Shown here: one piece after another, positions 1 through 64,000 of the stretch
How positions within the stretch are numbered: position 1 is the stretch's first letter
How the letters are laid out: every line of letters begins with the position of its first letter
Source of the DNA: Hydrogenimonas cancrithermarum
GTDB lineage: Bacteria; Campylobacterota; Campylobacteria; Campylobacterales; Hydrogenimonadaceae
Reading direction: 5' to 3'
DNA: 64,000 bases
NCBI RefSeq assembly: GCF_030296055.1
Contig: NZ_AP027370.1
Coordinates: 1,254,501 to 1,318,500 of the forward strand
Made by a program: the position numbers and the translations under genes
Notes under the pieces: generated by a model
What the model saw: only the letters and a program-made list of their open reading frames with translations
The model's database searches: none
Told to the model about the DNA's origin: nothing

Positions 1-410
1 CCGTCTTCCACCAGGATATCGAGTATTTTGCAGTCGAACTCCGCCTCGATTTCGTTCATGATCTTCATCGCCTCGATGATGCAGAGCGTCTGACCTTTGC
101 GAACGACATCGCCGATGTTGACAAACGGAGGGGAGTCCGGTGAAGGTGAGCGATAGAAGGTACCGACCATCGGAGAGGTGATGTAATCGGCATTTTCCGG
201 GATGCTCTTCTCACTCTGCTCTGTCGGAGCGGGGGCTGTTGCGGCAGGCGCCGGAGCGGCCTGTACCTGCTGTACCGGTGCCGCTGTGGCCGCCACGGCC
301 GCACCGCCTTTTTCGAGTGTCAGCGCAAAATCGCCGTCTTCGACTTTCAGCTTGCTCAAATCACTGCCGTTAAATACTTTTATCAGATCTTTTATCTCTT
401 TCAGATTCAT
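1..410 (-). CDS. accB: Biotin carboxyl carrier protein of acetyl-CoA carboxylase (3' end cut by window edge)
   Basis: AccB carries the biotin that shuttles carboxyl groups in the first step of fatty acid synthesis, in the cytosol. The protein starts [10 protein letters not shown], runs through an Ala/Pro-rich linker (about residues 35-70) and enters the biotinyl domain, where [12 protein letters not shown] holds the biotinylated Lys of the classic EAMKxMN motif. About 136 residues are visible; the family usually has about 150, so only the last few are missing at the left edge. The ATG at 408-410 is preceded by GGAGAATG. It is divergent from dcd, with an AT-rich 65-base gap between them. accC would be expected just outside the window. 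Confidence 0.95.
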
Positions 411-442
411 CACATTCTCCAAAAATTTAAAGTAAGGTGTAA

Positions 443-448
443 TATAAT
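443..448 (+). promoter_or_regulatory. -10 element of the dcd promoter
   Basis: TATAAT lies 27 bases before the dcd ATG in the AT-rich gap between divergent accB and dcd. No convincing -35 is visible, which is usual for sigma-70 promoters of Campylobacterota. GAGG at 465-468 is the ribosome-binding site. Confidence 0.55.
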
Positions 449-475
449 AACACATCTATATTTAGAGGATGATTG

Positions 476-1042
476 ATGGGGCTCAAGAGCGATACGTGGA
501 TACGTGAAAAAGCACTGAAAGAAAAGATGATCGAACCGTTTTGTGAAGATCAGGTGGGCAAAGGGGTCGTCAGCTACGGCCTCAGCAGTTACGGCTACGA
601 CATACGCGTCAGCGACGAATTCAAAATCTTCACCAACGTCAACGCCGAAGTGGTCGATCCAAAACACTTCGACGAGCGAAACGTCGTCGATTTTCAAGGC
701 GACATCTGTATCGTGCCGCCCAACTCCTTCGCGCTCGCGCGCACCGTCGAGTATTTCCGCATTCCCCGTAACGTCCTGGCGATCTGCCTGGGCAAAAGCA
801 CCTACGCCCGCTGCGGTATCATCGTCAACGTCACGCCGTTCGAACCCGAGTTCGAAGGCCACATCACGATCGAAATCTCCAACACGACACCGCTTCCGGC
901 CAAAATCTATGCCAACGAAGGGATCGCACAGGTACTCTTTTTCGAAGGTGACGAGATGTGCGAAACGAGCTACAAAGACAAAGCCGGCAAATACCAGGCA
1001 CAGACCGGCATCACGCTGCCGCGCATATTGAACGAAGATTGA
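476..1042 (+). CDS. dcd: dCTP deaminase
   Basis: Dcd deaminates dCTP to dUTP, feeding dTMP synthesis through dUTPase. The 188-residue protein has the family length and the trimer-forming core: an [13 protein letters not shown] segment near the N terminus, [10 protein letters not shown] with the conserved Ser and Arg at the nucleotide site, and [14 protein letters not shown] containing the catalytic Glu. Nothing marks it as the bifunctional dCTP deaminase/dUTPase form. I chose ATG 476 because GAGG lies seven bases upstream; a TTG directly before it (473) would add one residue. Its TGA overlaps the TTG start of the next gene (TTGA), which implies translational coupling. Confidence 0.95.
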
Positions 1043-1554
1043 GACAGACACTCATTCTGCTTCTTGTCGCACTCTTTGTCGCGGCCGCTTTCTACCTCAA
1101 CCGCTCGCGCCATCTCTCCAAAACGGAACACCGCCACGAAACGAAGCGCGAAGCGGCCGAATGTTCGGTGTGCAGAGAAAAAGAGAGTAAAAAGACACTG
1201 GAAGAGCTGCGCTCCGTCGCCTACCTGGAACGCTACATCGAAAATGTCATCAACAACGGCTCGTCCCAAAAACTCGGGTACGCCTACGGCGACATGCAAG
1301 CCGGTTTCGCCGATCCGGAGGCGGCCAAAAAGATCGCTGCCTACGTCGTCACTCTGGCAGGTCTGAAACCGACCCATCCCGAGTGGGTCAGGGAAGGACA
1401 CACCTTCTATGTCAGCAACTGCGGCGGATGCCACGGCGAAGACGGCAAAGGTGTCCACGGAACCTTCCCCGACCTGACGCGCCATCCGCTGCTGGGAATC
1501 GAAAAGCGCATCCGCGAGGCCGAGAAGCTGCGCTCATCCTCACCGAAAGAGTGA
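1039..1554 (+). CDS. Membrane-anchored c-type cytochrome
   Basis: An electron carrier probably tethered to the inner membrane and facing the periplasm. An uncleaved hydrophobic segment ([16 protein letters not shown], residues 4-19) is followed by two cytochrome-like halves. The first contains CSVC followed by Arg rather than His, so a covalent haem is doubtful there; it ends in an IAAYVVTLA helix typical of cytochrome c domains. The second has a good haem site, CGGCH, but the chain stops soon after FPDLTRHP, leaving little room for an axial Met. The start is TTG 1039, overlapping the dcd stop. It overlaps the convergent gene at 1540 by 15 bases. The electron partner is unknown. Confidence 0.8.
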
Positions 1555-2031
1555 AGCGAGCCTCTTCCAGTCGATCTTTTTCATCAGATCGAGCGCCTCT
1601 TTCCAATCCATGTTCTGGAAGTTCCCTCCCAGCACGGCGTTGTCCGCCAACCGGACGACGATGCCCCCCGAACGCTCTTTTTTGTCGTAGGAGATACCGA
1701 CCTGGAATCCGTCGATCGTTTCGAGTTTCACCAGCGCCTCGTCGTTTTCTATCGTGGTGCCGGCGGCGTAGGGTCCCCACATCATCATCGCCTGCATGCC
1801 GCTCACCACGGTCACTTCCAGGCTGCTGTCGCCTTTGGTATAGGTTTTGGCGGCCGTCACCACTTCGCCCATCATCGGGTTGACCATCTTCATCCCCTCA
1901 CATTTGGTGAGGGACCATCCGGGAATCTCTCCCAACTCTTCGCACAGCGTCTTGTAGTTCGGAAGATTCGCACCCAGAGCCAGTGTGGCGCCGAGGGCCA
2001 CGCTCAGTATACTTCTCGTTATCGGTTTCAT
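1540..2031 (-). CDS. Exported protein of unknown function, last gene of the OmpA operon
   Basis: A 163-residue protein with an N-terminal signal peptide (SILSVALGATLALGA, cleavage probably around residue 21). Two Cys lie close together in the mature N terminus (TLCEELGEIPGWSLTKCEG) and could form a disulfide. The rest alternates strands and turns, with a Met-rich stretch, MQAMMMW, near the middle. I do not recognise a named domain. Its ATG overlaps the stop of the beta-propeller-like gene (ATGA at 2028-2031), so it is translationally coupled. Location in the periplasm is inferred from the signal peptide. Confidence 0.8.
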   Translation of the reverse strand: MKPITRSILSVALGATLALGANLPNYKTLCEELGEIPGWSLTKCEGMKMVNPMMGEVVTAAKTYTKGDSSLEVTVVSGMQAMMMWGPYAAGTTIENDEALVKLETIDGFQVGISYDKKERSGGIVVRLADNAVLGGNFQNMDWKEALDLMKKIDWKRLASLFR

Positions 2032-3488
2032 CGTTCACTCCTTCTGTAGATATGTATGGTATCGAAATCACTGATAAACAGTGCATCGTCTCCCGCCGTC
2101 GCGTCCAGCACCGTCGAATCCGCAAAATCGACGAGCTGGCGCAATCGCAAATCCGAGGCGTCCAGCACCTTCAGCGCCACCGCCCGCCGCTTCAAACAGC
2201 CCCGGTAGGCGGCGAAGCGATTGTGCGGGGCGCTCATGAAGCCGAAGATATGGCGCCCATCCCGCGAGGGGAAAAAGAGGCCCGCATAACTTTCGTGCCT
2301 GCGGGAGGCGGCCACGGTGCGGCCCGTTTCGGCATCGAAGATCCGTAGCGCCCCGAAAATCGTCGAGGCGACGATCCTCCCGTCGCCGGGAAGAAAGGCG
2401 ACGCAGCGGTAGGGTTTGTAGCTCTCTTTCGTCCGCCACCGCAGGGTTTTTGTCTCGTAATTCCAGAGTCGTCCGTTGTCGTCGAAGAGCCAGGGGCGGG
2501 TATGGGCGAAGACGAAAGCCCCACCGCCCCCTTCGATCTCGAAAACCGGCCGCAGGCTCTTCGTGTCGAAAAGGCCGATGCCGCCGTCTTTCAGCAGCAG
2601 GGCGACACGCTCGCCGTTAGGCGAGAAGCGGTAGTGGGGGACGCGATAGGATTTTCCGAAAGCCTCCCCCGAACTGTCGCGGGAATCGAAAAGCAGGGTG
2701 CGCTTTTCAAGTCGCCAGGTTTTTCTGTCGATGAAACGCAGTGCCTTCTGGTTCCACTTTTTCGGGTTTTCGACCAGAAAGGTCAGAGACTCACCGTCGG
2801 ATGTGAAGCACACCTCGTCGACGGCGTTGGCGAAAATGGCGGAATAGAGCCTTTTGCCCGAGGGTACGGCCAGAACGTCGATGCGCCCGACGGGGTGGTA
2901 GCGCCCTTTGCTATCCTCCACGCTCAGATCGGTCAACACCGCCAGCTCGCGCCCGTCGGGAGAGAAGTCGAGCGACAGGACCGGCTGGTCGATACCCAGA
3001 GCGACTTTGCGCCATTCACCCCGGCCGCTCACCAGAATCACCCCCGTTTCGCCCAGATTGCCGATGGGCTCTTTGGAGGCTTCGGGGTGGCTTTTCGCAT
3101 AGGTCAGCGCCCCTTTCAGAAACAGCGGCACCGCCTCCTGCACCACCGCCGGAGGCATCAGGCGCTTCACCCACGAAGGGGCGCCGGACTCCTCCCGGGC
3201 CGCGGCTTTGCGGCCCGCCTCTCTCATCGCCTTTTCATACTTCTCCCAGCTGCCGTATTCGCGCCGGATCCCTTCGTCGATGATGGTACGCATCCTCTTT
3301 TCGTGGGCTTCGAGCTCTTCGGGGGTGGGCTCGACCTTGCTGACGTAACCGAAGGCGGCCCACTCGCCGCCCGATCGCGCGGGAGTGAAGTAGTAGGTGC
3401 CGGGAATTTGGATCTGCCGCGTCTGCTCGAACGGTGCGGCCCAGATCGCTGTGGCGAAGAGGAGAGAGAGGAGCCAAAGCGCTCTCAT
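2028..3488 (-). CDS. Exported WD40/beta-propeller-like protein
   Basis: A 486-residue protein with a short signal peptide (LWLLSLLFATAIWA). From about residue 150 onward it shows repeated blade-like units of the WD40/YVTN kind: LDFSPDGRELAVLTD, VCFTSDGESLTFLVE, YRFSPNGERVALLLKDGGIGLFD, CVAFLPGDGRIVASTIFGALRIFD and LFFPSRDGRHIFGF. The region at about residues 50-110 is rich in charged residues and may be helical. Such propellers normally act as protein-interaction scaffolds; no catalytic site is apparent. Both ends overlap neighbours by four bases (ATGA), so it is the fourth of five coupled genes. Its partner is probably another protein of the same operon, which is inference. Confidence 0.75.
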   Translation of the reverse strand: MRALWLLSLLFATAIWAAPFEQTRQIQIPGTYYFTPARSGGEWAAFGYVSKVEPTPEELEAHEKRMRTIIDEGIRREYGSWEKYEKAMREAGRKAAAREESGAPSWVKRLMPPAVVQEAVPLFLKGALTYAKSHPEASKEPIGNLGETGVILVSGRGEWRKVALGIDQPVLSLDFSPDGRELAVLTDLSVEDSKGRYHPVGRIDVLAVPSGKRLYSAIFANAVDEVCFTSDGESLTFLVENPKKWNQKALRFIDRKTWRLEKRTLLFDSRDSSGEAFGKSYRVPHYRFSPNGERVALLLKDGGIGLFDTKSLRPVFEIEGGGGAFVFAHTRPWLFDDNGRLWNYETKTLRWRTKESYKPYRCVAFLPGDGRIVASTIFGALRIFDAETGRTVAASRRHESYAGLFFPSRDGRHIFGFMSAPHNRFAAYRGCLKRRAVALKVLDASDLRLRQLVDFADSTVLDATAGDDALFISDFDTIHIYRRSER

Positions 3489-4246
3489 CTTGGCACTCCA
3501 CCGAAAGGAGCGATCGGAAAGGCGGCCGGCCCACGCGGCAGCGCGAAGGTTTTGGCCCGTTTTCTCGCTTTCGCGTCGATCGTCGTCTCGCCCCCTTCGA
3601 ATCCGAAGTCGATCAGTTCAGCACCCGGTCGCCCGGGAAGGCGGACGACACCGAAAGGGACCCGTTCACTCACGAGTATCGTCTCCCCCGTTTCGGAGGT
3701 GATGGCAGTCGCTTCAATCCTCTTTCCGCTCTTTAGCCTGACCGACCGCGAAGAGAGCCGCGGTATATGGGAACAATCGGGTGGTACATGGATCTGAGCG
3801 GGAGTGAGAATGGTGCTGAGACTCCGGCGCCCCATAAAAGTTTCGAGTATGGATAGCTGGGAGTAATCGAGCCGAAAGAGGCCATTTTTCGTGCGCACGA
3901 ACAGGAGACGTGGATCGAGGGTGCGCATCGTGTAGGTTTCGCCACCGATCGTGAAACGTTTGTCGACGATGGCGTACCAGACCTGTTCGACCACGGGAGC
4001 ATTCCCAAACTCGATACCTTGCAGGGTCGAGTTTCCGATGCGCGCTCTGCCGGCGTAGACGGCTTTGACGCTCCGGTCGCCGGCACGATACTCGGCCCAC
4101 GCGCCGGGCTCGAGTTTTTCGAACGCATCGGTCACGATGGCGTTTTGCAGATCGAACAGTTTTTGACTCGTTTCGATGCATAGCGCATCGTTTCCTGCCA
4201 TCAGGGGCAGCAGAGAGAGTATCAGCGTCAAAAAAATCCGTTTCAT
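3485..4246 (-). CDS. Exported protein of unknown function
   Basis: A 253-residue protein with a clear signal peptide (IFLTLILSLLPLMAG). The mature part is mostly beta-rich, with an AWAEYRAGDRSVKAVYAGR segment and a TYTMRTLDPRLLFVR segment, and ends in a Pro/Gly-rich tail. Two Cys (near residues 23 and 157) might pair. I do not recognise a family. It follows the Cys-rich gene by nine bases, and its stop overlaps the start of the propeller-like gene by four. Confidence 0.7.
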   Translation of the reverse strand: MKRIFLTLILSLLPLMAGNDALCIETSQKLFDLQNAIVTDAFEKLEPGAWAEYRAGDRSVKAVYAGRARIGNSTLQGIEFGNAPVVEQVWYAIVDKRFTIGGETYTMRTLDPRLLFVRTKNGLFRLDYSQLSILETFMGRRSLSTILTPAQIHVPPDCSHIPRLSSRSVRLKSGKRIEATAITSETGETILVSERVPFGVVRLPGRPGAELIDFGFEGGETTIDAKARKRAKTFALPRGPAAFPIAPFGGVPR

Positions 4247-4255
4247 TCCATCCTC

Positions 4256-5260
4256 CTATCTCAGCAATTCATAGCGGGGGCACCCCTCGGCGTCGATAAA
4301 GAAGCGGGCGTTGTTGTCCCTAGCTTTCCATCCCGGGGCGGGGGTTTCGACGATACGTCTGTATCCTCCCTCCCCATCGGGGACCCACCTCCACTCTTTC
4401 GTTTTGGCGGCACATCGGGGCGGAAGGTAGTAGAGGAGTTTCCCCCCTTCGGCCAGATGCGCGATCTGCTCCCGATCCTTTGCCGACAGCCCCAGGAGAT
4501 ACCCCCGGTTTTCGAGGGTTTCGAGAATCGTTCCGACGGCCTTGCCAAAATCGTAGTCGATTCTCTTTGGATGGGACTCTGTCCAGTAGATATCTTCGCG
4601 GCTGCGCTCCTCATCTCGGCTTTCGGGGAAATGTGCGCCGTAGACGACCTTTTTGAGCAGGGCGTTGATCCGGTGCAGGCTCGCCCTGGCCTCCTTCAGG
4701 CTTCCGAATCCTCCGGGCTCTCCGATGTTGGCTTCGATACGGAGGGTCTTCGGAGCTGGCCACCGAAGCTGCCACTTGAGAAAGTCGGGTTCCTGTACAG
4801 ACGCCGCTTCCCCGCCCCCTTTTGGGCAGAGATCGCGATCCTCACCGCTGCATTCACACCGCTCCTCTCCCGTGAGTTTGCGAACGAAGGCTTCGTCGAT
4901 CTTTCGGACCAGCTTCGCGTCCCCGGATTCGGGAGGAAGCTGGCAGGCATGAAAAACATCCCAACTGCCCATACACTCTTTGCGCTCGAAAAATCGGCTC
5001 AGATCCACCTGCGAACCCACTTTCGTGACCACTCTTTCCGGAGGGGGCGCCACGAGCACGATCTGTGCGATGTTCTCTTGGCTCTTTCCGATTTCGAGCC
5101 TGCGCGCCCCTGCCCTTTTTCTCAACCTCTCCACCTCTTCGGCGGGCGGTGTTTTCAGAGTGACGCCCGCTCTGTTCAGCTCGATGGCGAGGGTGTCCGG
5201 CATCGGCGGGCAGGCGAAGAGCCACCCGGCCAACGTCAGCAGGAGTGCCAGAGCTTTCAT
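4256..5260 (-). CDS. Exported Cys-rich protein of unknown function, possible lipoprotein
   Basis: A 334-residue protein. The N terminus ALALLLTLAGWLFAC could be a lipobox (LFAC) or an ordinary signal peptide. Cys residues cluster at KECMGSWDVFHACQ and ERCECSGEDRDLC (about residues 95-145), with further Cys near the C terminus (PPRCAAK, AEGCPRY), suggesting disulfides in the periplasm. No haem CxxCH and no known domain are visible. It lies four bases after the OmpA-type gene and nine before the next one, so it is a middle member of the operon. Confidence 0.7.
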   Translation of the reverse strand: MKALALLLTLAGWLFACPPMPDTLAIELNRAGVTLKTPPAEEVERLRKRAGARRLEIGKSQENIAQIVLVAPPPERVVTKVGSQVDLSRFFERKECMGSWDVFHACQLPPESGDAKLVRKIDEAFVRKLTGEERCECSGEDRDLCPKGGGEAASVQEPDFLKWQLRWPAPKTLRIEANIGEPGGFGSLKEARASLHRINALLKKVVYGAHFPESRDEERSREDIYWTESHPKRIDYDFGKAVGTILETLENRGYLLGLSAKDREQIAHLAEGGKLLYYLPPRCAAKTKEWRWVPDGEGGYRRIVETPAPGWKARDNNARFFIDAEGCPRYELLR

Positions 5261-5264
5261 GGCG

Positions 5265-6344
5265 CTACTTCACGATCCGTATCTCCACCCGTCGGTTCTT
5301 CGCGCGGCCCGCTTCGGTGGCGTTGTCGGCGATCGGGTCGGCTTTGCCCTTTCCGACGATCTCGAAAAGCTTCGAATCGACCTTTTCGCAGTAGATCAGA
5401 TAGTCCGCCACCGACTGGGCCCGCTGCAGGGAGAGTTTCAGGTTGTAGGCATCCGATCCTACGTTGTCGGTGTAACCGGTGACGATCAGCTTTTTGGCCG
5501 GATTTTCACGGATGATGTCGCCCACTACGCTCAGCGCCTCTTTGGCTTCGGGCTTGAGGATGAACTCGTTGAAACCGAAGAGCACCTTCTCCGGTACCGT
5601 CAGTTTCATCCCCTCTTTTGTCTTTTTGACGCCGATGCCCAGCTTTTCGGGGGTGGGCTTGGCCTCTTTTTTGGTATATCTGGCGACACGGATATTTGAA
5701 AGAAGCGCGCCGTAGGCCGGCATGTCCCAAAAGACGAATTCGAAGCCGTGGGCTTTAGCCTGAAAGGGGATCGAGGCCAGCCTCTTGCCATCGACGAAGA
5801 CGCGGTACTGATGGCGCCGAACCTGAAGGGCAAAGTGAAGCTTTTTGACGCTTGGGTGCCGCACATCCATCAGCTTGCCCACCTGGCCGAACTGGATGCG
5901 GTCGCCATAGAAGGTGAGATCGTAGGGTTCGTCGATATGCGGATGGGCCTCCCTGTCCCACTCTTTTTCGCTTTTACCCTGGGTCAAGAGGCGCATTTTC
6001 ACTTTGGGATTGATCCCCTTTTTGCTTTCAGGGTTGAGGAGCAGGTCGTACTCGATCGAAAAGTCGTTGCCGCCGAGGGCCAGCTTTTTCCAGAGCCGCA
6101 TGCCGTTGTCGGTGGAGGGAGCGATCCAGATATGGTCGTCGAATTTGACGCATTCGACCGCCTTTTCGAACTTGTCGAAGCCCTCGGGAAACTCCCCCAC
6201 CGGGCAGTCGCGGAAATCGGTCTCGAAGAGTACCTTGTCGCCGGGTTCGAACTTGGTGTACTTCGTCTTTCCCGTCACCAGGCCGCCGGCCACGAGCAGC
6301 ACCGGCAGCAGGAGCATCCATGAAAACGCGGCGATCTTTCTCAT
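5265..6344 (-). CDS. OmpA-family peptidoglycan-binding protein with an N-terminal beta-sandwich-like domain
   Basis: A 359-residue exported protein (signal peptide MRKIAAFSWMLLLPVLLVAGG). Residues about 30-230 look like a beta sandwich of the laminin-G/concanavalin type (FSIEYDLLLNP, LTFYGDRIQFGQ, YRVFVDGKRLASIPF). Residues about 250-359 form an OmpA C-terminal domain: LFGFNEFILKPEAKEAL, the peptidoglycan-binding Asp in VTGYTDNVGSDAYNLKLS, and the matching Arg in AKNRRVEI. There is no OmpA barrel, so it is probably periplasmic and anchored on murein. First gene of the operon, with an excellent Shine-Dalgarno (AAGGAGGTG). Confidence 0.85.
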   Translation of the reverse strand: MRKIAAFSWMLLLPVLLVAGGLVTGKTKYTKFEPGDKVLFETDFRDCPVGEFPEGFDKFEKAVECVKFDDHIWIAPSTDNGMRLWKKLALGGNDFSIEYDLLLNPESKKGINPKVKMRLLTQGKSEKEWDREAHPHIDEPYDLTFYGDRIQFGQVGKLMDVRHPSVKKLHFALQVRRHQYRVFVDGKRLASIPFQAKAHGFEFVFWDMPAYGALLSNIRVARYTKKEAKPTPEKLGIGVKKTKEGMKLTVPEKVLFGFNEFILKPEAKEALSVVGDIIRENPAKKLIVTGYTDNVGSDAYNLKLSLQRAQSVADYLIYCEKVDSKLFEIVGKGKADPIADNATEAGRAKNRRVEIRIVK

Positions 6345-6401
6345 CTTTCACCTCCTTTTTAGCTTGTGAGGCTAATGAAACTTTAGTCCTCGATTTTAAA
6401 A

Positions 6402-6407
6402 ATTATA
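6402..6407 (-). promoter_or_regulatory. -10 element of the OmpA operon promoter
   Basis: On the minus strand GTGGTATAAT lies about 58 bases before the ATG at 6344, after a stretch with A-runs. It is the only good promoter upstream of the five coupled genes 6344-1540. The remaining part of the 209-base gap between this operon and asnB shows no gene I can support. Confidence 0.6.
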
Positions 6408-6553
6408 CCACGTTTTTTTTCGTCGTTTTGTGACCTGGTACACACTTTAATATCTCATATCGCAATACAATCCATATCGAAAGAGTGAGCCATGAAGGGG
6501 AGGCACGAGGAACGACAGCGCCACTCCGATTCAGGTGCAGGGGCTCTGAGGCG

Positions 6554-8332
6554 CTAAAGGCGCTTTTCGAGCCACTTGCAGAGGAACCAGACGGCGTAGA
6601 GGTGGTGTTTGAAGCGCCCCTTTTTCGACTTTTCGACCATGAAGCGCAGGCTCGAATCGTCGAAGAGTTTCATCATCGCGTTCACGCGGTCGATGACGGC
6701 AAGCTCGCCGCTTGCGTGAAGCCACTCGATAAAGGGGTAGGAGAACCCCTTCTTTCTCCTCTCGACGATCTCGTTGGGCAGGTAGCGCTTCGCTACCTCT
6801 TTGAGCAGCCATTTTGGCCGCTCTCCCATGCGCCACGCAGGATCGCATGAAAAGAGCGCCTTTACCAGCATCCGGTCCATGAAGGGGCTGCGGGCCTCGA
6901 TGCCGTGGGCCATGCTGACACGGTCGAGTTTTTTCAAGAAAACCTCTCCAAGCTGCACCTTGATGTCGATGTAGCTGTACCATTGCGAGCCTACCGCATC
7001 GCCGAAGCGTTCGATGTAGTGCGCGATCCATGTCAACGACCGATCGTCTTTGACATTCTGTTTCAAAAGGCGGTTTTGCTGCAGATCGGTGAAGAGTTCG
7101 GCCGAAGAGCGAAAGAGCACGGAATCGTCGAAGATACGTTTGTACCACTCCCACTCCCGGTTGGGGCTGTAGTGGGCGCGGAAGTAGTTGCGCAGCCAGT
7201 TTTTGAACTTCAAGTCACGGGCCCTCTCGATGTCGGCCATCTCGTAATAGGGGCGGTAGCCGAAGAAGAGCTCGTCCGCCCCGTCGCCGCTGAGAACGAC
7301 TTTGACACCCGCTTTTTGGATCTTTCGGCTCAGAAACCAGAGCGGCACCGCCGCCGGGTCGCCGAGCGGTTCGTCCAGATGCGCCGCCAGCGCGTCCGCG
7401 CAGGAGAGGAAATCTTCCATTCCCATTTCGTAAGCGTGATGGTCGCTGCCGATACGCTTCGCCACCATCTCGGCATACCTGCGCTCGTCATACTTTTCAT
7501 ACCCTTTGTAACCGACGGTAAAGGTAGGCAGCGGTTTGGCCAGTCTGCGCTGCGCCATCGCCGCTACGAGCGAACTGTCGATCCCGCCGCTGAGCAGCGC
7601 GCCCAGTGGAGCGTCGCTCACCAGGCGGTAGCGGACGGATTCATCGATCAGCGCTTCGAGCCGGTCGAATCCGATACTGCCACTGCCGGGATCTACGGGC
7701 AGCACCTCCTCGACGGTTACATCGATCTCTCCCTTCTCGTATCGCAGATACCCGCCGGGTTCGAGTTGGGAAATCTGTGGAAAGAAGGTATATGGCGAAA
7801 TGAACGATTGATAGGAAAGGTAAGAAGGGATCCGGTCGCGGGACCATCGGATTTGGGGAAACATGGAACGGATCGCCTTTATTTCGGAAGCGAAGAGGAA
7901 AGTCTCTCCGATTTTGGCGTAGTAGAGAGGCTTTTTGCCGAAGGGGTCGCGAAAGAGGTGGAGGACCCCGTCGCGCCAGAAAGCGGCGGCGTACATCCCG
8001 CGCAGACGCTCCGGCATCTTTTCGCCCCACGCCAAAAAGGCGCGCCCCAGCACTTCCGTGTCGCTTCGGGTACCGAAACGGCTACCCAGCTTCTCGCGAA
8101 GCTCGCGGTAGTTGTAGATCTCGCCGTTGAAAAGCACCGTCGTGCCGCCGACGCGCATCGGCTGGTCGGCCTCGGGAAGCGGGTCGATGACGGCGAGACG
8201 GTGGTGGGCCAGAAAGAGGCCCGGTTCGGCGACGATGCCGCTGCCGTCGGGCCCCCGATGGGCGAATGTCGAAAAAGCCCTGCGGGCCGCCTTTTCGTCG
8301 TAGGGGCCGACGATGCCGAAGATCGCGCACAT
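6554..8332 (-). CDS. asnB: Asparagine synthase (glutamine-hydrolysing)
   Basis: Converts aspartate to asparagine with ATP, taking ammonia from glutamine. The N-terminal glutaminase starts MCAIFGIVG, so the catalytic Cys is residue 2 after Met removal, and LFNGEIYNYRELRE is the usual class II amidotransferase motif. The synthetase half has the pyrophosphate loop LSGGIDSSLVAAMA and LSGDGADELFFGYRPYY. 592 residues fits the family. It begins three bases after the Fic gene stop and is in the same transcription unit. Relatives of AsnB also act in surface polysaccharide or cofactor pathways, so a specialised role next to a methyltransferase is possible. Confidence 0.93.
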   Translation of the reverse strand: MCAIFGIVGPYDEKAARRAFSTFAHRGPDGSGIVAEPGLFLAHHRLAVIDPLPEADQPMRVGGTTVLFNGEIYNYRELREKLGSRFGTRSDTEVLGRAFLAWGEKMPERLRGMYAAAFWRDGVLHLFRDPFGKKPLYYAKIGETFLFASEIKAIRSMFPQIRWSRDRIPSYLSYQSFISPYTFFPQISQLEPGGYLRYEKGEIDVTVEEVLPVDPGSGSIGFDRLEALIDESVRYRLVSDAPLGALLSGGIDSSLVAAMAQRRLAKPLPTFTVGYKGYEKYDERRYAEMVAKRIGSDHHAYEMGMEDFLSCADALAAHLDEPLGDPAAVPLWFLSRKIQKAGVKVVLSGDGADELFFGYRPYYEMADIERARDLKFKNWLRNYFRAHYSPNREWEWYKRIFDDSVLFRSSAELFTDLQQNRLLKQNVKDDRSLTWIAHYIERFGDAVGSQWYSYIDIKVQLGEVFLKKLDRVSMAHGIEARSPFMDRMLVKALFSCDPAWRMGERPKWLLKEVAKRYLPNEIVERRKKGFSYPFIEWLHASGELAVIDRVNAMMKLFDDSSLRFMVEKSKKGRFKHHLYAVWFLCKWLEKRL

Positions 8333-8335
8333 GCT

Positions 8336-8953
8336 CTAATCCGAACGCTTTTTCAATCCCGTCGAGACGATTTGTCGCATCGCCTCCTCATCCGCGTAAC
8401 GAACGCAACGGATCGATGCTTCGATATACTCCCGGGGTGTAAAAAAACTGTAATCGATGAGGTGGTATCCGTTGTACGTGGCGATGAGGTCGAAAAAAAG
8501 TCTTGTAATACGGCCATTGAGTTCATAAAAAGGGTGCAGGGCGATCAGTTCGCATTTGAAGTACGCCAATTCTCGGGCGAAATCGTCTCGTGTAAAAGAT
8601 TGGCAGTTTGTGAGATATTTTTTCATTTTCAATTCCGAAAAAATACGTTGCGATTCGCTTGCAACGTAAAGACCCCGACAAAACAACGAATCACCCTTTG
8701 CCATGTCGAATGTACGATACTCCCCGGCCCACTCGTAGAGAGGGGAAAACGTTCTGTAATGTAGTGATTTGAAATAATTTTCGTCGAATTGCGTGGTTTC
8801 ATCGAGTTCGGAGATAAATGTCTCGTAAGCTTCGTAAAGAAGTTCGCTTTCCAACGCATGGATGGTTTCGGAATCCTCAATGCCCAGTTTATTGACGGGA
8901 ACATCGGTACCCGGGTAGTAGATGGGGCTATCGCTTAGCCGATACTTTGACAT
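8336..8953 (-). CDS. Fic domain protein (probable AMP-transferase toxin)
   Basis: Fic proteins usually transfer AMP from ATP to a hydroxyl of a target protein. In this 205-residue protein the active-site motif is at residues 140-151: HPFYELNGRITR, against the canonical HPFx(D/E)GNGRxxR. The His, Glu, Asn, Gly and both Arg are kept, but the first Gly is Leu. The segment FDMAKGDSLFCRGLYVAS (about 83-100) fits the flap before the active site. There is no inhibitory SxxxEG helix in the protein itself; that motif sits in the small gene just upstream, which overlaps it by 26 bases. Together they form a class I Fic toxin-antitoxin pair. The target is unknown. Confidence 0.88.
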   Translation of the reverse strand: MSKYRLSDSPIYYPGTDVPVNKLGIEDSETIHALESELLYEAYETFISELDETTQFDENYFKSLHYRTFSPLYEWAGEYRTFDMAKGDSLFCRGLYVASESQRIFSELKMKKYLTNCQSFTRDDFARELAYFKCELIALHPFYELNGRITRLFFDLIATYNGYHLIDYSFFTPREYIEASIRCVRYADEEAMRQIVSTGLKKRSD

Positions 8954-9074
8954 GGACTCTTTTTTTAAGGGCGCGAACGATGCGGCACACTTTCTCTTTC
9001 GGGGGTTTGTATCCCTCTATCGTCTGCGAGATCGTGACAGCACGTCTGATTTCGGACTTTTCGATCGTTTTCAT
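8928..9074 (-). CDS. Short Fic antitoxin (VbhA/FicA-like), previously easy to miss
   Basis: A 48-codon reading frame starting MKTIEKSEIRRAVTISQTIEGY and ending SAKR. Residues 16-21 are SQTIEG, matching the Fic inhibition motif (S/T)xxxE(G/N), and the following xxPxxE agrees with VbhA-type antitoxins, whose Glu reaches into the Fic ATP site and blocks it. It lies directly before the Fic gene on the same strand, overlaps it by 26 bases in another frame, and starts ten bases after the methyltransferase stop. Gene order (antitoxin first), size and motif all agree with class I Fic systems. The ribosome-binding site is weak (AGAG). Confidence 0.8.
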   Translation of the reverse strand: MKTIEKSEIRRAVTISQTIEGYKPPKEKVCRIVRALKKRVHVKVSAKR

Positions 9075-9083
9075 GGCTCTATA

Positions 9084-9659
9084 TTACCATGAATCGATGC
9101 GAACTGTAAAATCCCCCTCCAGGTAACCCTCGTAGAGCGTCACCCTCCCGAAAGGGCGGCACGCCTTTTCGATTTCGCGGGGGAGCCAGTGGTTGAAGGT
9201 ACCATCGCGCTCTTTGCCTTCGAGCAGGTTGAAGACGATGCCCCGGTTGGCGGCATCGAGGCAGCGTTTGATCGCCAGCAGCGTCTCGAAACGGGTCAGC
9301 AGGTTGAAGCTGCCGCTGGCGAGATACCAGTCGGCTTCGGGAAGCGGGTCTTTGAGCATGTTCCGACGCAGAATGTTTCGCCCCGTGCGCTTCCTGGCCT
9401 CTTCGACCATCACGTCGAGCATATCGATACCGATGTAGCGCTTCGGCAAAAGACTCTTTTCCCGCATATGGAGATAGAGGTCGCCGAAACCGCAGCCGGC
9501 ATCGACGACGGTTCTGTTTCGGATATCTTTTATCTGCTTGAGCAGCATCGTAAAACGCCTTCTTTGGCGCATTTCGTCGCTCCATGCGACGCCTCTGGCA
9601 TTGAAGCCGTGTCTTTCGATGGAACGGATATAGAAGAGAGACTGGTCGATACGTGCCAT
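9084..9659 (-). CDS. SAM-dependent methyltransferase of unknown substrate
   Basis: A 191-residue class I methyltransferase. Motif I is VVDAGCGFGDLYLHM (about residues 50-64), followed by the acidic end of strand 2 in YIGIDMLDVMVEEA. The N-terminal part, RHGFNARGVAWSDEMRQRRRF, is basic and may touch the substrate. No substrate-specific domain is present. It leads the unit that continues into the Fic antitoxin, Fic protein and asnB. GTAGG upstream serves as the ribosome-binding site. Whether it has any functional link to the Fic pair is not shown by the sequence. Confidence 0.85.
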   Translation of the reverse strand: MARIDQSLFYIRSIERHGFNARGVAWSDEMRQRRRFTMLLKQIKDIRNRTVVDAGCGFGDLYLHMREKSLLPKRYIGIDMLDVMVEEARKRTGRNILRRNMLKDPLPEADWYLASGSFNLLTRFETLLAIKRCLDAANRGIVFNLLEGKERDGTFNHWLPREIEKACRPFGRVTLYEGYLEGDFTVRIDSW

Positions 9660-9705
9660 AATGACCTACAAAAAGAGGGATTTCAAGAATTTTATCGAAA
9701 AGAAG

Positions 9706-9744
9706 GAAAAAAAGAGCTTTCCGAAGCCCGAAAAGGCTCCGGAA
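9706..9744 (-). terminator. Terminator of the flagellin gene
   Basis: Read on the minus strand, TTCCGGAGCC and GGCTTCGGAA form a ten-pair stem (one G-U) around a six-base loop, followed after four bases by a run of seven T. It begins 10 bases past the flagellin stop. Confidence 0.85.
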
Positions 9745-9753
9745 GAAAAACGA

Positions 9754-11514
9754 CTACTGAAGGAGTCGCAGCACGTTCTGCTGAACGGCGTTCGCCTGTG
9801 AAAGGGCGTAGGAACCGCTCTGAGCGAGAATGTTGTATTTCGCGAAGCGTGCGGACTCTTCGGCGAAGTCGACGTCGCGGATCTGGCTTTCGGCTGCGGT
9901 CACGTTGACCTGGGTGACGGAGATGTTACGGATCGTCGATTCGAGCTGGTTCTGGACCGAACCGAGGTCAGAGCGGGTCGCATCAAGTTCCTTCAATGCA
10001 GCGTCGGTAATGACAATGGCCATTTCGGCACCTATACGTGAAAGAACATTAACATCGTCCAAGCTCGTATCGTTGGCTTCGGGGGTGAAGCCTCCTGCCG
10101 TAAATCCAAAAGTTGCCGGATCGTTTCCGCCTACCACAACTTTTTCGTCACTGACGATACTCACAGTACCTTTGTTGGAACTGTTGTGAATTCCTTCTTG
10201 ACCAGATGCAAAGCTGTATGTAGCAGCGGCTGATCCTGCGATATTTATATCGGCACCGGTGTTTGATACAAGAGTGATAATACCACCGTTTGTTCCGTCT
10301 GCGATCGAGGAATTTTCCAAACCATCAATCGCTTGAATTGCGGCAATCAGCTCGTCTGCAGCGCTTCCCGCCACTGAAGAACCATATGTACCGGCCATGT
10401 CGTGCCCATTGATGATCAATGCACCTTCGGCGATCGTTACTGCACCTGTATCAGTTGTAAGCAATCCGTTTGCCGCATCATTAGTTCCTGTTACGGTTGT
10501 TGTGGAATCCGTCAAACCTGTTGCAGCTGTTGTAGCTGTTCCACCGAGATCGATACTAATGTTTCGACCATCTTCAGCAACGAGTTTGATTTTACCGTTG
10601 GCAAGTTCCGCTTTAACACCTGTCAAATGGCTTACATCGTTGATCGCTTTCGCGAATGCACCATCACTGTCATTGGCAGTAATAGTGACTTCACCGATAT
10701 TGATACCGTTAATTTTGACATAGTCGGTGTCTCCGTCAAGCGTAACACCGCCAATAGCTCCACCTTGTACTTCCGTTTTGGCGGTCGCGAGCAATCCAGT
10801 CTCGTCGGAAATGGCTGCAGCAACGCTTTTTGCACTTAAAAGGTCATTAGGATTTTTTTGATTAAGGGCAGTTGTGACATCTATACCGTTGATAGTGAGC
10901 TCGCCTTGATTAATCACATAGCCTTTTGAAGTTTCTGTTACATTGTCCGTACCATTAACCATCGATGTGGTACTGATATCATTTCCAGAAACACTTGTGA
11001 TTTCTCCCACTTCCGTTGTCCTTACAGAAGAGACACTTAAACTGACAGTTTCACCGGCATATGCACCAATGTGAAATTTTTTGTCAGTATATGTGCCATC
11101 CAACAGTTTCAGACCATTGAACGACGTAGTTTTGGCAATGTTGTCCGCCTCTTCGAGGAGCCGGTTGATGTCGCGCTGGATTGCCTGGCGAGAGTCGGCG
11201 TTCTGGCCGTCGGAGGCAGCCTGGATCGCTTTGGTGCGGACCGTGTTGATGATGTTGATGTACTCGTCCAGCGCCCCGTCCGCGGTCTGGACGACACCGA
11301 TACCGTCGTTGGCGTTTCGGATGGCCTGTCCGAGACCCTGCGCCTGTGCGCGGAGCGAGTCGGCGATCGCCATGCCCGAGGCGTCGTCCGCGGCTTTGTT
11401 GATGCGAAGTCCGGAACTCAAACGCTCAAGTGACGTATTGAGGTTTTTGTTCGTCATAAGTGCATTGCGATGTGCATTCATCGCACCGATGTTTGTGTTG
11501 ATTCGAAATCCCAT
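9754..11514 (-). CDS. Flagellin
   Basis: The filament subunit, exported through the flagellar type III apparatus. The conserved N-terminal D0/D1 region (GFRINTNIGAMNAHRNA, SLERLSSGLRINKAADDASGMAIAD) and C-terminal D0 region (FAEESARFAKYNILAQSGSYALSQANAVQQNVLRLLQ) are complete. The central part (about residues 170-440) is Thr/Gly/Asp-rich with repeated INGxDI/INGINI stretches and a more AT-rich base composition than its flanks, as expected for the variable exposed domains. 586 residues fits FlaA/FlaB of the group. It has its own sigma-28 promoter, a strong AAGGAGG site, a leader hairpin and a terminator. I see only one flagellin copy here. Confidence 0.96.
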   Translation of the reverse strand: MGFRINTNIGAMNAHRNALMTNKNLNTSLERLSSGLRINKAADDASGMAIADSLRAQAQGLGQAIRNANDGIGVVQTADGALDEYINIINTVRTKAIQAASDGQNADSRQAIQRDINRLLEEADNIAKTTSFNGLKLLDGTYTDKKFHIGAYAGETVSLSVSSVRTTEVGEITSVSGNDISTTSMVNGTDNVTETSKGYVINQGELTINGIDVTTALNQKNPNDLLSAKSVAAAISDETGLLATAKTEVQGGAIGGVTLDGDTDYVKINGINIGEVTITANDSDGAFAKAINDVSHLTGVKAELANGKIKLVAEDGRNISIDLGGTATTAATGLTDSTTTVTGTNDAANGLLTTDTGAVTIAEGALIINGHDMAGTYGSSVAGSAADELIAAIQAIDGLENSSIADGTNGGIITLVSNTGADINIAGSAAATYSFASGQEGIHNSSNKGTVSIVSDEKVVVGGNDPATFGFTAGGFTPEANDTSLDDVNVLSRIGAEMAIVITDAALKELDATRSDLGSVQNQLESTIRNISVTQVNVTAAESQIRDVDFAEESARFAKYNILAQSGSYALSQANAVQQNVLRLLQ

Positions 11515-11540
11515 GATTTCCTCCTTGGTTGATTTGGGTA

Positions 11541-11558
11541 AAGAGCGTCCTTGCTCTT
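11541..11558 (-). promoter_or_regulatory. Flagellin leader hairpin with GGA in the loop (possible CsrA site)
   Basis: On the minus strand AAGAGC and GCTCTT pair around the loop AAGGAC, between the sigma-28 promoter and the Shine-Dalgarno. A GGA in an AnGGA context in a hairpin loop is the known form of CsrA sites, and CsrA with FliW controls flaA translation in Campylobacter. The assignment to CsrA is inference; csrA and fliW are not in this window. Confidence 0.5.
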
Positions 11559-11566
11559 ACATAACC

Positions 11567-11593
11567 AGATCGGACATATGGAAAAATTGTTTA
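11567..11593 (-). promoter_or_regulatory. Sigma-28 promoter of flagellin
   Basis: On the minus strand TAAA is followed by exactly 15 bases and TCCGATCT, close to the FliA consensus TAAA-N15-GCCGATAA. It sits 53 bases before the flagellin ATG. Confidence 0.82.
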
Positions 11594-11645
11594 GGGAGCC
11601 GCTTCGAAAAAATGGAAACGGCAAGAAATTATGGAAAAATCGCGG

Positions 11646-13034
11646 CTATTTTTTGGCGGCGGCGAGCTGGGCGTCGATCATCGACTGCAGGGACTGGAAA
11701 GAGGAGTTGAGCTTCCCGATCAGCGCGTCGTAGGCGGCGAAACGCTTCGCCATCACCTCATATTTGGCCTCGATGGAGGCGAGGGCCCGGTCGCGGCGCT
11801 CCTCCAGACTCTTTTGGCGCTCTTTGAATTGGGTATCGAGGTTGGAGAGTAGTGAATCGCGGCCCACTGCCGCATCGTCGAGGTAGTTTTTGAGGTTCAG
11901 GAAGATACCGGAGCGCTCGTCGCTCCCCGCGAAAGTCTCCTGAACGCTCTCGGTCTCTTTTTCAAGCGAAGAGACCAACTTTTCCTTGTCGAGACTCATG
12001 ATCCCGTCTCGAGTGACGTCGATGCCGAAATCGGCCAATCCTTTGCCATTGGGTGCCACGCCCAGTGCGATACGGGTGATGGAGAGTTTGAGCGAAGTGA
12101 TGGTGCTGTCGCCCTGGAAGATGCCGGCCGTTTTGTTTTCGGCGTCGTATTTCGTGTCGGTATCCAGCGTGCCGATGAGTTCGTTGTACTGGTCGACGAA
12201 AAATTGTACTCGGTCCGCGATGCCTTCGTTGTCCTGTGTGATGGAAAGATGGTTGGCACTCGTGCCTTCGCTTTTTAGCTCGAGGGTCAGGCCGACGACC
12301 AGGTCGTCGACGGTGTTGGAAGAGCGGACGATGTCGACGCCGTTGAAAGTGAACAGGGCGTCGCGTGCGTCCTGGACGTTGGCTTCGGGAGCCGTGAGGT
12401 TCAAAAAATCGTCGTCGGCCGTGTTGGGGTCGCCGTCGTCGAAGGAGAAGCTCATCGCCTGGTCGGCACCGGTTTCGGCGGTTTTGAGGATAAGGCGGTA
12501 GGGGTCGGTACCGCCCGTGTTGAGCAGCGTGGCTTCCACGCTGCCGCCCATCTTTTCGTTGATCAGCTCTTTGAGGTCTTTGAGGGTCGTGTTCGCGGCC
12601 ACGGTGAAAGTGGTTGCCTGGCCGTCGATGGTGATGGTCATGTCGGTGTCGACAGTGGTGACCACCGCGCTGTCGGAGGCGAAACCTTTGGTCTGCTTGA
12701 TGTCGGCTCTGGCGAGCTCTTTGACGGTGATGTCGATCTCCTGGGCTTTGGTGCCGTCCTCCACTTCCACCTCGATGTTGTCTCCCGTGACGTGGACGGT
12801 ACGTTTGGCGAAGAGTACGGGGTCGGAGAGGTCGAAGAGAGAGCTTTTCAGCGATGCGGTCATCGTGATGATTTTAGCGAGTTCCGTCTCTTTGCTTTTG
12901 ACCGTTTCGATCTGCCCGTCGAGGGGTTTGATCTGGGCGTCTTCGTCGACTTTGCGCAGTTTGTCTATAATATCGTAGCTGAGTGCGCCGCCGCTTCCCA
13001 ACCCGAGGGAACTGAGCGCTCCGAAATCTGCCAT
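11646..13034 (-). CDS. fliD: Flagellar hook-associated protein 2 (filament cap)
   Basis: FliD caps the filament tip and guides flagellin folding. The 462-residue protein starts MADFGALSSLGLGSGGALSYDIIDKLRKVDE, typical of FliD N termini, followed by a coiled helix containing SKETELAKI. The middle (about 90-230) has the flagellin-IN type TFTVAANTTLKDLKELINE and LFTFNGVDIVRSSNTVDDL segments. The C-terminal half ends in a helical region suited to coiled-coil assembly. It lies upstream of flagellin on the same strand, with its own sigma-28 promoter; fliS, often next in line, is absent here. Confidence 0.95.
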   Translation of the reverse strand: MADFGALSSLGLGSGGALSYDIIDKLRKVDEDAQIKPLDGQIETVKSKETELAKIITMTASLKSSLFDLSDPVLFAKRTVHVTGDNIEVEVEDGTKAQEIDITVKELARADIKQTKGFASDSAVVTTVDTDMTITIDGQATTFTVAANTTLKDLKELINEKMGGSVEATLLNTGGTDPYRLILKTAETGADQAMSFSFDDGDPNTADDDFLNLTAPEANVQDARDALFTFNGVDIVRSSNTVDDLVVGLTLELKSEGTSANHLSITQDNEGIADRVQFFVDQYNELIGTLDTDTKYDAENKTAGIFQGDSTITSLKLSITRIALGVAPNGKGLADFGIDVTRDGIMSLDKEKLVSSLEKETESVQETFAGSDERSGIFLNLKNYLDDAAVGRDSLLSNLDTQFKERQKSLEERRDRALASIEAKYEVMAKRFAAYDALIGKLNSSFQSLQSMIDAQLAAAKK

Positions 13035-13038
13035 GGTT

Positions 13039-13093
13039 CAATCCTTTGATTGGCTTATCTGCTCCTATATCGGTTATTTCTTAAAATAGTTTA
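13039..13093 (-). promoter_or_regulatory. Sigma-28 promoter and Shine-Dalgarno hairpin of fliD
   Basis: TAAA (13090-13093), 15 bases, then ACCGATAT (13067-13074) on the minus strand is an excellent FliA promoter with the same spacing as that of flagellin. Closer to the ATG, CAATC and GATTG (13039-13052) pair around AAAG so that the ribosome site AAAGGA straddles loop and stem, again giving an AAGGA in a small hairpin. Confidence 0.78.
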
Positions 13094-13160
13094 AGATGGC
13101 ATTATGTTAGAATTGCAGCCATCGAATTTTTTTATCTACCATATTATATAGGAAACAACA

Positions 13161-15368
13161 TTGAAAAACCTCATCATCGTCGAGTCGCCGGCCAAAGCGC
13201 GCACCATCAAAAATTTTCTGGGGAAAGATTACGAAGTGATCGCCTCCAAGGGGCACATTCGCGACCTTCCCAAACACAGCTTCGGCATCAAGATCGAAGA
13301 TGACAGGTTCGAACCGCAGTATCGGGTGGACAAGGACCACAGTGCCATCGTCAAGCAGATCAAGGATCTGGCCAAAAAGAGCGACCAGGTCTACATCGCG
13401 ACGGACGAGGACCGCGAAGGGGAGGCGATCGGCTACCATATCGCCAAGGCGATCGGCAAAGACCCGGAAGCGCTGCCGCGCATCGTCTTTCACGAAATCA
13501 CCAAGAGCGCCATCCAGCACGCGCTGGAAAACCCGCGCAAAATCGACATGGACCAGGTCAACGCCCAGCAGGCGCGCCGGCTTCTCGACCGCATCGTCGG
13601 CTACAAGCTCTCGCCTCTGTTGGCTTCCAAAATACAAAAAGGGCTGAGCGCCGGGCGCGTCCAGTCGGCGGCACTGAAGATCGTCGTCGACCGCGAACGG
13701 GAAATCCAGGCGTTCAAACCGGTCGAGTACTGGAGCGTCGATGCCGTTTTCAGACCGGAAATCGAAGCGGGGCTTGTCGAATACAGGGGCAAGAAGATCG
13801 AAAAAATGACGATCGGCGACGAGAAAGAGGCGCGTGAAATCGAAGCGACGCTGAAGGGCGAAACCTACCGCGTCAAAAGCATCGAGAAGCGACAGCGCAA
13901 GAGCTCGACACCGCCGCCATTCATGACGTCGACGCTGCAGCAAAGCGCTTCGGGGCGCCTCAGTTTCTCGCCCAAAAAGACGATGATGATCGCACAGAAG
14001 CTTTATGAAGGCGTCAAGACCGATCAGGGACAGATGGGGGTCATCACCTACATGCGTACCGACAGCCTCAACATCGCCAAAGAGGCGCGCGACGCGGCAC
14101 GCGAGACCATTTTGAAAACCTACGGGGAGAAATACCTGCCGCCCAAGCCGAAGATCTACAGTTCCAAAGCCAAAGGCGCGCAGGAGGCGCACGAAGCGAT
14201 CCGCCCGACGCGTCTCGACTTCACACCCCAGATCGCGGCGAAGTACCTGGCACCCGACGAACTGAAACTCTATAAACTCATCTACAACCGCTTTCTCGCC
14301 AGCCAGATGGCCGACGCGATTCTCGAGTCGCAAACCATCCTCTTCGCCTCCGAACACGGCGTCTTCAAGGCAACGGGCCGGAAACTGCTCTTCGACGGTT
14401 TCTACCGTGTCATGGGCTACGACGACAGGGACAAACTGCTCCCCGAACTGAAAGAGGGCGAAGAGGTGCCATTGGAGAAACTGACGGCCAACCAGCACTT
14501 CACCGAACCGCCGCCACGCTACACGGAAGCCAGCCTCATCAAAAAACTCGAATCCCTCGGCATCGGCCGTCCGAGTACCTACGCACCGACCATCTCGCTG
14601 CTGGTTTCGCGCGAATACCTCAAGATCGAAAAGCGGCAGCTGATCCCGACCCCGATCGCCTTCACCGTCATCGAAATTCTCGAGAAACACTTCCCGGAAA
14701 TCGTCGACTCCAATTTTACCGCCGAGATGGAGGAGAAACTCGACGAAGTGGCCGAGAAGAAGGTCGACTGGCAAAAACTTCTGCTCGATTTCTACCAACC
14801 CTTCATCGAAAAGGTCGAAAAGGGGAAAAAAGAGATCAAGAGCCTCAAAAAGGCCGAACCCATCGGACGTGAATGTCCCGAATGCGGGAGTGAACTGCTG
14901 CTTCGAAGCGGCCGTTACGGTGACTTCATCGCCTGCAGCAACTACCCCAAATGCCGCTATACCGAAGCGATCGAGAAGGAGGGTGAAGAGAAACCCACAC
15001 CGCAGACGACGGATGAAGTGTGCGACAAGTGCGGTGCACCGATGGTCATCAAGAGCGGCCGGCGCGGAGCGTTTCTCGCCTGCAGCGCGTACCCCAAATG
15101 CAAAAACACCAAACCGCTCGAAAAGCCCAAGACACTCGAGGTCAAGTGTCCCGAATGCGGCGGCGAACTGCTCGAGCGCAACTCGCGCCGCGGCAAATTC
15201 TTCGGCTGCAGCAACTACCCGAAGTGCACCTTCGTAAGCAAGTTCGAGCCGACCGAGAAGAAATGCCCCGAGTGTGGCTACCCGATGGCACGGCGTACCT
15301 TCCGCGGCAAAGAGGTTTATGAGTGCATCAAGTGCAAACACCGGGAGGATGCCGAGCCGGCATCCTGA
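13161..15368 (+). CDS. topA: DNA topoisomerase I
   Basis: Type IA topoisomerase that relaxes negative supercoils. The Toprim domain opens with LIIVESPAKARTIKNFLG and holds the acidic ATDEDREGEAIGYH triad. The active-site Tyr is in GVITYMRTDSLNI (about residues 290-302). The C terminus carries four zinc ribbons: CPEC/CSNYPKC, CDKC/CSAYPKC, CPEC/CSNYPKC and CPEC/CIKC. 735 residues fits the group. The start is TTG at 13161, since the family N terminus begins immediately there and AGGAAA precedes it. It is divergent from fliD. Confidence 0.96.
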   Translation: MKNLIIVESPAKARTIKNFLGKDYEVIASKGHIRDLPKHSFGIKIEDDRFEPQYRVDKDHSAIVKQIKDLAKKSDQVYIATDEDREGEAIGYHIAKAIGKDPEALPRIVFHEITKSAIQHALENPRKIDMDQVNAQQARRLLDRIVGYKLSPLLASKIQKGLSAGRVQSAALKIVVDREREIQAFKPVEYWSVDAVFRPEIEAGLVEYRGKKIEKMTIGDEKEAREIEATLKGETYRVKSIEKRQRKSSTPPPFMTSTLQQSASGRLSFSPKKTMMIAQKLYEGVKTDQGQMGVITYMRTDSLNIAKEARDAARETILKTYGEKYLPPKPKIYSSKAKGAQEAHEAIRPTRLDFTPQIAAKYLAPDELKLYKLIYNRFLASQMADAILESQTILFASEHGVFKATGRKLLFDGFYRVMGYDDRDKLLPELKEGEEVPLEKLTANQHFTEPPPRYTEASLIKKLESLGIGRPSTYAPTISLLVSREYLKIEKRQLIPTPIAFTVIEILEKHFPEIVDSNFTAEMEEKLDEVAEKKVDWQKLLLDFYQPFIEKVEKGKKEIKSLKKAEPIGRECPECGSELLLRSGRYGDFIACSNYPKCRYTEAIEKEGEEKPTPQTTDEVCDKCGAPMVIKSGRRGAFLACSAYPKCKNTKPLEKPKTLEVKCPECGGELLERNSRRGKFFGCSNYPKCTFVSKFEPTEKKCPECGYPMARRTFRGKEVYECIKCKHREDAEPAS

Positions 15369-15381
15369 TGTTGGATTTTGG

Positions 15382-15912
15382 ATGATTTTAGGGATCTTGT
15401 CCGACACGCATAAAAAAGTGGGCCGCGCCAAAAAAGCGATCGATATGCTTTTGGAAAACGGTGCGGAGTATCTCATCCATGCCGGCGACATCGGGAAAGA
15501 GGAGGTATTGGCCTATATGGAGAGCACACGCGTCCCCTACACGGCGGTACTGGGCAACAACGACCGCAAACTTGTCCCGTTGAAGGAGCGCTACCACCTC
15601 TTTACGGAGCCGCACTACTTCTGCATCGGCGACTTGAACGTCAAACTGATGCACCACCCCTGGTTCCTGAGCCCCGATGCCGATCTGATCGTCTTCGGCC
15701 ACACCCACAAGTTTTCTCTGGAGTGCCGTACGGCAGGCCAGCTTTTTCTCAACCCGGGTGAAGTGTGTGCCCGAAACAAGCCGGTCAGCGAAGCGGTGCT
15801 TCTCAAGGTTCTCAAAGATGCATGGGAAGTGACCCACTGCCAAAGACGCATCAAAGAAACAACTTGGCACTATAACAAAAAAATATGTGAAAGAGTCGTC
15901 GAACATGTCTAA
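15382..15912 (+). CDS. Metallophosphoesterase, YfcE/MJ0936 type
   Basis: A 176-residue two-metal phosphodiesterase. The metal motifs appear in order: GILSDTH near the N terminus, LIHAGDIGKEEV, VLGNNDRK and VFGHTHKF. This minimal fold hydrolyses phosphodiesters; the physiological substrate is not evident. The ATG at 15382 is chosen because the family begins at MxLGILSDTH and because upstream sequence still codes for the topA zinc ribbon in another frame. The 13 bases between topA and this start, plus the start itself, show a short GATGTTG/GATTTTG heptad pattern. The 3' end overlaps bioB by eight bases. Confidence 0.88.
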   Translation: MILGILSDTHKKVGRAKKAIDMLLENGAEYLIHAGDIGKEEVLAYMESTRVPYTAVLGNNDRKLVPLKERYHLFTEPHYFCIGDLNVKLMHHPWFLSPDADLIVFGHTHKFSLECRTAGQLFLNPGEVCARNKPVSEAVLLKVLKDAWEVTHCQRRIKETTWHYNKKICERVVEHV

Positions 15913-16753
15913 AAAAGTATTTTTGTGCGCCATCAGCAACATCTCCAGCGGCCACTGCCTCGAAGATTGCAAATTTTGCACCCAGAGCGTCAAGTACGGT
16001 GCGAAAATCGAGCGCTTCTACCACAAACCGATCGATACGATCGTCGAAGAGGCGAAGCTGGCCAAAGCACGCCAGGCGATCGGGTTTTGTCTCGTCACCG
16101 CCGGCAAAGGGATCGACGAAAAGACGTTGCGCTTTGTCTGCGAAGCGGCAGAAGCGGTCAAAAAAGAGGTCGAAGATCTCAATCTCATCGCCTGCAACGG
16201 CACGGCGAACACCGAACAGCTTCGCACCCTGAAAGATCACGGCATCGACAGCTACAACCACAATCTCGAGACGTCGGAGCGGTTCTATCCGCAGATCTGC
16301 ACGACCCACGGATGGAAAGAGCGCTTTGAAACGTGTGAAAACGTCAAGAAGGTGGGGCTCAAACTCTGTACCGGCGGTATTTTCGGCCTGGGCGAAAGCA
16401 TGGATGACCGCCTGTCGATGCTCGAGTCGATCGCTTCACTCGATCCGGAGTCGGTTCCGATCAACTTCTACCACCCAAACGTCGCGCTGCCGCTCGAAGG
16501 GAGGACCCTTCCGATGGAGGAAGCGCTCAAAATGATCGAAACGGCCCGCAGGATGCTGGGCGATCGCCGCATCATGGTGGCCGGCGGTCGTGAAATCACT
16601 TTCGGCGACGAAGATTACAGAATCTTCGAAGCGGGTGCCAACGCCATCGTCATCGGAAACTACCTCACCACGCAAGGAAAAGACCCGATGCGCGACCACG
16701 CCATGCTTCAAAAGCACGGCTACGAGATAGCAGCAAGTTGCAATGACAAGTGA
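15905..16753 (+). CDS. bioB: Biotin synthase
   Basis: Radical SAM enzyme inserting sulfur into dethiobiotin. The [4Fe-4S]-binding triad is in SGHCLEDCKFCTQS near residue 17, followed by YNHNLETSERFYPQI, a conserved BioB segment, and the substrate-side Asn/Cys residues in IACNGTAN. 282 residues matches the short BioB of Campylobacterota. Start taken at ATG 15905 because homologues begin MSKKVFLCAISN; a methionine six codons earlier is possible. The biotin ultimately modifies AccB, whose gene is at the left edge. It overlaps the phosphoesterase and the antiporter genes. Confidence 0.94.
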   Translation: MSKKVFLCAISNISSGHCLEDCKFCTQSVKYGAKIERFYHKPIDTIVEEAKLAKARQAIGFCLVTAGKGIDEKTLRFVCEAAEAVKKEVEDLNLIACNGTANTEQLRTLKDHGIDSYNHNLETSERFYPQICTTHGWKERFETCENVKKVGLKLCTGGIFGLGESMDDRLSMLESIASLDPESVPINFYHPNVALPLEGRTLPMEEALKMIETARRMLGDRRIMVAGGREITFGDEDYRIFEAGANAIVIGNYLTTQGKDPMRDHAMLQKHGYEIAASCNDK

Positions 16754-17918
16754 CGTCATCATCATCGTCACGCTCTCTCTGCTCATCTGGGTGGCGCCGT
16801 TCATCGCGAAACTGATCAAACTTCCGACCACCCCCGTCGAAATCATGCTCGGCTCCGCCGCCGGGGCGATCGGCCTTTTCGGGCACGGCCACAACGAGCT
16901 CTTCGATCTGGTCGCGGAGTTCGGCTTTCTCTATCTGATGTTCGTCGCGGGACTCGAGGTCAACGTCAAAAAACTGCTCAAAACCGATACGAAGATCCTC
17001 AAGACCGGATTCGTCTATCTTGGCATTCTCTATGCCCTCTCGACGCTCATCGCCTACCAGCTCGGCATGAGTTTCGTCTTCATGGTGATCTTCCCACTCA
17101 TTTCGGTCGGGCTCATCGCCGCACTCTCCAAAGAGTACGGCAAAGAGAGGCCTTGGATCAAACTCTCGCTCACCATCGGCATCCTCGGCGAGCTGGTCAG
17201 TATCATCGTCCTCACACTCGCGAGTGCTGGGATTCAGTACGGCGTCGGCCTGGAGTTTTTCACGAAAATCACGACGCTCGCGCTTTTTATCGGAGCGTTG
17301 GCGCTTCTGTACTACCTGCTGCACCTGCTATTTTGGTGGTATCCCGAGATCCGAAACGTCATGATGCCCTACTTCGACACCAAGGAGCAGGATATCCGTC
17401 TCAGTATGGCGACGCTCTTCATCATGCTCGCCATCATGATCTACCTGGGGCTCGAGACGGCGTTCGGTGCCTTCATCGCAGGCGTTTTCATCGCCACGTT
17501 CTTTTCGCACAAAGAGGATCTGGAGACCAAACTGTCGAGTTTCGGCTTCGGCTTTTTGATCCCGATCTTCTTCATTCATGTCGGAAGCTCTCTTCCGATT
17601 GCCGCACTGGAAAAAGAGGGGCTCATTCTGTTGGCTTTCATCATCGCCGGCATCATGCTTTTCGTGCGGCTGCTGGCCTCCTTCGCGTTCATCCGTTACT
17701 GTGGTGTCAAAAATTCGGTCCTTATCGGGCTTTCTCACGCCATGCCGCTGACGCTGCTCATCGCCGTGGCGACGTTGGCATATCACGCCAAAAGTATCGA
17801 TCAGTTCAACTATGAAGCGTTCGTTCTGGCGAGTCTTCTGGAGGTGATCATCGCGATGGTGGGCATCAAACTTTTGACGCGTGATGCCCCTGACGAAGAG
17901 TGCCGTCTGACGACATGA
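16743..17918 (+). CDS. Cation:proton antiporter (CPA2/KefB type) membrane protein
   Basis: A 391-residue integral membrane protein with about eleven hydrophobic segments, from IIIVTLSLLIWVAPFIAKLI to VLASLLEVIIAMVGI. The sequence LPTTPVEIMLGSAAGAIGLFGHG near the N terminus and FGFGFLIPIFFIHVGSSLPI in the middle are typical of the Na+/H+ exchanger family, where the transport core unwinds. No regulatory TrkA-N domain follows, so it is the membrane part alone. It exchanges Na+ or K+ for protons; the ion cannot be read from sequence. It overlaps bioB by 11 bases and the convergent aroK by 53. Confidence 0.87.
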   Translation: MTSDVIIIVTLSLLIWVAPFIAKLIKLPTTPVEIMLGSAAGAIGLFGHGHNELFDLVAEFGFLYLMFVAGLEVNVKKLLKTDTKILKTGFVYLGILYALSTLIAYQLGMSFVFMVIFPLISVGLIAALSKEYGKERPWIKLSLTIGILGELVSIIVLTLASAGIQYGVGLEFFTKITTLALFIGALALLYYLLHLLFWWYPEIRNVMMPYFDTKEQDIRLSMATLFIMLAIMIYLGLETAFGAFIAGVFIATFFSHKEDLETKLSSFGFGFLIPIFFIHVGSSLPIAALEKEGLILLAFIIAGIMLFVRLLASFAFIRYCGVKNSVLIGLSHAMPLTLLIAVATLAYHAKSIDQFNYEAFVLASLLEVIIAMVGIKLLTRDAPDEECRLTT

Positions 17919-18411
17919 TCTTCTCCACGATCTCACCGGCCGGACGGTCGGCGTCGACGGTAATCTGAGCCTGCGCTTCGTAGATCTTCTCACGTCTTTC
18001 AAAAAGCCTCTTCGCCTCTGCGAGATCATGAAACAGAGGGCGTTTCGCCCGTTCTTCGGGAGATATGCGTTCCAGAATCTTCTCGAAGGGCAGTTTCAGA
18101 TAGACGACGACGCCGATATCGTGTAAGCGCTCCACGACAAGCGGCATACCGCCGCCGGTGGAGATGATGCTTCCCCGTACACATTCGGCCATCCAGCGTG
18201 CACTCTCTCGCTCGAGTTCCCTGAAATAAGCCTCCCCTTCCTCATTGAAAATCGATGCGATGGCCCGCCCCTGTGCCGACTCGATAAGAGCGTCGGCATC
18301 GAGGAAGTAGCGGCCGCTCTTTTGGGCCAGCAAACGCCCCACCGTGCTCTTTCCCGAACCCATAAATCCGATGAGAACGATATTTTCAGCGCACGTCGAG
18401 GAGGTAGCCAT
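17866..18411 (-). CDS. aroK: Shikimate kinase
   Basis: Phosphorylates shikimate in aromatic amino acid synthesis. The P-loop is LIGFMGSGKSTVGRLLA; the shikimate-binding Asp lies in FLDADALIE, the Arg in FRELERESAR and the Gly triad in IISTGGGMPLV; RAKRPLF is the lid region. About 181 residues, slightly above usual because of a C-terminal tail running over the antiporter gene. Either ATG 18411 or a TTG five codons earlier could be the start; neither has a clear ribosome site. It overlaps the AMIN gene by 26 bases. Confidence 0.93.
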   Translation of the reverse strand: MATSSTCAENIVLIGFMGSGKSTVGRLLAQKSGRYFLDADALIESAQGRAIASIFNEEGEAYFRELERESARWMAECVRGSIISTGGGMPLVVERLHDIGVVVYLKLPFEKILERISPEERAKRPLFHDLAEAKRLFERREKIYEAQAQITVDADRPAGEIVEKIMSSDGTLRQGHHASKV

Positions 18412-19042
18412 CGTCCGTTTTTTCAATGCTGTATCTGTAAGGGGCGTCGAAGGTCACCACCACACGGTAGTAACCGTTGTGGTTGCCGATGTCCATCGCG
18501 CGAAACGGTGGAGTCTTCAGTGGAATATGTTTGGTGAGAAAGCCCGCTTCTCTCTTGAAGTCGATGGCGACTTTAAATGGATGCGTCAAGTGAAAGGAGC
18601 GGATTTTCCTGTCTTTGGTAATGATATGAATCCGCTTTTCGGCAACTTCGAGCGAAAGAAACGGCAAAGGGCGGTACGTCGATGAGGGCTCGATTTTTTT
18701 GTGGGTTCTCTTCGTTTGGGGCTTTCGACTCGAGACTTTCGGTGTTCCCCGAGCGCTCCCACCCTCCTGCACCACCACAATCGGTTTATGCCAATCGATC
18801 GACCGGTCGACCGCGACGATCTCTTTCTTGATCGATCCGTCGATGGATTGGTAATAGAAGGCGACCGATGTCAAAATCCTCGCGTCACGTGGAAGCTTCA
18901 CTTTGACCGTTTCAAACGGGGGGACTTTCTTCACCTGATTGGAGGTGACCGGAAGTACCGTACTGTCGATAACAGGTTTGAACGGGTTTTCCCTTGCAAA
19001 GAGCGACAATATTCCCAGACAAAGTATGAAAAGACTTCTCAT
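18386..19042 (-). CDS. AMIN domain protein, periplasmic
   Basis: A 218-residue exported protein (signal peptide LFILCLGILSLFA). The C-terminal half, from about residue 120 (RPLPFLSLEVAEKRIHIITK to YRVVVTFDAPYRYSIEKTDDGYLLDVR), is an AMIN domain, which targets proteins to peptidoglycan or to polar envelope complexes. The middle linker is basic (SSRKPQTKRTHKK). It sits between the DivIC-like gene (four-base overlap) and aroK, in the recA-eno cluster conserved in Campylobacterota. A division or envelope role is inferred from domain and context. Confidence 0.82.
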   Translation of the reverse strand: MRSLFILCLGILSLFARENPFKPVIDSTVLPVTSNQVKKVPPFETVKVKLPRDARILTSVAFYYQSIDGSIKKEIVAVDRSIDWHKPIVVVQEGGSARGTPKVSSRKPQTKRTHKKIEPSSTYRPLPFLSLEVAEKRIHIITKDRKIRSFHLTHPFKVAIDFKREAGFLTKHIPLKTPPFRAMDIGNHNGYYRVVVTFDAPYRYSIEKTDDGYLLDVR

Positions 19043-19311
19043 GATTCCGGCTCCAGCTGTTTCAGCTCAAAATACTCTTTTTGCAGAGCCGCATTTTGGG
19101 CCTTGAGGGTTTTGATGTGGGTTTCGTAGGTCGCACGCTGCTCTTCCAGCCCCAGTAGTACCGTCAGGGAGTTGGGGCCGAAAAGCAAAATCCCGGCATA
19201 GATGCCGAGTGCGATCACCGCGGCGAGCGCGACGGCGATCCGTTGAAGAGGCAGACCGAAAAGTGCGGCAGGCGCACGCTCCTCGGTCGGTACGACCTCG
19301 ATTTCGGACAT
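19039..19311 (-). CDS. FtsB/DivIC-like septum formation protein
   Basis: A 90-residue bitopic protein: about 24 cytoplasmic residues, one membrane helix (IAVALAAVIALGIYAGILLF), then a periplasmic coiled coil (LEEQRATYETHIKTLKAQNAALQKEYFELKQLEP). This architecture matches FtsB/DivIC, which joins FtsL and FtsQ in the divisome and activates septal peptidoglycan synthesis. It shares one base with eno and overlaps the AMIN gene by four. The N-terminal extension is longer than in FtsB. Confidence 0.75.
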   Translation of the reverse strand: MSEIEVVPTEERAPAALFGLPLQRIAVALAAVIALGIYAGILLFGPNSLTVLLGLEEQRATYETHIKTLKAQNAALQKEYFELKQLEPES

Positions 19312-20579
19312 TATCCGAAGATCTCTCGGCCAAGGTATTCGAAGTAGCCGAGCTCACGCTCGATGGCGAGAAGGCGGTTGTACTTCGCGATACGCTCGCT
19401 GCGCGCCGTCGATCCGGTTTTGATCTGGCCGGTGTTGAGCGCGACGGCGAAATCGGCGATGAAACTGTCTTCACTCTCCCCGCTTCGGTGGCTCATGACA
19501 CAGGTGTAGCCGTTGCGCTGCGCGAGGCGGACCGTCTGCATCGTTTCGGAAACCGAACCGATCTGGTTCGGCTTGATCAGGATCGAGTTGGCGATTCCTT
19601 TGCTGATCCCTTCATTCAGGATGGAAGCGTTGGTGACGAAAAGATCGTCACCGACGAGCTGAACTTTGCAGCCCAGACGCTCGGTCAGCACTTTCCACCC
19701 GTCCCAGTCATCTTCGCTCAGACCGTCTTCGATGCTGACGATCGGATACTTCGCGATGAGCTCTTCGTAATATTCGACGAGCTCTTCGCTGCTGAGCGTC
19801 CTGTTTTCGCTCTCGAGTCGGTAACCACCTTCGGCGACCAGCTCGCTACTGGCGACGTCGAGTGCGATCGCGATCTGCTCGCCCGGCTTGTAGCCCGCCT
19901 TTTCGATCGCCTGCATGATCACCTGGATCGGCTCCTCGTTGCTGGAGAGGTTCGGCGCGAAACCGCCCTCGTCACCCAGTGCAGTGCTATGGCCTGTCTC
20001 GTGAAGGATCTTTTTGAGATTGTGGTAGACCTCGGCACTTGCACGGAGCGCTTCGGAAAACTCGTCGAAACCGGTCGGCATGATCATGTATTCCTGGAAG
20101 TCGACGCTGTTGTCGGCATGGCTTCCGCCATTGATGATGTTGAGCATCGGCGTCGGCATAACCAGCGCATTGGCGCCACCGAGGTAGCGGTAGAGCGCCA
20201 TATTGAGGCTCTTTGCCGCCGCACGCGCGACCGCCATCGAAACACCCAGTACCGCATTGGCGCCGAGATTACCGTAATTGTCGGTCCCGTCGATCTCTTT
20301 CATGATCGCATCGACTTCGCTCTGATTGTACGGGCTGAGACCGATCAGTTCATCGGCGATTTTGATGTTGACGTTTTCGCACGCGGTCAACACCCCTTTG
20401 CCCATATAGCGGTCTCCTCCGTCACGCAGCTCGAGCGCTTCGCGTTTTCCGGTGCTCGCACCACTTGGAACGATCGCATCGGCGCTTGTTCCGTCGCTCA
20501 GGCGCACCGTCGCGCGTACCGTCGGGTTCCCCCTACTGTCCATGACCTCGTCGGCTCTGATATCGTCAATAAAAACCAT
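19311..20579 (-). CDS. eno: Enolase
   Basis: Interconverts 2-phosphoglycerate and phosphoenolpyruvate. The 422-residue protein carries the substrate loop [14 protein letters not shown], the magnesium ligands in [20 protein letters not shown] and VGDDLFVTN, the catalytic Lys in [15 protein letters not shown] and the [17 protein letters not shown] motif. It starts five bases after recA stops, the recA-eno order of Campylobacterota. Confidence 0.97.
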
Positions 20580-20584
20580 CGTAA

Positions 20585-21634
20585 TTACTCCTCTCCAGCT
20601 GATTTAATCTCTTCTTCGCTCATTTCGAGCATCTTGCTCCCGATACCGAGCGCCTGCTTGATCTCCTCTTCGATCTGTTCCGCAAGCTCCCGGTTCTCTT
20701 TGAGTGTCTGTTTGGCGTTTTCGCGTCCCTGGCCCAGCTTCGTCTCTTTGTAACTGAACCACGAACCGCTTTTATCGATAATGTCGAGTTTCACACCGTA
20801 ATCGATGATCTCGCCCTCTTTGCTGATCCCCTCGCCGAACATGATGTCGAACTCGGCGATCCTGAACGGAGGCGCCACCTTGTTTTTGACCACTTTGGCC
20901 TTGACGCGGTTTCCGATCTGGTTTTCACCCTGTTTCAGCGTCGCGATACGGCGCACGTCGACACGAACGGAAGCGTAGAACTTCAGGGCGTTACCGCCGG
21001 TCGTCGTCTCCGGGCTTCCATACCCCATCGTACCGATCTTCATACGGATCTGGTTGATGAAGATGACCGTCGTCTCCATTTTGTGGAGCACGCCTGTCAG
21101 TTTTCGAAGCGCCTGGCTCATCAGACGTGCCTGCAAGCCGACGTGGGTATCGCCCATGTCACCCTCGATCTCGGCCTTGGGTGTCAGCGCCGCGACCGAG
21201 TCGACGACGATGACGTCGACCGCACCGCTTCGTGCGATCGTCTCGACGATATCGAGCGCCTGCTCCCCGAAGTCGGGCTGGCTCACCAACAGGTTTTCGA
21301 CATCGACTCCCAAGTTCTTCGCGTAGCGCACGTCAAGCGCATGTTCCGCGTCTATGAAGGCACATATACTGTTGTTTTTCTGCGCCTCGGAGATAATCTG
21401 CAGCGCCAGTGTCGTCTTACCGGAACTCTCCGGCCCGTAGATTTCGATGATACGCCCGCGCGGCACGCCGCCGATACCGAGTGCCATATCGAGCCCCAGA
21501 GAACCGGTGCTGATCGCTTCGATCGGTTCGATCTCCTTGTCGCCGAGGCGAACGAGCGCCCCTTTGCCGAACGCCTTGTCGATCTGTTTGATCGCGACGT
21601 CCAACGCTTTCTGTTTATTCGGATCGATGTCCAT
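20585..21634 (-). CDS. recA: Recombinase A
   Basis: Strand-exchange protein for homologous recombination and the DNA damage response. The Walker A motif is [12 protein letters not shown]; the Walker B region is [20 protein letters not shown] and the L2 loop with [19 protein letters not shown] are typical. 349 residues with an acidic C-terminal tail ([12 protein letters not shown]). A -10-like TAAAAT lies about 30 bases upstream on the minus strand; I see no LexA-type box. Confidence 0.97.
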
Positions 21635-21707
21635 AAATACCTCACGTAAATTTGAAATTAGAGATATTTTAACACTATTTCGATAAAATCAAGCAAAAAC
21701 TGAATCA

Positions 21708-21797
21708 GTGGGAAGTGAGAAGCAAGAAGTGGTAAACAGTCAGCCGCAAGAAGATTCGATCCAGAGTCCAAAATCGAGAACCCAAAATCCCATCACC
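21708..21797. repeat. Degenerate heptameric repeat tract at the start of mqnD
   Basis: The stretch reads in steps of seven: GTGGGAA, GTGAGAA, GCAAGAA, GTGGTAA, then GAGTCCA, AAATCGA, GAACCCA, AAATCCC. CAAAATC occurs twice. The pattern continues straight into the coding sequence of mqnD. Confidence 0.6.
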
Positions 21798-22643
21798 ATC
21801 GCACACTCGCCCGATGCGGACGATATCTTCATGTACTACGCTGTCAAGTTCGGATGGGTTTCGACACCGGCACCGTTCGAAAATATCGCACTCGACATCG
21901 AAACACTCAACGAAGCGGCGATCGCGGGCACCTACGACGTCACGGCGATCAGCTTCGCGCTCTACCCGAAAATCCGTGACGACTTCGCGCTCCTTCGCAC
22001 CGCCGTGAGTTTCGGCGAGGGGTACGGCCCAAAGCTCATCAAACCCAAAGGGAAACGACTGCGCCGAAACTTCAAAGTGGCACTCAGCGGCCGCCACACG
22101 ACCAATGCGATGCTCTTTCGCATCGCCTACCCCGAAGCGCGTATCGTCTACAAAAACTTTCTGGAGATCGAAAAGGCGGTACTCGAGGGTGAAGTGGACG
22201 CCGGCGTACTGATCCACGAAAGTATCCTCGATTTCGACGAAAGCCTCGAAGTGGAACGCGAAATCTGGGATATCTGGCAGGAACTCGCAGGCAAAACGCT
22301 GCCGCTGCCGCTCGGGGGCATGGCTCTGCGCCGCTCCATTCCGCTGACGCGTGCCATCGCCGTCGAAAAGGCACTGATCAAAGCGGTCGACGTCGCCAAC
22401 ACCCACCGCGGCCTTCTGGCGAAAATGCTTCTGGAACGCGATCTCGTACGCATCGACGCCCCCACGCTCGACAGATACCTCGACCTCTACGCCAACGACA
22501 AATCGGTGACGATGGACGAAACCCAGCTCGAAGCCCTCGACCGCCTCTTTCGGATCGGCTACGACCACGGATTCTACGAATGCCCGATCCACGCCGAAGA
22601 TTTCATGATTCCGCATGAATATTTGGAAGCGAGAAACTCATGA
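21708..22643 (+). CDS. mqnD: 1,4-dihydroxy-6-naphthoate synthase of the futalosine pathway
   Basis: MqnD converts cyclic dehypoxanthinyl futalosine to 1,4-dihydroxy-6-naphthoate on the way to menaquinone. ITIAHSPDADDIFMYYAVKFGW, GTYDVTAISFALYPKI, LSGRHTTNAMLFRIA and GVLIHESILDF are characteristic. Family members begin close to the ITIAHSPDADD segment, but no ATG is nearby; the usable starts are GTG 21708 and GTG 21729, giving a 21 to 28-residue polar extension encoded by heptameric repeats. A TAAAAT at about 21683 would make the message nearly leaderless at 21708. The exact start is uncertain; the rest is firm. Confidence 0.9.
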   Translation: MGSEKQEVVNSQPQEDSIQSPKSRTQNPITIAHSPDADDIFMYYAVKFGWVSTPAPFENIALDIETLNEAAIAGTYDVTAISFALYPKIRDDFALLRTAVSFGEGYGPKLIKPKGKRLRRNFKVALSGRHTTNAMLFRIAYPEARIVYKNFLEIEKAVLEGEVDAGVLIHESILDFDESLEVEREIWDIWQELAGKTLPLPLGGMALRRSIPLTRAIAVEKALIKAVDVANTHRGLLAKMLLERDLVRIDAPTLDRYLDLYANDKSVTMDETQLEALDRLFRIGYDHGFYECPIHAEDFMIPHEYLEARNS

Positions 22644-22725
22644 TGGAAATGGGGAATTGAAAATGGTAAAAAGGAGCGGAGCGACTTTTCCTGAATTCTC
22701 CATTTTCCATTTTCCATTTTCCATT
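22643..22725. repeat. Inverted heptameric repeat tract between mqnD and fliQ
   Basis: After the mqnD stop there are units ATGGAAA, TGGGGAA, TTGAAAA, TGGTAAA, then a GGAGCGGAGCG centre, then units on the opposite strand: CCATTTT three times and CCATTCG. The left units are the reverse complement type of the right ones, so the tract could fold into an imperfect long hairpin. Confidence 0.65.
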
Positions 22726-22746
22726 CGCTCCTTCGTGGAAGGAGCG
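22726..22746 (+). promoter_or_regulatory. Perfect hairpin enclosing the fliQ ribosome-binding site
   Basis: CGCTCCTTC and GAAGGAGCG are perfect nine-base complements separated by GTG. The right arm contains AAGGAG, the ribosome site for the GTG start of fliQ at 22751. If transcription comes from mqnD, fliQ translation would be masked unless the hairpin opens. Confidence 0.6.
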
Positions 22747-22750
22747 TAAC

Positions 22751-23017
22751 GTGGAAGCCCAATTCATCGCTCTCGGGGTCGAAACGCTCAAGGTCGCCCT
22801 TATTCTCTCACTGCCGATGTTGCTCGCAGGTCTCATCGCCGGACTGGCCATCAGCATTTTCCAGGCGACGACCCAGATCAACGAGATGACGCTCAGTTTC
22901 ATTCCGAAAATCATCATCGTCGCACTCGTCATGATCATCACGATGCCGTGGATGATGAATACGATGATCGACTTCACGACCCGCCTCTTCGATATGATCA
23001 AGGATTTCGCCTTTTGA
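22751..23017 (+). CDS. fliQ: Flagellar export apparatus protein FliQ
   Basis: An 88-residue inner-membrane component of the flagellar type III export gate, four copies of which join FliP and FliR. Two membrane helices are evident (VALILSLPMLLAGLIAGLAI and IIIVALVMIITMPW), joined by the conserved FQATTQINEMTLSFIPK loop. The start is GTG at 22751, right after AAGGAGCGTAAC. Its TGA overlaps the TTG start of murB. Confidence 0.95.
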   Translation: MEAQFIALGVETLKVALILSLPMLLAGLIAGLAISIFQATTQINEMTLSFIPKIIIVALVMIITMPWMMNTMIDFTTRLFDMIKDFAF

Positions 23018-23802
23018 GAAAACGGCAGATCGACTTCTCGAAATTCTCAAGCATCAAGATCGGTCCAACCGTCGATGTCGCCGTCCTTGAAAAAGGGGAC
23101 AACCCACCCGAAGACCACACCCTTGTCGGTCATGCCAACAACCTCCTGGTGGGCCCGACCCCACCCCCGCTGATGATGCTCGGAAAAGATTTCGACTACC
23201 TTCGAATCGAAGGTGAACGATTGATCATAGGTGCCGCCACGCCGACGGGGAAAATTCTCTCGTTTTGCAAAAAGCACGATATCGGGGGCTTCGAGTATGT
23301 CGCGAAACTTCCAGGCACACTGGGCGGAATGCTGGCGATGAACGCCGGGGTCAAATCGCATGAAACCTTCGACACTCTCGTGGAGATCTCGACAAACGAG
23401 GGAACGTTCCCAAAAACGGCGATAGCGCACGGTTACCGCTTCGCGAAGCTGCCGGGTGTCGCCTACGAAGCGTCGTTCCTCTTCAAAAAAGGGTTCGATA
23501 CCGCACTGGCCGAGGAGCTGCTTCGGCTGAGGAACAATCAGCCGAAAGAGCCGAGTGCCGGAAGCGCTTTCAAAAATCCGCCGGGCGATTATGCCGGACG
23601 GCTCATCGAAGCGGCCGGCCTCAAAGGGTACCGCATCGGAAATATGGCCTGGAGCGGTATGCACGCCAACTTTCTCGTCAATCTCGGCGGCGGCACCTTC
23701 GACGAAGCGATGGAGTTGATAACACTCGCCCAAAGCCGTGTCGCCTCCATTTTCGGCATTACCCTCGAACTCGAACTCAAAATAATTAATAACTCTCATT
23801 AA
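23014..23802 (+). CDS. murB: UDP-N-acetylenolpyruvoylglucosamine reductase
   Basis: FAD enzyme of peptidoglycan precursor synthesis. The FAD-binding half shows FSSIKIG near the N terminus and LPGTLGGMLAMNAGVKSHE; the C-terminal domain has PSAGSAFKNPPGDYAGRLIEAAGLKG, with the Ser that protonates the substrate, and SGMHANFLVN. 262 residues matches the short MurB of Campylobacterota. The start is TTG 23014 overlapping the fliQ stop (TTGA); the family N terminus does not extend further upstream. Confidence 0.93.
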   Translation: MRKRQIDFSKFSSIKIGPTVDVAVLEKGDNPPEDHTLVGHANNLLVGPTPPPLMMLGKDFDYLRIEGERLIIGAATPTGKILSFCKKHDIGGFEYVAKLPGTLGGMLAMNAGVKSHETFDTLVEISTNEGTFPKTAIAHGYRFAKLPGVAYEASFLFKKGFDTALAEELLRLRNNQPKEPSAGSAFKNPPGDYAGRLIEAAGLKGYRIGNMAWSGMHANFLVNLGGGTFDEAMELITLAQSRVASIFGITLELELKIINNSH

Positions 23803-23822
23803 ACATTTTTATTTCATAAATT

Positions 23823-23864
23823 CTTCTGATTTGTTATATAATTCCTCAAAATTTTTATCAGAAG
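23823..23864 (+). promoter_or_regulatory. Promoter of the YedE-type transporter genes flanked by an inverted repeat
   Basis: TATAAT at 23837-23842 lies between CTTCTGAT (23823-23830) and its perfect complement ATCAGAAG (23857-23864). The right arm runs into the ribosome site GAAGGA. Because the -10 is inside the repeat, the left arm is not in the transcript, so the dyad would act on DNA, for instance as a regulator site. Confidence 0.5.
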
Positions 23865-23872
23865 GATGACTT

Positions 23873-24379
23873 ATGCCACGGAAAATATCCTGGTTTACAG
23901 GCGGCATTTTGATGGCGCTGCTGATTCTCTTTACCTTTTCGATCTGGGGCGCCGACCGACCAATCGGTGCTTCGACCTACGTTCCCTACTTTGCAAGCAT
24001 CATCTTCGGACTTGATCCCGAGCAGTATGAGTATGTTGCGGAAGTGGAAAAAGCGGGGGCATGGGAAGGTGTCATGCTCATCGGTGCCTTTCTCGGTGGT
24101 CTCTTCATGTCGATTTTCGTCACCAAAACCTTCCGGTTCAGCGTCCTCCCGGCGCTGTGGAAAGAGCGTAAAAACCATTCGGTCGCGTCCCGTCTTTTCT
24201 GGAGTTTCACCGCCGGCTTCATCATGATCGTCGGTGCGCGCCTGGCGGGTGGATGCACCAGCGGTCACTTTCTCTCCGGTGCCAGCCAGATCGCCGTAAG
24301 CGGTCTGATCTTCGGCGGTATCACGATGGCGACGGTGATCATCACCGGCCGGCTCTTCTATAAAAGAAAGGGAGCGTGA
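23873..24379 (+). CDS. YeeE/YedE family transporter half, sulfur-compound uptake
   Basis: A 168-residue membrane protein with about four helices. The segment GARLAGGCTSGHFLSGASQIAVSG carries the conserved GGCTSGH with its Cys, the hallmark of YeeE/YedE (TsuA-like) proteins, which pass thiosulfate or related sulfur compounds through a Cys-lined path. It is half the size of the fused form and is followed at once by a second half, so the two probably form one transporter. The substrate is inferred from the family. Confidence 0.87.
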   Translation: MPRKISWFTGGILMALLILFTFSIWGADRPIGASTYVPYFASIIFGLDPEQYEYVAEVEKAGAWEGVMLIGAFLGGLFMSIFVTKTFRFSVLPALWKERKNHSVASRLFWSFTAGFIMIVGARLAGGCTSGHFLSGASQIAVSGLIFGGITMATVIITGRLFYKRKGA

Positions 24380-24381
24380 CC

Positions 24382-24987
24382 ATGATCGATCGATTTGTCC
24401 ATATGTTCGAAATCGTCGCACAGGAGGGGCACGGCAATGTCTGGCTGGTCCTTTTCATCGGCTTCGTCTTCGGCGCGATCATCCAGTGGTCGCGTGTCGA
24501 CAAGTTCGAAAAGATCGCCGGATTTGCGATGCTCGAGGATATGACGGTGCCGAAACTTCTCTTTTTCGCCATCGGCTTGGCGAGTATCGGTCTCTATTTC
24601 ATGATAGAAGCGGGATACGCCCACTACCATGTCAAACCGATCATGCTCGGGGGTATCGTTATCGGCGCCGTTCTTTTCGGTATCGCGATGGCGATTTTCG
24701 GAAAGTGCCCCGGAACCGGCCCCATCTCGGTGGCGGAAGGGCGCATCGACGTTCTCGTGGGAGCGATCGGCGGAATATTCGGCGGCCTCTTTTTCACGAT
24801 GGCGTACCCATGGCTCAAACAGATCATGGGCCCGGACTACGGCGAACTGACCCTCCCCGAACTTTTCCACGGGCATGAATCGACGGTCGTGCTTCTTTAT
24901 GGCATTGCCCTCATCGCTGTCGCTTTTCTGATTCCCAACATCGAGTATCTCGATCCGGAAGATCACGAAGAGAAAGCGGAAATTTAA
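24382..24987 (+). CDS. YeeE/YedE family transporter, second half
   Basis: A 201-residue membrane protein with about five to six helices. FGKCPGTGPISVAEGRIDVLVGAIGGIFGG contains the second conserved Cys motif (GxCPGTG) of the family. ATG 24382 is chosen: AAAGGGAG lies eight bases upstream, and a GTG two codons earlier is a weaker option. It follows the first half by two bases. Together the pair would complete the pseudo-twofold fold of YeeE. Confidence 0.86.
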   Translation: MIDRFVHMFEIVAQEGHGNVWLVLFIGFVFGAIIQWSRVDKFEKIAGFAMLEDMTVPKLLFFAIGLASIGLYFMIEAGYAHYHVKPIMLGGIVIGAVLFGIAMAIFGKCPGTGPISVAEGRIDVLVGAIGGIFGGLFFTMAYPWLKQIMGPDYGELTLPELFHGHESTVVLLYGIALIAVAFLIPNIEYLDPEDHEEKAEI

Positions 24988-25019
24988 CCCTTTCAAACCA
25001 ACTCGATACCACACTTTGC

Positions 25020-25045
25020 TATAATGACCTCCTTACAAGGAGGTC
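25020..25045 (+). promoter_or_regulatory. TATAAT followed by a perfect SD/anti-SD palindrome
   Basis: TTTGCTATAAT ends at 25025. Immediately after it GACCTCCTT (25026-25034) and AAGGAGGTC (25037-25045) are perfect complements with AC between. The right arm is the ribosome site of the SpoIIAA-like gene at 25049, and the left arm contains ACCTCCTTA, identical to the 3' end of bacterial 16S rRNA. With a start site near 25032 only part of the left arm would be transcribed. Confidence 0.6.
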
Positions 25046-25048
25046 ACC

Positions 25049-25432
25049 ATGCAGATCAAAACCCACGGAATTCACATCGAACTGATGCAGGTCGACGATA
25101 GCGCCTATGTCGAGTTCAAACTTATCGGAAAACTGACACATGAAGATTACGAGACCTTTGTGCCCTTTATCGAAAGTGCCGTCCGGAACCTTCCGCCAAA
25201 GCGTCTCAATATCCTCATCGATATGACCCATTTCGAAGGATGGACGCTCGAAGCGGCATGGGACGACTTCAGATTCGGACTCGAACTCCGGAAAGATATC
25301 AACAAAATGGCGGTTGTCGGCGATAAAACATGGGAAGCGCTCTTCGCCAAAATGGCCGACTGGCTCATCGCAGGGAAAGCGAAATTTTTCCACTCTGCCG
25401 AGGAGGCGCGCACTTGGCTGATGCAGAGTTGA
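25049..25432 (+). CDS. SpoIIAA-like (STAS-fold) protein
   Basis: A 127-residue soluble protein. The pattern FKLIGKLTHEDYETFVPFIESAV, LNILIDMTHFEGWTLEAAWDDFRFG, INKMAVVGDKTWEALF and AKFFHSAEEARTWLM matches the SpoIIAA-like family (STAS fold, lipid- or anion-binding in some structures). The function in the cell is not established. Own promoter and a strong but potentially masked ribosome site. The following gene overlaps it by 19 bases. Confidence 0.82.
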   Translation: MQIKTHGIHIELMQVDDSAYVEFKLIGKLTHEDYETFVPFIESAVRNLPPKRLNILIDMTHFEGWTLEAAWDDFRFGLELRKDINKMAVVGDKTWEALFAKMADWLIAGKAKFFHSAEEARTWLMQS

Positions 25433-25725
25433 ATCTCAGCGAAAAGATCGCGAAGCAGATCGCACAGATCGTGAAAGAGAGTGTCGAGATCGATATCGAA
25501 GTGATGCAGTTTCTGAAAGAGGATTTCGAAGAGATACGAGAAATCGCGAAACGAGAGAATATTTCGTCGAAGAATCTGCTTCTTCAGATTCTGGAGGGGG
25601 TCAAGAAAGGATTGATCGAAAGCGGAAAGATTACCGTGGAGGAGATCAAAAAGATTCTGGAACAGTCCGAAAAAGAGCTTCACGATCTGGAAAACCGAAA
25701 GAAAAAGCCTGAAAAATCGGCATAA
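25414..25725 (+). CDS. Small helical protein of unknown function
   Basis: About 103 residues, almost entirely predicted helix and highly charged (KIAKQIAQIVKESVEIDIEV, EEIKKILEQSEKELHDLENRKKK). I assign TTG 25414 as start because AGGAGG lies seven bases upstream at 25401-25406; the reading frame has no ATG at a sensible place. It overlaps the SpoIIAA-like gene, so the two are probably translated together. I do not recognise a function. Confidence 0.7.
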   Translation: MADAELNLSEKIAKQIAQIVKESVEIDIEVMQFLKEDFEEIREIAKRENISSKNLLLQILEGVKKGLIESGKITVEEIKKILEQSEKELHDLENRKKKPEKSA

Positions 25726-25750
25726 AAAAAGGAGAGCCAAAAAGCTCTCC
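25722..25750 (-). terminator. Terminator of tpx
   Basis: On the minus strand GGAGAGC and GCTCTCC pair around a six-base loop, followed by seven T. Read on the plus strand the same stem follows the stop at 25725 but lacks a long T-run, so it mainly serves tpx. Confidence 0.85.
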
Positions 25751-25784
25751 TTCCCATTCCCCCGAATGTAGCAGCTGTTGAAGC

Positions 25785-26303
25785 TTACTTGCTCGCAGCG
25801 GCTTTTGCAGCTTCGAGTGCTTCTTCGTATTCCGGCTCTTCTGTAATTTCAGGAACCAGTTGCTTATAGACGATCGTACCGTCTTTGTCGACAACGAAGA
25901 TCGCACGTGCAGTTACGCCTGCAAGCGGGCCTTCAGCGATAAGTACGCCGTAAGCGTTCGCGAAATCTTTGTTACGGAAGTCAGAAGCGACCGTCAGGTT
26001 TTCGATACCTTCAGCAGAGCAGAAACGTCCTGCAGCGAACGGAAGGTCCATAGAGATAACAGTCGTATCGACACCTTCGATTTCAGCAGCTTTCTCGTTG
26101 AATTTGCGTGTTTCAGCCGCACATACCGGCGTATCGAGCGAAGGAACGACAACGAGAAGTTGAACTTTGTCCTGTGCACCGCCGACTTTTTTGTCTGCAA
26201 GACCTTCCGCGTTTACAACGGTTACTTCCGGAGCTTTGTCTCCAACGTTTACTTCGTTACCAGCCAGTTTGACTTCGTTACCTTTGAGCTTAGTAGTTGC
26301 CAT
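25785..26303 (-). CDS. tpx: Thiol peroxidase
   Basis: Peroxiredoxin that reduces hydrogen and organic peroxides. The peroxidatic Cys lies in PSLDTPVCAAETRKFN (about residue 61) and the resolving Cys in FAAGRFCSAEGIEN (about 95), the Tpx arrangement. 172 residues is the family size. It stands alone with an AT-rich 140-base upstream gap and a strong terminator. The upstream gap holds several AT-rich dyads but no clear PerR box. Confidence 0.94.
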   Translation of the reverse strand: MATTKLKGNEVKLAGNEVNVGDKAPEVTVVNAEGLADKKVGGAQDKVQLLVVVPSLDTPVCAAETRKFNEKAAEIEGVDTTVISMDLPFAAGRFCSAEGIENLTVASDFRNKDFANAYGVLIAEGPLAGVTARAIFVVDKDGTIVYKQLVPEITEEPEYEEALEAAKAAASK

Positions 26304-26443
26304 AGGATTTTCCTTTTTATAATGTTTTGATTAACATGTTTGATTCGCATTTGCATGCGGTTGATGGTATTGTACATGAATAGGATAAAAATACTCTTAA
26401 TTAAAAAAACTTAGTTTTAAGAATTCTGTAAACTTTTAGAGAA

Positions 26444-27436
26444 TTAAGAAATATTATCCGTTCTTGGCGAAACCTCGATCGTCAGCGCGTCGGAAAAACG
26501 CTCCATATAGTAGGCATCGATCGCGCAGCGCCCTACCATCGCGGCATTGTCGGAGCAGTACTGCAAGTCGGCAAGATGCAGGTTGCAGTCAAACCTCGCA
26601 CAGAGGTTGGCGAACGCTTCACGAACGGCCATGTTGGCACTCGCCCCACCGACGATGGCGAAATCTTTCGGCTTCAGCGTTGCAAATATCTTCTTCGTTT
26701 TCTGCATCAGATGGGCAATCGCCGCTTTCTGGAAACTGGCGGCGATGTCGGCTTTGGTCTGTTCGTCGAGAGGCTGGTTCGCTTCGACGACAAGCCTGAC
26801 GGCGTTTTTGATACCGGAGTAGCTGAAGGCGATTTTTGGCGAGTGCTGCAAGGGAATCGGCATTGGGAATCGGTCGGGGTCACCCTTTTGTGCCAGCTTT
26901 TCGATGACCGGACCGCCGGGGTATCCCAATCCCATCATCTTCGCCACTTTATCGAAACTCTCTCCGAAGCTATCGTCCATCGTCGTCGCGACCACCGTGA
27001 TCTCATCGAAGCTTTCGACATCGAGCACCATCGTATGGCCACCCGAAATGAGCAGCACCAGCATCGGGAAGATCGCCTCTTTTTCGATGAAAAGCGAGTA
27101 GATATGCGCCTTGAGATGGTTGATCGGGATGATCGGCAGTCCCTTGGCAATGCTGAGTGCCTGTGCCATCGCCACCCCTTCGAGCAGTGTCACCGACAGG
27201 CCCGGGGCGTTGGTGACGGCCACCGCTTTGAGGTCGTCGAGATAGGGTTTCGCCTCCTCCAGAAGTTTCGGCAGATCGACCGCATGCAATCGACTCGCAA
27301 GCTCCGGTACGACACCACCATATTTGGCGTGTTCCGCCTCTTGGGAAATTTTCCGGTGAAAGAGAATCTCTTTCGTAACGATATCGGTCACGGCGATCGA
27401 ACTGTCGTCGCAGCTGCTTTCGATGCTTAAAATCAT
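26444..27436 (-). CDS. tsaD: tRNA N6-adenosine threonylcarbamoyltransferase
   Basis: Transfers threonylcarbamoyl to A37 of ANN-decoding tRNAs, with TsaB and TsaE. The metal-binding NHLKAH motif ([10 protein letters not shown]) and the nucleotide loop [11 protein letters not shown] are present; [15 protein letters not shown] and [13 protein letters not shown] are typical. 330 residues. Its ATG overlaps the stop of the upstream hydrolase gene by four bases (27433-27436). The weak hairpin AAAAC-TAA-GTTTT on the minus strand near 26410 may end the transcript. Confidence 0.95.
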
Positions 27437-28005
27437 CTATTTACACCTTCTTCCTCGGAGCATATCATGCCCGTTTGTAGATACTCCAGAATCCATGGCC
27501 ACTCCCCGTAGCCGCTTTCGGCATTGATATGGCCGGCGTTTTCGATCACCTTCATGGGAATGCCCAACGCCTCCTGTAACCTCCACGCCTCTTCGAGAGG
27601 CATATAGGGATCGTTCGTCGAGACGACGAGCGTGGCGCTTTTGGCGAAAAGGTTTTTCGGGGCTTCGACCGGAAAGAAACTCTTGATCGTCTCGATTTCG
27701 CAGTCGAGCCTGGGCGGTGCGACGAGAATCAGCTTTTCGACCGGTTCGATCTCGCCTTCGTTGCAGAGGTGAAACCAGAGGGTGTTGGCGAGCGAGTGGC
27801 AGATGACGGTATGCGGCCTGAAATCCGCCAAATACGCCTTAACCTCTTTTTTCCAGCGGTTCAGGTGTGGAAAATGGGGATGCTGAATAAGCGGAAAACT
27901 GACAGTGCCGTACGCTTTGGCCAGTTCACCGGCCAGCCACGCCTGCCAGTGCGGATAGTCGCTGCCGCCCCAACCATGCAGAAGCAGTCTCTTATCGCGT
28001 TTCAC
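27433..28005 (-). CDS. RBBP9/YdeN-type serine hydrolase
   Basis: A 190-residue alpha/beta hydrolase. [22 protein letters not shown] opens the fold; the nucleophile elbow is [13 protein letters not shown] (Ser in CHSLA); the acid and base are in [10 protein letters not shown] and [16 protein letters not shown]. This matches the RBBP9/YdeN family, whose physiological substrates are unknown. It overlaps dxr by 14 bases and tsaD by four. Confidence 0.85.
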
Positions 28006-29062
28006 ACCATCTCCTCACTTCACGGTCGATTTCGAAAACCTCATCGATACTCTGCGGGTCGACACCGCTGAAGTGTTCATACGCAGCAATCGTAAGCCTA
28101 GGCAAATCGCCGAAAGCGATCCTCCCCTCCACAAATTTCGTGATCGCCGCTTCATTGGCGGCATTGACGACGACACCCCGTTTGGGGTGTTTCAGCAAAT
28201 CCTCTTTGATGGCCCAGATCGGGTAGCGGTCGGGGATGATTTCGCGAAACTCCAGCGAACCGACCCTGAGCAGATCGACCGGTTCGAGCACCGGAACGTT
28301 CACCTCCTGCATCAGGGCGTAGGCGATCGGCAATTTCATGTCCGGATGGGCCATCTGCGCCGTCGTCGCACCGTCGGCAAATTCGACGAGGGCATGAATG
28401 ACCGATTTGGGCTCGATGATCGCATCGACGTTTTCGCAGCCATACAACCAGCGTGCCTCGAGGAGCTCGAAGAGTTTGTTGGTCATCGTGGCGCTGTCGA
28501 TCGTAATCTTCGCCCCCATACTCCAGTTAGGATGTTTCAGGGCGTTTTCGAGTGTCGCATGCTCGATTTTTTCGATCGGCCAATCACGGAAGGCGCCGCC
28601 ACTGGCGGTAATCGTCATCTTTTTGGGTATTCGGCCATTCAGCAGGTACCAAAGACCGAAGTGCTCGCTGTCGATGGGGCGCAGATGTTTGGGATCGATA
28701 AAAGCTCCCGCCGCCACCAACGACTCTTTGTTGGCCAGTGCCACCGTCTTGCCCTCTTCGATCGCGACGATCGTCGGACGAAGGCCCAGGAAACCGACCA
28801 GTGCATTGACGACGATGGACGAACTGCTGTTGCGGATCGCCTTTACGATCCCCTCTTCACCCCAGAAAACTCTGGGATGGTCGATCTGTTCGGCCAACTC
28901 TTTGGTCGCAACCGAGACGAAACAGGGCTGAAATTTCACAATCTGCTCTTTGAGCAGTGCGATGTTGTTGCCGGCGACCAAAACTTCGACACGGATGTTG
29001 AACCGCTCCGCCACCGCCAGTGTATTGACCCCGATGGAACCGGTCGAACCCAACAGTACCAC
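27992..29062 (-). CDS. dxr: 1-deoxy-D-xylulose 5-phosphate reductoisomerase
   Basis: Second step of the MEP isoprenoid pathway. The NADPH loop VLLGSTGSIGVNTLAV is at the very N terminus, LANKESLVAAGAF and ITASGGAFRDWPIEKI follow, and metal-binding residues sit around DSEHFGLWYLL and ALKHPNWSMGAKITIDSATM. 356 residues. It begins at once after cdsA stops, the cdsA-dxr pairing common in this phylum. Confidence 0.95.
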   Translation of the reverse strand: MVLLGSTGSIGVNTLAVAERFNIRVEVLVAGNNIALLKEQIVKFQPCFVSVATKELAEQIDHPRVFWGEEGIVKAIRNSSSSIVVNALVGFLGLRPTIVAIEEGKTVALANKESLVAAGAFIDPKHLRPIDSEHFGLWYLLNGRIPKKMTITASGGAFRDWPIEKIEHATLENALKHPNWSMGAKITIDSATMTNKLFELLEARWLYGCENVDAIIEPKSVIHALVEFADGATTAQMAHPDMKLPIAYALMQEVNVPVLEPVDLLRVGSLEFREIIPDRYPIWAIKEDLLKHPKRGVVVNAANEAAITKFVEGRIAFGDLPRLTIAAYEHFSGVDPQSIDEVFEIDREVRRWCETR

Positions 29063-29830
29063 TTAGATGAGCCCCCTCAGCAGCAACACCATCACAATAC
29101 CGCCAAAAAGATAGCCGTCGACACGATCGAGCGCACCGCCATGGCCCGGCAAAAGGTCGCCGCTGTCTTTGACACCGGCCTCCCGCTTGAGGTAGCTTTC
29201 GAAAAGGTCGCCGAAAATCGACGCCACCGAAACGCCAAGCGAAATAAGCAGCGCCTGTGGCCAGTCGACAAGCACACTGCCTGCGAAAAAGCCCGCGAAA
29301 GTGGCGATCAGCACACCGCCGACCACCCCTTCGATCGTCTTGTTGGGGGACGTGGGACAGAAAGGGCGACGGCCGGCCAGCTTACCGGTAAAGTAGGCGC
29401 CGATATCGGTTAGCGCCACGACCACGAGAAGCCAAAAGAGCGATCCGACGCCGAAATCGTGGTAGAGAGCCAGCAGAAAGAGAAACGACGCCGTCGGATA
29501 GAGAAAGGGCAAAAAGAGTTTCTTGTCGAACTCCCTGGTATAGGCCAGCAGCGAAGCGAAAATGACGGCGATAAGAAAAAAGAGGTCGTCGGGATTGGGG
29601 TAGATGAGCGCCAGAAGCCATATCGCCACGGCATAGGCGTACATCTGATTGTCACTCTCTACACCGAAGAGACGCATCGCCTCGTAAAAGGAGAAGAGAT
29701 AGACGATGCCCAAAAAGAGCCATATCAGGAAAAAGTTGTCGATCAAACCGATCGAAACGACGACCGCGACAAGCACGGCCCCTGTCAGAAAGCGTGTTTT
29801 GTTTTCGGAAACGATGGAGAAAAGACCCAT
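29063..29830 (-). CDS. cdsA: Phosphatidate cytidylyltransferase
   Basis: Makes CDP-diacylglycerol for phospholipid synthesis. A 255-residue protein with about seven membrane helices; the signature near the C terminus is KREAGVKDSGDLLPGHGGALDRVDGYLFGG, including the metal-binding Asp residues. DIGAYFTGKLAGRRPFCPTSPNKTIEG is the other conserved block. It begins the unit cdsA-dxr-hydrolase-tsaD. Confidence 0.94.
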   Translation of the reverse strand: MGLFSIVSENKTRFLTGAVLVAVVVSIGLIDNFFLIWLFLGIVYLFSFYEAMRLFGVESDNQMYAYAVAIWLLALIYPNPDDLFFLIAVIFASLLAYTREFDKKLFLPFLYPTASFLFLLALYHDFGVGSLFWLLVVVALTDIGAYFTGKLAGRRPFCPTSPNKTIEGVVGGVLIATFAGFFAGSVLVDWPQALLISLGVSVASIFGDLFESYLKREAGVKDSGDLLPGHGGALDRVDGYLFGGIVMVLLLRGLI

Positions 29831-29857
29831 AAAGCACCCTTTTTCAATATGCTTTTA

Positions 29858-29863
29858 GTATAT
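29858..29863 (-). promoter_or_regulatory. -10 element of the cdsA-dxr unit
   Basis: TATACT on the minus strand in CGATATACTAAAAGC, about 28 bases before the cdsA ATG. No clear -35. Confidence 0.4.
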
Positions 29864-29903
29864 CGGATAAAAGGTTAAACCGACGTTACGCACCCTATGG
29901 CAG

Positions 29904-30230
29904 TCAAACGTGAATATCGAGATGCGGGTTTCCATCCTCGTCGATCGTGAAACCTTTGTCTTTATGGGTTTTGGGTTTTTTCTTCGCGGCTTTTTCCCGT
30001 TCGCGTTCCTGCGCTTCGGCTTCCTGACGCGTATGTTCACGCTCTGGGTCGATGTTATGCAGTTCTTCGGCCTGGCGGGTCTCCTCGATCGTTTTCTCTT
30101 TTTCGTTGACCATCGCCTGCGCCGCGACATTCTGCATGTCGTACCGGTTGAACTGCATATTCTGCACCGATGCCGCGACATGCATGTTCTGGTTGACGAA
30201 GATGATGTTGGTAAGCGGAGAGATGGCCAT
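29904..30230 (-). CDS. Conserved protein of unknown function, charged and helical
   Basis: A 108-residue soluble protein. The first 40 residues are rich in Asn, Gln and Met (NIIFVNQNMHVAASVQNMQFNRYDMQNVAAQAM); the remainder is a charged helix (EKEKTIEETRQAEELHNIDPEREHTRQEAEAQERER) ending in a basic stretch and GFTIDEDGNPHLDIHV. I recognise no domain. It follows the NFACT gene by 12 bases and appears to be in its transcript. Confidence 0.75.
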   Translation of the reverse strand: MAISPLTNIIFVNQNMHVAASVQNMQFNRYDMQNVAAQAMVNEKEKTIEETRQAEELHNIDPEREHTRQEAEAQEREREKAAKKKPKTHKDKGFTIDEDGNPHLDIHV

Positions 30231-30242
30231 CGGGTATCCTTC

Positions 30243-31568
30243 TTACTCTTTTTGGACCTTTATCGTATCGTAGTTGACATAATTGACATGCGCACCTTTG
30301 ACGATTTTCACATTGCGCCTATTGGTAACATCGACCAGATAGCTGCCTGGTTGAGTGACGCTTGTCTCGACACAGATTTTGGCCGCCTTCTCGATCACCT
30401 CTTTGGGCACCTGCTTTCGTCCGCCGCTTTGGACAATGCAGTGCGAAGAGGGACGGTCTTTGAGATGGAGCCAGATGTCGCCGGCTTTGGCGTTTTTCAG
30501 GACCCACTCGTTCTCACGCTCGTTGCGCCCGACCATAACGCGAAACGAATCGATCCAGAAGATTTCGCACTGTGCTTTGGCCTGCCGTTTTTTCCGTTGC
30601 TGTTTCGGTGGAAAGAGCAGCGAAATCTCCCCTTCGTTCCGCGCCCGCTGCAGGTTCTCCAAAAGCCTCCGGTAGAAGGCGATACGGCTTTTGAGATTCT
30701 CCTCTTCGATATGCAGATGTGCCGCCTTGTTGGCCGCCCGTTTCGAAAGGGCGTAAAAGTGCTCCCCTATCCGCTTTGGATTCGGAAGCGCCGGAAGCTC
30801 GATCGCCACAGGGTTTCCTTCGAAATCTTCGGTCCGCAGCTCTGTATCGTATGGCTTGATCTCATGAAGGTGCGCCAGCACGATCGAAGCGTACATCGCA
30901 TACATCTGCGCCCTGTTCTCCAGTTCCGCTTTGTCGGGAAGGTGCTGCAACGCCTTCTCGAGACGTTCGATCTTTTTTTCGAGGGTCTGGGCATGGCGCG
31001 CTTTGAGCTGAACGAGACGCCGTTCGCTTCGCACTCTTGCACGCTCTTCGAGCCATGCTTCAACCTCCACGATCTCACCTTCTGCACGCTTGCCACGGTA
31101 GGGCACCAGCGGCTTGAGCTCCACCCCTGGCTTGACGATCCGGTAGCTTGCATCGCTGTCGACATGACGCAGCGCTTCGAGAACCACCCCGTTTTCATCC
31201 AGAATGATCGCATTCGTATGACGGCCGGTGAACTCGAGTTGCAAAAAGCTTTTTTGCGCCTTGTAGGCTCCTTGCAAAGAGGCTTCGATACGAATGATCT
31301 TATCATCCTGCGGCATATCGACCCGAATGATCTTCGCACCGTTGAAACGCTTTTTGAGCATCGTGTCGAACGGCGCATGGTAACTTCGAACAGCCGCATT
31401 CACTCTCGCCGCAAAAATTTCGCTGCGGCCACGCGAAAGGTCGAATCCGACAGCATCTTCTCTCTTGAAAACCAGCCGGATGACATTGTCGTCGATGCGT
31501 TCGGCAGATCGTATCTGCCCAAAACCGTTCAAATATGTCGCTATGGCTTTCAATTCATAAAATTTCAT
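30243..31568 (-). CDS. NFACT family protein (RqcH/FbpA-like)
   Basis: A 441-residue protein with the NFACT layout: an N-terminal NFACT-N domain (about 1-200), a helical coiled region (ARHAQTLEKKIERLEKALQHLP) and a C-terminal NFACT-R (DUF814) domain with FRVMVGRNERENEWVLKNAKAGDIWLHLKDRPSSHCIVQSGG. Bacterial RqcH tags stalled nascent chains with alanine on 50S subunits; FbpA homologues are also called fibronectin-binding. The short form here may lack parts of the middle HhH region, so the RqcH activity is probable but not certain. Confidence 0.84.
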   Translation of the reverse strand: MKFYELKAIATYLNGFGQIRSAERIDDNVIRLVFKREDAVGFDLSRGRSEIFAARVNAAVRSYHAPFDTMLKKRFNGAKIIRVDMPQDDKIIRIEASLQGAYKAQKSFLQLEFTGRHTNAIILDENGVVLEALRHVDSDASYRIVKPGVELKPLVPYRGKRAEGEIVEVEAWLEERARVRSERRLVQLKARHAQTLEKKIERLEKALQHLPDKAELENRAQMYAMYASIVLAHLHEIKPYDTELRTEDFEGNPVAIELPALPNPKRIGEHFYALSKRAANKAAHLHIEEENLKSRIAFYRRLLENLQRARNEGEISLLFPPKQQRKKRQAKAQCEIFWIDSFRVMVGRNERENEWVLKNAKAGDIWLHLKDRPSSHCIVQSGGRKQVPKEVIEKAAKICVETSVTQPGSYLVDVTNRRNVKIVKGAHVNYVNYDTIKVQKE

Positions 31569-31579
31569 ACGCTCTTCGC

Positions 31580-31609
31580 TTGATTTTTTCTCTCTGGCCT
31601 ATTTATAAT
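31580..31609 (+). promoter_or_regulatory. Sigma-70-type promoter of the chemoreceptor gene
   Basis: TTGATT (31580-31585), 18 bases, TATAAT (31604-31609). A CACCGATTAT slightly downstream resembles a sigma-28 -10 but has no TAAA at the right distance. Confidence 0.5.
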
Positions 31610-31670
31610 TTCTTATATTCACCGATTATAGTGACGTATAGAATCCCCCTTTACAGGAAGAACAAAACAT

Positions 31671-33251
31671 ATGAAAACGACTCTCGCACTTTTTAAAACG
31701 ATCCGCGCCAAATTCATCGCGAATCTTGTTCTGTCGGTCATCGCCATCTTTATCAGTATCATTGTAGCATACTCTCTCGCCGTCAAAGATGTCGATACGA
31801 TCATGAAAACCGACATCGGTTCCGTTGCGGACGCCCTGCAGCAGGAGACGCTCTACATCGCCGAAAGAGATCCGAAAGGGTACCTCGACCCTGCCTTCAA
31901 AAAACATATCTACGACATTAAAATCGGAAAGAGCGGCTATGTCTATCTGATGGACGAAAAGGGGACGTTCGTCGTACATCCGAAAAAAGAGGGGAAAAAC
32001 TTCGCCGGCCACGACTATGTCGACAAAATCCGCCAAGACAGAAGAGGCGGTTTCCTCGAGTACACCTCCGCCGCCACGGGCCAGGAGAAGATCGTCGCCT
32101 ATCGATATATCGCTCCGTGGAGACTCTGGATCGTCCCGGGTGTCAACAAAGCGGACTATTTCGAAAATATTCAAAAAAGCTTCATGCTGTGGTTCAGTAT
32201 TCTCGGGATCGGGATGGTCGCACTGCTGACACTGCTCAACTACATCACGGGAATGAGTATTCTTGGCCCTATCCGGGAGCTCGACGACGTCGCCAAAGAC
32301 CTGGCCGAAGGTGAAGGCGACCTGACCAAACGCCTTCCGATCAAAAGCGACGACGAGATCGGACTGGCCGGCCGCTACGTCAACCAGTTCATCGAGAAGA
32401 TCCAGCAGCTTGTCAGACAGGCAAAACGCAGCGGCCTGGCGACGATCGAAAAGATCGCCATGCTCGGCAAGAAGATCGATGCGGTGACGAAAAGTGCCCA
32501 GGAGACCTCCGAAGCGACGGCACAGACACAGCATCTGGCCGACGAGATCCGCCGAACCGTGGATGCATCGTTGCATCTCAGCAGAGAGACCAAAGAGCGG
32601 ATCGACACCATCGCGGGCGAGATGCATCTGGTAACCGAATCGATCGACCGCATCAACAACCGTATCAGCGAAACGGCCCACATCGAATCGGATCTGACGG
32701 TTCAGTTTGCCCACCTCAAGGACCAGGCGGGGTCGATCACCGAAGTGTTGCAGATGATATACGAAATCGCCGACCAGACCAATCTTCTGGCACTCAACGC
32801 CGCGATCGAAGCGGCTCGGGCGGGGGAACACGGACGCGGCTTTGCCGTCGTAGCCGACGAAGTCCGAAAACTGGCCGAACGGACCCAAAAGAGTCTGAGT
32901 GAAATCAACGCCACGATCACGGTCGTCACGCAATCGATCGCAGATGCGGGAACACTGATGGGCAGGAATGCCGCGAATATCGAAGCGCTGCTCCAGCAAA
33001 GCGGCAATGCCAAAACGACCATCGAAGCTTTCTACGGAAAACTCGACGAAACAGCTAAAATGAGCGACACCAACTTCGAAAGTACCCGGACGATCGTAGA
33101 AAAGATAGAGAAGATTCTGCAGAGCATCGATCGGATCGATTCGCTCTCGTCCGCCAATAGCGAAGAGGCGGAACAGATGCGCCGTATCGGGCAAGAGCTG
33201 GAGGCCCAGGCAAAAGAGCTGCAAACCCTGTTGGATACCTTTAAAAGTTAA
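31671..33251 (+). CDS. Methyl-accepting chemotaxis protein with a Cache sensor
   Basis: A 526-residue receptor. A first membrane helix (residues about 17-39), a periplasmic single-Cache domain ([44 protein letters not shown]), a second helix ([22 protein letters not shown]), a HAMP region, and a signalling domain with the highly conserved tip [41 protein letters not shown]. No CheR-binding pentapeptide at the C terminus. The Cache type often senses small carboxylates or amino acids; the ligand is not readable. It stands alone. Confidence 0.94.
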
Positions 33252-33266
33252 TCAGCCCCTTTTTGC

Positions 33267-33297
33267 TATAATCGCGCCAGTTTACTCTAATGGCGCG
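33267..33297 (+). promoter_or_regulatory. leuC promoter followed by a seven-base inverted repeat
   Basis: TTTGCTATAAT ends at 33272, and CGCGCCA (33273-33279) with TGGCGCG (33291-33297) follows around an 11-base spacer. Transcription should begin inside the left arm, so the repeat could be an operator or a leader structure. AGAAGGA before the ATG is the ribosome site. Confidence 0.5.
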
Positions 33298-33320
33298 TTG
33301 CGCCTTCCAGAAGGATTTTC

Positions 33321-34586
33321 ATGGGACAGACCATTACCGAAAAGATTTTCAGCGAGCATATCGGACGCGACGTCAAAGCGGGCGAGATCGTTCGCTGCGA
33401 CATCGACATGGTGATCGGCAACGACATCACGACGCCGATCTCGATCCGTGCGTTCGAAGAGAGCGGCGCGACGAAACTGGCCAATCCCGACGGCTTCTCG
33501 ATCGTCATGGACCACTTCATTCCGGCCAAGGATATCGCCAGCGCCAACCAGGCGAAGATCAGCCGCGAATTCGCCTACAAGCATGACCTCAAACACTTTT
33601 TCGACGAGAAGGATATGGGGATCGAGCATGCGCTGCTGCCTGAAAAGGGGCTTGTCGTACCAGGTGACGTCATCATCGGTGCCGACAGCCACACCTGCAC
33701 CCACGGCGCACTCGGCGCTTTCTCGACCGGGATGGGATCGACCGACCTGGCCTTCGCGATGATCACGGGCGGCAACTGGTTCAAAGTGCCCGAGACGATC
33801 AAGGTCGTTTTCACCGGAAAACCGGGCGAGCACATCTATGGCAAAGACCTGATCCTGGAGCTGATCCGCATGATCGGTGTCGACGGCGCGCTCTACAAGG
33901 CGCTCGAGTTTACCGGCGACACCATCGAATACCTCAGCATGGACGACCGCTTCAGCCTCTGCAACATGGCGATCGAAGCGGGTGCGAAGAGCGGTATCAT
34001 CGCTGTGGACGAGGTTACAAAAGCGTTTCTTGCCGACAAACCACTGGCGCGCGAGCCGAAGTTCCACTACTCCGACCCCGATGCCAAATACTGCCAGACG
34101 ATCGAGATCGATGTCAGCAAGCTCGAACCCGTCATCGCCTACCCGCACCTGCCGAGCAACGGCAAGCCGATCAGCCAGGCCGTCGCGGACGATCTGAAGA
34201 TCGACCAGGTCTTTATCGGAAGCTGCACCAACGGGCGCCTCGGTGACATCAAAATCGCGGCGGAAATCGTCAGAGGCAAGCGTGTCGCACGCCATACCCG
34301 CATGATCGTCACGCCCGCAACCCAAAAGATTCTCAAAGCAGCCGAGAAAGCGGGCTACATCGACACACTGATCGATGCAGGCGCCGTCGTTTCCAACCCC
34401 ACCTGCGGCGCATGCCTGGGGGGCTACATGGGAATCCTCGGCGACAATGAGCGCTGCATCTCCACGACCAACCGCAACTTCGTCGGCCGCATGGGCGCGC
34501 GAAGCAGTGAGATCTACCTCGCCAACTCCGCCGTCGCAGCCGCCAGCGCGATTGCGGGAAAAATCGTCGACCCACGCGATATCTAA
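33321..34586 (+). CDS. leuC: 3-isopropylmalate dehydratase large subunit (aconitase family)
   Basis: Isomerises 2- to 3-isopropylmalate in leucine synthesis with LeuD. The 421-residue length is the archaeal/homoaconitase-like form. Iron-sulfur ligands are the Cys in FIGSCTNGRLGD and the pair in SNPTCGACLGGYMG; GADSHTCTHGALGAFSTGMGSTD is the conserved block near residue 120. leuD is not adjacent. The last base of its stop is the first of mobA. Confidence 0.92.
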   Translation: MGQTITEKIFSEHIGRDVKAGEIVRCDIDMVIGNDITTPISIRAFEESGATKLANPDGFSIVMDHFIPAKDIASANQAKISREFAYKHDLKHFFDEKDMGIEHALLPEKGLVVPGDVIIGADSHTCTHGALGAFSTGMGSTDLAFAMITGGNWFKVPETIKVVFTGKPGEHIYGKDLILELIRMIGVDGALYKALEFTGDTIEYLSMDDRFSLCNMAIEAGAKSGIIAVDEVTKAFLADKPLAREPKFHYSDPDAKYCQTIEIDVSKLEPVIAYPHLPSNGKPISQAVADDLKIDQVFIGSCTNGRLGDIKIAAEIVRGKRVARHTRMIVTPATQKILKAAEKAGYIDTLIDAGAVVSNPTCGACLGGYMGILGDNERCISTTNRNFVGRMGARSSEIYLANSAVAAASAIAGKIVDPRDI

Positions 34587-35167
34587 TGCCCCGGATCCCT
34601 CTCCCCTGCGTCATCTTCGCCGGCGGCAGGAGTTCGCGCATGGGGGAGGACAAGGCACTGCTCCCCTTCGGCGGTTACGCTACACTCGCCGAGTATCAAT
34701 ACCGACGCGTTTCACCTCTTTTCAAGCATACCTGCATCAGCACGAAAACCGATAAATTTCCCTTCAAAGCAACACTTGTATTCGATAGCAAAATGCGCCA
34801 GACCCATGCCCCGACCTCCGGGCTCATCGCCGTATTCAAAACACTCGAAGAGGATGCTTTCTTCGCCCTTGGCGTCGACACCCCCTTCGTAGACGAATCC
34901 GTTATAAAAAAGCTTGTCGAAGCGTATGAAAAAGAGGAGGCCGATGCCATCATCGCCAAGAGCCCCAATGGCATCCACCCGATGTGTGGCATCTACACGA
35001 GAAAGATGTTACCCAGACTCGAAGAGATGGTCGCGAACAACCAGCATCGGCTAGGCTATCTGCTGAAACTCTCGAATACACTCTTCGTCAATTTCCAAAC
35101 GGACGAACCGTTCTTCAACCTAAACTACCCGGAAGAATACAGAACGGCCCTGAAAAAATCCCGATAA
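34586..35167 (+). CDS. mobA: Molybdenum cofactor guanylyltransferase
   Basis: Adds GMP to molybdopterin to make the guanine dinucleotide cofactor used by DMSO-reductase-type enzymes such as the PsrA encoded at 59876-62275. The GTP-binding motif is FAGGRSSRMGEDKALLPFGG; ALGVDTPFVDE carries the metal-binding Asp; SPNGIHPMCGIYTRKML is also conserved. 193 residues. It overlaps leuC by one base (TAATG). Confidence 0.92.
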   Translation: MPRIPLPCVIFAGGRSSRMGEDKALLPFGGYATLAEYQYRRVSPLFKHTCISTKTDKFPFKATLVFDSKMRQTHAPTSGLIAVFKTLEEDAFFALGVDTPFVDESVIKKLVEAYEKEEADAIIAKSPNGIHPMCGIYTRKMLPRLEEMVANNQHRLGYLLKLSNTLFVNFQTDEPFFNLNYPEEYRTALKKSR

Positions 35168-35194
35168 CCGTGATGGAAATATATATGGAGCGAG

Positions 35195-35213
35195 GGAGCG
35201 CTGTCAGCGCTCC
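35195..35213. terminator. Bidirectional hairpin between mobA and the LysR gene
   Basis: GGAGCGC and GCGCTCC pair around TGTCA. The LysR stop codon lies in the loop. No long T-run on either side, so termination may be partial. Confidence 0.5.
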
Positions 35214-36136
35214 AATATCTTGCCCAGCTGCATTCGCGTAAAGTAGATAAACTTGTTGAGTAGAGAAGTTTTGTATTTGTCTTTATGGTAAATCAGAAGA
35301 AACTGCCGTTCGAACCTCAGTTTTTTGATCTTCACCTCGAAGAGATCTTCGCGTTCGAGCTCTTTCATCACACTGATACGCGGCAGACAGGTGAGACATT
35401 TGCCACTCTGGATCAGCATATTTTTGATCGATTCCGGGTGCCCGAGCTCCAAAAAGAGGTTGAGCTGTGTCGCCATGTCGCCAAGATGGGTCAAAAAGAC
35501 TTCCCGCGTTCCGGATCCCTCCTCCCGAAGGATCCACCGTTTGTCCAGAAGTTTGTCGATATAATACCCCTCCTCATTCGAGGCGAGCTCTCTGTCTCCC
35601 GTCACGACGATCAGTTCGTCGAGCCCCACAACCTCCTGTTTGATCGAGGTCGAATCGACATTCCCTTCGACGAATCCCAAGTCGATGGCACCGTTTTCGA
35701 TCATCTCCACGATATTTCTGGTATTGCCGATTTTCAGATTCACTTTCACCCGCGGATAGCTCTTCATATAGTCGCAGATGATCGGAGGGATCAGGTAATC
35801 GGCGATTGTCGTACTCACCCCGATCAGCAGCTCACCGTTATTTTCGTCGTTTTTGAACTCCTCCTCGATATCGTTGAGCTTGCTGACAAGCGGCGCGATC
35901 GCCTCCGCGAAGGCCCTTCCCTTTTCATTGAGCGCGAGTTTCTTGTTGATGCGGTCGAAAAGTTTGTACCCGATGATATTTTCGAGCTCCTTGATCGACA
36001 TCGACACCGCCGACTGACTGAGCCCCATCTTTTCGGCTACTTTGGTCAGATGGCCGGTATGAGCCACCTCGAGAAAAATCTCCATTTGGCGCAGTGTTGC
36101 TTTCATTTTTCTTATCCGTTCTCTCACTAATGTCAA
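35204..36136 (-). CDS. LysR family regulator, YeiE/CysB-like
   Basis: A 310-residue LysR regulator. The helix-turn-helix is TLRQMEIFLEVAHTGHLTKVAEKMGLSQSAVSMSIKELE (about 15-52), followed by a two-lobed periplasmic-binding-like effector domain (ELLIGVSTTIADYLIPPIICDYMKSYPRVKVNL). It is divergent from yeiH; in enterobacteria the LysR protein YeiE controls yeiH and responds to sulfite, so a similar role is likely. Start may be ATG 36136 or the Met at residue 11 (family-like MKATLRQMEIFLEVA). It probably binds the dyads at 36176-36213. Confidence 0.9.
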   Translation of the reverse strand: MTLVRERIRKMKATLRQMEIFLEVAHTGHLTKVAEKMGLSQSAVSMSIKELENIIGYKLFDRINKKLALNEKGRAFAEAIAPLVSKLNDIEEEFKNDENNGELLIGVSTTIADYLIPPIICDYMKSYPRVKVNLKIGNTRNIVEMIENGAIDLGFVEGNVDSTSIKQEVVGLDELIVVTGDRELASNEEGYYIDKLLDKRWILREEGSGTREVFLTHLGDMATQLNLFLELGHPESIKNMLIQSGKCLTCLPRISVMKELEREDLFEVKIKKLRFERQFLLIYHKDKYKTSLLNKFIYFTRMQLGKILER

Positions 36137-36175
36137 ATTTTTTTATTATTGTATCATATTTTGTTTATTTTGTTT

Positions 36176-36213
36176 ATAAGTATTTTTATACTATAATAAT
36201 GAGTGATACTTAT
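36176..36213. promoter_or_regulatory. Operator and promoter between LysR and yeiH
   Basis: ATAAGTAT (36176-36183) and ATACTTAT (36206-36213) are perfect complements, and inside them AGTAT-TTTT-ATACT (36179-36192) forms a second dyad. The yeiH -10 TATAAT (36192-36197) is enclosed. This fits a LysR regulatory site with T-N11-A character covering the -10. Confidence 0.65.
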
Positions 36214-36278
36214 CTCAGTCCAATAATTCCAACAGTAATCCTGATAAATAACACCTCCAACAGACTGAAAGGATCGAC

Positions 36279-37361
36279 ATGGCATTTTCACCCGAAAAAA
36301 GAAAAGGTACCATCAGCGGCATCATTTTCGTCGCACTCGTCGCAGCCTCCGCAACCTACATCGCAGGTCTCGGGCCGGTACAGAAACTCGGCATCTCCCC
36401 GCTTGTCGTCGGTATCGTCATCGGTATCTTCTACGCCAACACACTCCACAACCATTTCCCCGCGGCATGGGAGACGGGTATCGTCTTTTCAGCCAAGAAG
36501 ATTCTTCGCTTCGCAATCGTTTTCTATGGGTTCAGGATCACCTTCCAGCAGATCGCCGAAGTGGGTATCGAAGGGTTCATGGTTTCGCTCATCATGCTCT
36601 CGACCACCTTCATCATGGGAACATGGCTCGGCCACAAAATCTTCAAACTCGACCGCGACACGGCGATGCTGACCGCATCGGGTGCCTCTGTCTGCGGTGC
36701 TGCCGCCGTTCTCGCGACCGAACCCGTACTGAAAGCCGAAGAGCACAAAGCCGCCGTCGCCGTCTCTATGGTCGTACTTTTCGGTACGATCGCGATGTTC
36801 CTCTACCCGGCACTCCTGAAAGCAGGTATCTTTCATATGACACCGCAGGAGTTTGGTATTTACGCCGGTGGCACCATTCATGAGGTGGCGCAGGTCGTCG
36901 CCGTCGGTTCCATCGACGGCCCCGATACCGAAATGGCCAAAGCCGCCGTCATCGTCAAGATGACCCGTGTCATCATGATCGCCCCGATGCTGATACTATT
37001 GGGCATCTACCTCTCCTATACTGCGAAGAAAACGGGTACTGAAGCTGGCGGTGTCAAACTGGTCATACCCTGGTTCGCCGTCTACTTCATCGGAATGGCA
37101 GGCGTCAACTCACTGATCCAGGGATATGTCGAAAGCGGCGCATCCGAAAGTATGGCACAGACGATCCAAAGCACCATCGCCAACATCAACGCCATCGATA
37201 CCTTCCTCCTCACGATGGCGATGACGGCACTCGGAATGGGTACCCGCTTCGCCAAATTCAAAGGGCTTGGCCTCGCACCTCTCTACGCCGCCAGCGCCAT
37301 GTTCGCCTGGCTCGTCATCGGCGGCTACTTCATCACGAAGTGGGTCGTGGCGGTCTTTTAG
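36279..37361 (+). CDS. yeiH: YeiH family putative sulfate/sulfite exporter
   Basis: A 360-residue membrane protein with ten or eleven helices. LGISPLVVGIVIGIFYANTL, FYGFRITFQQIAEVG, LTASGASVCGAAAVLATEPVLKAEEHKAAVAV and YAGGTIHEVAQVVAVG are characteristic of the YeiH/DUF4110-type family (PF03601). Family members are thought to export sulfate or sulfite; related YeiH genes are driven by a sulfite-responsive LysR protein, as the neighbour here suggests. Its end overlaps the convergent epimerase by four bases. Confidence 0.9.
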   Translation: MAFSPEKRKGTISGIIFVALVAASATYIAGLGPVQKLGISPLVVGIVIGIFYANTLHNHFPAAWETGIVFSAKKILRFAIVFYGFRITFQQIAEVGIEGFMVSLIMLSTTFIMGTWLGHKIFKLDRDTAMLTASGASVCGAAAVLATEPVLKAEEHKAAVAVSMVVLFGTIAMFLYPALLKAGIFHMTPQEFGIYAGGTIHEVAQVVAVGSIDGPDTEMAKAAVIVKMTRVIMIAPMLILLGIYLSYTAKKTGTEAGGVKLVIPWFAVYFIGMAGVNSLIQGYVESGASESMAQTIQSTIANINAIDTFLLTMAMTALGMGTRFAKFKGLGLAPLYAASAMFAWLVIGGYFITKWVVAVF

Positions 37362-38404
37362 GATAAAAAGATTTCGTTTCCCTTGAACGCCATCCCGCTC
37401 CCCTGCGGGATGCTTTCATAAAGCAGCGGACTGTCCAGATCCGCATAGCGTATCGTTTCAGGATACGCCATCGCCAATTGAAGCGCCGCCTTGATCGAGG
37501 CGGGGCTTTCGAGCATCGAGCCCATCATGCACTTCACACCCCTCGCTTCACACCACTCCACTATTTCCCGTGCCTTGTAAATGCCGCCGCACTTCATCAG
37601 TTTGATGTTGATCATCTCGGCCGCTTTCGTTCCGATAACCCGTTTGGCATCTTCGAGGGTGAAGACCGACTCGTCGGCGAGAATGGGGATGGGGCTTTGC
37701 GCGGTGACGGCCTGCATCCCCTCGAGATTTTCGGCCGGCAGAGGTTGTTCGATCAGCTCGATGCCAAGATCCGAGACAGCACCGATCATCTTCAGCGCTT
37801 CGGTTTCGCTCCATGCCTGGTTGGCATCGACGAGAAGCAGGGCATCGGGTACGGCCCTCCTGACACCTTCAAGTCGTGCGATGTCCCGACCGTCCCTGCC
37901 GCCCACTTTGACTTTGAGAATGTCGAAGCCCTCGGCGAGAGCTATCCTTGCATCGGCAGCCATCGTACCGGGATCGTTCAGGCTGATCGTGACGTCGGTT
38001 TCGACGGAACGGTTTTCACCACCGAGGAATCGGTAGAGCGGCTGGCACGTCTGCTTGCAAAAGAGATCGTAAAGTGCGATGTCGACGGCTGCTTTGGCAC
38101 TGGTTGCGCCTTTGCAGCTTGTATGAAGGATCTTTTGCACCTCTTCCATCGTTTCGAAAGGTTTGTGCAGCATATTCGGCGCGATCTTCGCCTCGATGGT
38201 CGATCGGATCGATTGAAGATTTTCCCCCGTAATCACTTCGGTGGGCGGCGCCTCGCCGATACCCTGCAGACCGCCGTCCGTGCTTAGCGTCACACGGACC
38301 GCTTCGACATTTTCAACACGCCGCAACGCCGTGACGAAAGGCGTCTTGAGCGGTATTTCAACGGTTGAAAAGACGATATCCGTAATCGTCACGATGCGAT
38401 CCAC
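37358..38404 (-). CDS. L-Ala-D/L-Glu (dipeptide) epimerase, enolase superfamily
   Basis: Epimerises the alpha carbon of the second residue in L-Ala-D-Glu released from murein, so it can be degraded. The 348-residue protein has the muconate-lactonising subgroup layout: KVKVGG with the catalytic Lys pair, metal ligands in LLVDANQAW, ELIEQPL and ILADESV, and the opposite Lys in INIKLMKCGG. The C-terminal MMGSMLESPASIKAALQLA fits dipeptide epimerases. It overlaps the DUF819 gene by 16 bases and is the last gene of a probable murein recycling set. Confidence 0.88.
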   Translation of the reverse strand: MDRIVTITDIVFSTVEIPLKTPFVTALRRVENVEAVRVTLSTDGGLQGIGEAPPTEVITGENLQSIRSTIEAKIAPNMLHKPFETMEEVQKILHTSCKGATSAKAAVDIALYDLFCKQTCQPLYRFLGGENRSVETDVTISLNDPGTMAADARIALAEGFDILKVKVGGRDGRDIARLEGVRRAVPDALLLVDANQAWSETEALKMIGAVSDLGIELIEQPLPAENLEGMQAVTAQSPIPILADESVFTLEDAKRVIGTKAAEMINIKLMKCGGIYKAREIVEWCEARGVKCMMGSMLESPASIKAALQLAMAYPETIRYADLDSPLLYESIPQGSGMAFKGNEIFLS

Positions 38405-39522
38405 CGCAGCGTATAGCCGACCAACAGACCGCCGAAGGTACCGATGAGATACCCCATTATCGCCATCAGCACGGCGATACCGATGAGTGCACGATTATAG
38501 GCGCCGGCGAGAATGGGAGCCGAAGCGACACCACCGATGTTGGCGAGCGAAGCGACGGCAATACTGAAGAGATCGAGCTTGAACTTTTTGGCCACGATGG
38601 CCATCATAAGTGCATGCAGCGCGAGAATGGCAGCGCCGGCAGCGATGTAGCGCGGCACTGCACCAAAGTCGGCAAAATCGGCACGCGAACCGATCAGGGC
38701 GACCAGAAGAAGGAGCATCGTGGAGGCCAGCTCGTTCGAGCCGTTGATACGTGAAAGCGGTGTATAGGCACCAACGAGTCCGGCGAAGGTGGCGACGAGT
38801 ACCGTCCATGTCGTCGTGCCCAAACCTCCGAGATGCATGCCGACGAACTGCGAAACGATGGCGACGGCGAAGGCGGTGCCCAGCAGCAGCCAGTAGCGTT
38901 TGGGGCCGATCGTACAGGCGCATCCGAGATCGGAGAGCACAACCGAACTCTCCACCGCGCCACTCCAGCGTGCAAAAAGCGGGGCGATACGCACGAGAGA
39001 AAGCAGCAGCATCACCCAAAAGGTATAGTCTACGGCATCGACGACGAGGGTATAGCCCATCATCGTTTCGTTGACATTCAGAGCACTTCCGACGGCGAGC
39101 ATGTTGGCTGTACCGCCCATCCAGCTGCCGCATAGTGCACCGAAAAGACCCGCCTCATCCCGGCCAAATCCAAAACTCCAAAAGACGAGGAAAAACGCGA
39201 TGCCAATGGAGAGTGTCGCAGCGACGTAGGCAATGAGCAGCGGCCGGCCGAGTTTCAGAAAACGGCGCAGGTCGACGTGCAGAAGCATCAGAAAGAGCAT
39301 TGCCGGCAAAAGGTTGTTTTTGGCGGTTTTGTAGACGGCGCCGATCGCTTCGTTGCGTTCCCAAAGTCCCGTCTGCGCCGCAACCATCGCCGCCATGTAG
39401 ATCAAAACGATGGCAGGCAGGTAGGTAAAGTAACGCCGGGTACGATCGAAGCGTTCGGCAATGCCGAAAACGGCGGCGATCGAGGCGATAGAGACGAGAT
39501 AGAAGAGCGGCGAGGCGATCAT
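38389..39522 (-). CDS. DUF819 family membrane protein (putative permease)
   Basis: A 377-residue protein with about ten to eleven membrane helices. Diagnostic pieces are NLLPAMLFLMLLHVDLRRFLKLG, LCGSWMGGTANMLAVG and the end segment IANIGGVASAPILAGAYN-like (LANIGGVASAPILAG). DUF819 proteins resemble Na+-coupled secondary transporters but have no proven substrate. Here it overlaps the amidase gene by four bases upstream and the dipeptide epimerase by 16 downstream, which suggests it moves murein-derived peptides. That is inference. Confidence 0.85.
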   Translation of the reverse strand: MIASPLFYLVSIASIAAVFGIAERFDRTRRYFTYLPAIVLIYMAAMVAAQTGLWERNEAIGAVYKTAKNNLLPAMLFLMLLHVDLRRFLKLGRPLLIAYVAATLSIGIAFFLVFWSFGFGRDEAGLFGALCGSWMGGTANMLAVGSALNVNETMMGYTLVVDAVDYTFWVMLLLSLVRIAPLFARWSGAVESSVVLSDLGCACTIGPKRYWLLLGTAFAVAIVSQFVGMHLGGLGTTTWTVLVATFAGLVGAYTPLSRINGSNELASTMLLLLVALIGSRADFADFGAVPRYIAAGAAILALHALMMAIVAKKFKLDLFSIAVASLANIGGVASAPILAGAYNRALIGIAVLMAIMGYLIGTFGGLLVGYTLRWIAS

Positions 39523-40160
39523 GGGGCCGGTTTGAGTGATGGAAAATGGCGGCGAAGGGCTCGCATGAAATCGTTTCCCGGATCGCTCTTGCGTGTACGG
39601 TACCCCGCATCTTTCTCACGCCAGAGCGGGTGCCCTTCGAAACGGCGATACTCATGGTGCCCGATCAGATACTCGATGGTCGGGTATTTTTTCATCAGAT
39701 AACGCACCAGCTCGATATTCGCCTTCAGCTGCGCCGGCGTCAGATCGCCGGGACCGTGAACGCCTCCGACATTTTCGATGCCGATACTGCAGTGGTTGAG
39801 ACCAATGACATGGCGCGCCATCGTCGTCTCATCCATCAACTTGTAGACGGCCCCGTTGCGATCGACAAGGAAATGGGCCGAAACGTTGAGTGACGAAGCT
39901 CCGGCGATGTCGCCTCGGCCCCCGGACAATCTTTCGTCGACGAAACAGCGATAGGCTCCCTCCAAATCCTCCGTCGCCGTATAATGGATGACGATGATTT
40001 TAGGGATGATCCCGATCTCTCCCATTTGAATGCCGTAATGGGTTTTCATATAGGCTTTGGTGAGCGCGACGCGTTCCGGACCGAATGCGATGGGTTTGTC
40101 GACGATATCGAGCGCAAACAGCGAGACAAGACAAAGAAGCCAAAGCAGCGGGAACCTCAA
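39519..40160 (-). CDS. N-acetylmuramoyl-L-alanine amidase (amidase_2/PGRP type), exported
   Basis: Cleaves the bond between N-acetylmuramate and L-Ala. A signal peptide (LLWLLCLVSLFAL) precedes the zinc domain: first His in IIVIHYTATEDL, substrate groove in AHFLVDRNGAVYKLMDETTMARHV and NHCSIGIENVGG, second metal region in LIGHHEYRRFEGHPLW and TRKSDPGNDF. 213 residues. It starts four bases after comM ends and feeds the downstream DUF819 permease and epimerase. Confidence 0.9.
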   Translation of the reverse strand: MRFPLLWLLCLVSLFALDIVDKPIAFGPERVALTKAYMKTHYGIQMGEIGIIPKIIVIHYTATEDLEGAYRCFVDERLSGGRGDIAGASSLNVSAHFLVDRNGAVYKLMDETTMARHVIGLNHCSIGIENVGGVHGPGDLTPAQLKANIELVRYLMKKYPTIEYLIGHHEYRRFEGHPLWREKDAGYRTRKSDPGNDFMRALRRHFPSLKPAP

Positions 40161-40164
40161 TACG

Positions 40165-41673
40165 CTACCCTCTTCTTCTGAAACTCAGCGCCTCCAGAAG
40201 ATGCGCCTTTTCAATGGAATCGCTTCTCTCCAGATCGGCGATGGTGCGCGCCACCTTCTTTACGTTGGCCACGCCGCGGTGGCTCAGGCCGAAACTGTGG
40301 ACCGCTTTGTGCAAAACCGCTTCCGCTTCACCCTCGAGACGGCAGAAGCTCTCGATCTCCCGCTCCTCCAGCTTGCCGTTAAGACGCCGCTGCCCCCGCT
40401 CCATCTGCCGACAGAAGGTGTCGATCACCTTTTGGTGCATCGATGCGGAATCGACCGAAGGCCGGTCGTCCGGGCCACTCTCCTGCATCTGGACGTAGAT
40501 TTCGATCCGATCGAGCAGCGGGTCGGAGAGGCGCTGTTTATAGCGTTTGATCTCGATATCGCTGCAGCGGCAGGGTTGCACGGAGCTGAGCAGATTGCCG
40601 CAGGGACAGGGATTCTGTGCCGCGACAAACATGAAACGGGTCGTATACGCCACTTTACTGTTGACGCGCGAAATGAGCACCCTGTGATCCTGCAGCGGTT
40701 CGCGAAGCGCTTCGAGAACGGTTTTGGAGAAGTGGGGAAATTCGTCGAAAAAGAGGATGCCACCGTTTGCGAGGGCAACCTCCCCGATACGCGCCTGGCT
40801 CGATCCTCCTCCGAAGACACTCGGTTTGCTCGCCGAGTGGTGCGGGGAACGGAACGGGCGCAGCGGCTTGAATGTGGGCTCTTCGTCTCCCAGCAGCGCA
40901 TACTGGTTCGCCTGCAGAATCTCATCGAGCGACATCGGCGGTAAAATATGACACAGGCGTTTGGCGATCATACTCTTTCCGCAGCCCGGGCTCCCCTCCA
41001 TCAGCATATTGTGCATCCCCGCCGCAGCGATCAGTGCAGCCCGCTTGGCCACCTCCTGTCCTTTCACGTCGTGAAAATCTTCCGGGTACTCTCGCAGAAA
41101 GTGAAACCTCTCGGGGCCGATTTCGACCGAGTCCCCCTCGATGGGTGTCGCTTTCACCTCTTTGGGGGCCTGTTCATTTTTGCAGACGGCAACCGCCTCC
41201 GAAAGCGTCTCGACACCGATATAGGTAATGCCTGGAATGAGCGAGAGTTTTTCAAGCGATTCCACAGGCACCATGGCCTTGGTGACGAGGTTTTGATTTT
41301 TAAGAGAAAGCAGGATGGGAAAAATGGAGCGGGTATCTTTGAGCCTGCCGTCGAGCCCGAGCTCGCCAAAAACATAGAGGTTGTCCAGCTCTGTCGGATC
41401 GTTTTGAAGCGCGATGACAAGGGCGATGGCCAAGTCCATATGGCTGCCCGTTTTCTGAAGGTCGGAAGGACTCAGGTTCACGGTGATTTTGAGCGGAGGA
41501 AACGAAAAACCGTTGGTCAGAAGTGCAGCCTTGACCCTCTCTTTCGCCTCCTGTATAGAAGAACTGGCCAATCCGACGATGCCGAATGCCGGCAGCCCTT
41601 TCGTAAAGGTCGCTTCAACGTCGACGGGCTTGGCATCGATGCCGTCAAGCGTCGCGGAAAGCAGCTGCTTCAC
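40165..41673 (-). CDS. comM: ComM/YifB-type Mg-chelatase-like ATPase
   Basis: AAA+ helicase promoting branch migration during natural transformation. An N-terminal Lon-protease-like fold (VDVEATFTKGLPAFGIVGLASSSIQEAKERVKAAL), the Walker A GSPGCGKSMIAKRL, GGILFFDEFPHFSKTVLEALREPLQ as Walker B, and the Cys-rich NPCPCGNLLSSVQPCRCSD insert are all typical. 502 residues. It follows def by one base. Confidence 0.94.
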   Translation of the reverse strand: MKQLLSATLDGIDAKPVDVEATFTKGLPAFGIVGLASSSIQEAKERVKAALLTNGFSFPPLKITVNLSPSDLQKTGSHMDLAIALVIALQNDPTELDNLYVFGELGLDGRLKDTRSIFPILLSLKNQNLVTKAMVPVESLEKLSLIPGITYIGVETLSEAVAVCKNEQAPKEVKATPIEGDSVEIGPERFHFLREYPEDFHDVKGQEVAKRAALIAAAGMHNMLMEGSPGCGKSMIAKRLCHILPPMSLDEILQANQYALLGDEEPTFKPLRPFRSPHHSASKPSVFGGGSSQARIGEVALANGGILFFDEFPHFSKTVLEALREPLQDHRVLISRVNSKVAYTTRFMFVAAQNPCPCGNLLSSVQPCRCSDIEIKRYKQRLSDPLLDRIEIYVQMQESGPDDRPSVDSASMHQKVIDTFCRQMERGQRRLNGKLEEREIESFCRLEGEAEAVLHKAVHSFGLSHRGVANVKKVARTIADLERSDSIEKAHLLEALSFRRRG

Positions 41674-41674
41674 G

Positions 41675-42202
41675 CTACTTCTTTTTCTCTTTCAGCTCTT
41701 TCAGCTTCTTTTTCCACTCTTTCTCGAACTTCTTGCGCTTGAGGAAAGAGAGCTTTTCGATAAAGAGGTGCCCGTCGAGGTGGTCCATCTCGTGCTGAAA
41801 GGCGATGGCAAGCAGCCCGTCGGTTTCGATCTCCCGGCGTTCGCCATGGCGGTCGTAAAACTCCACCTTGACCCACTCGGCACGCTCGACATCGTCGTAG
41901 TACTCCGGCACGCTCAGACACCCTTCCGTATAGGTAGTGAAACCCTTCTTCTCGAGAATCACCGGATTGATCACCTCGATCAGGTTTTCGGGGTACTGGT
42001 TTCCCTCCTCATCCGGAAGGTTGATCAAAAGGGCGCGCAGCGGCACGCCCACCTGGATGGCGGCCAAGCCGATACCGTTGCTAGCCATCATCGTTTCGTT
42101 CATATCGTCGAGCAACGTATGCAGCGTCTCGTCGAACGCCATCACCGGTTTGCTCTGCTGCTTCAGCCGTTTGTCGGGGTAGACGACTATCGGTCGTATC
42201 AT
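41675..42202 (-). CDS. def: Peptide deformylase
   Basis: Removes the N-formyl group from new proteins. All three motifs are present: GIGLAAIQVGV, EGCLSVPEY and the metal-binding QHEMDHLDGHLF. 175 residues with a Lys-rich C terminus (KKLKELKEKKK). In Campylobacter def also lies next to clpP; here the degenerate GGDEF gene lies between them. Confidence 0.96.
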   Translation of the reverse strand: MIRPIVVYPDKRLKQQSKPVMAFDETLHTLLDDMNETMMASNGIGLAAIQVGVPLRALLINLPDEEGNQYPENLIEVINPVILEKKGFTTYTEGCLSVPEYYDDVERAEWVKVEFYDRHGERREIETDGLLAIAFQHEMDHLDGHLFIEKLSFLKRKKFEKEWKKKLKELKEKKK

Positions 42203-42205
42203 TTG

Positions 42206-43210
42206 TTAAATCTCCACATCCTGCGGGCAGATGCCACACGATTCTTCGGTTTTTTTCGCAATGTCAAGTCCGTCGAGTGCACAGACGATCGTCTGCTCGC
42301 TCGAGCGGTCTATGTCGATCCGCGCGATTCCGATATCGACATCGAGCATGATCTCCTGATCTCCTACAAAAAAGTTGGTATTACCGACAAGGTCTTTGAG
42401 TCTGTCGGCTGCCTGTTTGGCATTCTGTAACGATGTGTGGCGCATGAGAATCGCGAAAATTCCACCCTCGTAATGGGCAACGAGATCGCTTCTGCGTGAA
42501 GTTTTCAGCAACAGCCTCGCTACGGTACGAAGGACGAGATGCTGAACCTTCGGGCTACCCACTTCGCGTAAAACTTTGTCGCTGGCACGTACCATCATAA
42601 GCGTACTATCATGCCGGAACTCCTGGATTAGCTTCTCTTCCTGATGGATCTTTTTGAGCAGATAGTGCTTTTTATAGACCCCATACTTCTCTTCATGAAT
42701 GGCATGTTCTTGAACCTCCGAAACGAGTTCGCTCGTTGCTTCGTAGGTCTCTTTCAGCTCCCCCGCCTCTTTTTTTATGATCTTCGTCATCGTGTTAAGA
42801 TCTTTTTTCATCGCGTCCAGAAGCGTCGCCATTGCACTTTTGTCTGCAATCGCTTCGGCTTCGAACTGGCGCTTTTCAATCACGGTTTCGAGATGGCGAA
42901 GATTTTTATAAAGAAGGTTGATATGCTGAAGGAACTTTTTGACATTGACAAACGCATCTTTGAGATACTGCTCAAGCACGCCCTGATGGTCGTCTTCCCC
43001 GCCGTCTTCAAGCTCGAGAAGCTTCAGAATACGTTTACGAAACGCAGCGGGCTTGTCATCGAGGAGTTTGTCGAAATAGGCATCGAAGTTGGAAGGCGTG
43101 GGCGGAACGCCTTCGCGGATCATCGCTTCGAGAACCTCTTTCGCATAGGTTTCGAGTTCATTGGTCGGCTCGCCAAGGTTCCGTACGCGATATCTTCCGC
43201 CCCGCTCCAT
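42206..43210 (-). CDS. Degenerate GGDEF domain protein
   Basis: A 334-residue cytosolic protein. The N-terminal 200 residues are helical (YAKEVLEAMIREGVPPTPSNFDAYFDKLL, then a coiled region). The C-terminal GGDEF-like domain starts near KKIHQEEKLIQEFRHDSTLMMVRAS; at the place of GGDEF it has YEGGIFAIL, so the catalytic acidic residues are missing and it should not make cyclic di-GMP. It may be a sensor or scaffold at the pole. Located between clpP and def. Confidence 0.82.
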   Translation of the reverse strand: MERGGRYRVRNLGEPTNELETYAKEVLEAMIREGVPPTPSNFDAYFDKLLDDKPAAFRKRILKLLELEDGGEDDHQGVLEQYLKDAFVNVKKFLQHINLLYKNLRHLETVIEKRQFEAEAIADKSAMATLLDAMKKDLNTMTKIIKKEAGELKETYEATSELVSEVQEHAIHEEKYGVYKKHYLLKKIHQEEKLIQEFRHDSTLMMVRASDKVLREVGSPKVQHLVLRTVARLLLKTSRRSDLVAHYEGGIFAILMRHTSLQNAKQAADRLKDLVGNTNFFVGDQEIMLDVDIGIARIDIDRSSEQTIVCALDGLDIAKKTEESCGICPQDVEI

Positions 43211-43216
43211 CTTCGC

Positions 43217-43804
43217 CTACTTGAAACTGCGCGTCAGTACTTCGTCGATCAGACCGTACTCTTTGGCCTCTTCGGCACTCATGAAGAAGTCGCGTTCCGT
43301 ATCTTTTTCGATGGTACGGACTGTCTTTCCGGTACGCTCGGACATGATTTTGTTGAGATACTTCTTCAGGCGCAGAATCTCCCTCGCCTGAATCTCGATG
43401 TCGGTCGCCTGCCCCTGTGCACCGCCGAGCGGCTGATGGATCATAATACGCGAACTCGGCAAGGCATAGCGCTTGCCGGGTGCGCCGCACGTAAGCAGAA
43501 ACGCGCCCATCGACGCCGCCTGCCCGATGCAGATTGTAACGATGTCAGGCTTGATGTAGTTCATCGTATCGTAGACACTGAATCCGCTTGTGATCACACC
43601 GCCCGGAGAGTTGATATAAAGGTAGATATCTTTGTCGGGATCTTCCGCTTCCAGAAAAAGCATCTGCGCCACGATCGAAGATGCGACAGCATCGTCGATC
43701 GGACCGCTCAACATTATGATGCGGTCTTTCAGAAGCCGTGAATAGATGTCGTACGAGCGCTCTCCGCGTCCGCTCTTTTCAATGACGAATGGAACGTAAC
43801 TCAT
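43217..43804 (-). CDS. clpP: ATP-dependent Clp protease proteolytic subunit
   Basis: Serine protease barrel working with ClpA or ClpX. The nucleophile is in [12 protein letters not shown], the His in [18 protein letters not shown], and the handle region follows ([19 protein letters not shown]). 195 residues. Its ATG overlaps the tig stop by four bases, the tig-clpP order known in many bacteria. Confidence 0.97.
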
Positions 43805-45135
43805 GCTTCTTCTTTTTCGGTAGTCTCTTCTTTGTTTTCACTTTTGTCGTTTTTGTCGTTGAGCAGTTTGGTCAACAGTCTGTCTTCGATCATCGCCATC
43901 TTGATCGCCGGCAAAAGGTTCTGTTTCTGATAGTATTCGAAAGTCTGCTGCGGATCCTGCCCCATGCTCATCGCTTCGTAGTAGATCGTCTGCATCATCT
44001 CCTGATCGTTCACTTCGATCCCCTCTTTTTTGGCAAGAGCGTCGACGATAAAGGTCGCTTTGACACTTTTGGCCGCATCGCCGCGAAGTTCGTCGCGAAG
44101 CGCTTTGACCTTCTCCTCGTTTTCACGAAGCTCGCCCAGCTCCTCTTCGCTCATCTGTTGGACCTTGTTGCGCAGCGCCATCTCGATCTCCTGCTCGACG
44201 ACGCTCTCGGGCAGGTCGAACTCGAACTGCTCGACCAGCGCCTCGACCAGTTGCGGCTTCAGCTCCTCGTTGTAGAGTTTGCTCAATTTTTCACTTCGGA
44301 TCTGCTCTTTCACCTCTTTTTCGAGCTTTTCGAGCGTTCCGTTTTCATCGCCCAGCAGTTTTTTCGCCAGTTCGTCGTCGATTTCGACCGGCTTCTTGGC
44401 TTTGATCTCCTTCAGCTTGATCTTGAACTCGACCTCTTTGCCGGCAAGCTCCTTGTTGCGGTAATCTTCGGGAAAGGTGACTTTGATCGTCTTCTCTTCG
44501 CCCTTCTTCATCCCCATCATCTGCTCTTCGAAGCCCGGAATGAACTGTCCACTACCGATACGAAGCTCGAAATCTTCGGCTTTGCCACCTTCGAACGGTT
44601 CGCCGTTCAAGAACCCTTCGAAATCAAAGACTGCCAGGTCGCCCTCCTGAAGGCCACGATCCTCTTCGACAGATTCAAAAGGCGCCTGCGCTTCGGCAAG
44701 CTCTTTGATACGCTCTTCGACCTCTTTTTTAGTCACGCGCGGCGTTTTGACTTCCGGGATGATGTCACTGATATCGCCGATCTCGATCTCGGGGCGGAGG
44801 CTCAGTTTCAGTTCCACTTCGATGAACTCTTCGCCACGGTCGAATTTCGTCACAGCAGGCTCTCCGATGATCTTTTCGGCATCGAGTTCCAGCTCTTTGG
44901 AAGCTGTGTTGAGCACTTCGCGAAGCGCTTCGGCTTCAGCATCCTGAACCAGGCGGTCACCGAGACGTTTTTTGACGACCGATACCGGCGCTTTTCCCGG
45001 ACGGAACCCGTCGATCTTCATCTGTTTCGCCGCCTGCTTGGCGATCTTCTCAACTTTCTTATCGATGTCGGTTTTGGCGATTTTCGCTTCGACACTTACA
45101 TTGGCACTGTCGGTTTTTTTGGCAGTCACTTCCAT
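43801..45135 (-). CDS. tig: Trigger factor
   Basis: Ribosome-bound chaperone with peptidyl-prolyl isomerase activity. The ribosome-binding region shows [19 protein letters not shown]; the FKBP-like domain (about 155-240) includes [21 protein letters not shown] and [25 protein letters not shown]; a long helical C domain follows. 444 residues. The last residues are acidic ([11 protein letters not shown]). AAGGAA precedes the ATG. Confidence 0.96.
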
Positions 45136-45169
45136 AAATTCACATTCCTTCGAAAAAATTAATGCATTA

Positions 45170-45241
45170 TTTTACCCAAAAGTGGCTTCATAAGTCTACA
45201 ATCATAAATAGAGCTGTTTTTTTACCCAAAAATCGATATAC
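45170..45241. repeat. Two copies of TTTTACCCAAAA in the tig-folE gap
   Basis: The 12-base word occurs at 45170-45181 and at 45230-45241, exactly 60 bases apart, between the divergent tig and folE genes. It could be a paired regulator site, one copy near each promoter. Confidence 0.55.
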
Positions 45242-45265
45242 TTAAAGCAAAAAAGCGAGTAGCGT

Positions 45266-45850
45266 ATGTCAAGTGAAAAAGCGAAAAAATTTGAAGAAGC
45301 GGTCAAAACGATCCTGGAACTGATCGGAGAAGACCCGAGCCGCGAAGGGCTCGTCAAAACACCGCACCGTGTCTACAAAGCCTTCGACCATCTGTGCGAA
45401 GGGTATCGGATGGATCCCAAAAAAGTGCTGAACGACGCTTTGTTCGAGAGCAGCAACGACGAAATGGTTCTGGTTCGCGACATCGAGTTCTATTCCATGT
45501 GTGAACACCATATGCTTCCAATCATCGGACGGGTACATGTGGCCTACATTCCAGACGGGAAAGTGGTAGGACTCAGCAAAATCCCGCGCATGGTCAATAT
45601 CTTTGCACGCCGGTTGCAGATTCAAGAACAGATGACCGAGCAGATCGCGGATGCGATTTTGGAGACGATCCAGCCCAAAGGGGTCGGCGTCGTCGTCGAA
45701 GCGCGCCATATGTGCATGGAGATGCGCGGTGTGGAGAAGATCAACTCCACAACGGTAAGCTCGGCACTGAGGGGACTCTTCAAACGCGATGCCAAGACGC
45801 GCGAAGAGTTTATGAGCATGGTCAACGCACCCCTTCGCCCACGCTACTGA
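45266..45850 (+). CDS. folE: GTP cyclohydrolase I
   Basis: First step of folate synthesis: GTP to dihydroneopterin triphosphate. Zinc ligands and active site are in [32 protein letters not shown], and the second Cys in [14 protein letters not shown]. 194 residues. Its stop shares a base with the fliI start (TGATG), as in Campylobacter jejuni where folE precedes fliI. Confidence 0.96.
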
Positions 45851-47148
45851 TGCCACTCAAATCACTTCGAAAGCGCATCAAGAGCACGGCGCTCTCCCCT
45901 GCATACGGGATGATTCAGAGTATCAACGCCAATGCCATCGTCGCGACGGGACTGAAAGTGAGTATCGGGCAGAGCGTTACGATACTCGCCGGCGACGAAC
46001 GGCGCCTTGGGATGGTGACCTCCCTGGGAGCAGAGAGTTTTACGATCACTCCGTTCGGTTTCATCGAGGGCATGAAAGTGGGCGATCGCGTCCTTTTGAA
46101 CCGAAGAAGCCTCGATATCCCGGTCGGCGAGAAGCTTCTAGGCCGCGTCGTCGACCCGTTCATGAATCCGATCGACGGAAAAGGAGCGATCCATCTCGAC
46201 GATTATGAGCCGATCATGAAGTCACCGATGGATGCGATGAAACGCGGACTCATCGACGAGCACTTCAGTGTCGGTATCAAAAGTATCGACGGGCTGCTAA
46301 CCAGCGGGAAAGGACAGAAAGTCGGGATTTTCGCCGGCAGCGGGGTCGGAAAGTCGACGCTGATGGGAATGATCGTCAAAGGGAGTGAAGCGACAATCAA
46401 AGTGGTGGCGCTCATCGGGGAACGGGGAAGGGAAGTGCCCGAATTCATCGCCAAAAACTTGGGCAACGACCTGACCAACACCGTCATCGTCGTCGCGACG
46501 AGCGATGACAGCGCACTGATGCGCAAATATGGCGCCTTCAGCGCGATGAGTGTCGCGGAATACTTCAAGCGCAAAGGCCATGACGTTCTTTTCATGATGG
46601 ACTCGGTTACCCGTTTCGCGATGGCGCAGCGTGAAATCGGTCTCGCGCTCGGCGAACCGCCTACCTCCAAAGGGTATCCGCCCTCATCTTTGACACTGCT
46701 GCCCCAGCTGATGGAGAGGGCTGGAAAAGAGGATGGCCAGGGTTCCATCACCGCCTTTTTTACAGTACTCGTCGAAGGAGACGACCTCAGCGATCCAATC
46801 GCCGATCAGAGCCGCAGTATTCTCGACGGCCATATTGTACTCAGCCGTGAACTGACCGACAGAGGTATCTATCCGCCGGTCGACATCCTCTCCTCAGCTT
46901 CACGGGTCATCGACGACGTCACGACGCCGGAGCACCTTGCAGCCGCCAGAAAATTTCGGCATCTACTGGCACTGCTCAAAGAAAACGAGATGCTTGTCCG
47001 CATCGGCGCCTATCAACGCGGCACCGATCCGCAGCTCGACGAAGCGCTGGCGAAAAAGGAACGGATGGAGGATTTTCTGCGTCAGAGTGCACAGGAGGTA
47101 CTGCCTTTCGATCAAACCGTCGAAATGCTGAAAGAAGTCGTCAGCTGA
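45850..47148 (+). CDS. fliI: Flagellum-specific ATP synthase FliI
   Basis: ATPase of the flagellar type III export apparatus. GIFAGSGVGKSTLMGMIVKG is the Walker A motif, ALIGERGREVPEFI and VLFMMDSVTRFAMAQREIGLALGEPP are typical of the FliI/F1-beta family, and LSRELTDRGIYPPVDILSSASRVI follows. 432 residues from ATG 45850. The C terminus overlaps the convergent HIT gene by eight bases. Confidence 0.96.
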   Translation: MPLKSLRKRIKSTALSPAYGMIQSINANAIVATGLKVSIGQSVTILAGDERRLGMVTSLGAESFTITPFGFIEGMKVGDRVLLNRRSLDIPVGEKLLGRVVDPFMNPIDGKGAIHLDDYEPIMKSPMDAMKRGLIDEHFSVGIKSIDGLLTSGKGQKVGIFAGSGVGKSTLMGMIVKGSEATIKVVALIGERGREVPEFIAKNLGNDLTNTVIVVATSDDSALMRKYGAFSAMSVAEYFKRKGHDVLFMMDSVTRFAMAQREIGLALGEPPTSKGYPPSSLTLLPQLMERAGKEDGQGSITAFFTVLVEGDDLSDPIADQSRSILDGHIVLSRELTDRGIYPPVDILSSASRVIDDVTTPEHLAAARKFRHLLALLKENEMLVRIGAYQRGTDPQLDEALAKKERMEDFLRQSAQEVLPFDQTVEMLKEVVS

Positions 47149-47506
47149 GGCGTTCCCTCAGCCGTTTCTCGAAAGGTGCGAAATCGGGAAGTTCGAGTGT
47201 TCCCGCCCTTTGCTTTTTACCCCACATCGGCTCCGGGAAATAGCTGTCGTTTTCAAACCGTGCCATCACGTGAATGTGGACCCGGGGCACGTAGTTTCCA
47301 AACGAAGCCATATTGATCTTGCTTGGATTGAAATAGTCGATCATCTCTTTTTCGACCACCTCGTAGATGTTCCACAGCTTTGCACGCAATGGCGCGGGCA
47401 CGTCGGTCAGCTCTTTGTAGGGCTCTTTCGTAAAAATCTTGATCCACGGAATCTCGCTCTCTTCCCATTCAAGATAGATATCGGCATCTTCATAGATCAT
47501 GATCAA
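47141..47506 (-). CDS. HIT family protein
   Basis: A 121-residue nucleotide-binding protein of the histidine triad fold. YEDADIYLEWEESEIPWIKIFTKEPYKELTDVP opens the domain and PRVHIHVMARF holds the HxHx motif; the last His of the triad is Met, while the catalytic middle His is kept. It may hydrolyse nucleotide phosphoramidates or dinucleotides. Its start overlaps the membrane protein gene by four bases. Confidence 0.82.
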   Translation of the reverse strand: MIMIYEDADIYLEWEESEIPWIKIFTKEPYKELTDVPAPLRAKLWNIYEVVEKEMIDYFNPSKINMASFGNYVPRVHIHVMARFENDSYFPEPMWGKKQRAGTLELPDFAPFEKRLRERLS

Positions 47507-47952
47507 AGCAAATCCCTGATGCCGATGGCATACCAGACAATGACGAGATTGAGCAGAAAGATCAACATCGAACTGCCGCGCGAAACGATGTTCTGGAGTG
47601 TTGTCCGCTCGACATTATGCGTTTTGAAGGCAATCGCCATATGGATGATCGTCAGACACGTCAAGACGCCGACGATCATCAGTTTCACACCCATCAGCCT
47701 GGCCAGGTCCGAATCGGAAGCATGGGACATTACGTCATCGATACCGAAATGAAAAAACATCGTCAGCCCCGTTGCCCAGAGCAGCACGAGCCAAAAGGTT
47801 TCGAAATAACCGTAGATAGGGCCAAGATGGGCATATACGTTTTTCTGTGCCTGCTTGTCCCTCAGCAGGATACCGAGCGCAAAGAGCAGCAGCGAGCCGC
47901 CAACCCATGCCGTCGCAGAGAGGATATGGACATACAAAACCGCTTTAATCAA
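47503..47952 (-). CDS. CopD/DUF2269-like integral membrane protein
   Basis: About 149 residues with four hydrophobic helices. LYVHILSATAWVGGSLLLFALGILL contains the His pattern seen in CopD/HemJ-like membrane proteins, which may bind haem or copper; further His are in MFFHFGIDD and IIHMAIAFKTHN. I take TTG 47952 as the start because it overlaps the stop of the preceding haem protein (TTGA) and the frame upstream codes that protein. Function unknown; the neighbour suggests a haem link. Confidence 0.72.
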   Translation of the reverse strand: MIKAVLYVHILSATAWVGGSLLLFALGILLRDKQAQKNVYAHLGPIYGYFETFWLVLLWATGLTMFFHFGIDDVMSHASDSDLARLMGVKLMIVGVLTCLTIIHMAIAFKTHNVERTTLQNIVSRGSSMLIFLLNLVIVWYAIGIRDLL

Positions 47953-48413
47953 TAGAGCCGCCTTTTCGGGTTGTTCATGATATCTTCTGGTTTGATACCG
48001 GTCCATTCACGTATTTTTTCCCGATCTTCGGGTGAAAGTTTTGCCTGAGGATGTGCCTGCACATACATACCCAGGGGCATCGCGAGACCGATAGCTGTGA
48101 AGATCATCTCTTTCAACTTCTTTTTCTTCGCTTCGTCGTAGCTCTCCCACTCACTGAAGTTGAGCCACTGCCGCCCCACTCTTACATCACGTGCGATGAA
48201 CCATTTCATCGGTGCGATGTTGCTGTACCAGGGCCAGCGGGTTTTGTTGGAGTGGCAATCGTAGCACGACCGTTCGAAAATTTCCTTGACTTCGGTCGGG
48301 GCTTTGATTTCCAATGCCGGATCGCTTTTCGGATTGCTTCGTTCGACCGGAATCAGCTGAATCATGGAAAATCCGATCAAAAATATCAGTCCGAGCATTT
48401 TTCCTGCAGACAT
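47949..48413 (-). CDS. Haem-binding domain protein, periplasmic
   Basis: A 154-residue protein with an N-terminal hydrophobic anchor or signal (MLGLIFLIGFSMIQLI). The haem motif CYDCH in IFERSCYDCHSNKTRWPWYSNIAPMKWFIARDVRVGR is the signature of the small haem-binding family PF14376, often found with membrane redox proteins. A Met/His pair further on (GLAMPLGMYVQAHPQAKLS) may supply the axial ligand. It is coupled to the membrane protein downstream. Confidence 0.88.
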   Translation of the reverse strand: MSAGKMLGLIFLIGFSMIQLIPVERSNPKSDPALEIKAPTEVKEIFERSCYDCHSNKTRWPWYSNIAPMKWFIARDVRVGRQWLNFSEWESYDEAKKKKLKEMIFTAIGLAMPLGMYVQAHPQAKLSPEDREKIREWTGIKPEDIMNNPKRRLY

Positions 48414-48500
48414 TTCTCTCCCTTTTATCTCTTTTTATAGGTGCTATTGTAATGAAAACCATAAAATTTTGTGAACAAAATTAAAATTTGTCTCCAACTT

Positions 48501-48908
48501 TTAGTTAGACCTAAATTTCCGCTCCGTGAATACCTTGAAGTCCTGTGTACAGCATTTACCCTGTGGATTGCGAAGCGAACAGTTGCATCCGGCGGTTTTC
48601 GTCTTTGCATTGCGTGCCTCGAACGAGTCGGGCGTGATATTGCCTTTCGTATAGCCGAAACAGTAACAGATACAGGCATCTTCGGAACTGTAGCTTTTGA
48701 CTCCGATTTCACGTATCATCTCGTCGTGTAGAAACTCATTTTCAAGACTGAAATAGACCACTTCACACTCGGGCGTTCTACAGAAGAAGTACTCCGCGTC
48801 ATCGAGTTTTGAAAGATCCTTCACATGAACGGCCATCGTCTCTTTTTTAACGCCGCTCCCTTTCCCTTTACACCGGGGGCATATCCCCGGGGCTTTGAAA
48901 ACAAACAT
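48501..48908 (-). CDS. Cys-rich protein with CopZ-like [2Fe-2S] region
   Basis: A 135-residue cytosolic protein with about twelve Cys. The N terminus has a zinc-type CPRCKGKG; the C-terminal half has DACICYCFGYTKGNI and AGCNCSLRNPQGKCC, resembling the N-terminal iron-sulfur domain of archaeal CopZ (BFD-like [2Fe-2S] plus zinc). A redox or metal-delivery role is likely but not proved. It lies two bases after nth. Confidence 0.68.
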   Translation of the reverse strand: MFVFKAPGICPRCKGKGSGVKKETMAVHVKDLSKLDDAEYFFCRTPECEVVYFSLENEFLHDEMIREIGVKSYSSEDACICYCFGYTKGNITPDSFEARNAKTKTAGCNCSLRNPQGKCCTQDFKVFTERKFRSN

Positions 48909-48910
48909 CG

Positions 48911-49552
48911 CTATAACTTCCTTTCACATAGCTGCACAACCGGACATTCGCTGCAGATCGGTTTTACTGGTCTGCATAGTACCTGCCCGAAACTCACAAG
49001 CAGCTTATTCAACCCCTTCTGTTCAGCCGGAGTGAGTTTTTCTTTGAGTATTTTGAGACTCTCTTCCGGTGTTTTCGTGCTGACGAACCCCCACCGGTTC
49101 AGAATGCGGTGAACATGGATGTCCACCGCCACGGTTTCCACTCCGAAAGCCGATTCGAGGATGATGTTGGCAGCCTTCGGGCCGATTCCCTTGATTCCCA
49201 GCAGTTCCGCCTCGCTTCGGGGTACCTCTCCTTTGAATCGTTCCAAAACGGTATGCGAAATATCCAGAATCGTCTGGGCCTTTTTACGATAGAACCCGAC
49301 AGGATAGATCACTTTTTCGATCTCTTGCCGGCTCAATTTCACCATCTTTTCAGGCGTGTCGGCCAGCGCGAAGAGCTTCTTGTCCGCAGCCAGCGTCACC
49401 TCGTCTTTGGTCCGAAAACTGAGAACAACAGAGATCATGATCGTATAGGGCGTTCGTCTGTATCCTCTCTCGAACCGTTTGGCGGGGGCATCCCAATCTT
49501 CATAGGCTTCCTCGAGAAGCTTTACCGCTTTAGCAAAATTTATCTTATTCAT
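48911..49552 (-). CDS. nth: Endonuclease III
   Basis: Base excision repair glycosylase/lyase for oxidised pyrimidines. The helix-hairpin-helix LLGIKGIGPKAANIILESAF carries the catalytic Lys, VAVDIHVHRILNRWGF the catalytic Asp, and the C terminus the [4Fe-4S] Cys set CRPVKPICSECPVVQLC. 214 residues from ATG 49552 (MNKINFAKAVKLL), which suits the family; an upstream Met would add 14 residues. Confidence 0.95.
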   Translation of the reverse strand: MNKINFAKAVKLLEEAYEDWDAPAKRFERGYRRTPYTIMISVVLSFRTKDEVTLAADKKLFALADTPEKMVKLSRQEIEKVIYPVGFYRKKAQTILDISHTVLERFKGEVPRSEAELLGIKGIGPKAANIILESAFGVETVAVDIHVHRILNRWGFVSTKTPEESLKILKEKLTPAEQKGLNKLLVSFGQVLCRPVKPICSECPVVQLCERKL

Positions 49553-49635
49553 AAACGCATTATAATTCAGCTTTAATAAATATTCTTGTAACATTGGAGC
49601 AAACGGGGAGAGATTTCTATCGAAAAGGGAATATT

Positions 49636-50040
49636 ATGGTAAAAAAAACGGTACTGGTTCTGGCAGTCGGGAGTCTGCTCTTTACGGGGTGTGCACAGAA
49701 AAACCTTGAAGGTACGGCCATATCGGGAAGCGGAACGGAAATGATGATCGAAAAGCGGTTGGAGCACCGTGTCGATGCGGAAAAACTCAAAAATGCCATC
49801 GTCAAAGCGGCCAAAAGTATCGGTTGGATGACGACACCGCTGGGTGAACGCAAAATCATCGCCGAAAAGTATTTCAGTGAAACCAAAAACATCGCTGCGG
49901 AGATCAGTCTCGGTGCCGAAGGCTACACGATCGAATACAGCAGCGGACAGAATGTTGAAAGCGAAGCGGCGGACCTTCTCGAAGATCTCGAAAATGCAAT
50001 CGAGAAGGAACTGAAAAAAGAGAGTGAACACGGCCACTGA
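49636..50040 (+). CDS. Small lipoprotein of unknown function
   Basis: A 134-residue lipoprotein: signal VKKTVLVLAVGSLLFTGC with lipobox LFTGC. The mature protein has a helix (DAEKLKNAIVKAAKSIGW), a beta segment (GYTIEYSSGQNV) and a charged helical tail. I do not recognise a family. ATG 49636 follows AAAGGGAATATT. It is convergent with the SulP gene. Confidence 0.78.
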   Translation: MVKKTVLVLAVGSLLFTGCAQKNLEGTAISGSGTEMMIEKRLEHRVDAEKLKNAIVKAAKSIGWMTTPLGERKIIAEKYFSETKNIAAEISLGAEGYTIEYSSGQNVESEAADLLEDLENAIEKELKKESEHGH

Positions 50041-50052
50041 GAAAATCTCAGT
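50036..50052. terminator. Weak hairpin between the lipoprotein and SulP genes
   Basis: ACTGAG and CTCAGT pair around AAAAT, covering the lipoprotein stop. Short stem and no T-run, so termination here is uncertain. Confidence 0.35.
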
Positions 50053-51550
50053 ACACCTTTTGATACTCTTCATGGTTGACCGCGACCTTGTAGGTCGGGT
50101 CGTCCTCTTCATAGGTACAGTATTTGCCCGCACGCTTGAGCAGCTTCTTGCAATCGTCACTCAGATGGCGGATCGTAAGCTTCTTGCCTGCTTCCTCGTA
50201 GCGGCGTGTAATCTTGTCGATCGCCTCGACACCACTTGAGTCCATGACGCGGGCGCGCTTGAAATCCATCACCACTTCATCGGGATCGTTTGCTACATCG
50301 AACTGATCCAAAAAACCCTGAACCGAACCGAAAAAGAGCGGACCGTCGAATTCGTAGATTTTGCGCCGTCCCTCGACATAGGTACGCGTATAGACACGCG
50401 CATGCTGCCATGCAAAGACGAGCGCCGAAATGATGACACCGATGATGACGGCCATCGCCAGATCGGTGAAGATCGTGACGATCGTGACGGTGGCGAGAAT
50501 AAAAGCGTCGGTTTTCGGCATCCGGCGCAACCGGTCGATACTCGCCCACTCGAAGGTCTCCACACTCACCATAAACATGATCCCTACGAGTACGGCGATC
50601 GGAATCTGCCCGATATAATCGCTCAGCGCCACGACAAAGAGAATGAGTAAAACCGCCGCCGTCACCCCGGAAAGGCGCCCACGTCCGCCGGAAGTGAAGT
50701 TGATGATACTCTGTCCGATCATCGCACAGCCCGCCATACCGCCGAAGAGACCGCAGGTTGCGTTGCCTGCACCAAGTGCCACTGCCTCTTTGTTCGCGTT
50801 GCCTTTCTCACCGCTCATCTCATCAAGTACCGAAAGGGTCAACAGCGACTCGATCAGGCCGACAGCCGCCATGACCGCCGCATAGGGGAGCACAATCTTG
50901 AAGGTTTCGAAACCGAGCGGAACCTCCGGCCAGTGAAAACTCGGAAGGTCCCCTGCAATGCTTCCAAGGTCGGCCACACGTTTGGTATCGAGGTCGAAGA
51001 TAACGGTGATGAGGCTCAAGACGATGATCGCCACCAAACCCGCCGGGACCGCTTTCGTGATTTTGGGCAAGAAAACCATCGTCGCCATCGTCGCGAAGAC
51101 GAGGATATACATCACCGGCCCTTCCCCTTCGAACATCGGCAGCTGCGCCAATGCAATGACGATCGCCAGGCCATTGACGAACCCGAGAATCGCCGGCTGC
51201 GGTACGAGCCGGATAAATTTGGCCAGCTTCATCAGCCCGAACGCCACCTGGATAAGCCCCGTCAGAATCGTCGCGAAAAAAAGGTACTCCACGCCGTGTG
51301 ACGCCACCAGTGCGACCATAACGACGGCGACACTACCTGTCGCACCGCTGATCATCCCCGGTTTTCCGCCAACAAGCGCGGTAATGAGTCCCAACAAAAA
51401 GGCCGTATAGAGCCCGACAAGCGGAGATACGCCTGCAATCAGCGAAAAAGCGATCGCTTCGGGAACCAGCGCAATCGCAACGACAGCACCCGAAAGAACG
51501 TCGTTTTTGACACTGTGGCCCGAATAGGCTTTGAGTAGTTGTGCGAACAT
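50048..51550 (-). CDS. SulP family anion transporter with a STAS domain
   Basis: A 500-residue inner-membrane transporter. The SulP core begins DVLSGAVVAIALVPEAIAFSLIAGVSPLVGLYTAF and has TALVGGKPGMISGATGSVAVVM and LGAGNATCGLFGGMAGCAMIGQS. The STAS domain is at about residues 395-480 (DEVVMDFKRARVMDSSGVEAIDKITRRYEE). SulP proteins carry bicarbonate, sulfate or dicarboxylates; the substrate is not decided by sequence. It is preceded by a structured leader of about 100 bases. Confidence 0.92.
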   Translation of the reverse strand: MFAQLLKAYSGHSVKNDVLSGAVVAIALVPEAIAFSLIAGVSPLVGLYTAFLLGLITALVGGKPGMISGATGSVAVVMVALVASHGVEYLFFATILTGLIQVAFGLMKLAKFIRLVPQPAILGFVNGLAIVIALAQLPMFEGEGPVMYILVFATMATMVFLPKITKAVPAGLVAIIVLSLITVIFDLDTKRVADLGSIAGDLPSFHWPEVPLGFETFKIVLPYAAVMAAVGLIESLLTLSVLDEMSGEKGNANKEAVALGAGNATCGLFGGMAGCAMIGQSIINFTSGGRGRLSGVTAAVLLILFVVALSDYIGQIPIAVLVGIMFMVSVETFEWASIDRLRRMPKTDAFILATVTIVTIFTDLAMAVIIGVIISALVFAWQHARVYTRTYVEGRRKIYEFDGPLFFGSVQGFLDQFDVANDPDEVVMDFKRARVMDSSGVEAIDKITRRYEEAGKKLTIRHLSDDCKKLLKRAGKYCTYEEDDPTYKVAVNHEEYQKVY

Positions 51551-51659
51551 GGAAAACCTTTAATGAGTCGTCAGCCGCAACTTTTTCCGAAAGATTCTTG
51601 CGACCTGGGGTATGCCGGTGCCGTGCTTGCGACTTGTGGCTAAAATAGGCGCGATTATA
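51551..51659 (-). promoter_or_regulatory. Structured leader and promoter of the SulP gene
   Basis: TATAAT on the minus strand (51654-51659) is followed by a leader of about 100 bases. AGCCGCAA (51573-51580) and TTGTGGCT (51634-51641) can pair (one G-U) and enclose two copies of CTTGCGAC (51597-51604, 51626-51633). I do not recognise a known riboswitch. The gap up to nifS (to 51830) also has overlapping back-to-back -10 elements in GTATAATTATAC (51696-51707). Confidence 0.45.
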
Positions 51660-51784
51660 GGCTAAATGCTCTTAAAAAGGCTTAAGCTGATTAATGTATA
51701 ATTATACCTCTCCAAAGGCTCCGGAATCATTATACTTTATAATTCAGCAAATCTTAAACAAACTTGATTTATCATGCAGTAAGT

Positions 51785-51811
51785 TAATTAAGACAAAAAT
51801 TGTCCTAATTA
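51785..51811 (+). promoter_or_regulatory. Operator-like dyad before nifS
   Basis: TAATTAAGACAA (51785-51796) and TTGTCCTAATTA (51800-51811) are complements with one mismatch, separated by AAA. It lies 20 bases before the nifS ATG, directly before the TTTAGGAG ribosome site. The position suits a repressor of the iron-sulfur operon. Confidence 0.65.
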
Positions 51812-51812
51812 G

Positions 51813-54021
<2,209 letters not shown>

Positions 54022-54029
54022 CAAACCTT

Positions 54030-54069
54030 CCGAAGGTGGAGTTTTTCTCCGCCTTCGGCCCCTCTTTTT
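54030..54069 (+). terminator. Terminator of nifS-nifU
   Basis: CCGAAGGTGGAG and CTCCGCCTTCGG form a twelve-pair stem (one U-G in RNA) around TTTTT, followed by CCCCTCTTTTT. It starts nine bases after the nifU stop. Confidence 0.88.
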
Positions 54070-54073
54070 CCAC

Positions 54074-54203
54074 TATAATACTCCAGATGGAATACCCACG
54101 CTTTTTACCGACATCACAAATCTCGCCTTCAGGCGAAATTTCAGTGAAAGGAATTGCTTCGTGGACACTTGTCTCCGTGAAGAGAGGAGAGACCAAACAA
54201 TGA
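54074..54203 (+). other. Promoter and possible leaderless 38-codon leader peptide before the DUF3185 gene
   Basis: TATAAT (54074-54079) is followed eight bases later by ATG 54087, which opens a 38-codon frame (MEYPRFLPTSQ... to RGETKQ) whose TGA overlaps the ATG of the DUF3185 gene (ATGA). The transcript could start almost at this ATG. The peptide has no recognised domain; it may instead be plain 5' leader. A TCGCC-TTCA-GGCGA hairpin lies within it. Confidence 0.35.
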
Positions 54204-54403
54204 AAAAGAATATAGGAATTTTTTTGCTATTCGCCAGCATGGCGCTTTTCTACTGGGGCTATCACGAGTCGCAGCTTGTCAGCGAACCCGTTGCCGGTCT
54301 TTTTCAAAAGGACAACGGGACACGACATATTCTCTACATCAACATGCTTGCCATAGCTGTTCTGCTGGTAGGGGGCTACCTGTCGATGGATGAATACAGG
54401 TAA
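54200..54403 (+). CDS. DUF3185 family small membrane protein
   Basis: A 67-residue protein with two membrane helices (IGIFLLFASMALFYWGY and LYINMLAIAVLLVGGYL) joined by SQLVSEPVAGLFQKDNGTRHI. The pattern GYxxSQxVxSE..AGLF.. fits the DUF3185 family, whose function is unknown. ATG 54200 has AGAGGAGAG about ten bases upstream. Confidence 0.72.
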   Translation: MKKNIGIFLLFASMALFYWGYHESQLVSEPVAGLFQKDNGTRHILYINMLAIAVLLVGGYLSMDEYR

Positions 54404-54409
54404 ACCGTT

Positions 54410-55540
54410 TCACCCCTGATAAAAGTTGAGTACCATCTTCTGCATGATCGTGATGAGACGGGTCTGCTGCAAGGCGATGTAGCTCTCGATCTTCTGTTTG
54501 AAAAAGTGGTTGGGATAGATCGAAAAGATGAGCTGGCCATCTTTTTTCGCCCGAAGGAGCGCCGAAATACGGATATGCGTTTTTCGTTTTTCGCGTTCGG
54601 GTAGATCGAACGACAGAACGACATGCCGGTTCTCCTCCTCAAAACATAGCTTTGCCAGATTCTCATCCTCCAGCTTGACCGCGACGGAGTTGACCGCCAG
54701 AGAGTGGACGGTTCCGATAAGCTCCTCCCCGTTGGCGCACTCGATCGAGACCTCGATCCGCTCATCGGGCGTCACGCGGATGTTTTCGCGGTCCACAGGC
54801 GATTTATCGATAAATCTCAAATTGGTCAGCACGACCTCCGCACGATTGGGAACGGCATTGACGATATCGGCTTTGATCGTATCGGGCAGCAGCGGATGTT
54901 TTAGAAAGGTAAAGGGTTCACTCTTCAAAAAAGCGGCCCTGGCAAGCGACGTTTTGATTCGAAGCACCCCGTTTTGATAAGAGAGCACCTTCACCTCTTC
55001 GCTGAGCGGCATGCCATTGTAGAAGTTGTAGAGGGTTATGGCGTCATACTCGTCGAAAAAGTTGGCAAATATCTCCTCTTCCCCTCCTTCGGTGCAAAAA
55101 TCATATTTCGCCGTTCCATAGCATATCTTGCCATTGCCGATCGCTTCGGCCCGGGAGAGATAACGCCGAAGACGTGCGATCAACGCGTCATAATCGTCCT
55201 GCTTGTCGATCATCGTCAACGCGCCGTAGGCGATCCCGACATCGAGCTCTTTTTTCAGCATCTCCTGCAGATTCTTTACCATCTGCACACACCGGTGCAG
55301 CTGCATATCTTTGATGAACGTCAACAGCGTTCCTTCGTCACAAAGCATAAGCGGTGCAAAGTCCGTCTGCTCCTGGAGTATCATAACGAGACTTTCGACC
55401 CTCTCATCCGAGAGTTCAGGCAGGGCCGGCGCCAAACACAAAAGTGCCATCGGAACGCCGCTTTTTTCGACGAATCTCAGATGGGATCCGATAATCCCCC
55501 GCTCCATAGCTTTTTGGTTTATGCGCGCCACCCGGTTCAT
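54410..55540 (-). CDS. Degenerate GGDEF-like plus PilZ domain protein
   Basis: A 376-residue cytosolic protein. Residues about 30-165 resemble a nucleotide-cyclase fold that has lost its motif (DVGIAYGALTMIDKQDDYDALIARLRRYLSRAEAIGNGKICYG). Residues about 250-350 look like PilZ: RENIRVTPDERIEVSIECANGEELIGTVHSLAVNSVAVKLED, with RxxxR kept but no clear D/NxSxxG. It may bind cyclic di-GMP weakly or not at all. The start at 55540 overlaps the hemJ stop by four bases. Confidence 0.68.
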   Translation of the reverse strand: MNRVARINQKAMERGIIGSHLRFVEKSGVPMALLCLAPALPELSDERVESLVMILQEQTDFAPLMLCDEGTLLTFIKDMQLHRCVQMVKNLQEMLKKELDVGIAYGALTMIDKQDDYDALIARLRRYLSRAEAIGNGKICYGTAKYDFCTEGGEEEIFANFFDEYDAITLYNFYNGMPLSEEVKVLSYQNGVLRIKTSLARAAFLKSEPFTFLKHPLLPDTIKADIVNAVPNRAEVVLTNLRFIDKSPVDRENIRVTPDERIEVSIECANGEELIGTVHSLAVNSVAVKLEDENLAKLCFEEENRHVVLSFDLPEREKRKTHIRISALLRAKKDGQLIFSIYPNHFFKQKIESYIALQQTRLITIMQKMVLNFYQG

Positions 55541-55971
55541 ATCGGTTTGACCACCACCATGATGACGATAACGATCATCAGTATGGTCGGGACCTCGTTG
55601 TAGGCACGGAAAAATTTTCCGCTTTTGGTGCATGTGCCTTCATGCAGACGCTTTTTGAGCCAACCGAGCGAAAAGTGGTAGGCCACCAGCAGCAGCGCCG
55701 CCGTCAACTTCACATGCAGCCACATCCCGGTTTGAAAAAGCTCCGGTGCCAGTGCGATCATCGCGCTTCCGCTAACAATCGTCGCCCACATCGCCGGAAC
55801 GCCGATAAAGTGGTAGAGCTTGTTCTCCTGGATCTTCACCACTTCGATAAAGCCTCCGTTGTCGGCATGCTCCCGGTGGTAGACATAGAGCCGCGGCTGA
55901 TAAAAGAGCATCGCCATCCAGCTGATGAAACTCATCACGTGAAATGCCAATATCCATGTATAGTATTCCAT
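55537..55971 (-). CDS. hemJ: Protoporphyrinogen IX oxidase HemJ
   Basis: Oxygen-independent-type membrane enzyme oxidising protoporphyrinogen IX in haem synthesis. The 144-residue protein has four helices and the conserved His in ILAFHVMSFISWMAMLFYQPRLYVYH and LHVKLTAALLLVAYHFSLG, plus FFRAYNEVPTILMIVIVIMVVVKP at the end. It fits the many haem proteins encoded nearby. It is preceded by a one-base gap from the small membrane protein. Confidence 0.92.
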   Translation of the reverse strand: MEYYTWILAFHVMSFISWMAMLFYQPRLYVYHREHADNGGFIEVVKIQENKLYHFIGVPAMWATIVSGSAMIALAPELFQTGMWLHVKLTAALLLVAYHFSLGWLKKRLHEGTCTKSGKFFRAYNEVPTILMIVIVIMVVVKPI

Positions 55972-56205
55972 CTACTTTTCCCTTTCCAATATCTTCCCGA
56001 GAAGCCCGACAAACAGACGGATCATCAGCAGAAGCAAATAGACACCGGCCGTGATATAGATCGGATGCAGCACTCCCAGAGGGCTTCCCGACAACGCGCT
56101 CAGGTGCGCAACCGGATGGTCCATCCACTCCTTGAAGTGCATCCCGAGCGCGAGAAGTACAAACAGCCCAAAAAAGACAACAAGCTCTCTTTTCAACCGC
56201 TTCAT
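55972..56205 (-). CDS. Small membrane protein of unknown function
   Basis: A 77-residue protein with two hydrophobic helices (ELVVFFGLFVLLALGMHFKEW and LGVLHPIYITAGVYLLLLMIRLFVGLL). Two His lie near the membrane boundary. No family recognised. It ends directly before hemJ on the same strand and is probably cotranscribed. Confidence 0.68.
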   Translation of the reverse strand: MKRLKRELVVFFGLFVLLALGMHFKEWMDHPVAHLSALSGSPLGVLHPIYITAGVYLLLLMIRLFVGLLGKILEREK

Positions 56206-56280
56206 TCACATCCCTTGGTCAATGATTTTTTATACGGTAGCATTTAGCGCGTTAGTTTCTCTTGAATCGATTAAAGTACT

Positions 56281-57441
56281 CTACCGCCATTTAGGATAGA
56301 TGTGCATTTTGAGCGCATCTTTGAAGGGAACATCCGGCAGCCGGATGGCATCGTCTTCGATACGGCCTTTGAGAATATCCGGATGGCATGCGTCACAGCT
56401 GTACTTCGAATCGACCGCTTTCGATTTGAAAACTTTTGTGGGAATCTCTTTGTGCCGCTTTCTCCAATAGGGTGTCCGTACGATCGAAAGTACGTTTTCT
56501 CTGCCTTTTACCGAGGCGAGAACCTTGACGGCCGCTTCCCGTGTGGAGCGTTCGGCACTGTGCCGAAGAAGATAGGCACGGATCGTTTCGGCATCTTCGG
56601 TATCGAGATCGAGTTCCTCTCCATAGTGATCCTCCGGTGTATCCATAATGATTTTCCATGACTTTTCCGGAAGAAGGTAGGCAGGAAAGACGATATGGCA
56701 ATCCCCGCACTCCAGCGCCAGTACAGGTTGCGCCTTTTCATAATCGATATCCGCAAAGCGGCTTTTCACCAATGCATTGTCAGGGGTATGAACGATATAG
56801 TAGTAGATCCATACCGAGCCGAAAAGAAAAAAGGCGGCAAAAAAATTCTGTTTCCAGTCGAGATGGACATCGATTCCCTCGGTATCGTACTTGTATCCCG
56901 TGAACATCGACCAGATGATCCCCGTATGGTGATAGAGTTGCTCGAAGACCACACCCCCGATATGAATCATCACGACCGCGAGCAGAAGGTAAGCCGAAAA
57001 GGTATGGATCAGGCCAATCTGATCCATATAACCGAAAAAGTAGGGGTTCAGAAACGATACGATGCCTCGCCCTTCCTGAATCCCATAGAGCAGAAGTCCG
57101 GTCATACCGAGAAGAAACCCCAATACCAGCATCACCATCGCACCCCAGCTCGAGGCAGGATTGTGTCCGGGTGTCTTCTCCTTCTGGCCGAAAAGATGGA
57201 GTATGTAGTTGACGAGATGATCGCCTTGGAAATCGAAACAGCGGAAGTTGGAATAGAGTGGACCTATGATGCCCCAGGAGAGCCGGAAAAGTGCCAGAAG
57301 TAGAAAGACCATGCCGAATGCCACATGCAGTGTCAAGAGGTTTTCGAACCAGACCAACACGAATGCGGCAAAGAAAGAGAGGGCATAGAGCCAGTGAAAT
57401 GTACGGATACATAGCGGCCAGACATAAATCTTTCGTTTCAA
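56281..57441 (-). CDS. Cytochrome b561-type membrane domain fused to a diheme cytochrome c
   Basis: A 386-residue fusion. The first about 220 residues are a four-to-five-helix cytochrome b with His in LCIRTFHWLYALSFF, LLTLHVAFGMVF, QIGLIHTFSAYLLLAVVMIHIGG and a later helix. The periplasmic C-terminal part holds two c-haem motifs, CGDCH (LALECGDCHIVFPAYLLP) and CDACH (KYSCDACHPDILKG), resembling DHC-type diheme cytochromes. It would move electrons between quinone and periplasmic carriers. It stands upstream of hemJ and downstream of the psr cluster. Confidence 0.85.
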   Translation of the reverse strand: MKRKIYVWPLCIRTFHWLYALSFFAAFVLVWFENLLTLHVAFGMVFLLLALFRLSWGIIGPLYSNFRCFDFQGDHLVNYILHLFGQKEKTPGHNPASSWGAMVMLVLGFLLGMTGLLLYGIQEGRGIVSFLNPYFFGYMDQIGLIHTFSAYLLLAVVMIHIGGVVFEQLYHHTGIIWSMFTGYKYDTEGIDVHLDWKQNFFAAFFLFGSVWIYYYIVHTPDNALVKSRFADIDYEKAQPVLALECGDCHIVFPAYLLPEKSWKIIMDTPEDHYGEELDLDTEDAETIRAYLLRHSAERSTREAAVKVLASVKGRENVLSIVRTPYWRKRHKEIPTKVFKSKAVDSKYSCDACHPDILKGRIEDDAIRLPDVPFKDALKMHIYPKWR

Positions 57442-57476
57442 TCACCCTCCCTCGCCGATCTGGCAGATTGTGTAGA

Positions 57477-58064
57477 TTATTCCAAATCCTCCGGTGCGGG
57501 GAACTCCACGACGATCGCTCCGCGCAAATCGCCGGAATGAAACCCGTACCCTCTGTCTTGCGGATATTTTTTTGCGAAATAGTTTACAATTTTGGGATCA
57601 ATCGCCGCTTTGTCGCCATGGCACTTTTTACAGGCTCGGCTATTCATTATCAAAGGAGCATAAAGTTTGAAACTCCCGTCCTCTTTCGCTTGCACGACAG
57701 TTTTCGGCATGAACGCTCCGGCTTTCGCCATCATATCCAATGCCTTGAGCATCATCTCTTCATCCTTTTTCGGCGCATTTTTCGGATTTCTGTTGCCAAA
57801 ACTGATGCGTTTGACATGCAGATCGATTCCATATTTTTCCCCAATGGCTTCAATATCTTTAAAAGAGTTTTCGGCACAATATTCGGCCATCGCTTCGAGC
57901 CCGCCGCTCTTTTTAGCCTTTTTCAATTTGCGTTTCATCGTCTTTTTGATCTCTTTGACAATTTTCCCGCCAATCTTCTCGACATCCTTCAGCGAATACT
58001 CCGTCGCGCCGGCGATACCGACAATCAACACCGAAAAAAGCAACAGCCGTAATAATCCTCTCAT
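57477..58064 (-). CDS. Tll0287-like (DUF3365) haem protein, exported
   Basis: A 195-residue protein with signal peptide LLRLLLFSVLIVGIAGA. The haem motif CKKCH lies in LIMNSRACKKCHGDKAAIDP, followed by PQDRGYGFHSGDLRGAIVVEF, the hallmark of the Tll0287/DUF3365 domain (a haem PAS-like fold). The start at 58064 fits AGGAGTAGGA upstream; the next codons upstream are less likely. It may be a redox sensor or electron carrier linked to the Psr complex. Confidence 0.85.
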   Translation of the reverse strand: MRGLLRLLLFSVLIVGIAGATEYSLKDVEKIGGKIVKEIKKTMKRKLKKAKKSGGLEAMAEYCAENSFKDIEAIGEKYGIDLHVKRISFGNRNPKNAPKKDEEMMLKALDMMAKAGAFMPKTVVQAKEDGSFKLYAPLIMNSRACKKCHGDKAAIDPKIVNYFAKKYPQDRGYGFHSGDLRGAIVVEFPAPEDLE

Positions 58065-58116
58065 TCCTACTCCTTCAGGCCGACCCACCCCAACAGGAGC
58101 CGATCGGCGATATTCA

Positions 58117-59298
58117 TTAATGGTGTTCCGGCATGCTGTCCAGATCGAAAAGTTTCGTGCCCAGGAAATAGAGAATCAGACACAGACCGATCCCTCCGAA
58201 TCCGATCATCATCTCGGTCAATGACGGAAAATAGTCGACAAAGGAGGGCGGCAGTTGATACTCTCTGATTTTCAGCGTCTGCATCGGAAAGAGCTGCGCA
58301 TCGTGCACCAGGTCGTAACGCATATAGAAGATCCCGATCATTCCGATGAACGATGCCCAGACCATGCTTTTGATCGCCGTACCCTTGCTCTTGAGAATGA
58401 CCAGAAAAGGTATCACCATACCACACAGAACCTCTCCGAGCCAGAACGATTTGGTATGCAGAATATGCATGATGGTATCGGCACGCTCAGGCATTCCACC
58501 ATAGACTCCAGTCAACATTTTCCATGTTTCGAAAAACATCAAAATTGCGAGTAGCAACCCCTGTATTTTAGCGAAATTCGTCAAAGCTTTCGCTACATCT
58601 TCAGGGAACGGTTGCCCGCGATATTTGTATCCGTACATCAAAAAGATCAGATAGATACCGGTGATGAACGCCGTCAAAATGAAATAGGTCGGATAGAAAA
58701 CACCGTTCGCGACAACACGCGCATTCAGGAAACCGAAAACACCTCCGAGGTTGGAGTGTGCCGCAAGACCGACCAGCAGCCCGATCAAACCAAAGATTTT
58801 CGCACGCTTCATATCGTTGCGCATCAGGAAGACAAACTCGATGACCATGAAAGTGAGGTAGATACCGTAGAGTGTACCCATCCACCAGATGGCCGATGTA
58901 AGGCCCGGACTGATCACATTGTAGATCATCATTCTGACCGGATGCCCGATCTCGAACGCGATGACGGCAAAGCCGGAAAGGATCGTGATGATCGATCCGA
59001 AAATCGCACGTTTGCTGACGGCCATATAATCTTTGAAACCGAAAACGTCACCGAACGATCCGACGATACAGAGCCCCGTACTCGAAACGACGAAAAAGAT
59101 ATACATCGCGATCAGAAGCCCCCATGGATGCTCACGTGTAACACCATAGGCGTGATGTCCATGCACCAGATAGATCATGACACCGATCAGAAAGAGCGCC
59201 GTAAGCACAATGGCGACCAATGCCATAAATTTATTTTCAGGTACCAGCAGCTCTTTGAGAGACAATTTTCTATACGGAATAATTTTTTGCAAATCCAT
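58117..59298 (-). CDS. psrC: NrfD/PsrC membrane subunit of polysulfide reductase
   Basis: The quinone-binding anchor of a molybdenum sulfur reductase. 393 residues with about nine membrane helices, including LLIAMYIFFVVSSTGLCIVGSFGDVFGF, AVIAFEIGHPVRMMIYNVISPGLTSAIWWMGTLYGIYL and SFWLGEVLCGMVIPFLVIL. These match the NrfD/PsrC family. It follows psrB by ten bases. Menaquinone, made through MqnD, is the expected donor or acceptor. Confidence 0.92.
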   Translation of the reverse strand: MDLQKIIPYRKLSLKELLVPENKFMALVAIVLTALFLIGVMIYLVHGHHAYGVTREHPWGLLIAMYIFFVVSSTGLCIVGSFGDVFGFKDYMAVSKRAIFGSIITILSGFAVIAFEIGHPVRMMIYNVISPGLTSAIWWMGTLYGIYLTFMVIEFVFLMRNDMKRAKIFGLIGLLVGLAAHSNLGGVFGFLNARVVANGVFYPTYFILTAFITGIYLIFLMYGYKYRGQPFPEDVAKALTNFAKIQGLLLAILMFFETWKMLTGVYGGMPERADTIMHILHTKSFWLGEVLCGMVIPFLVILKSKGTAIKSMVWASFIGMIGIFYMRYDLVHDAQLFPMQTLKIREYQLPPSFVDYFPSLTEMMIGFGGIGLCLILYFLGTKLFDLDSMPEHH

Positions 59299-59308
59299 TA
59301 TCCACCCC

Positions 59309-59872
59309 TTAAATCAAATAGAAGAGTTTGGGTTTGGTACCCAGATGGGTTTTGAGCGTAAAATGTTCTCGCTCCCTTAAAACCTGACTGATTTCGCTGT
59401 TCGGATCGTCAAGATCACCGAAAATACGTACTTTTGTCGGACAGGTTGCCTGACATGCCGTCGTTACCTCTCCGCGAGCCAAACGCGTATCCGAGCAGAA
59501 GTTACATTTGTCGACCGTAACAGTACGGTCGTCGACATAGCGTGCATCGTACGGACAGGCATTCATGCAGTAGCTGCAGAGAATACATTTATCACTGTCG
59601 ACCCGGACAACACCGTTTTCATCGTAGTAGGTCGCATGCGTTGGGCATACCTCTTCACACGGAGCATTGTCACAATGCTGGCATTGGCTCGGCATGAATG
59701 TATTGGAAGCGATGCTCAGCAGAGGAAACTCCCCTTCGATCTCCTTGACACCAACCCAGATGCGGTGTTTATCCGCTCCGAGCAACACACCGTTCTCCTC
59801 CTTGCATGCCACTTCGCACGCCTTGCAGTTGATGCAGTTTTTGTAATCCAGGGCCATTCCATATCGTGCCAT
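59309..59872 (-). CDS. psrB: Four-cluster ferredoxin-like subunit of polysulfide reductase
   Basis: Carries electrons between PsrC and PsrA. The 187-residue protein has four [4Fe-4S] Cys sets: CINCKACEVACKEENG, CQHCDNAPCEEVCP, CILCSYCMNACPYDAR and CNFCSDTRL...CQATCPTKV. It has no signal and would be exported with PsrA by the Tat system. It begins three bases after psrA stops. Confidence 0.94.
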   Translation of the reverse strand: MARYGMALDYKNCINCKACEVACKEENGVLLGADKHRIWVGVKEIEGEFPLLSIASNTFMPSQCQHCDNAPCEEVCPTHATYYDENGVVRVDSDKCILCSYCMNACPYDARYVDDRTVTVDKCNFCSDTRLARGEVTTACQATCPTKVRIFGDLDDPNSEISQVLREREHFTLKTHLGTKPKLFYLI

Positions 59873-59875
59873 TTC

Positions 59876-62275
59876 TTACACCTTTCTTATTTCAACATTG
59901 GTTTCATGCATTGCCGCACCGCCATACACCGGTTCTACGGCATCTTCAATCACGGCATTGTCGTTACCGCCACTGCGATACGCCCAGGTCAGAGCCTCCG
60001 ACTCTTCACCGAAGCCGTGAATGAAAAAGACCTGATCGGGTGCGATCTTCTCCGTCGGATACGCTTTGATGCGCGTTTTTCCGGCACGACTGGAGACTTC
60101 GATCAGATCGCCGAACCTGATCCCCATCTTTTTCGCGACACGTTTGTTGATCCAGATGTAGTTTTCATGGATCAGGTCGTGCAGCATCGCATTGTTGGCC
60201 GTACCGCTCTGCGTGAACTGTGCATGACGCCCCGTCAGCATCCTGAATTTTCCTTCCGGGACGGTGTATTCGTACTCTTTGCGCCAGGTCGGCATCGGGT
60301 CGACACCCTTCTTGGCTATACTTCTGAGATTGCACTCCACCTTTCCTGAAGGCGTTTTCGGTGCACCGCCCTGAACGGAGTAGGCTTTTTTCTCCTCCGG
60401 GTAGTAGACATGTTCATTGACCGAAACCTGCTTGAAATACTCTTCGATTTTCGGGTAGAAGACACCGTGCTCTTTCAACGCTTCGTAGGCGCCGGGATAG
60501 CCGGAGACCGCATGCTCGTTCAACTCTTCCTGGCTCTGCTTGAACGGAATCGTCAAGTCGTACTCTTTGTAGACATCCTCTTCTCCCCTATCGGCAATCT
60601 CGTCCTGCACATCCTCATCATACTTTTTCGTAATTTCGAAGAGCGGTTTGGAGATCTTTTCAGTCAATCCTCTCAAAATCTCGATGACCGGCTTGGTTTC
60701 GAACATCGGATCGATCACTTTGTTTCGCACAGCGATCGCCGGTTCGGCACCACCGAACGTTTTGACAGGATCGGTTCGCTCGAGATAGGTGCACTCCGGC
60801 AGTACGACATCGGCGTACATCACAGTATCGCTCGGCATCGTATCGATCGTAACGATTAGATCGAGCCCTTTGAGGAATTTGGCGGTCTTCGCGGTATTGG
60901 GCATATTCATCATCGGATTGTGTTTGTAGACGAACAACCCTCTGACGGGATAGAGGCTTCTGCCCTCCAACACCCTGTTTCTGAAAGGAACCCATCCGCC
61001 GCCGCCGGAGACGATGGCGCAGTCGGCATATCCCGGTTTGCCTTTGGTACGGTCGACATCCACGCCCTCTGCCTGTGCGTACATCGGTGCGACCGTTTCA
61101 TGCCCTTTGAGAGGAAGTTTCTTTCCGAAAATCAGTCCCCCTTTCGTATCGATACCGCCACCGAGTGCCTGGAAAATCGCCATGGCACGTCGAAGCTGGA
61201 AGTCATTTTTCGCAAAGGTACTTCGCCGTCCCGGATAATAGACCGCTTTTGGTGCATACGCCATGAAGTCACGTGCGATTTCATAGATATCTTTGGCGGC
61301 AATTCCCGTAATCTTCTCTGCCCATTCCGGCGTATATCCTTCGGCATAGATATGGTTTTTGTAAACATCGAAAGATTTGAAATATTTTTCGACATACGCT
61401 TTGTCGTAGAGTTCTTCGTTCAAAACGACATAGGTAAGCGCGAGAACGAACGCCAAGTCTGTACCCGGTTTGATTGGAAGCCACTTGTCCGCTTTCGCCG
61501 CAGTATTGGTGAATCGCGGATCGATGCAAATCAGTTTGGCACCGCGTCCCTTCGTCCGCTTGAAGAAATCCATCGTGTCGGGTGTAACGATCGCTTCGGC
61601 ACGGTTGGCTCCCGCCATGATGATATACTCCGCATTCTCGAGATCCGCCTGAGGGTACGTTCCCAGTGTGACGCCATAGCCTGAAACCACGGTCCTGAGA
61701 CAGAGCGAGGCATGATTGAGCCAGTTGGAGGAGCCGAAACCTGTATAGAAGTTTTTAAAGGTATGTTCCGCCATACCTTCACCGGCACAGAAGACAAATG
61801 TCGAACGGTTGTCCTTCTCTTCCTCCAAAATCTGCTTCATCCCTTTGAACTTGTCGGTACCATTCCAAATCGCATCGTACGCTTCATCCCACGTCACGCG
61901 TTTGAATTTTCCCTCTCCTTTTTCGCCGATACGGATCATCGGGTACTTCAGCCTATCAGGGTCATAAAGTGCCTGGATACCGGCATTCCCGCGTGGACAG
62001 AGCATATTGCGCGACTTCGGGAACATCGGATTGGGGTTCAATTTTGTGACAACACCGTCTTCGACACGTGCAATCGCCGCACATTTGTTGACACACATTT
62101 CGCACAGGGTCGGAACGAGCACAGCCTTGCCCGTTCCTGTCTTCGTTGTAATAGAGAGCTCACCCTTCTCTTTCTCGTTGGAAAAAAGGTTGCTCGGCGC
62201 CATCGACATCCCGCCCAGTACGGTCATGGCGACGCTTCCTTGCAGAAAGCGTCTTCTGGAAACTTCGACCGCCAT
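59876..62275 (-). CDS. psrA: Molybdopterin catalytic subunit of polysulfide/thiosulfate reductase
   Basis: DMSO-reductase family enzyme, 799 residues. A Tat signal (SRRRFLQGSVAMTVLGG) sends it to the periplasm. The [4Fe-4S] site is CEMCVNKCAAI...MLCPRGNAG. LNHASLCLRTVVSGYG holds the probable Mo-ligating Cys region, and GRHAQFTQSGTANNAML and ASRFGDLIEVSSRAGKT-like C-terminal residues bind the guanine dinucleotide. PsrA and PhsA cannot be told apart with certainty. First gene of psrABC, with two dyads upstream. Confidence 0.92.
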   Translation of the reverse strand: MAVEVSRRRFLQGSVAMTVLGGMSMAPSNLFSNEKEKGELSITTKTGTGKAVLVPTLCEMCVNKCAAIARVEDGVVTKLNPNPMFPKSRNMLCPRGNAGIQALYDPDRLKYPMIRIGEKGEGKFKRVTWDEAYDAIWNGTDKFKGMKQILEEEKDNRSTFVFCAGEGMAEHTFKNFYTGFGSSNWLNHASLCLRTVVSGYGVTLGTYPQADLENAEYIIMAGANRAEAIVTPDTMDFFKRTKGRGAKLICIDPRFTNTAAKADKWLPIKPGTDLAFVLALTYVVLNEELYDKAYVEKYFKSFDVYKNHIYAEGYTPEWAEKITGIAAKDIYEIARDFMAYAPKAVYYPGRRSTFAKNDFQLRRAMAIFQALGGGIDTKGGLIFGKKLPLKGHETVAPMYAQAEGVDVDRTKGKPGYADCAIVSGGGGWVPFRNRVLEGRSLYPVRGLFVYKHNPMMNMPNTAKTAKFLKGLDLIVTIDTMPSDTVMYADVVLPECTYLERTDPVKTFGGAEPAIAVRNKVIDPMFETKPVIEILRGLTEKISKPLFEITKKYDEDVQDEIADRGEEDVYKEYDLTIPFKQSQEELNEHAVSGYPGAYEALKEHGVFYPKIEEYFKQVSVNEHVYYPEEKKAYSVQGGAPKTPSGKVECNLRSIAKKGVDPMPTWRKEYEYTVPEGKFRMLTGRHAQFTQSGTANNAMLHDLIHENYIWINKRVAKKMGIRFGDLIEVSSRAGKTRIKAYPTEKIAPDQVFFIHGFGEESEALTWAYRSGGNDNAVIEDAVEPVYGGAAMHETNVEIRKV

Positions 62276-62301
62276 ATCTCCTCCTTTTTAATAATTAAAT
62301 A

Positions 62302-62367
62302 ATAAATAAGATATATTTAATCTTATTTATAATCTCAACTTAAATTTTAGTACAAATAAGCTTATAC
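62302..62367 (-). promoter_or_regulatory. Operator-like dyads before psrA
   Basis: ATAAATAAGAT (62302-62312) and ATCTTATTTAT (62320-62330) are perfect complements with a seven-base spacer, 27 bases before the psrA ATG. A second dyad AAATAAG-CTTATAC (62354-62367) repeats the same AAATAAG half site. Four half sites in 64 bases suggest a regulator of the sulfur reductase operon. Confidence 0.65.
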
Positions 62368-62699
62368 TATTCTTCTTATAACTTTTATCAAAAAAATTGA
62401 TTATATAGAAAATTATTCAAAAGAATTCTTGATCAAAAGAATGACAGTTTTCAAAATTATTTATGAATAAACCGATATCAACGAAACATCATCGCTTTAA
62501 ACTCGAAAAGAAACCGTTGGCGACGAGGCGAATCTTCGCGAAGACGGGCCACTTGTCGTACATGCATGCACTCTCTATCAGAACATCACGTCAAGAATGT
62601 GCGAATGAGGATGATTTTTAGTAAATGGTATGTATTCCGCTACGACGTCCGGATACTCTCAAAACTACCGGTAGTATCCACCGCATAACATAAAACATA
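62368..62699. other. Intergenic region without a supported gene
   Basis: Between psrA and the cytochrome c gene. The left part is AT-rich with promoter-like words and a TTGATCAA palindrome (near 62440). The right part (about 62500-62660) is more GC-rich and contains a 52-codon plus-strand frame (62463-62621) with no ribosome site, which I do not accept as a gene. It may be the remnant of a lost gene. Confidence 0.5.
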
Positions 62700-62736
62700 A
62701 ATAAAAATAAACGCGGCAGTTCATCAGGACTGCCGC
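62700..62736 (-). terminator. Terminator of the small cytochrome c gene
   Basis: On the minus strand GCGGCAGT and ACTGCCGC pair perfectly around CCTGATGA, followed by GTTTATTTTTATTT. It begins 18 bases after the stop. Confidence 0.88.
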
Positions 62737-62753
62737 TGGTTGAGGGAAAATCG

Positions 62754-63101
62754 TTATTTCGCGTGGGGATTGAAAGAGTAGTAGAGATATTTTGCCATGG
62801 ACTGAGGATCGACTTTGATACCCTTCTTTCTTTCGAGTACTTTTAAGTTATGGGCCATTGCTTCATGCTGGGTGCCCTCAAAACTTTTCTCTTCGACATC
62901 CATCAAATCGTCGAAGAGTTCATTGATATCCTTGTCGTTGAGTGCCGGTCCTTTTTTTGCCGGATTTCCCTCTCCGTTTGAACCATGGCATTTTTTACAG
63001 AATTTCGCATAGATCTGTGCATTACTCATCTCGGCTGCCATCGCGCCGGCACTCAGTGCCGTCAAACATGCAACCGCTCCAACTATTTTACTGATTCGCA
63101 T
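62754..63101 (-). CDS. Small periplasmic class I cytochrome c
   Basis: A 115-residue cytochrome. Signal peptide KIVGAVACLTALSAGAMAAE, haem motif CKKCH in YAKFCKKCHGSNGEGNPAKKGPALN, and a possible axial Met in SMAKYLYYSF near the end. The start at 63101 follows AAGGAG by six bases; an in-frame upstream Met lacks support. It directly follows the SQR gene and is its likely electron partner or that of another sulfur oxidoreductase. Confidence 0.9.
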   Translation of the reverse strand: MRISKIVGAVACLTALSAGAMAAEMSNAQIYAKFCKKCHGSNGEGNPAKKGPALNDKDINELFDDLMDVEEKSFEGTQHEAMAHNLKVLERKKGIKVDPQSMAKYLYYSFNPHAK

Positions 63102-63171
63102 CTTTTCTCCTTCTTCGGAAATATTTTTCATTTTAACGTTCAATCGTGTAATCATCGTGAATGATGTTCTC

Positions 63172-64000
63172 TTACATCAAGCCCCGCATCATCAGATTCC
63201 AATACATCGGCTTGAGCATATAGAGGTCGAAAGCCCACCAAATCCATCGCGGTTCGCTCGGGTCGAGAGGGAAAGAGGGAGCAGGACCGTCATAGTTGAA
63301 CTCCGCCAGCATGATTTTGCCATACTGTGTCTTGAGAGGGCAGACGGTATATCCATCAAATTTGGCAGTCGGTTCTTTGCCCTCCATCACGGCGATCAGG
63401 TTGTCTTGCAGAACCGGTCCATGGTGACGAGCCGATCCACCCGTTTTTCCGAGAGGAATTCCCAGAATATCTCCGATTCCGAAAACATTTTTGTATTTGA
63501 TGTGCTGGAGCGTGTAGCGGTCCGCCGCCATCCATCCTTTTGCCGTTCCCTTCTGCCATCCGATCGGAGAATTCGCGACGGCGTCCACCGCTTTCATCGG
63601 AGGAACGATATGGATAAAGTCATATTTCATCTGCACTTTTTTGACCATCGGGATAACCTCGAACTCTTCGAGGTCCTCGTCCCACTCCCCTTTTTCGAGA
63701 TAGTGGTAATTGTATGTCGCCATCTTTTTATCTGCGTCGATTCCGATCAGGTCGTAGCCGAATGCATCTTCGATGTTGCCGTAATCGACGGTGAGTTTCA
63801 GAAGTGTCTGGTTGTAGGATTTGATACCGAAAAGCTTTCCACCCTTTTTCGTAAAGGTGAATTTCGCATTGTCGTGGATATCCTTTCCTCCGAGCGGGCT
63901 GTTGCCGCGAAGCATATCGTCACACAGATAGAGGATCTTCTGGGGTGCACCACCACACTTGATCGGCGTACTCGGCTGCGTACAGATGATCTGCAGCGGG
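63172..64000 (-). CDS. sqr: Sulfide:quinone oxidoreductase (5' part beyond window)
   Basis: Flavoprotein oxidising sulfide to sulfur with quinone reduction at the inner membrane. About 276 C-terminal residues are visible. The redox Cys lies in the segment TPIKCGGAPQKILYLCDD near the edge, and a second Cys in YTVCPLKTQYGKIMLAEFNYDG; KNVFGIGDILGIPLGKTGGSARHHGPVL is the FAD-binding block. The C terminus (AFDLYMLKPMYWNLMMRG) is an amphipathic membrane-binding helix. Subtype not decided here. Confidence 0.92.
   Translation of the reverse strand, partial: PLQIICTQPSTPIKCGGAPQKILYLCDDMLRGNSPLGGKDIHDNAKFTFTKKGGKLFGIKSYNQTLLKLTVDYGNIEDAFGYDLIGIDADKKMATYNYHYLEKGEWDEDLEEFEVIPMVKKVQMKYDFIHIVPPMKAVDAVANSPIGWQKGTAKGWMAADRYTLQHIKYKNVFGIGDILGIPLGKTGGSARHHGPVLQDNLIAVMEGKEPTAKFDGYTVCPLKTQYGKIMLAEFNYDGPAPSFPLDPSEPRWIWWAFDLYMLKPMYWNLMMRGLM

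Follow-up and report, generated by a model that had tools for sequence, protein, structure and literature searches.

In Hydrogenimonas, in other Campylobacterota and on plasmids of several phyla, genes of the S23p family (PF05635/TIGR02436) were found between two inverted arrays of heptanucleotides whose units match within each locus; over all loci compared, 53 of 71 had an arm score of at least 15. By comparison with these loci, the heptad tract between mqnD and fliQ in the window (the whole stretch of 64,000 nucleotides analysed, C1:1143484-1207483 of the 2,378,694-base genome G000) probably represents both ends of a small IVS-like element, from which the S23p gene was lost or in which it was never carried.

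The tract consists of two arms and a spacer. The downstream arm (22695..22725, − strand) is a clean period-7 run according to TRF, composed of ATTCT, three CCATTTT units and CCATT on the + strand, and reading AATGGAA inward on the − strand. Its run score is 21, whereas the maxima of 200 dinucleotide shuffles of the window average 8.2 and never exceed 12, which bears out the right-hand CCATTTT units named in the original prediction. The upstream arm (22644..22667, + strand) is a degenerate heptad array located immediately 3′ of the mqnD stop codon (22641-22643); its inverted-match score of 15.0 was attained by 2 of 100 random 800-bp segments. The left units proposed earlier thus do form a degenerate inverted partner, but they are irregular and seem to be of one type only when taken together. 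Between the arms lies an interior spacer containing GGAGCGGAGCGACTTTTCC (22668..22694, no strand assigned; sequence and fold). In the predicted fold, the two arms pair with each other, and the 110 nt 3′ of mqnD form one long stem (−45.7 kcal/mol, z −5.5) with GGAGCGGAGCG at its centre, i.e., complementary inverted termini forming a stem, as in an IVS. A short hairpin, CGCTCCTTC-GTG-GAAGGAGCG (22726..22746, + strand, from the fold), follows ahead of fliQ and carries AAGGAG, a ribosome-binding-like site, in its 3′ strand.

Both neighbouring genes were assigned as ORFs on the + strand (mqnD, 21708..22643; fliQ, 22751..23017), with names taken from the original prediction; the mqnD product is 78-92% identical to its ten closest matches, from Hydrogenimonas or Campylobacterales MAGs. 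The first codons of mqnD cross a second inverted heptad tract (21707..21790, no strand assigned), degenerate and recognized by eye; a tract of the same kind had been claimed here, and an inverted pair is indeed visible, although it stays under the run threshold. The GTG start of the ORF (21708) lies within this tract, and the real start of mqnD is uncertain because matches in several relatives begin only at residue 20-30. GGTCATT-type arrays were found ahead of the same gene at two further loci (L076 and L079). The window DNA is repeated at 100% identity 111,017 bases further along C1 of G000, covering at least window positions 1-5500 and 21140-24252 (3113 bp around the tract), which is either a large duplication or an assembly artefact.

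Tracts of this period are dispersed over the genome. In a sample of 464 kb (the window and twenty 20-kb stretches, evenly spaced except for L066, shifted off the window, and L070, placed near known tracts), 21 period-7 runs scored at least 12. Periods 5, 8, 10, 11 and 13 gave 0, 1, 0, 1 and 0 runs, periods 6, 9 and 12 gave 1, 4 and 4, and the runs of period 14 (18) and 21 (10) are for the most part echoes of period 7. In 98 kb from eleven loci of close relatives, 12 period-7 runs were present, and no other period between 4 and 17 gave any except 14; 662 kb of other Campylobacterota contained three period-7 runs, one of which is a run of N. L070 was excluded from the ORF controls and from the junction count, leaving 14 tracts scoring at least 12 in 444 kb. 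Eight of these have an ORF end no more than 60 bp away, and six lie mostly outside crude ORFs, though ORFs cover 91.6% of the sequence. The original prediction was to be given up if there were neither further tracts nor an excess of period seven; further tracts exist, and period 7 stands out. Its dispersed repeat family survives as a dispersed set of period-7 tracts, not as one sequence family, because the units differ: CCATTTT, GAGTTAA, GAGTTTT, TAGTGAG, GAGTGTT, AATCCAA, AAGTGAG and others in the sample, with AATGGAA, AATGGAG, AGTGTTG and GATTTTG also among the units of this genome. Common to the tracts are the period, an inverted arrangement and an inward strand poor in C. A GATTTTG link between mqnD and topA, also part of the earlier claim, is unsupported since the topA tract (15367-15383) scores 7, which is within noise; elsewhere in the genome, exact arrays of three GATTTTG units were found at two places. 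The mqnD-fliQ tract resembles heptanucleotide SSRs or STRRs in being tandem, of period 7, intergenic and above chance, but many units, not one, are used within this genome. Most heptad tracts of the genome either stand alone or have a partner whose unit differs. Long perfect CCATCTT arrays are present at C1 804000-804053, 810523-810625 and 1022949-1023037; no matched partner was found within 800 bp of the two tested.

A gene for a four-helix bundle is located between two arrays of G000. A PF05635 search of this genome returned five genes, all five bracketed by inverted arrays (at one locus, L157, with period 8). The five proteins matched TIGR02436 with E values of 1.2e-27 or better, and that of L156 matched structure 2gsc (XCC0516, an S23p homologue of X. 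campestris and the only solved relative) at 6.6e-13. Forty S23p genes exceeded the cut-off in 17 of 18 Hydrogenimonas genomes, and 32 of them were compared (eight were left out; three more rows lay below the cut-off) by matching upstream flanks with reverse-complemented downstream flanks in own and in mixed pairs. Own pairs scored 20.1 on average versus 9.2 for mixed pairs (0 of 10,000 permutations), with 26 loci at 15 or higher and six below; a fixed terminal inverted repeat common to the copies, as in MITEs, is thus not what these loci have. Across the phylum, 20 of 200 genomes drawn carry the family above the cut-off, and the 19 loci used of 23 new ones (L203-L206, partial or below the cut-off, were omitted) gave 18.4 versus 9.1 (0 of 10,000 permutations), 12 of them scoring at least 15 and seven less. 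As a control, 354 ORFs of the genome sample were examined: score 7 runs flanked one of them on both sides versus 24 of the 32 S23p genes, and score 8 runs none versus 20.

The same arrangement was found on plasmids. The first S23p query, run on 72,556 plasmids, returned eight records, all cyanobacterial, with own pairs at 19.1 versus 9.3 for mixed pairs (five loci scoring at least 15, three under) and runs on both sides of six of the eight genes versus 0.2% of random positions in the plasmid background. From three more queries (25, 10 and 39 records, overlapping), 12 loci were chosen for phylum variety: Monoglobus, Treponema, Bernardetia, Euhalothece, Chlorohelix (twice), Azospirillum, Gemmatirosa, Riemerella, Anabaena, Pseudanabaena and Dolichospermum, representing Bacillota, Spirochaetota, Bacteroidota, Chloroflexota, Alphaproteobacteria, Gemmatimonadota and Cyanobacteriota. 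Here, own pairs reached 21.3 versus 8.5 (0 of 20,000 permutations; 10 loci at 15 or higher, two under). The Azospirillum copy (L307), the only locus compared with Rfam, lies inside LSU rRNA (RF02541, 1463.7 bits); it is a classical IVS and has heptad ends of the same kind. Phages gave no match to one S23p query, and no transposase was seen inside the elements. By crude longest-ORF rules, both flanking genes are codirectional with S23p at 24 of 32 Hydrogenimonas and 17 of 19 other Campylobacterota loci; on cyanobacterial plasmids, two copies run antisense to the genes on either side. Plasmid copies were seen within defence operons (loci L301, L296, L310, L305 and L312): between hsdS and hsdR in Monoglobus, between cas6 and cas4 in Pseudanabaena, between cas2 and cas1 in Anabaena, and, in Chlorohelix and Dolichospermum, after helicase genes, with an N-6 DNA methylase gene or a hypothetical gene alongside. 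At L156 and L159, the arrays extend into the 5′ codons of the gene downstream, and the resulting N-terminal extensions are short and repetitive (e.g., MKKKFSILHSPFSIRK and MKEKRSQHSTLNTQHSRK).

The behaviour of the arms indicates that the units change while the two ends stay matched. In 39 of 45 pairs, both arms have period 7, and three pairs have period 8; the inward strand is poor in C (A 951, G 935, T 834, C 254), an avoidance that constitutes a strong composition signal; pairs scoring under 14 were omitted from this analysis and from the correlation of unit and protein given below. Eight-base units, also matched and inverted, occur at L157, L179 and L298:36462. A common unit skeleton, RRT, was discarded because its information, 4.43, exceeds chance only slightly (4.07, sd 0.13; at most 4.37 in 60 nulls). 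Among 24 loci from five sites (cysD-cysN, hldD-hldE, tpiA-fabI, rho-murI and emrA-emrB, named by eye from translated flanks), own pairs matched better than cross-species pairs at the same site (0 of 20,000 permutations). The S23p tree unites the seven tpiA-fabI rows (98/78), the three emrA-emrB rows (95/83) and four of six cysD-cysN rows (97/91; L162 stands apart), and the gene is therefore largely inherited in place, with its unit turning over; the hldD-hldE rows are not monophyletic. L157, from hldD-hldE, is sister (100/98) to L179, from a different site and species, and the two have the rare eight-base unit AGGTGAGA in common, which suggests movement together with the unit. Among 1426 pairs from different sites and genomes, more similar S23p proteins had more similar arms (r 0.284, attained in 0 of 2000 permutations), the arm score averaging 5.2 where the proteins were less than 30% identical and 11.2 where they were more than 70% identical. 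Co-inheritance alone can explain this correlation. Unit exchange between sites of one genome was weak, 308 of 5000 permutations reaching the observed value, and was rejected. Differences between the arms of S23p loci are not enriched in G-U-compatible changes (44 compatible versus 50 not, 19 versus 20, and 3 versus 9; pairs scoring under 13 were omitted from this and the unit-exchange test), and the matching therefore probably arises on DNA. The S23p gene itself looks to be under purifying selection where dS is measurable (median dN/dS 0.14 in the only six pairs with 0.05<dS<2; dS is saturated in most pairs).

At the junction of the window, fliQ was located in 16 of 18 congeneric genomes, and arrays lie between mqnD and fliQ in eight of them (G000, G001, G004, G010, G011, G013, G014 and G017) and are absent there from the other eight. 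Wherever both arms are in view, the layout of inward array, hairpin and inverted array is kept and the unit differs: AATGGAA in G000, AATGGAG/AATTGAG in G014, AGTGAAG/AGTGAAA in G013, AGTGAAA and AGTGAAT in G004, AATGGAG/AGTGAAT in G011, AGTTAAA/AGTGAAA in G010, and AGTGAAA in G017. The interior spacer of G011, G013 and G014 also carries a hairpin of the form GGATGC(GC stem)GC, the G013 copy folds with z −5.3, and small hairpins similar to 22726..22746 precede fliQ in G004, G011, G013 and G014. No S23p gene (PF05635/TIGR02436) was found at mqnD-fliQ in the 16 genomes, and the descent of this tract from a full element is thus argued by analogy.

The analogy comes from sites at which full and gene-less states coexist. 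At tpiA-fabI (15 genomes), S23p with arms is present in eight; G005 has arms without S23p, G003 an inverted pair of other sequence, and G007 arms enclosing a 17-codon S23p remnant, whereas G002, G009 (11 bp, empty) and G016 have no arms, and in G004 a contig end interrupts the site (the S23p copy of this genome there is L173). At cysD-cysN (10 genomes), six have S23p and G000 (23 bp), G003 (17 bp), G010 and G016 do not, the last with a short GATGTTG tract; the empty sites come from other species and look strongly diverged. A hairpin module, GGATGC(GC stem)GCTTCCAT, stands beside an arm at both tpiA-fabI and mqnD-fliQ. Because of these site states and the module common to both junctions, the mqnD-fliQ tract was read as a gene-less copy, and the remnant between the arms in G007 implies that gene loss, too, yields gene-less pairs.

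A complete element comprises an inward heptad array, an S23p gene encoding a four-helix bundle of ∼120 aa (PF05635/TIGR02436) and a matching inverted array, ∼500 bp in all, and usually sits between two operon genes near a stop/start junction. Each array may turn over by slippage, and one arm may be copied onto the other on DNA, by template switching or short conversion between the inverted arms; a reverse transcriptase would not be required. We infer that the element moves, that S23p, likely a pentamer, binds its own arrays and thereby aids persistence or movement of the element, and that the arms form a stem in the transcript that RNase III could excise, as in rRNA IVSs. Insertion between operon genes would then cost little, since the stem would be cleavable. 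The mqnD-fliQ copy and many of the lone tracts would be scars of such elements.

Ordinary slippage could also have made the arrays as simple-sequence repeats, with S23p genes merely nearby. In many genomes, long SSRs are most often heptamers, and a polymerase slipping by 7 nt has been suggested (Mrazek 2007, cited in PMC4679880); moreover, most tracts of the genome are lone. We nevertheless consider this quite unlikely, given the two-sided arrays at 24 of 32 S23p genes versus 1 of 354 ORFs and arms that are inverted and unit-matched per element; slippage alone gives no common unit to arms ∼450 bp apart. A selected RNA stem in the operon transcript (an RNase III site, a terminator or a coupling device) would fit the fold of the window copy (z −5.5) and of the G013 copy (z −5.3), the cleavage of classical IVSs by RNase III at such stems (PMC4990558, in the part available), and the differences within seven mqnD-fliQ pairs, nine of which are wobble-compatible versus three in the reverse sense. 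The missing G-U bias at S23p loci (44 versus 50, 19 versus 20, 3 versus 9) means that pairing of the sense transcript fails to explain the matching there, and it was rejected as the cause, the small mqnD-fliQ set leaning the opposite way (9 to 3). With the units of the G011 and G014 pairs differing as well, and half of the congeners having nothing at this junction, selection for an RNA stem is a doubtful explanation of the pair.

Inverted heptad pairs might instead have existed first as host palindromes, whose loops S23p genes entered later, just as rRNA IVSs occupy hairpin tips (PMC4990558, in the part available). Pairs without S23p do exist, as at mqnD-fliQ in 8 of 16 genomes, but gene-less relatives often have no arrays at all (G000, G003 and G010 at cysD-cysN; G002, G009 and G016 at tpiA-fabI), units track the S23p sequence across sites and genomes, and G007 retains an S23p remnant between its arms, which makes this order of events unlikely. 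That a DGR- or telomerase-like reverse transcriptase writes the arrays, partnered by an Avd-like S23p, is very improbable. The NCBIfam model DivGenRetAVD matched two of the five proteins (E ∼2e-4, far below its cut-off), but RVT_1 was found in only two of 18 congeneric genomes, was absent from the other 16 and was absent from G000, in which the reverse transcriptase that characterizes a DGR is thus missing; for G000, this mechanism is refuted unless another kind of polymerase is involved. The reading of the tract as the two ends of an S23p element stays the preferred one.

Knowledge of intergenic heptanucleotide repeats, in cyanobacteria, Xanthomonas and others, goes back to about 1990. To our knowledge, they are unexplained in many bacterial genomes, and S23p is a common family without a known function. 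The link gives context to both, with the repeats as element ends and S23p as a candidate for the protein that binds them; it also carries IVS elements beyond rRNA into operons and offers a natural case of two inverted arrays altering their sequence in concert. Tentatively, S23p may be the end-recognition factor of widespread minimal elements with self-rewriting heptad arrays as terminal inverted repeats, the 23S IVS being one niche. The end sequence could then drift and the ends stay matched because seven-base spacing would be recognized, not a fixed sequence, perhaps with one S23p protomer per heptad unit. If true, much of the known intergenic heptanucleotide DNA, including that of cyanobacteria and Xanthomonas, would be ends or scars of S23p elements. 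In a literature search that left subscription papers mostly outside, so that an older description is possible, no paper tied intergenic heptad arrays to S23p; S23p family names appeared there in a single paper, on DGRs.

Cyanobacterial STRRs are alike in period 7, intergenic position and variable units such as GGGAGTA or GGGAACA, and STRR-like arrays flank S23p genes on cyanobacterial plasmids. We know of no description of STRR heptanucleotides that includes a partner gene. Like MITEs and insertion sequences, the elements have inverted ends and gene-less derivatives; unlike them, their ends are arrays with a unit differing per element, and no transposase was seen. The DGR accessory protein Avd belongs to a related four-helix family, as judged from a weak profile match, but G000 has no reverse transcriptase. 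The GGGAATC and GGGGA(C/T)T heptamers of Xanthomonas and Nostoc (PMC4692102) and the TAACTGA repeats of Beggiatoaceae (PMC4679880) likewise have period 7, lie near ORF ends, and form arrays of few units that vary among close relatives, as here; in the available sections of these two papers, they are read as G-quadruplexes or translation control, with no link to S23p. A close parallel is the 23S rRNA IVS of Coxiella, Leptospira and others, an S23p gene between complementary termini (∼450 nt). As far as the accessible part of PMC4990558 goes, the Coxiella IVS has three tandem GACAGAT heptamers ahead of the S23p ORF, varying in number between strains, and a 28-bp terminal stem; RNase III excises the IVS from the transcript in Coxiella and others, and S23p of X. 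campestris is a pentamer. In contrast to these, the elements described here lie between protein genes of operons, several per genome, their units turn over between species, their S23p is apparently under purifying selection and not decaying, and the window copy, without an S23p gene, sits between mqnD and fliQ and not in 23S rRNA. The rRNA-borne copy of Azospirillum (L307) has heptad ends of the same kind.
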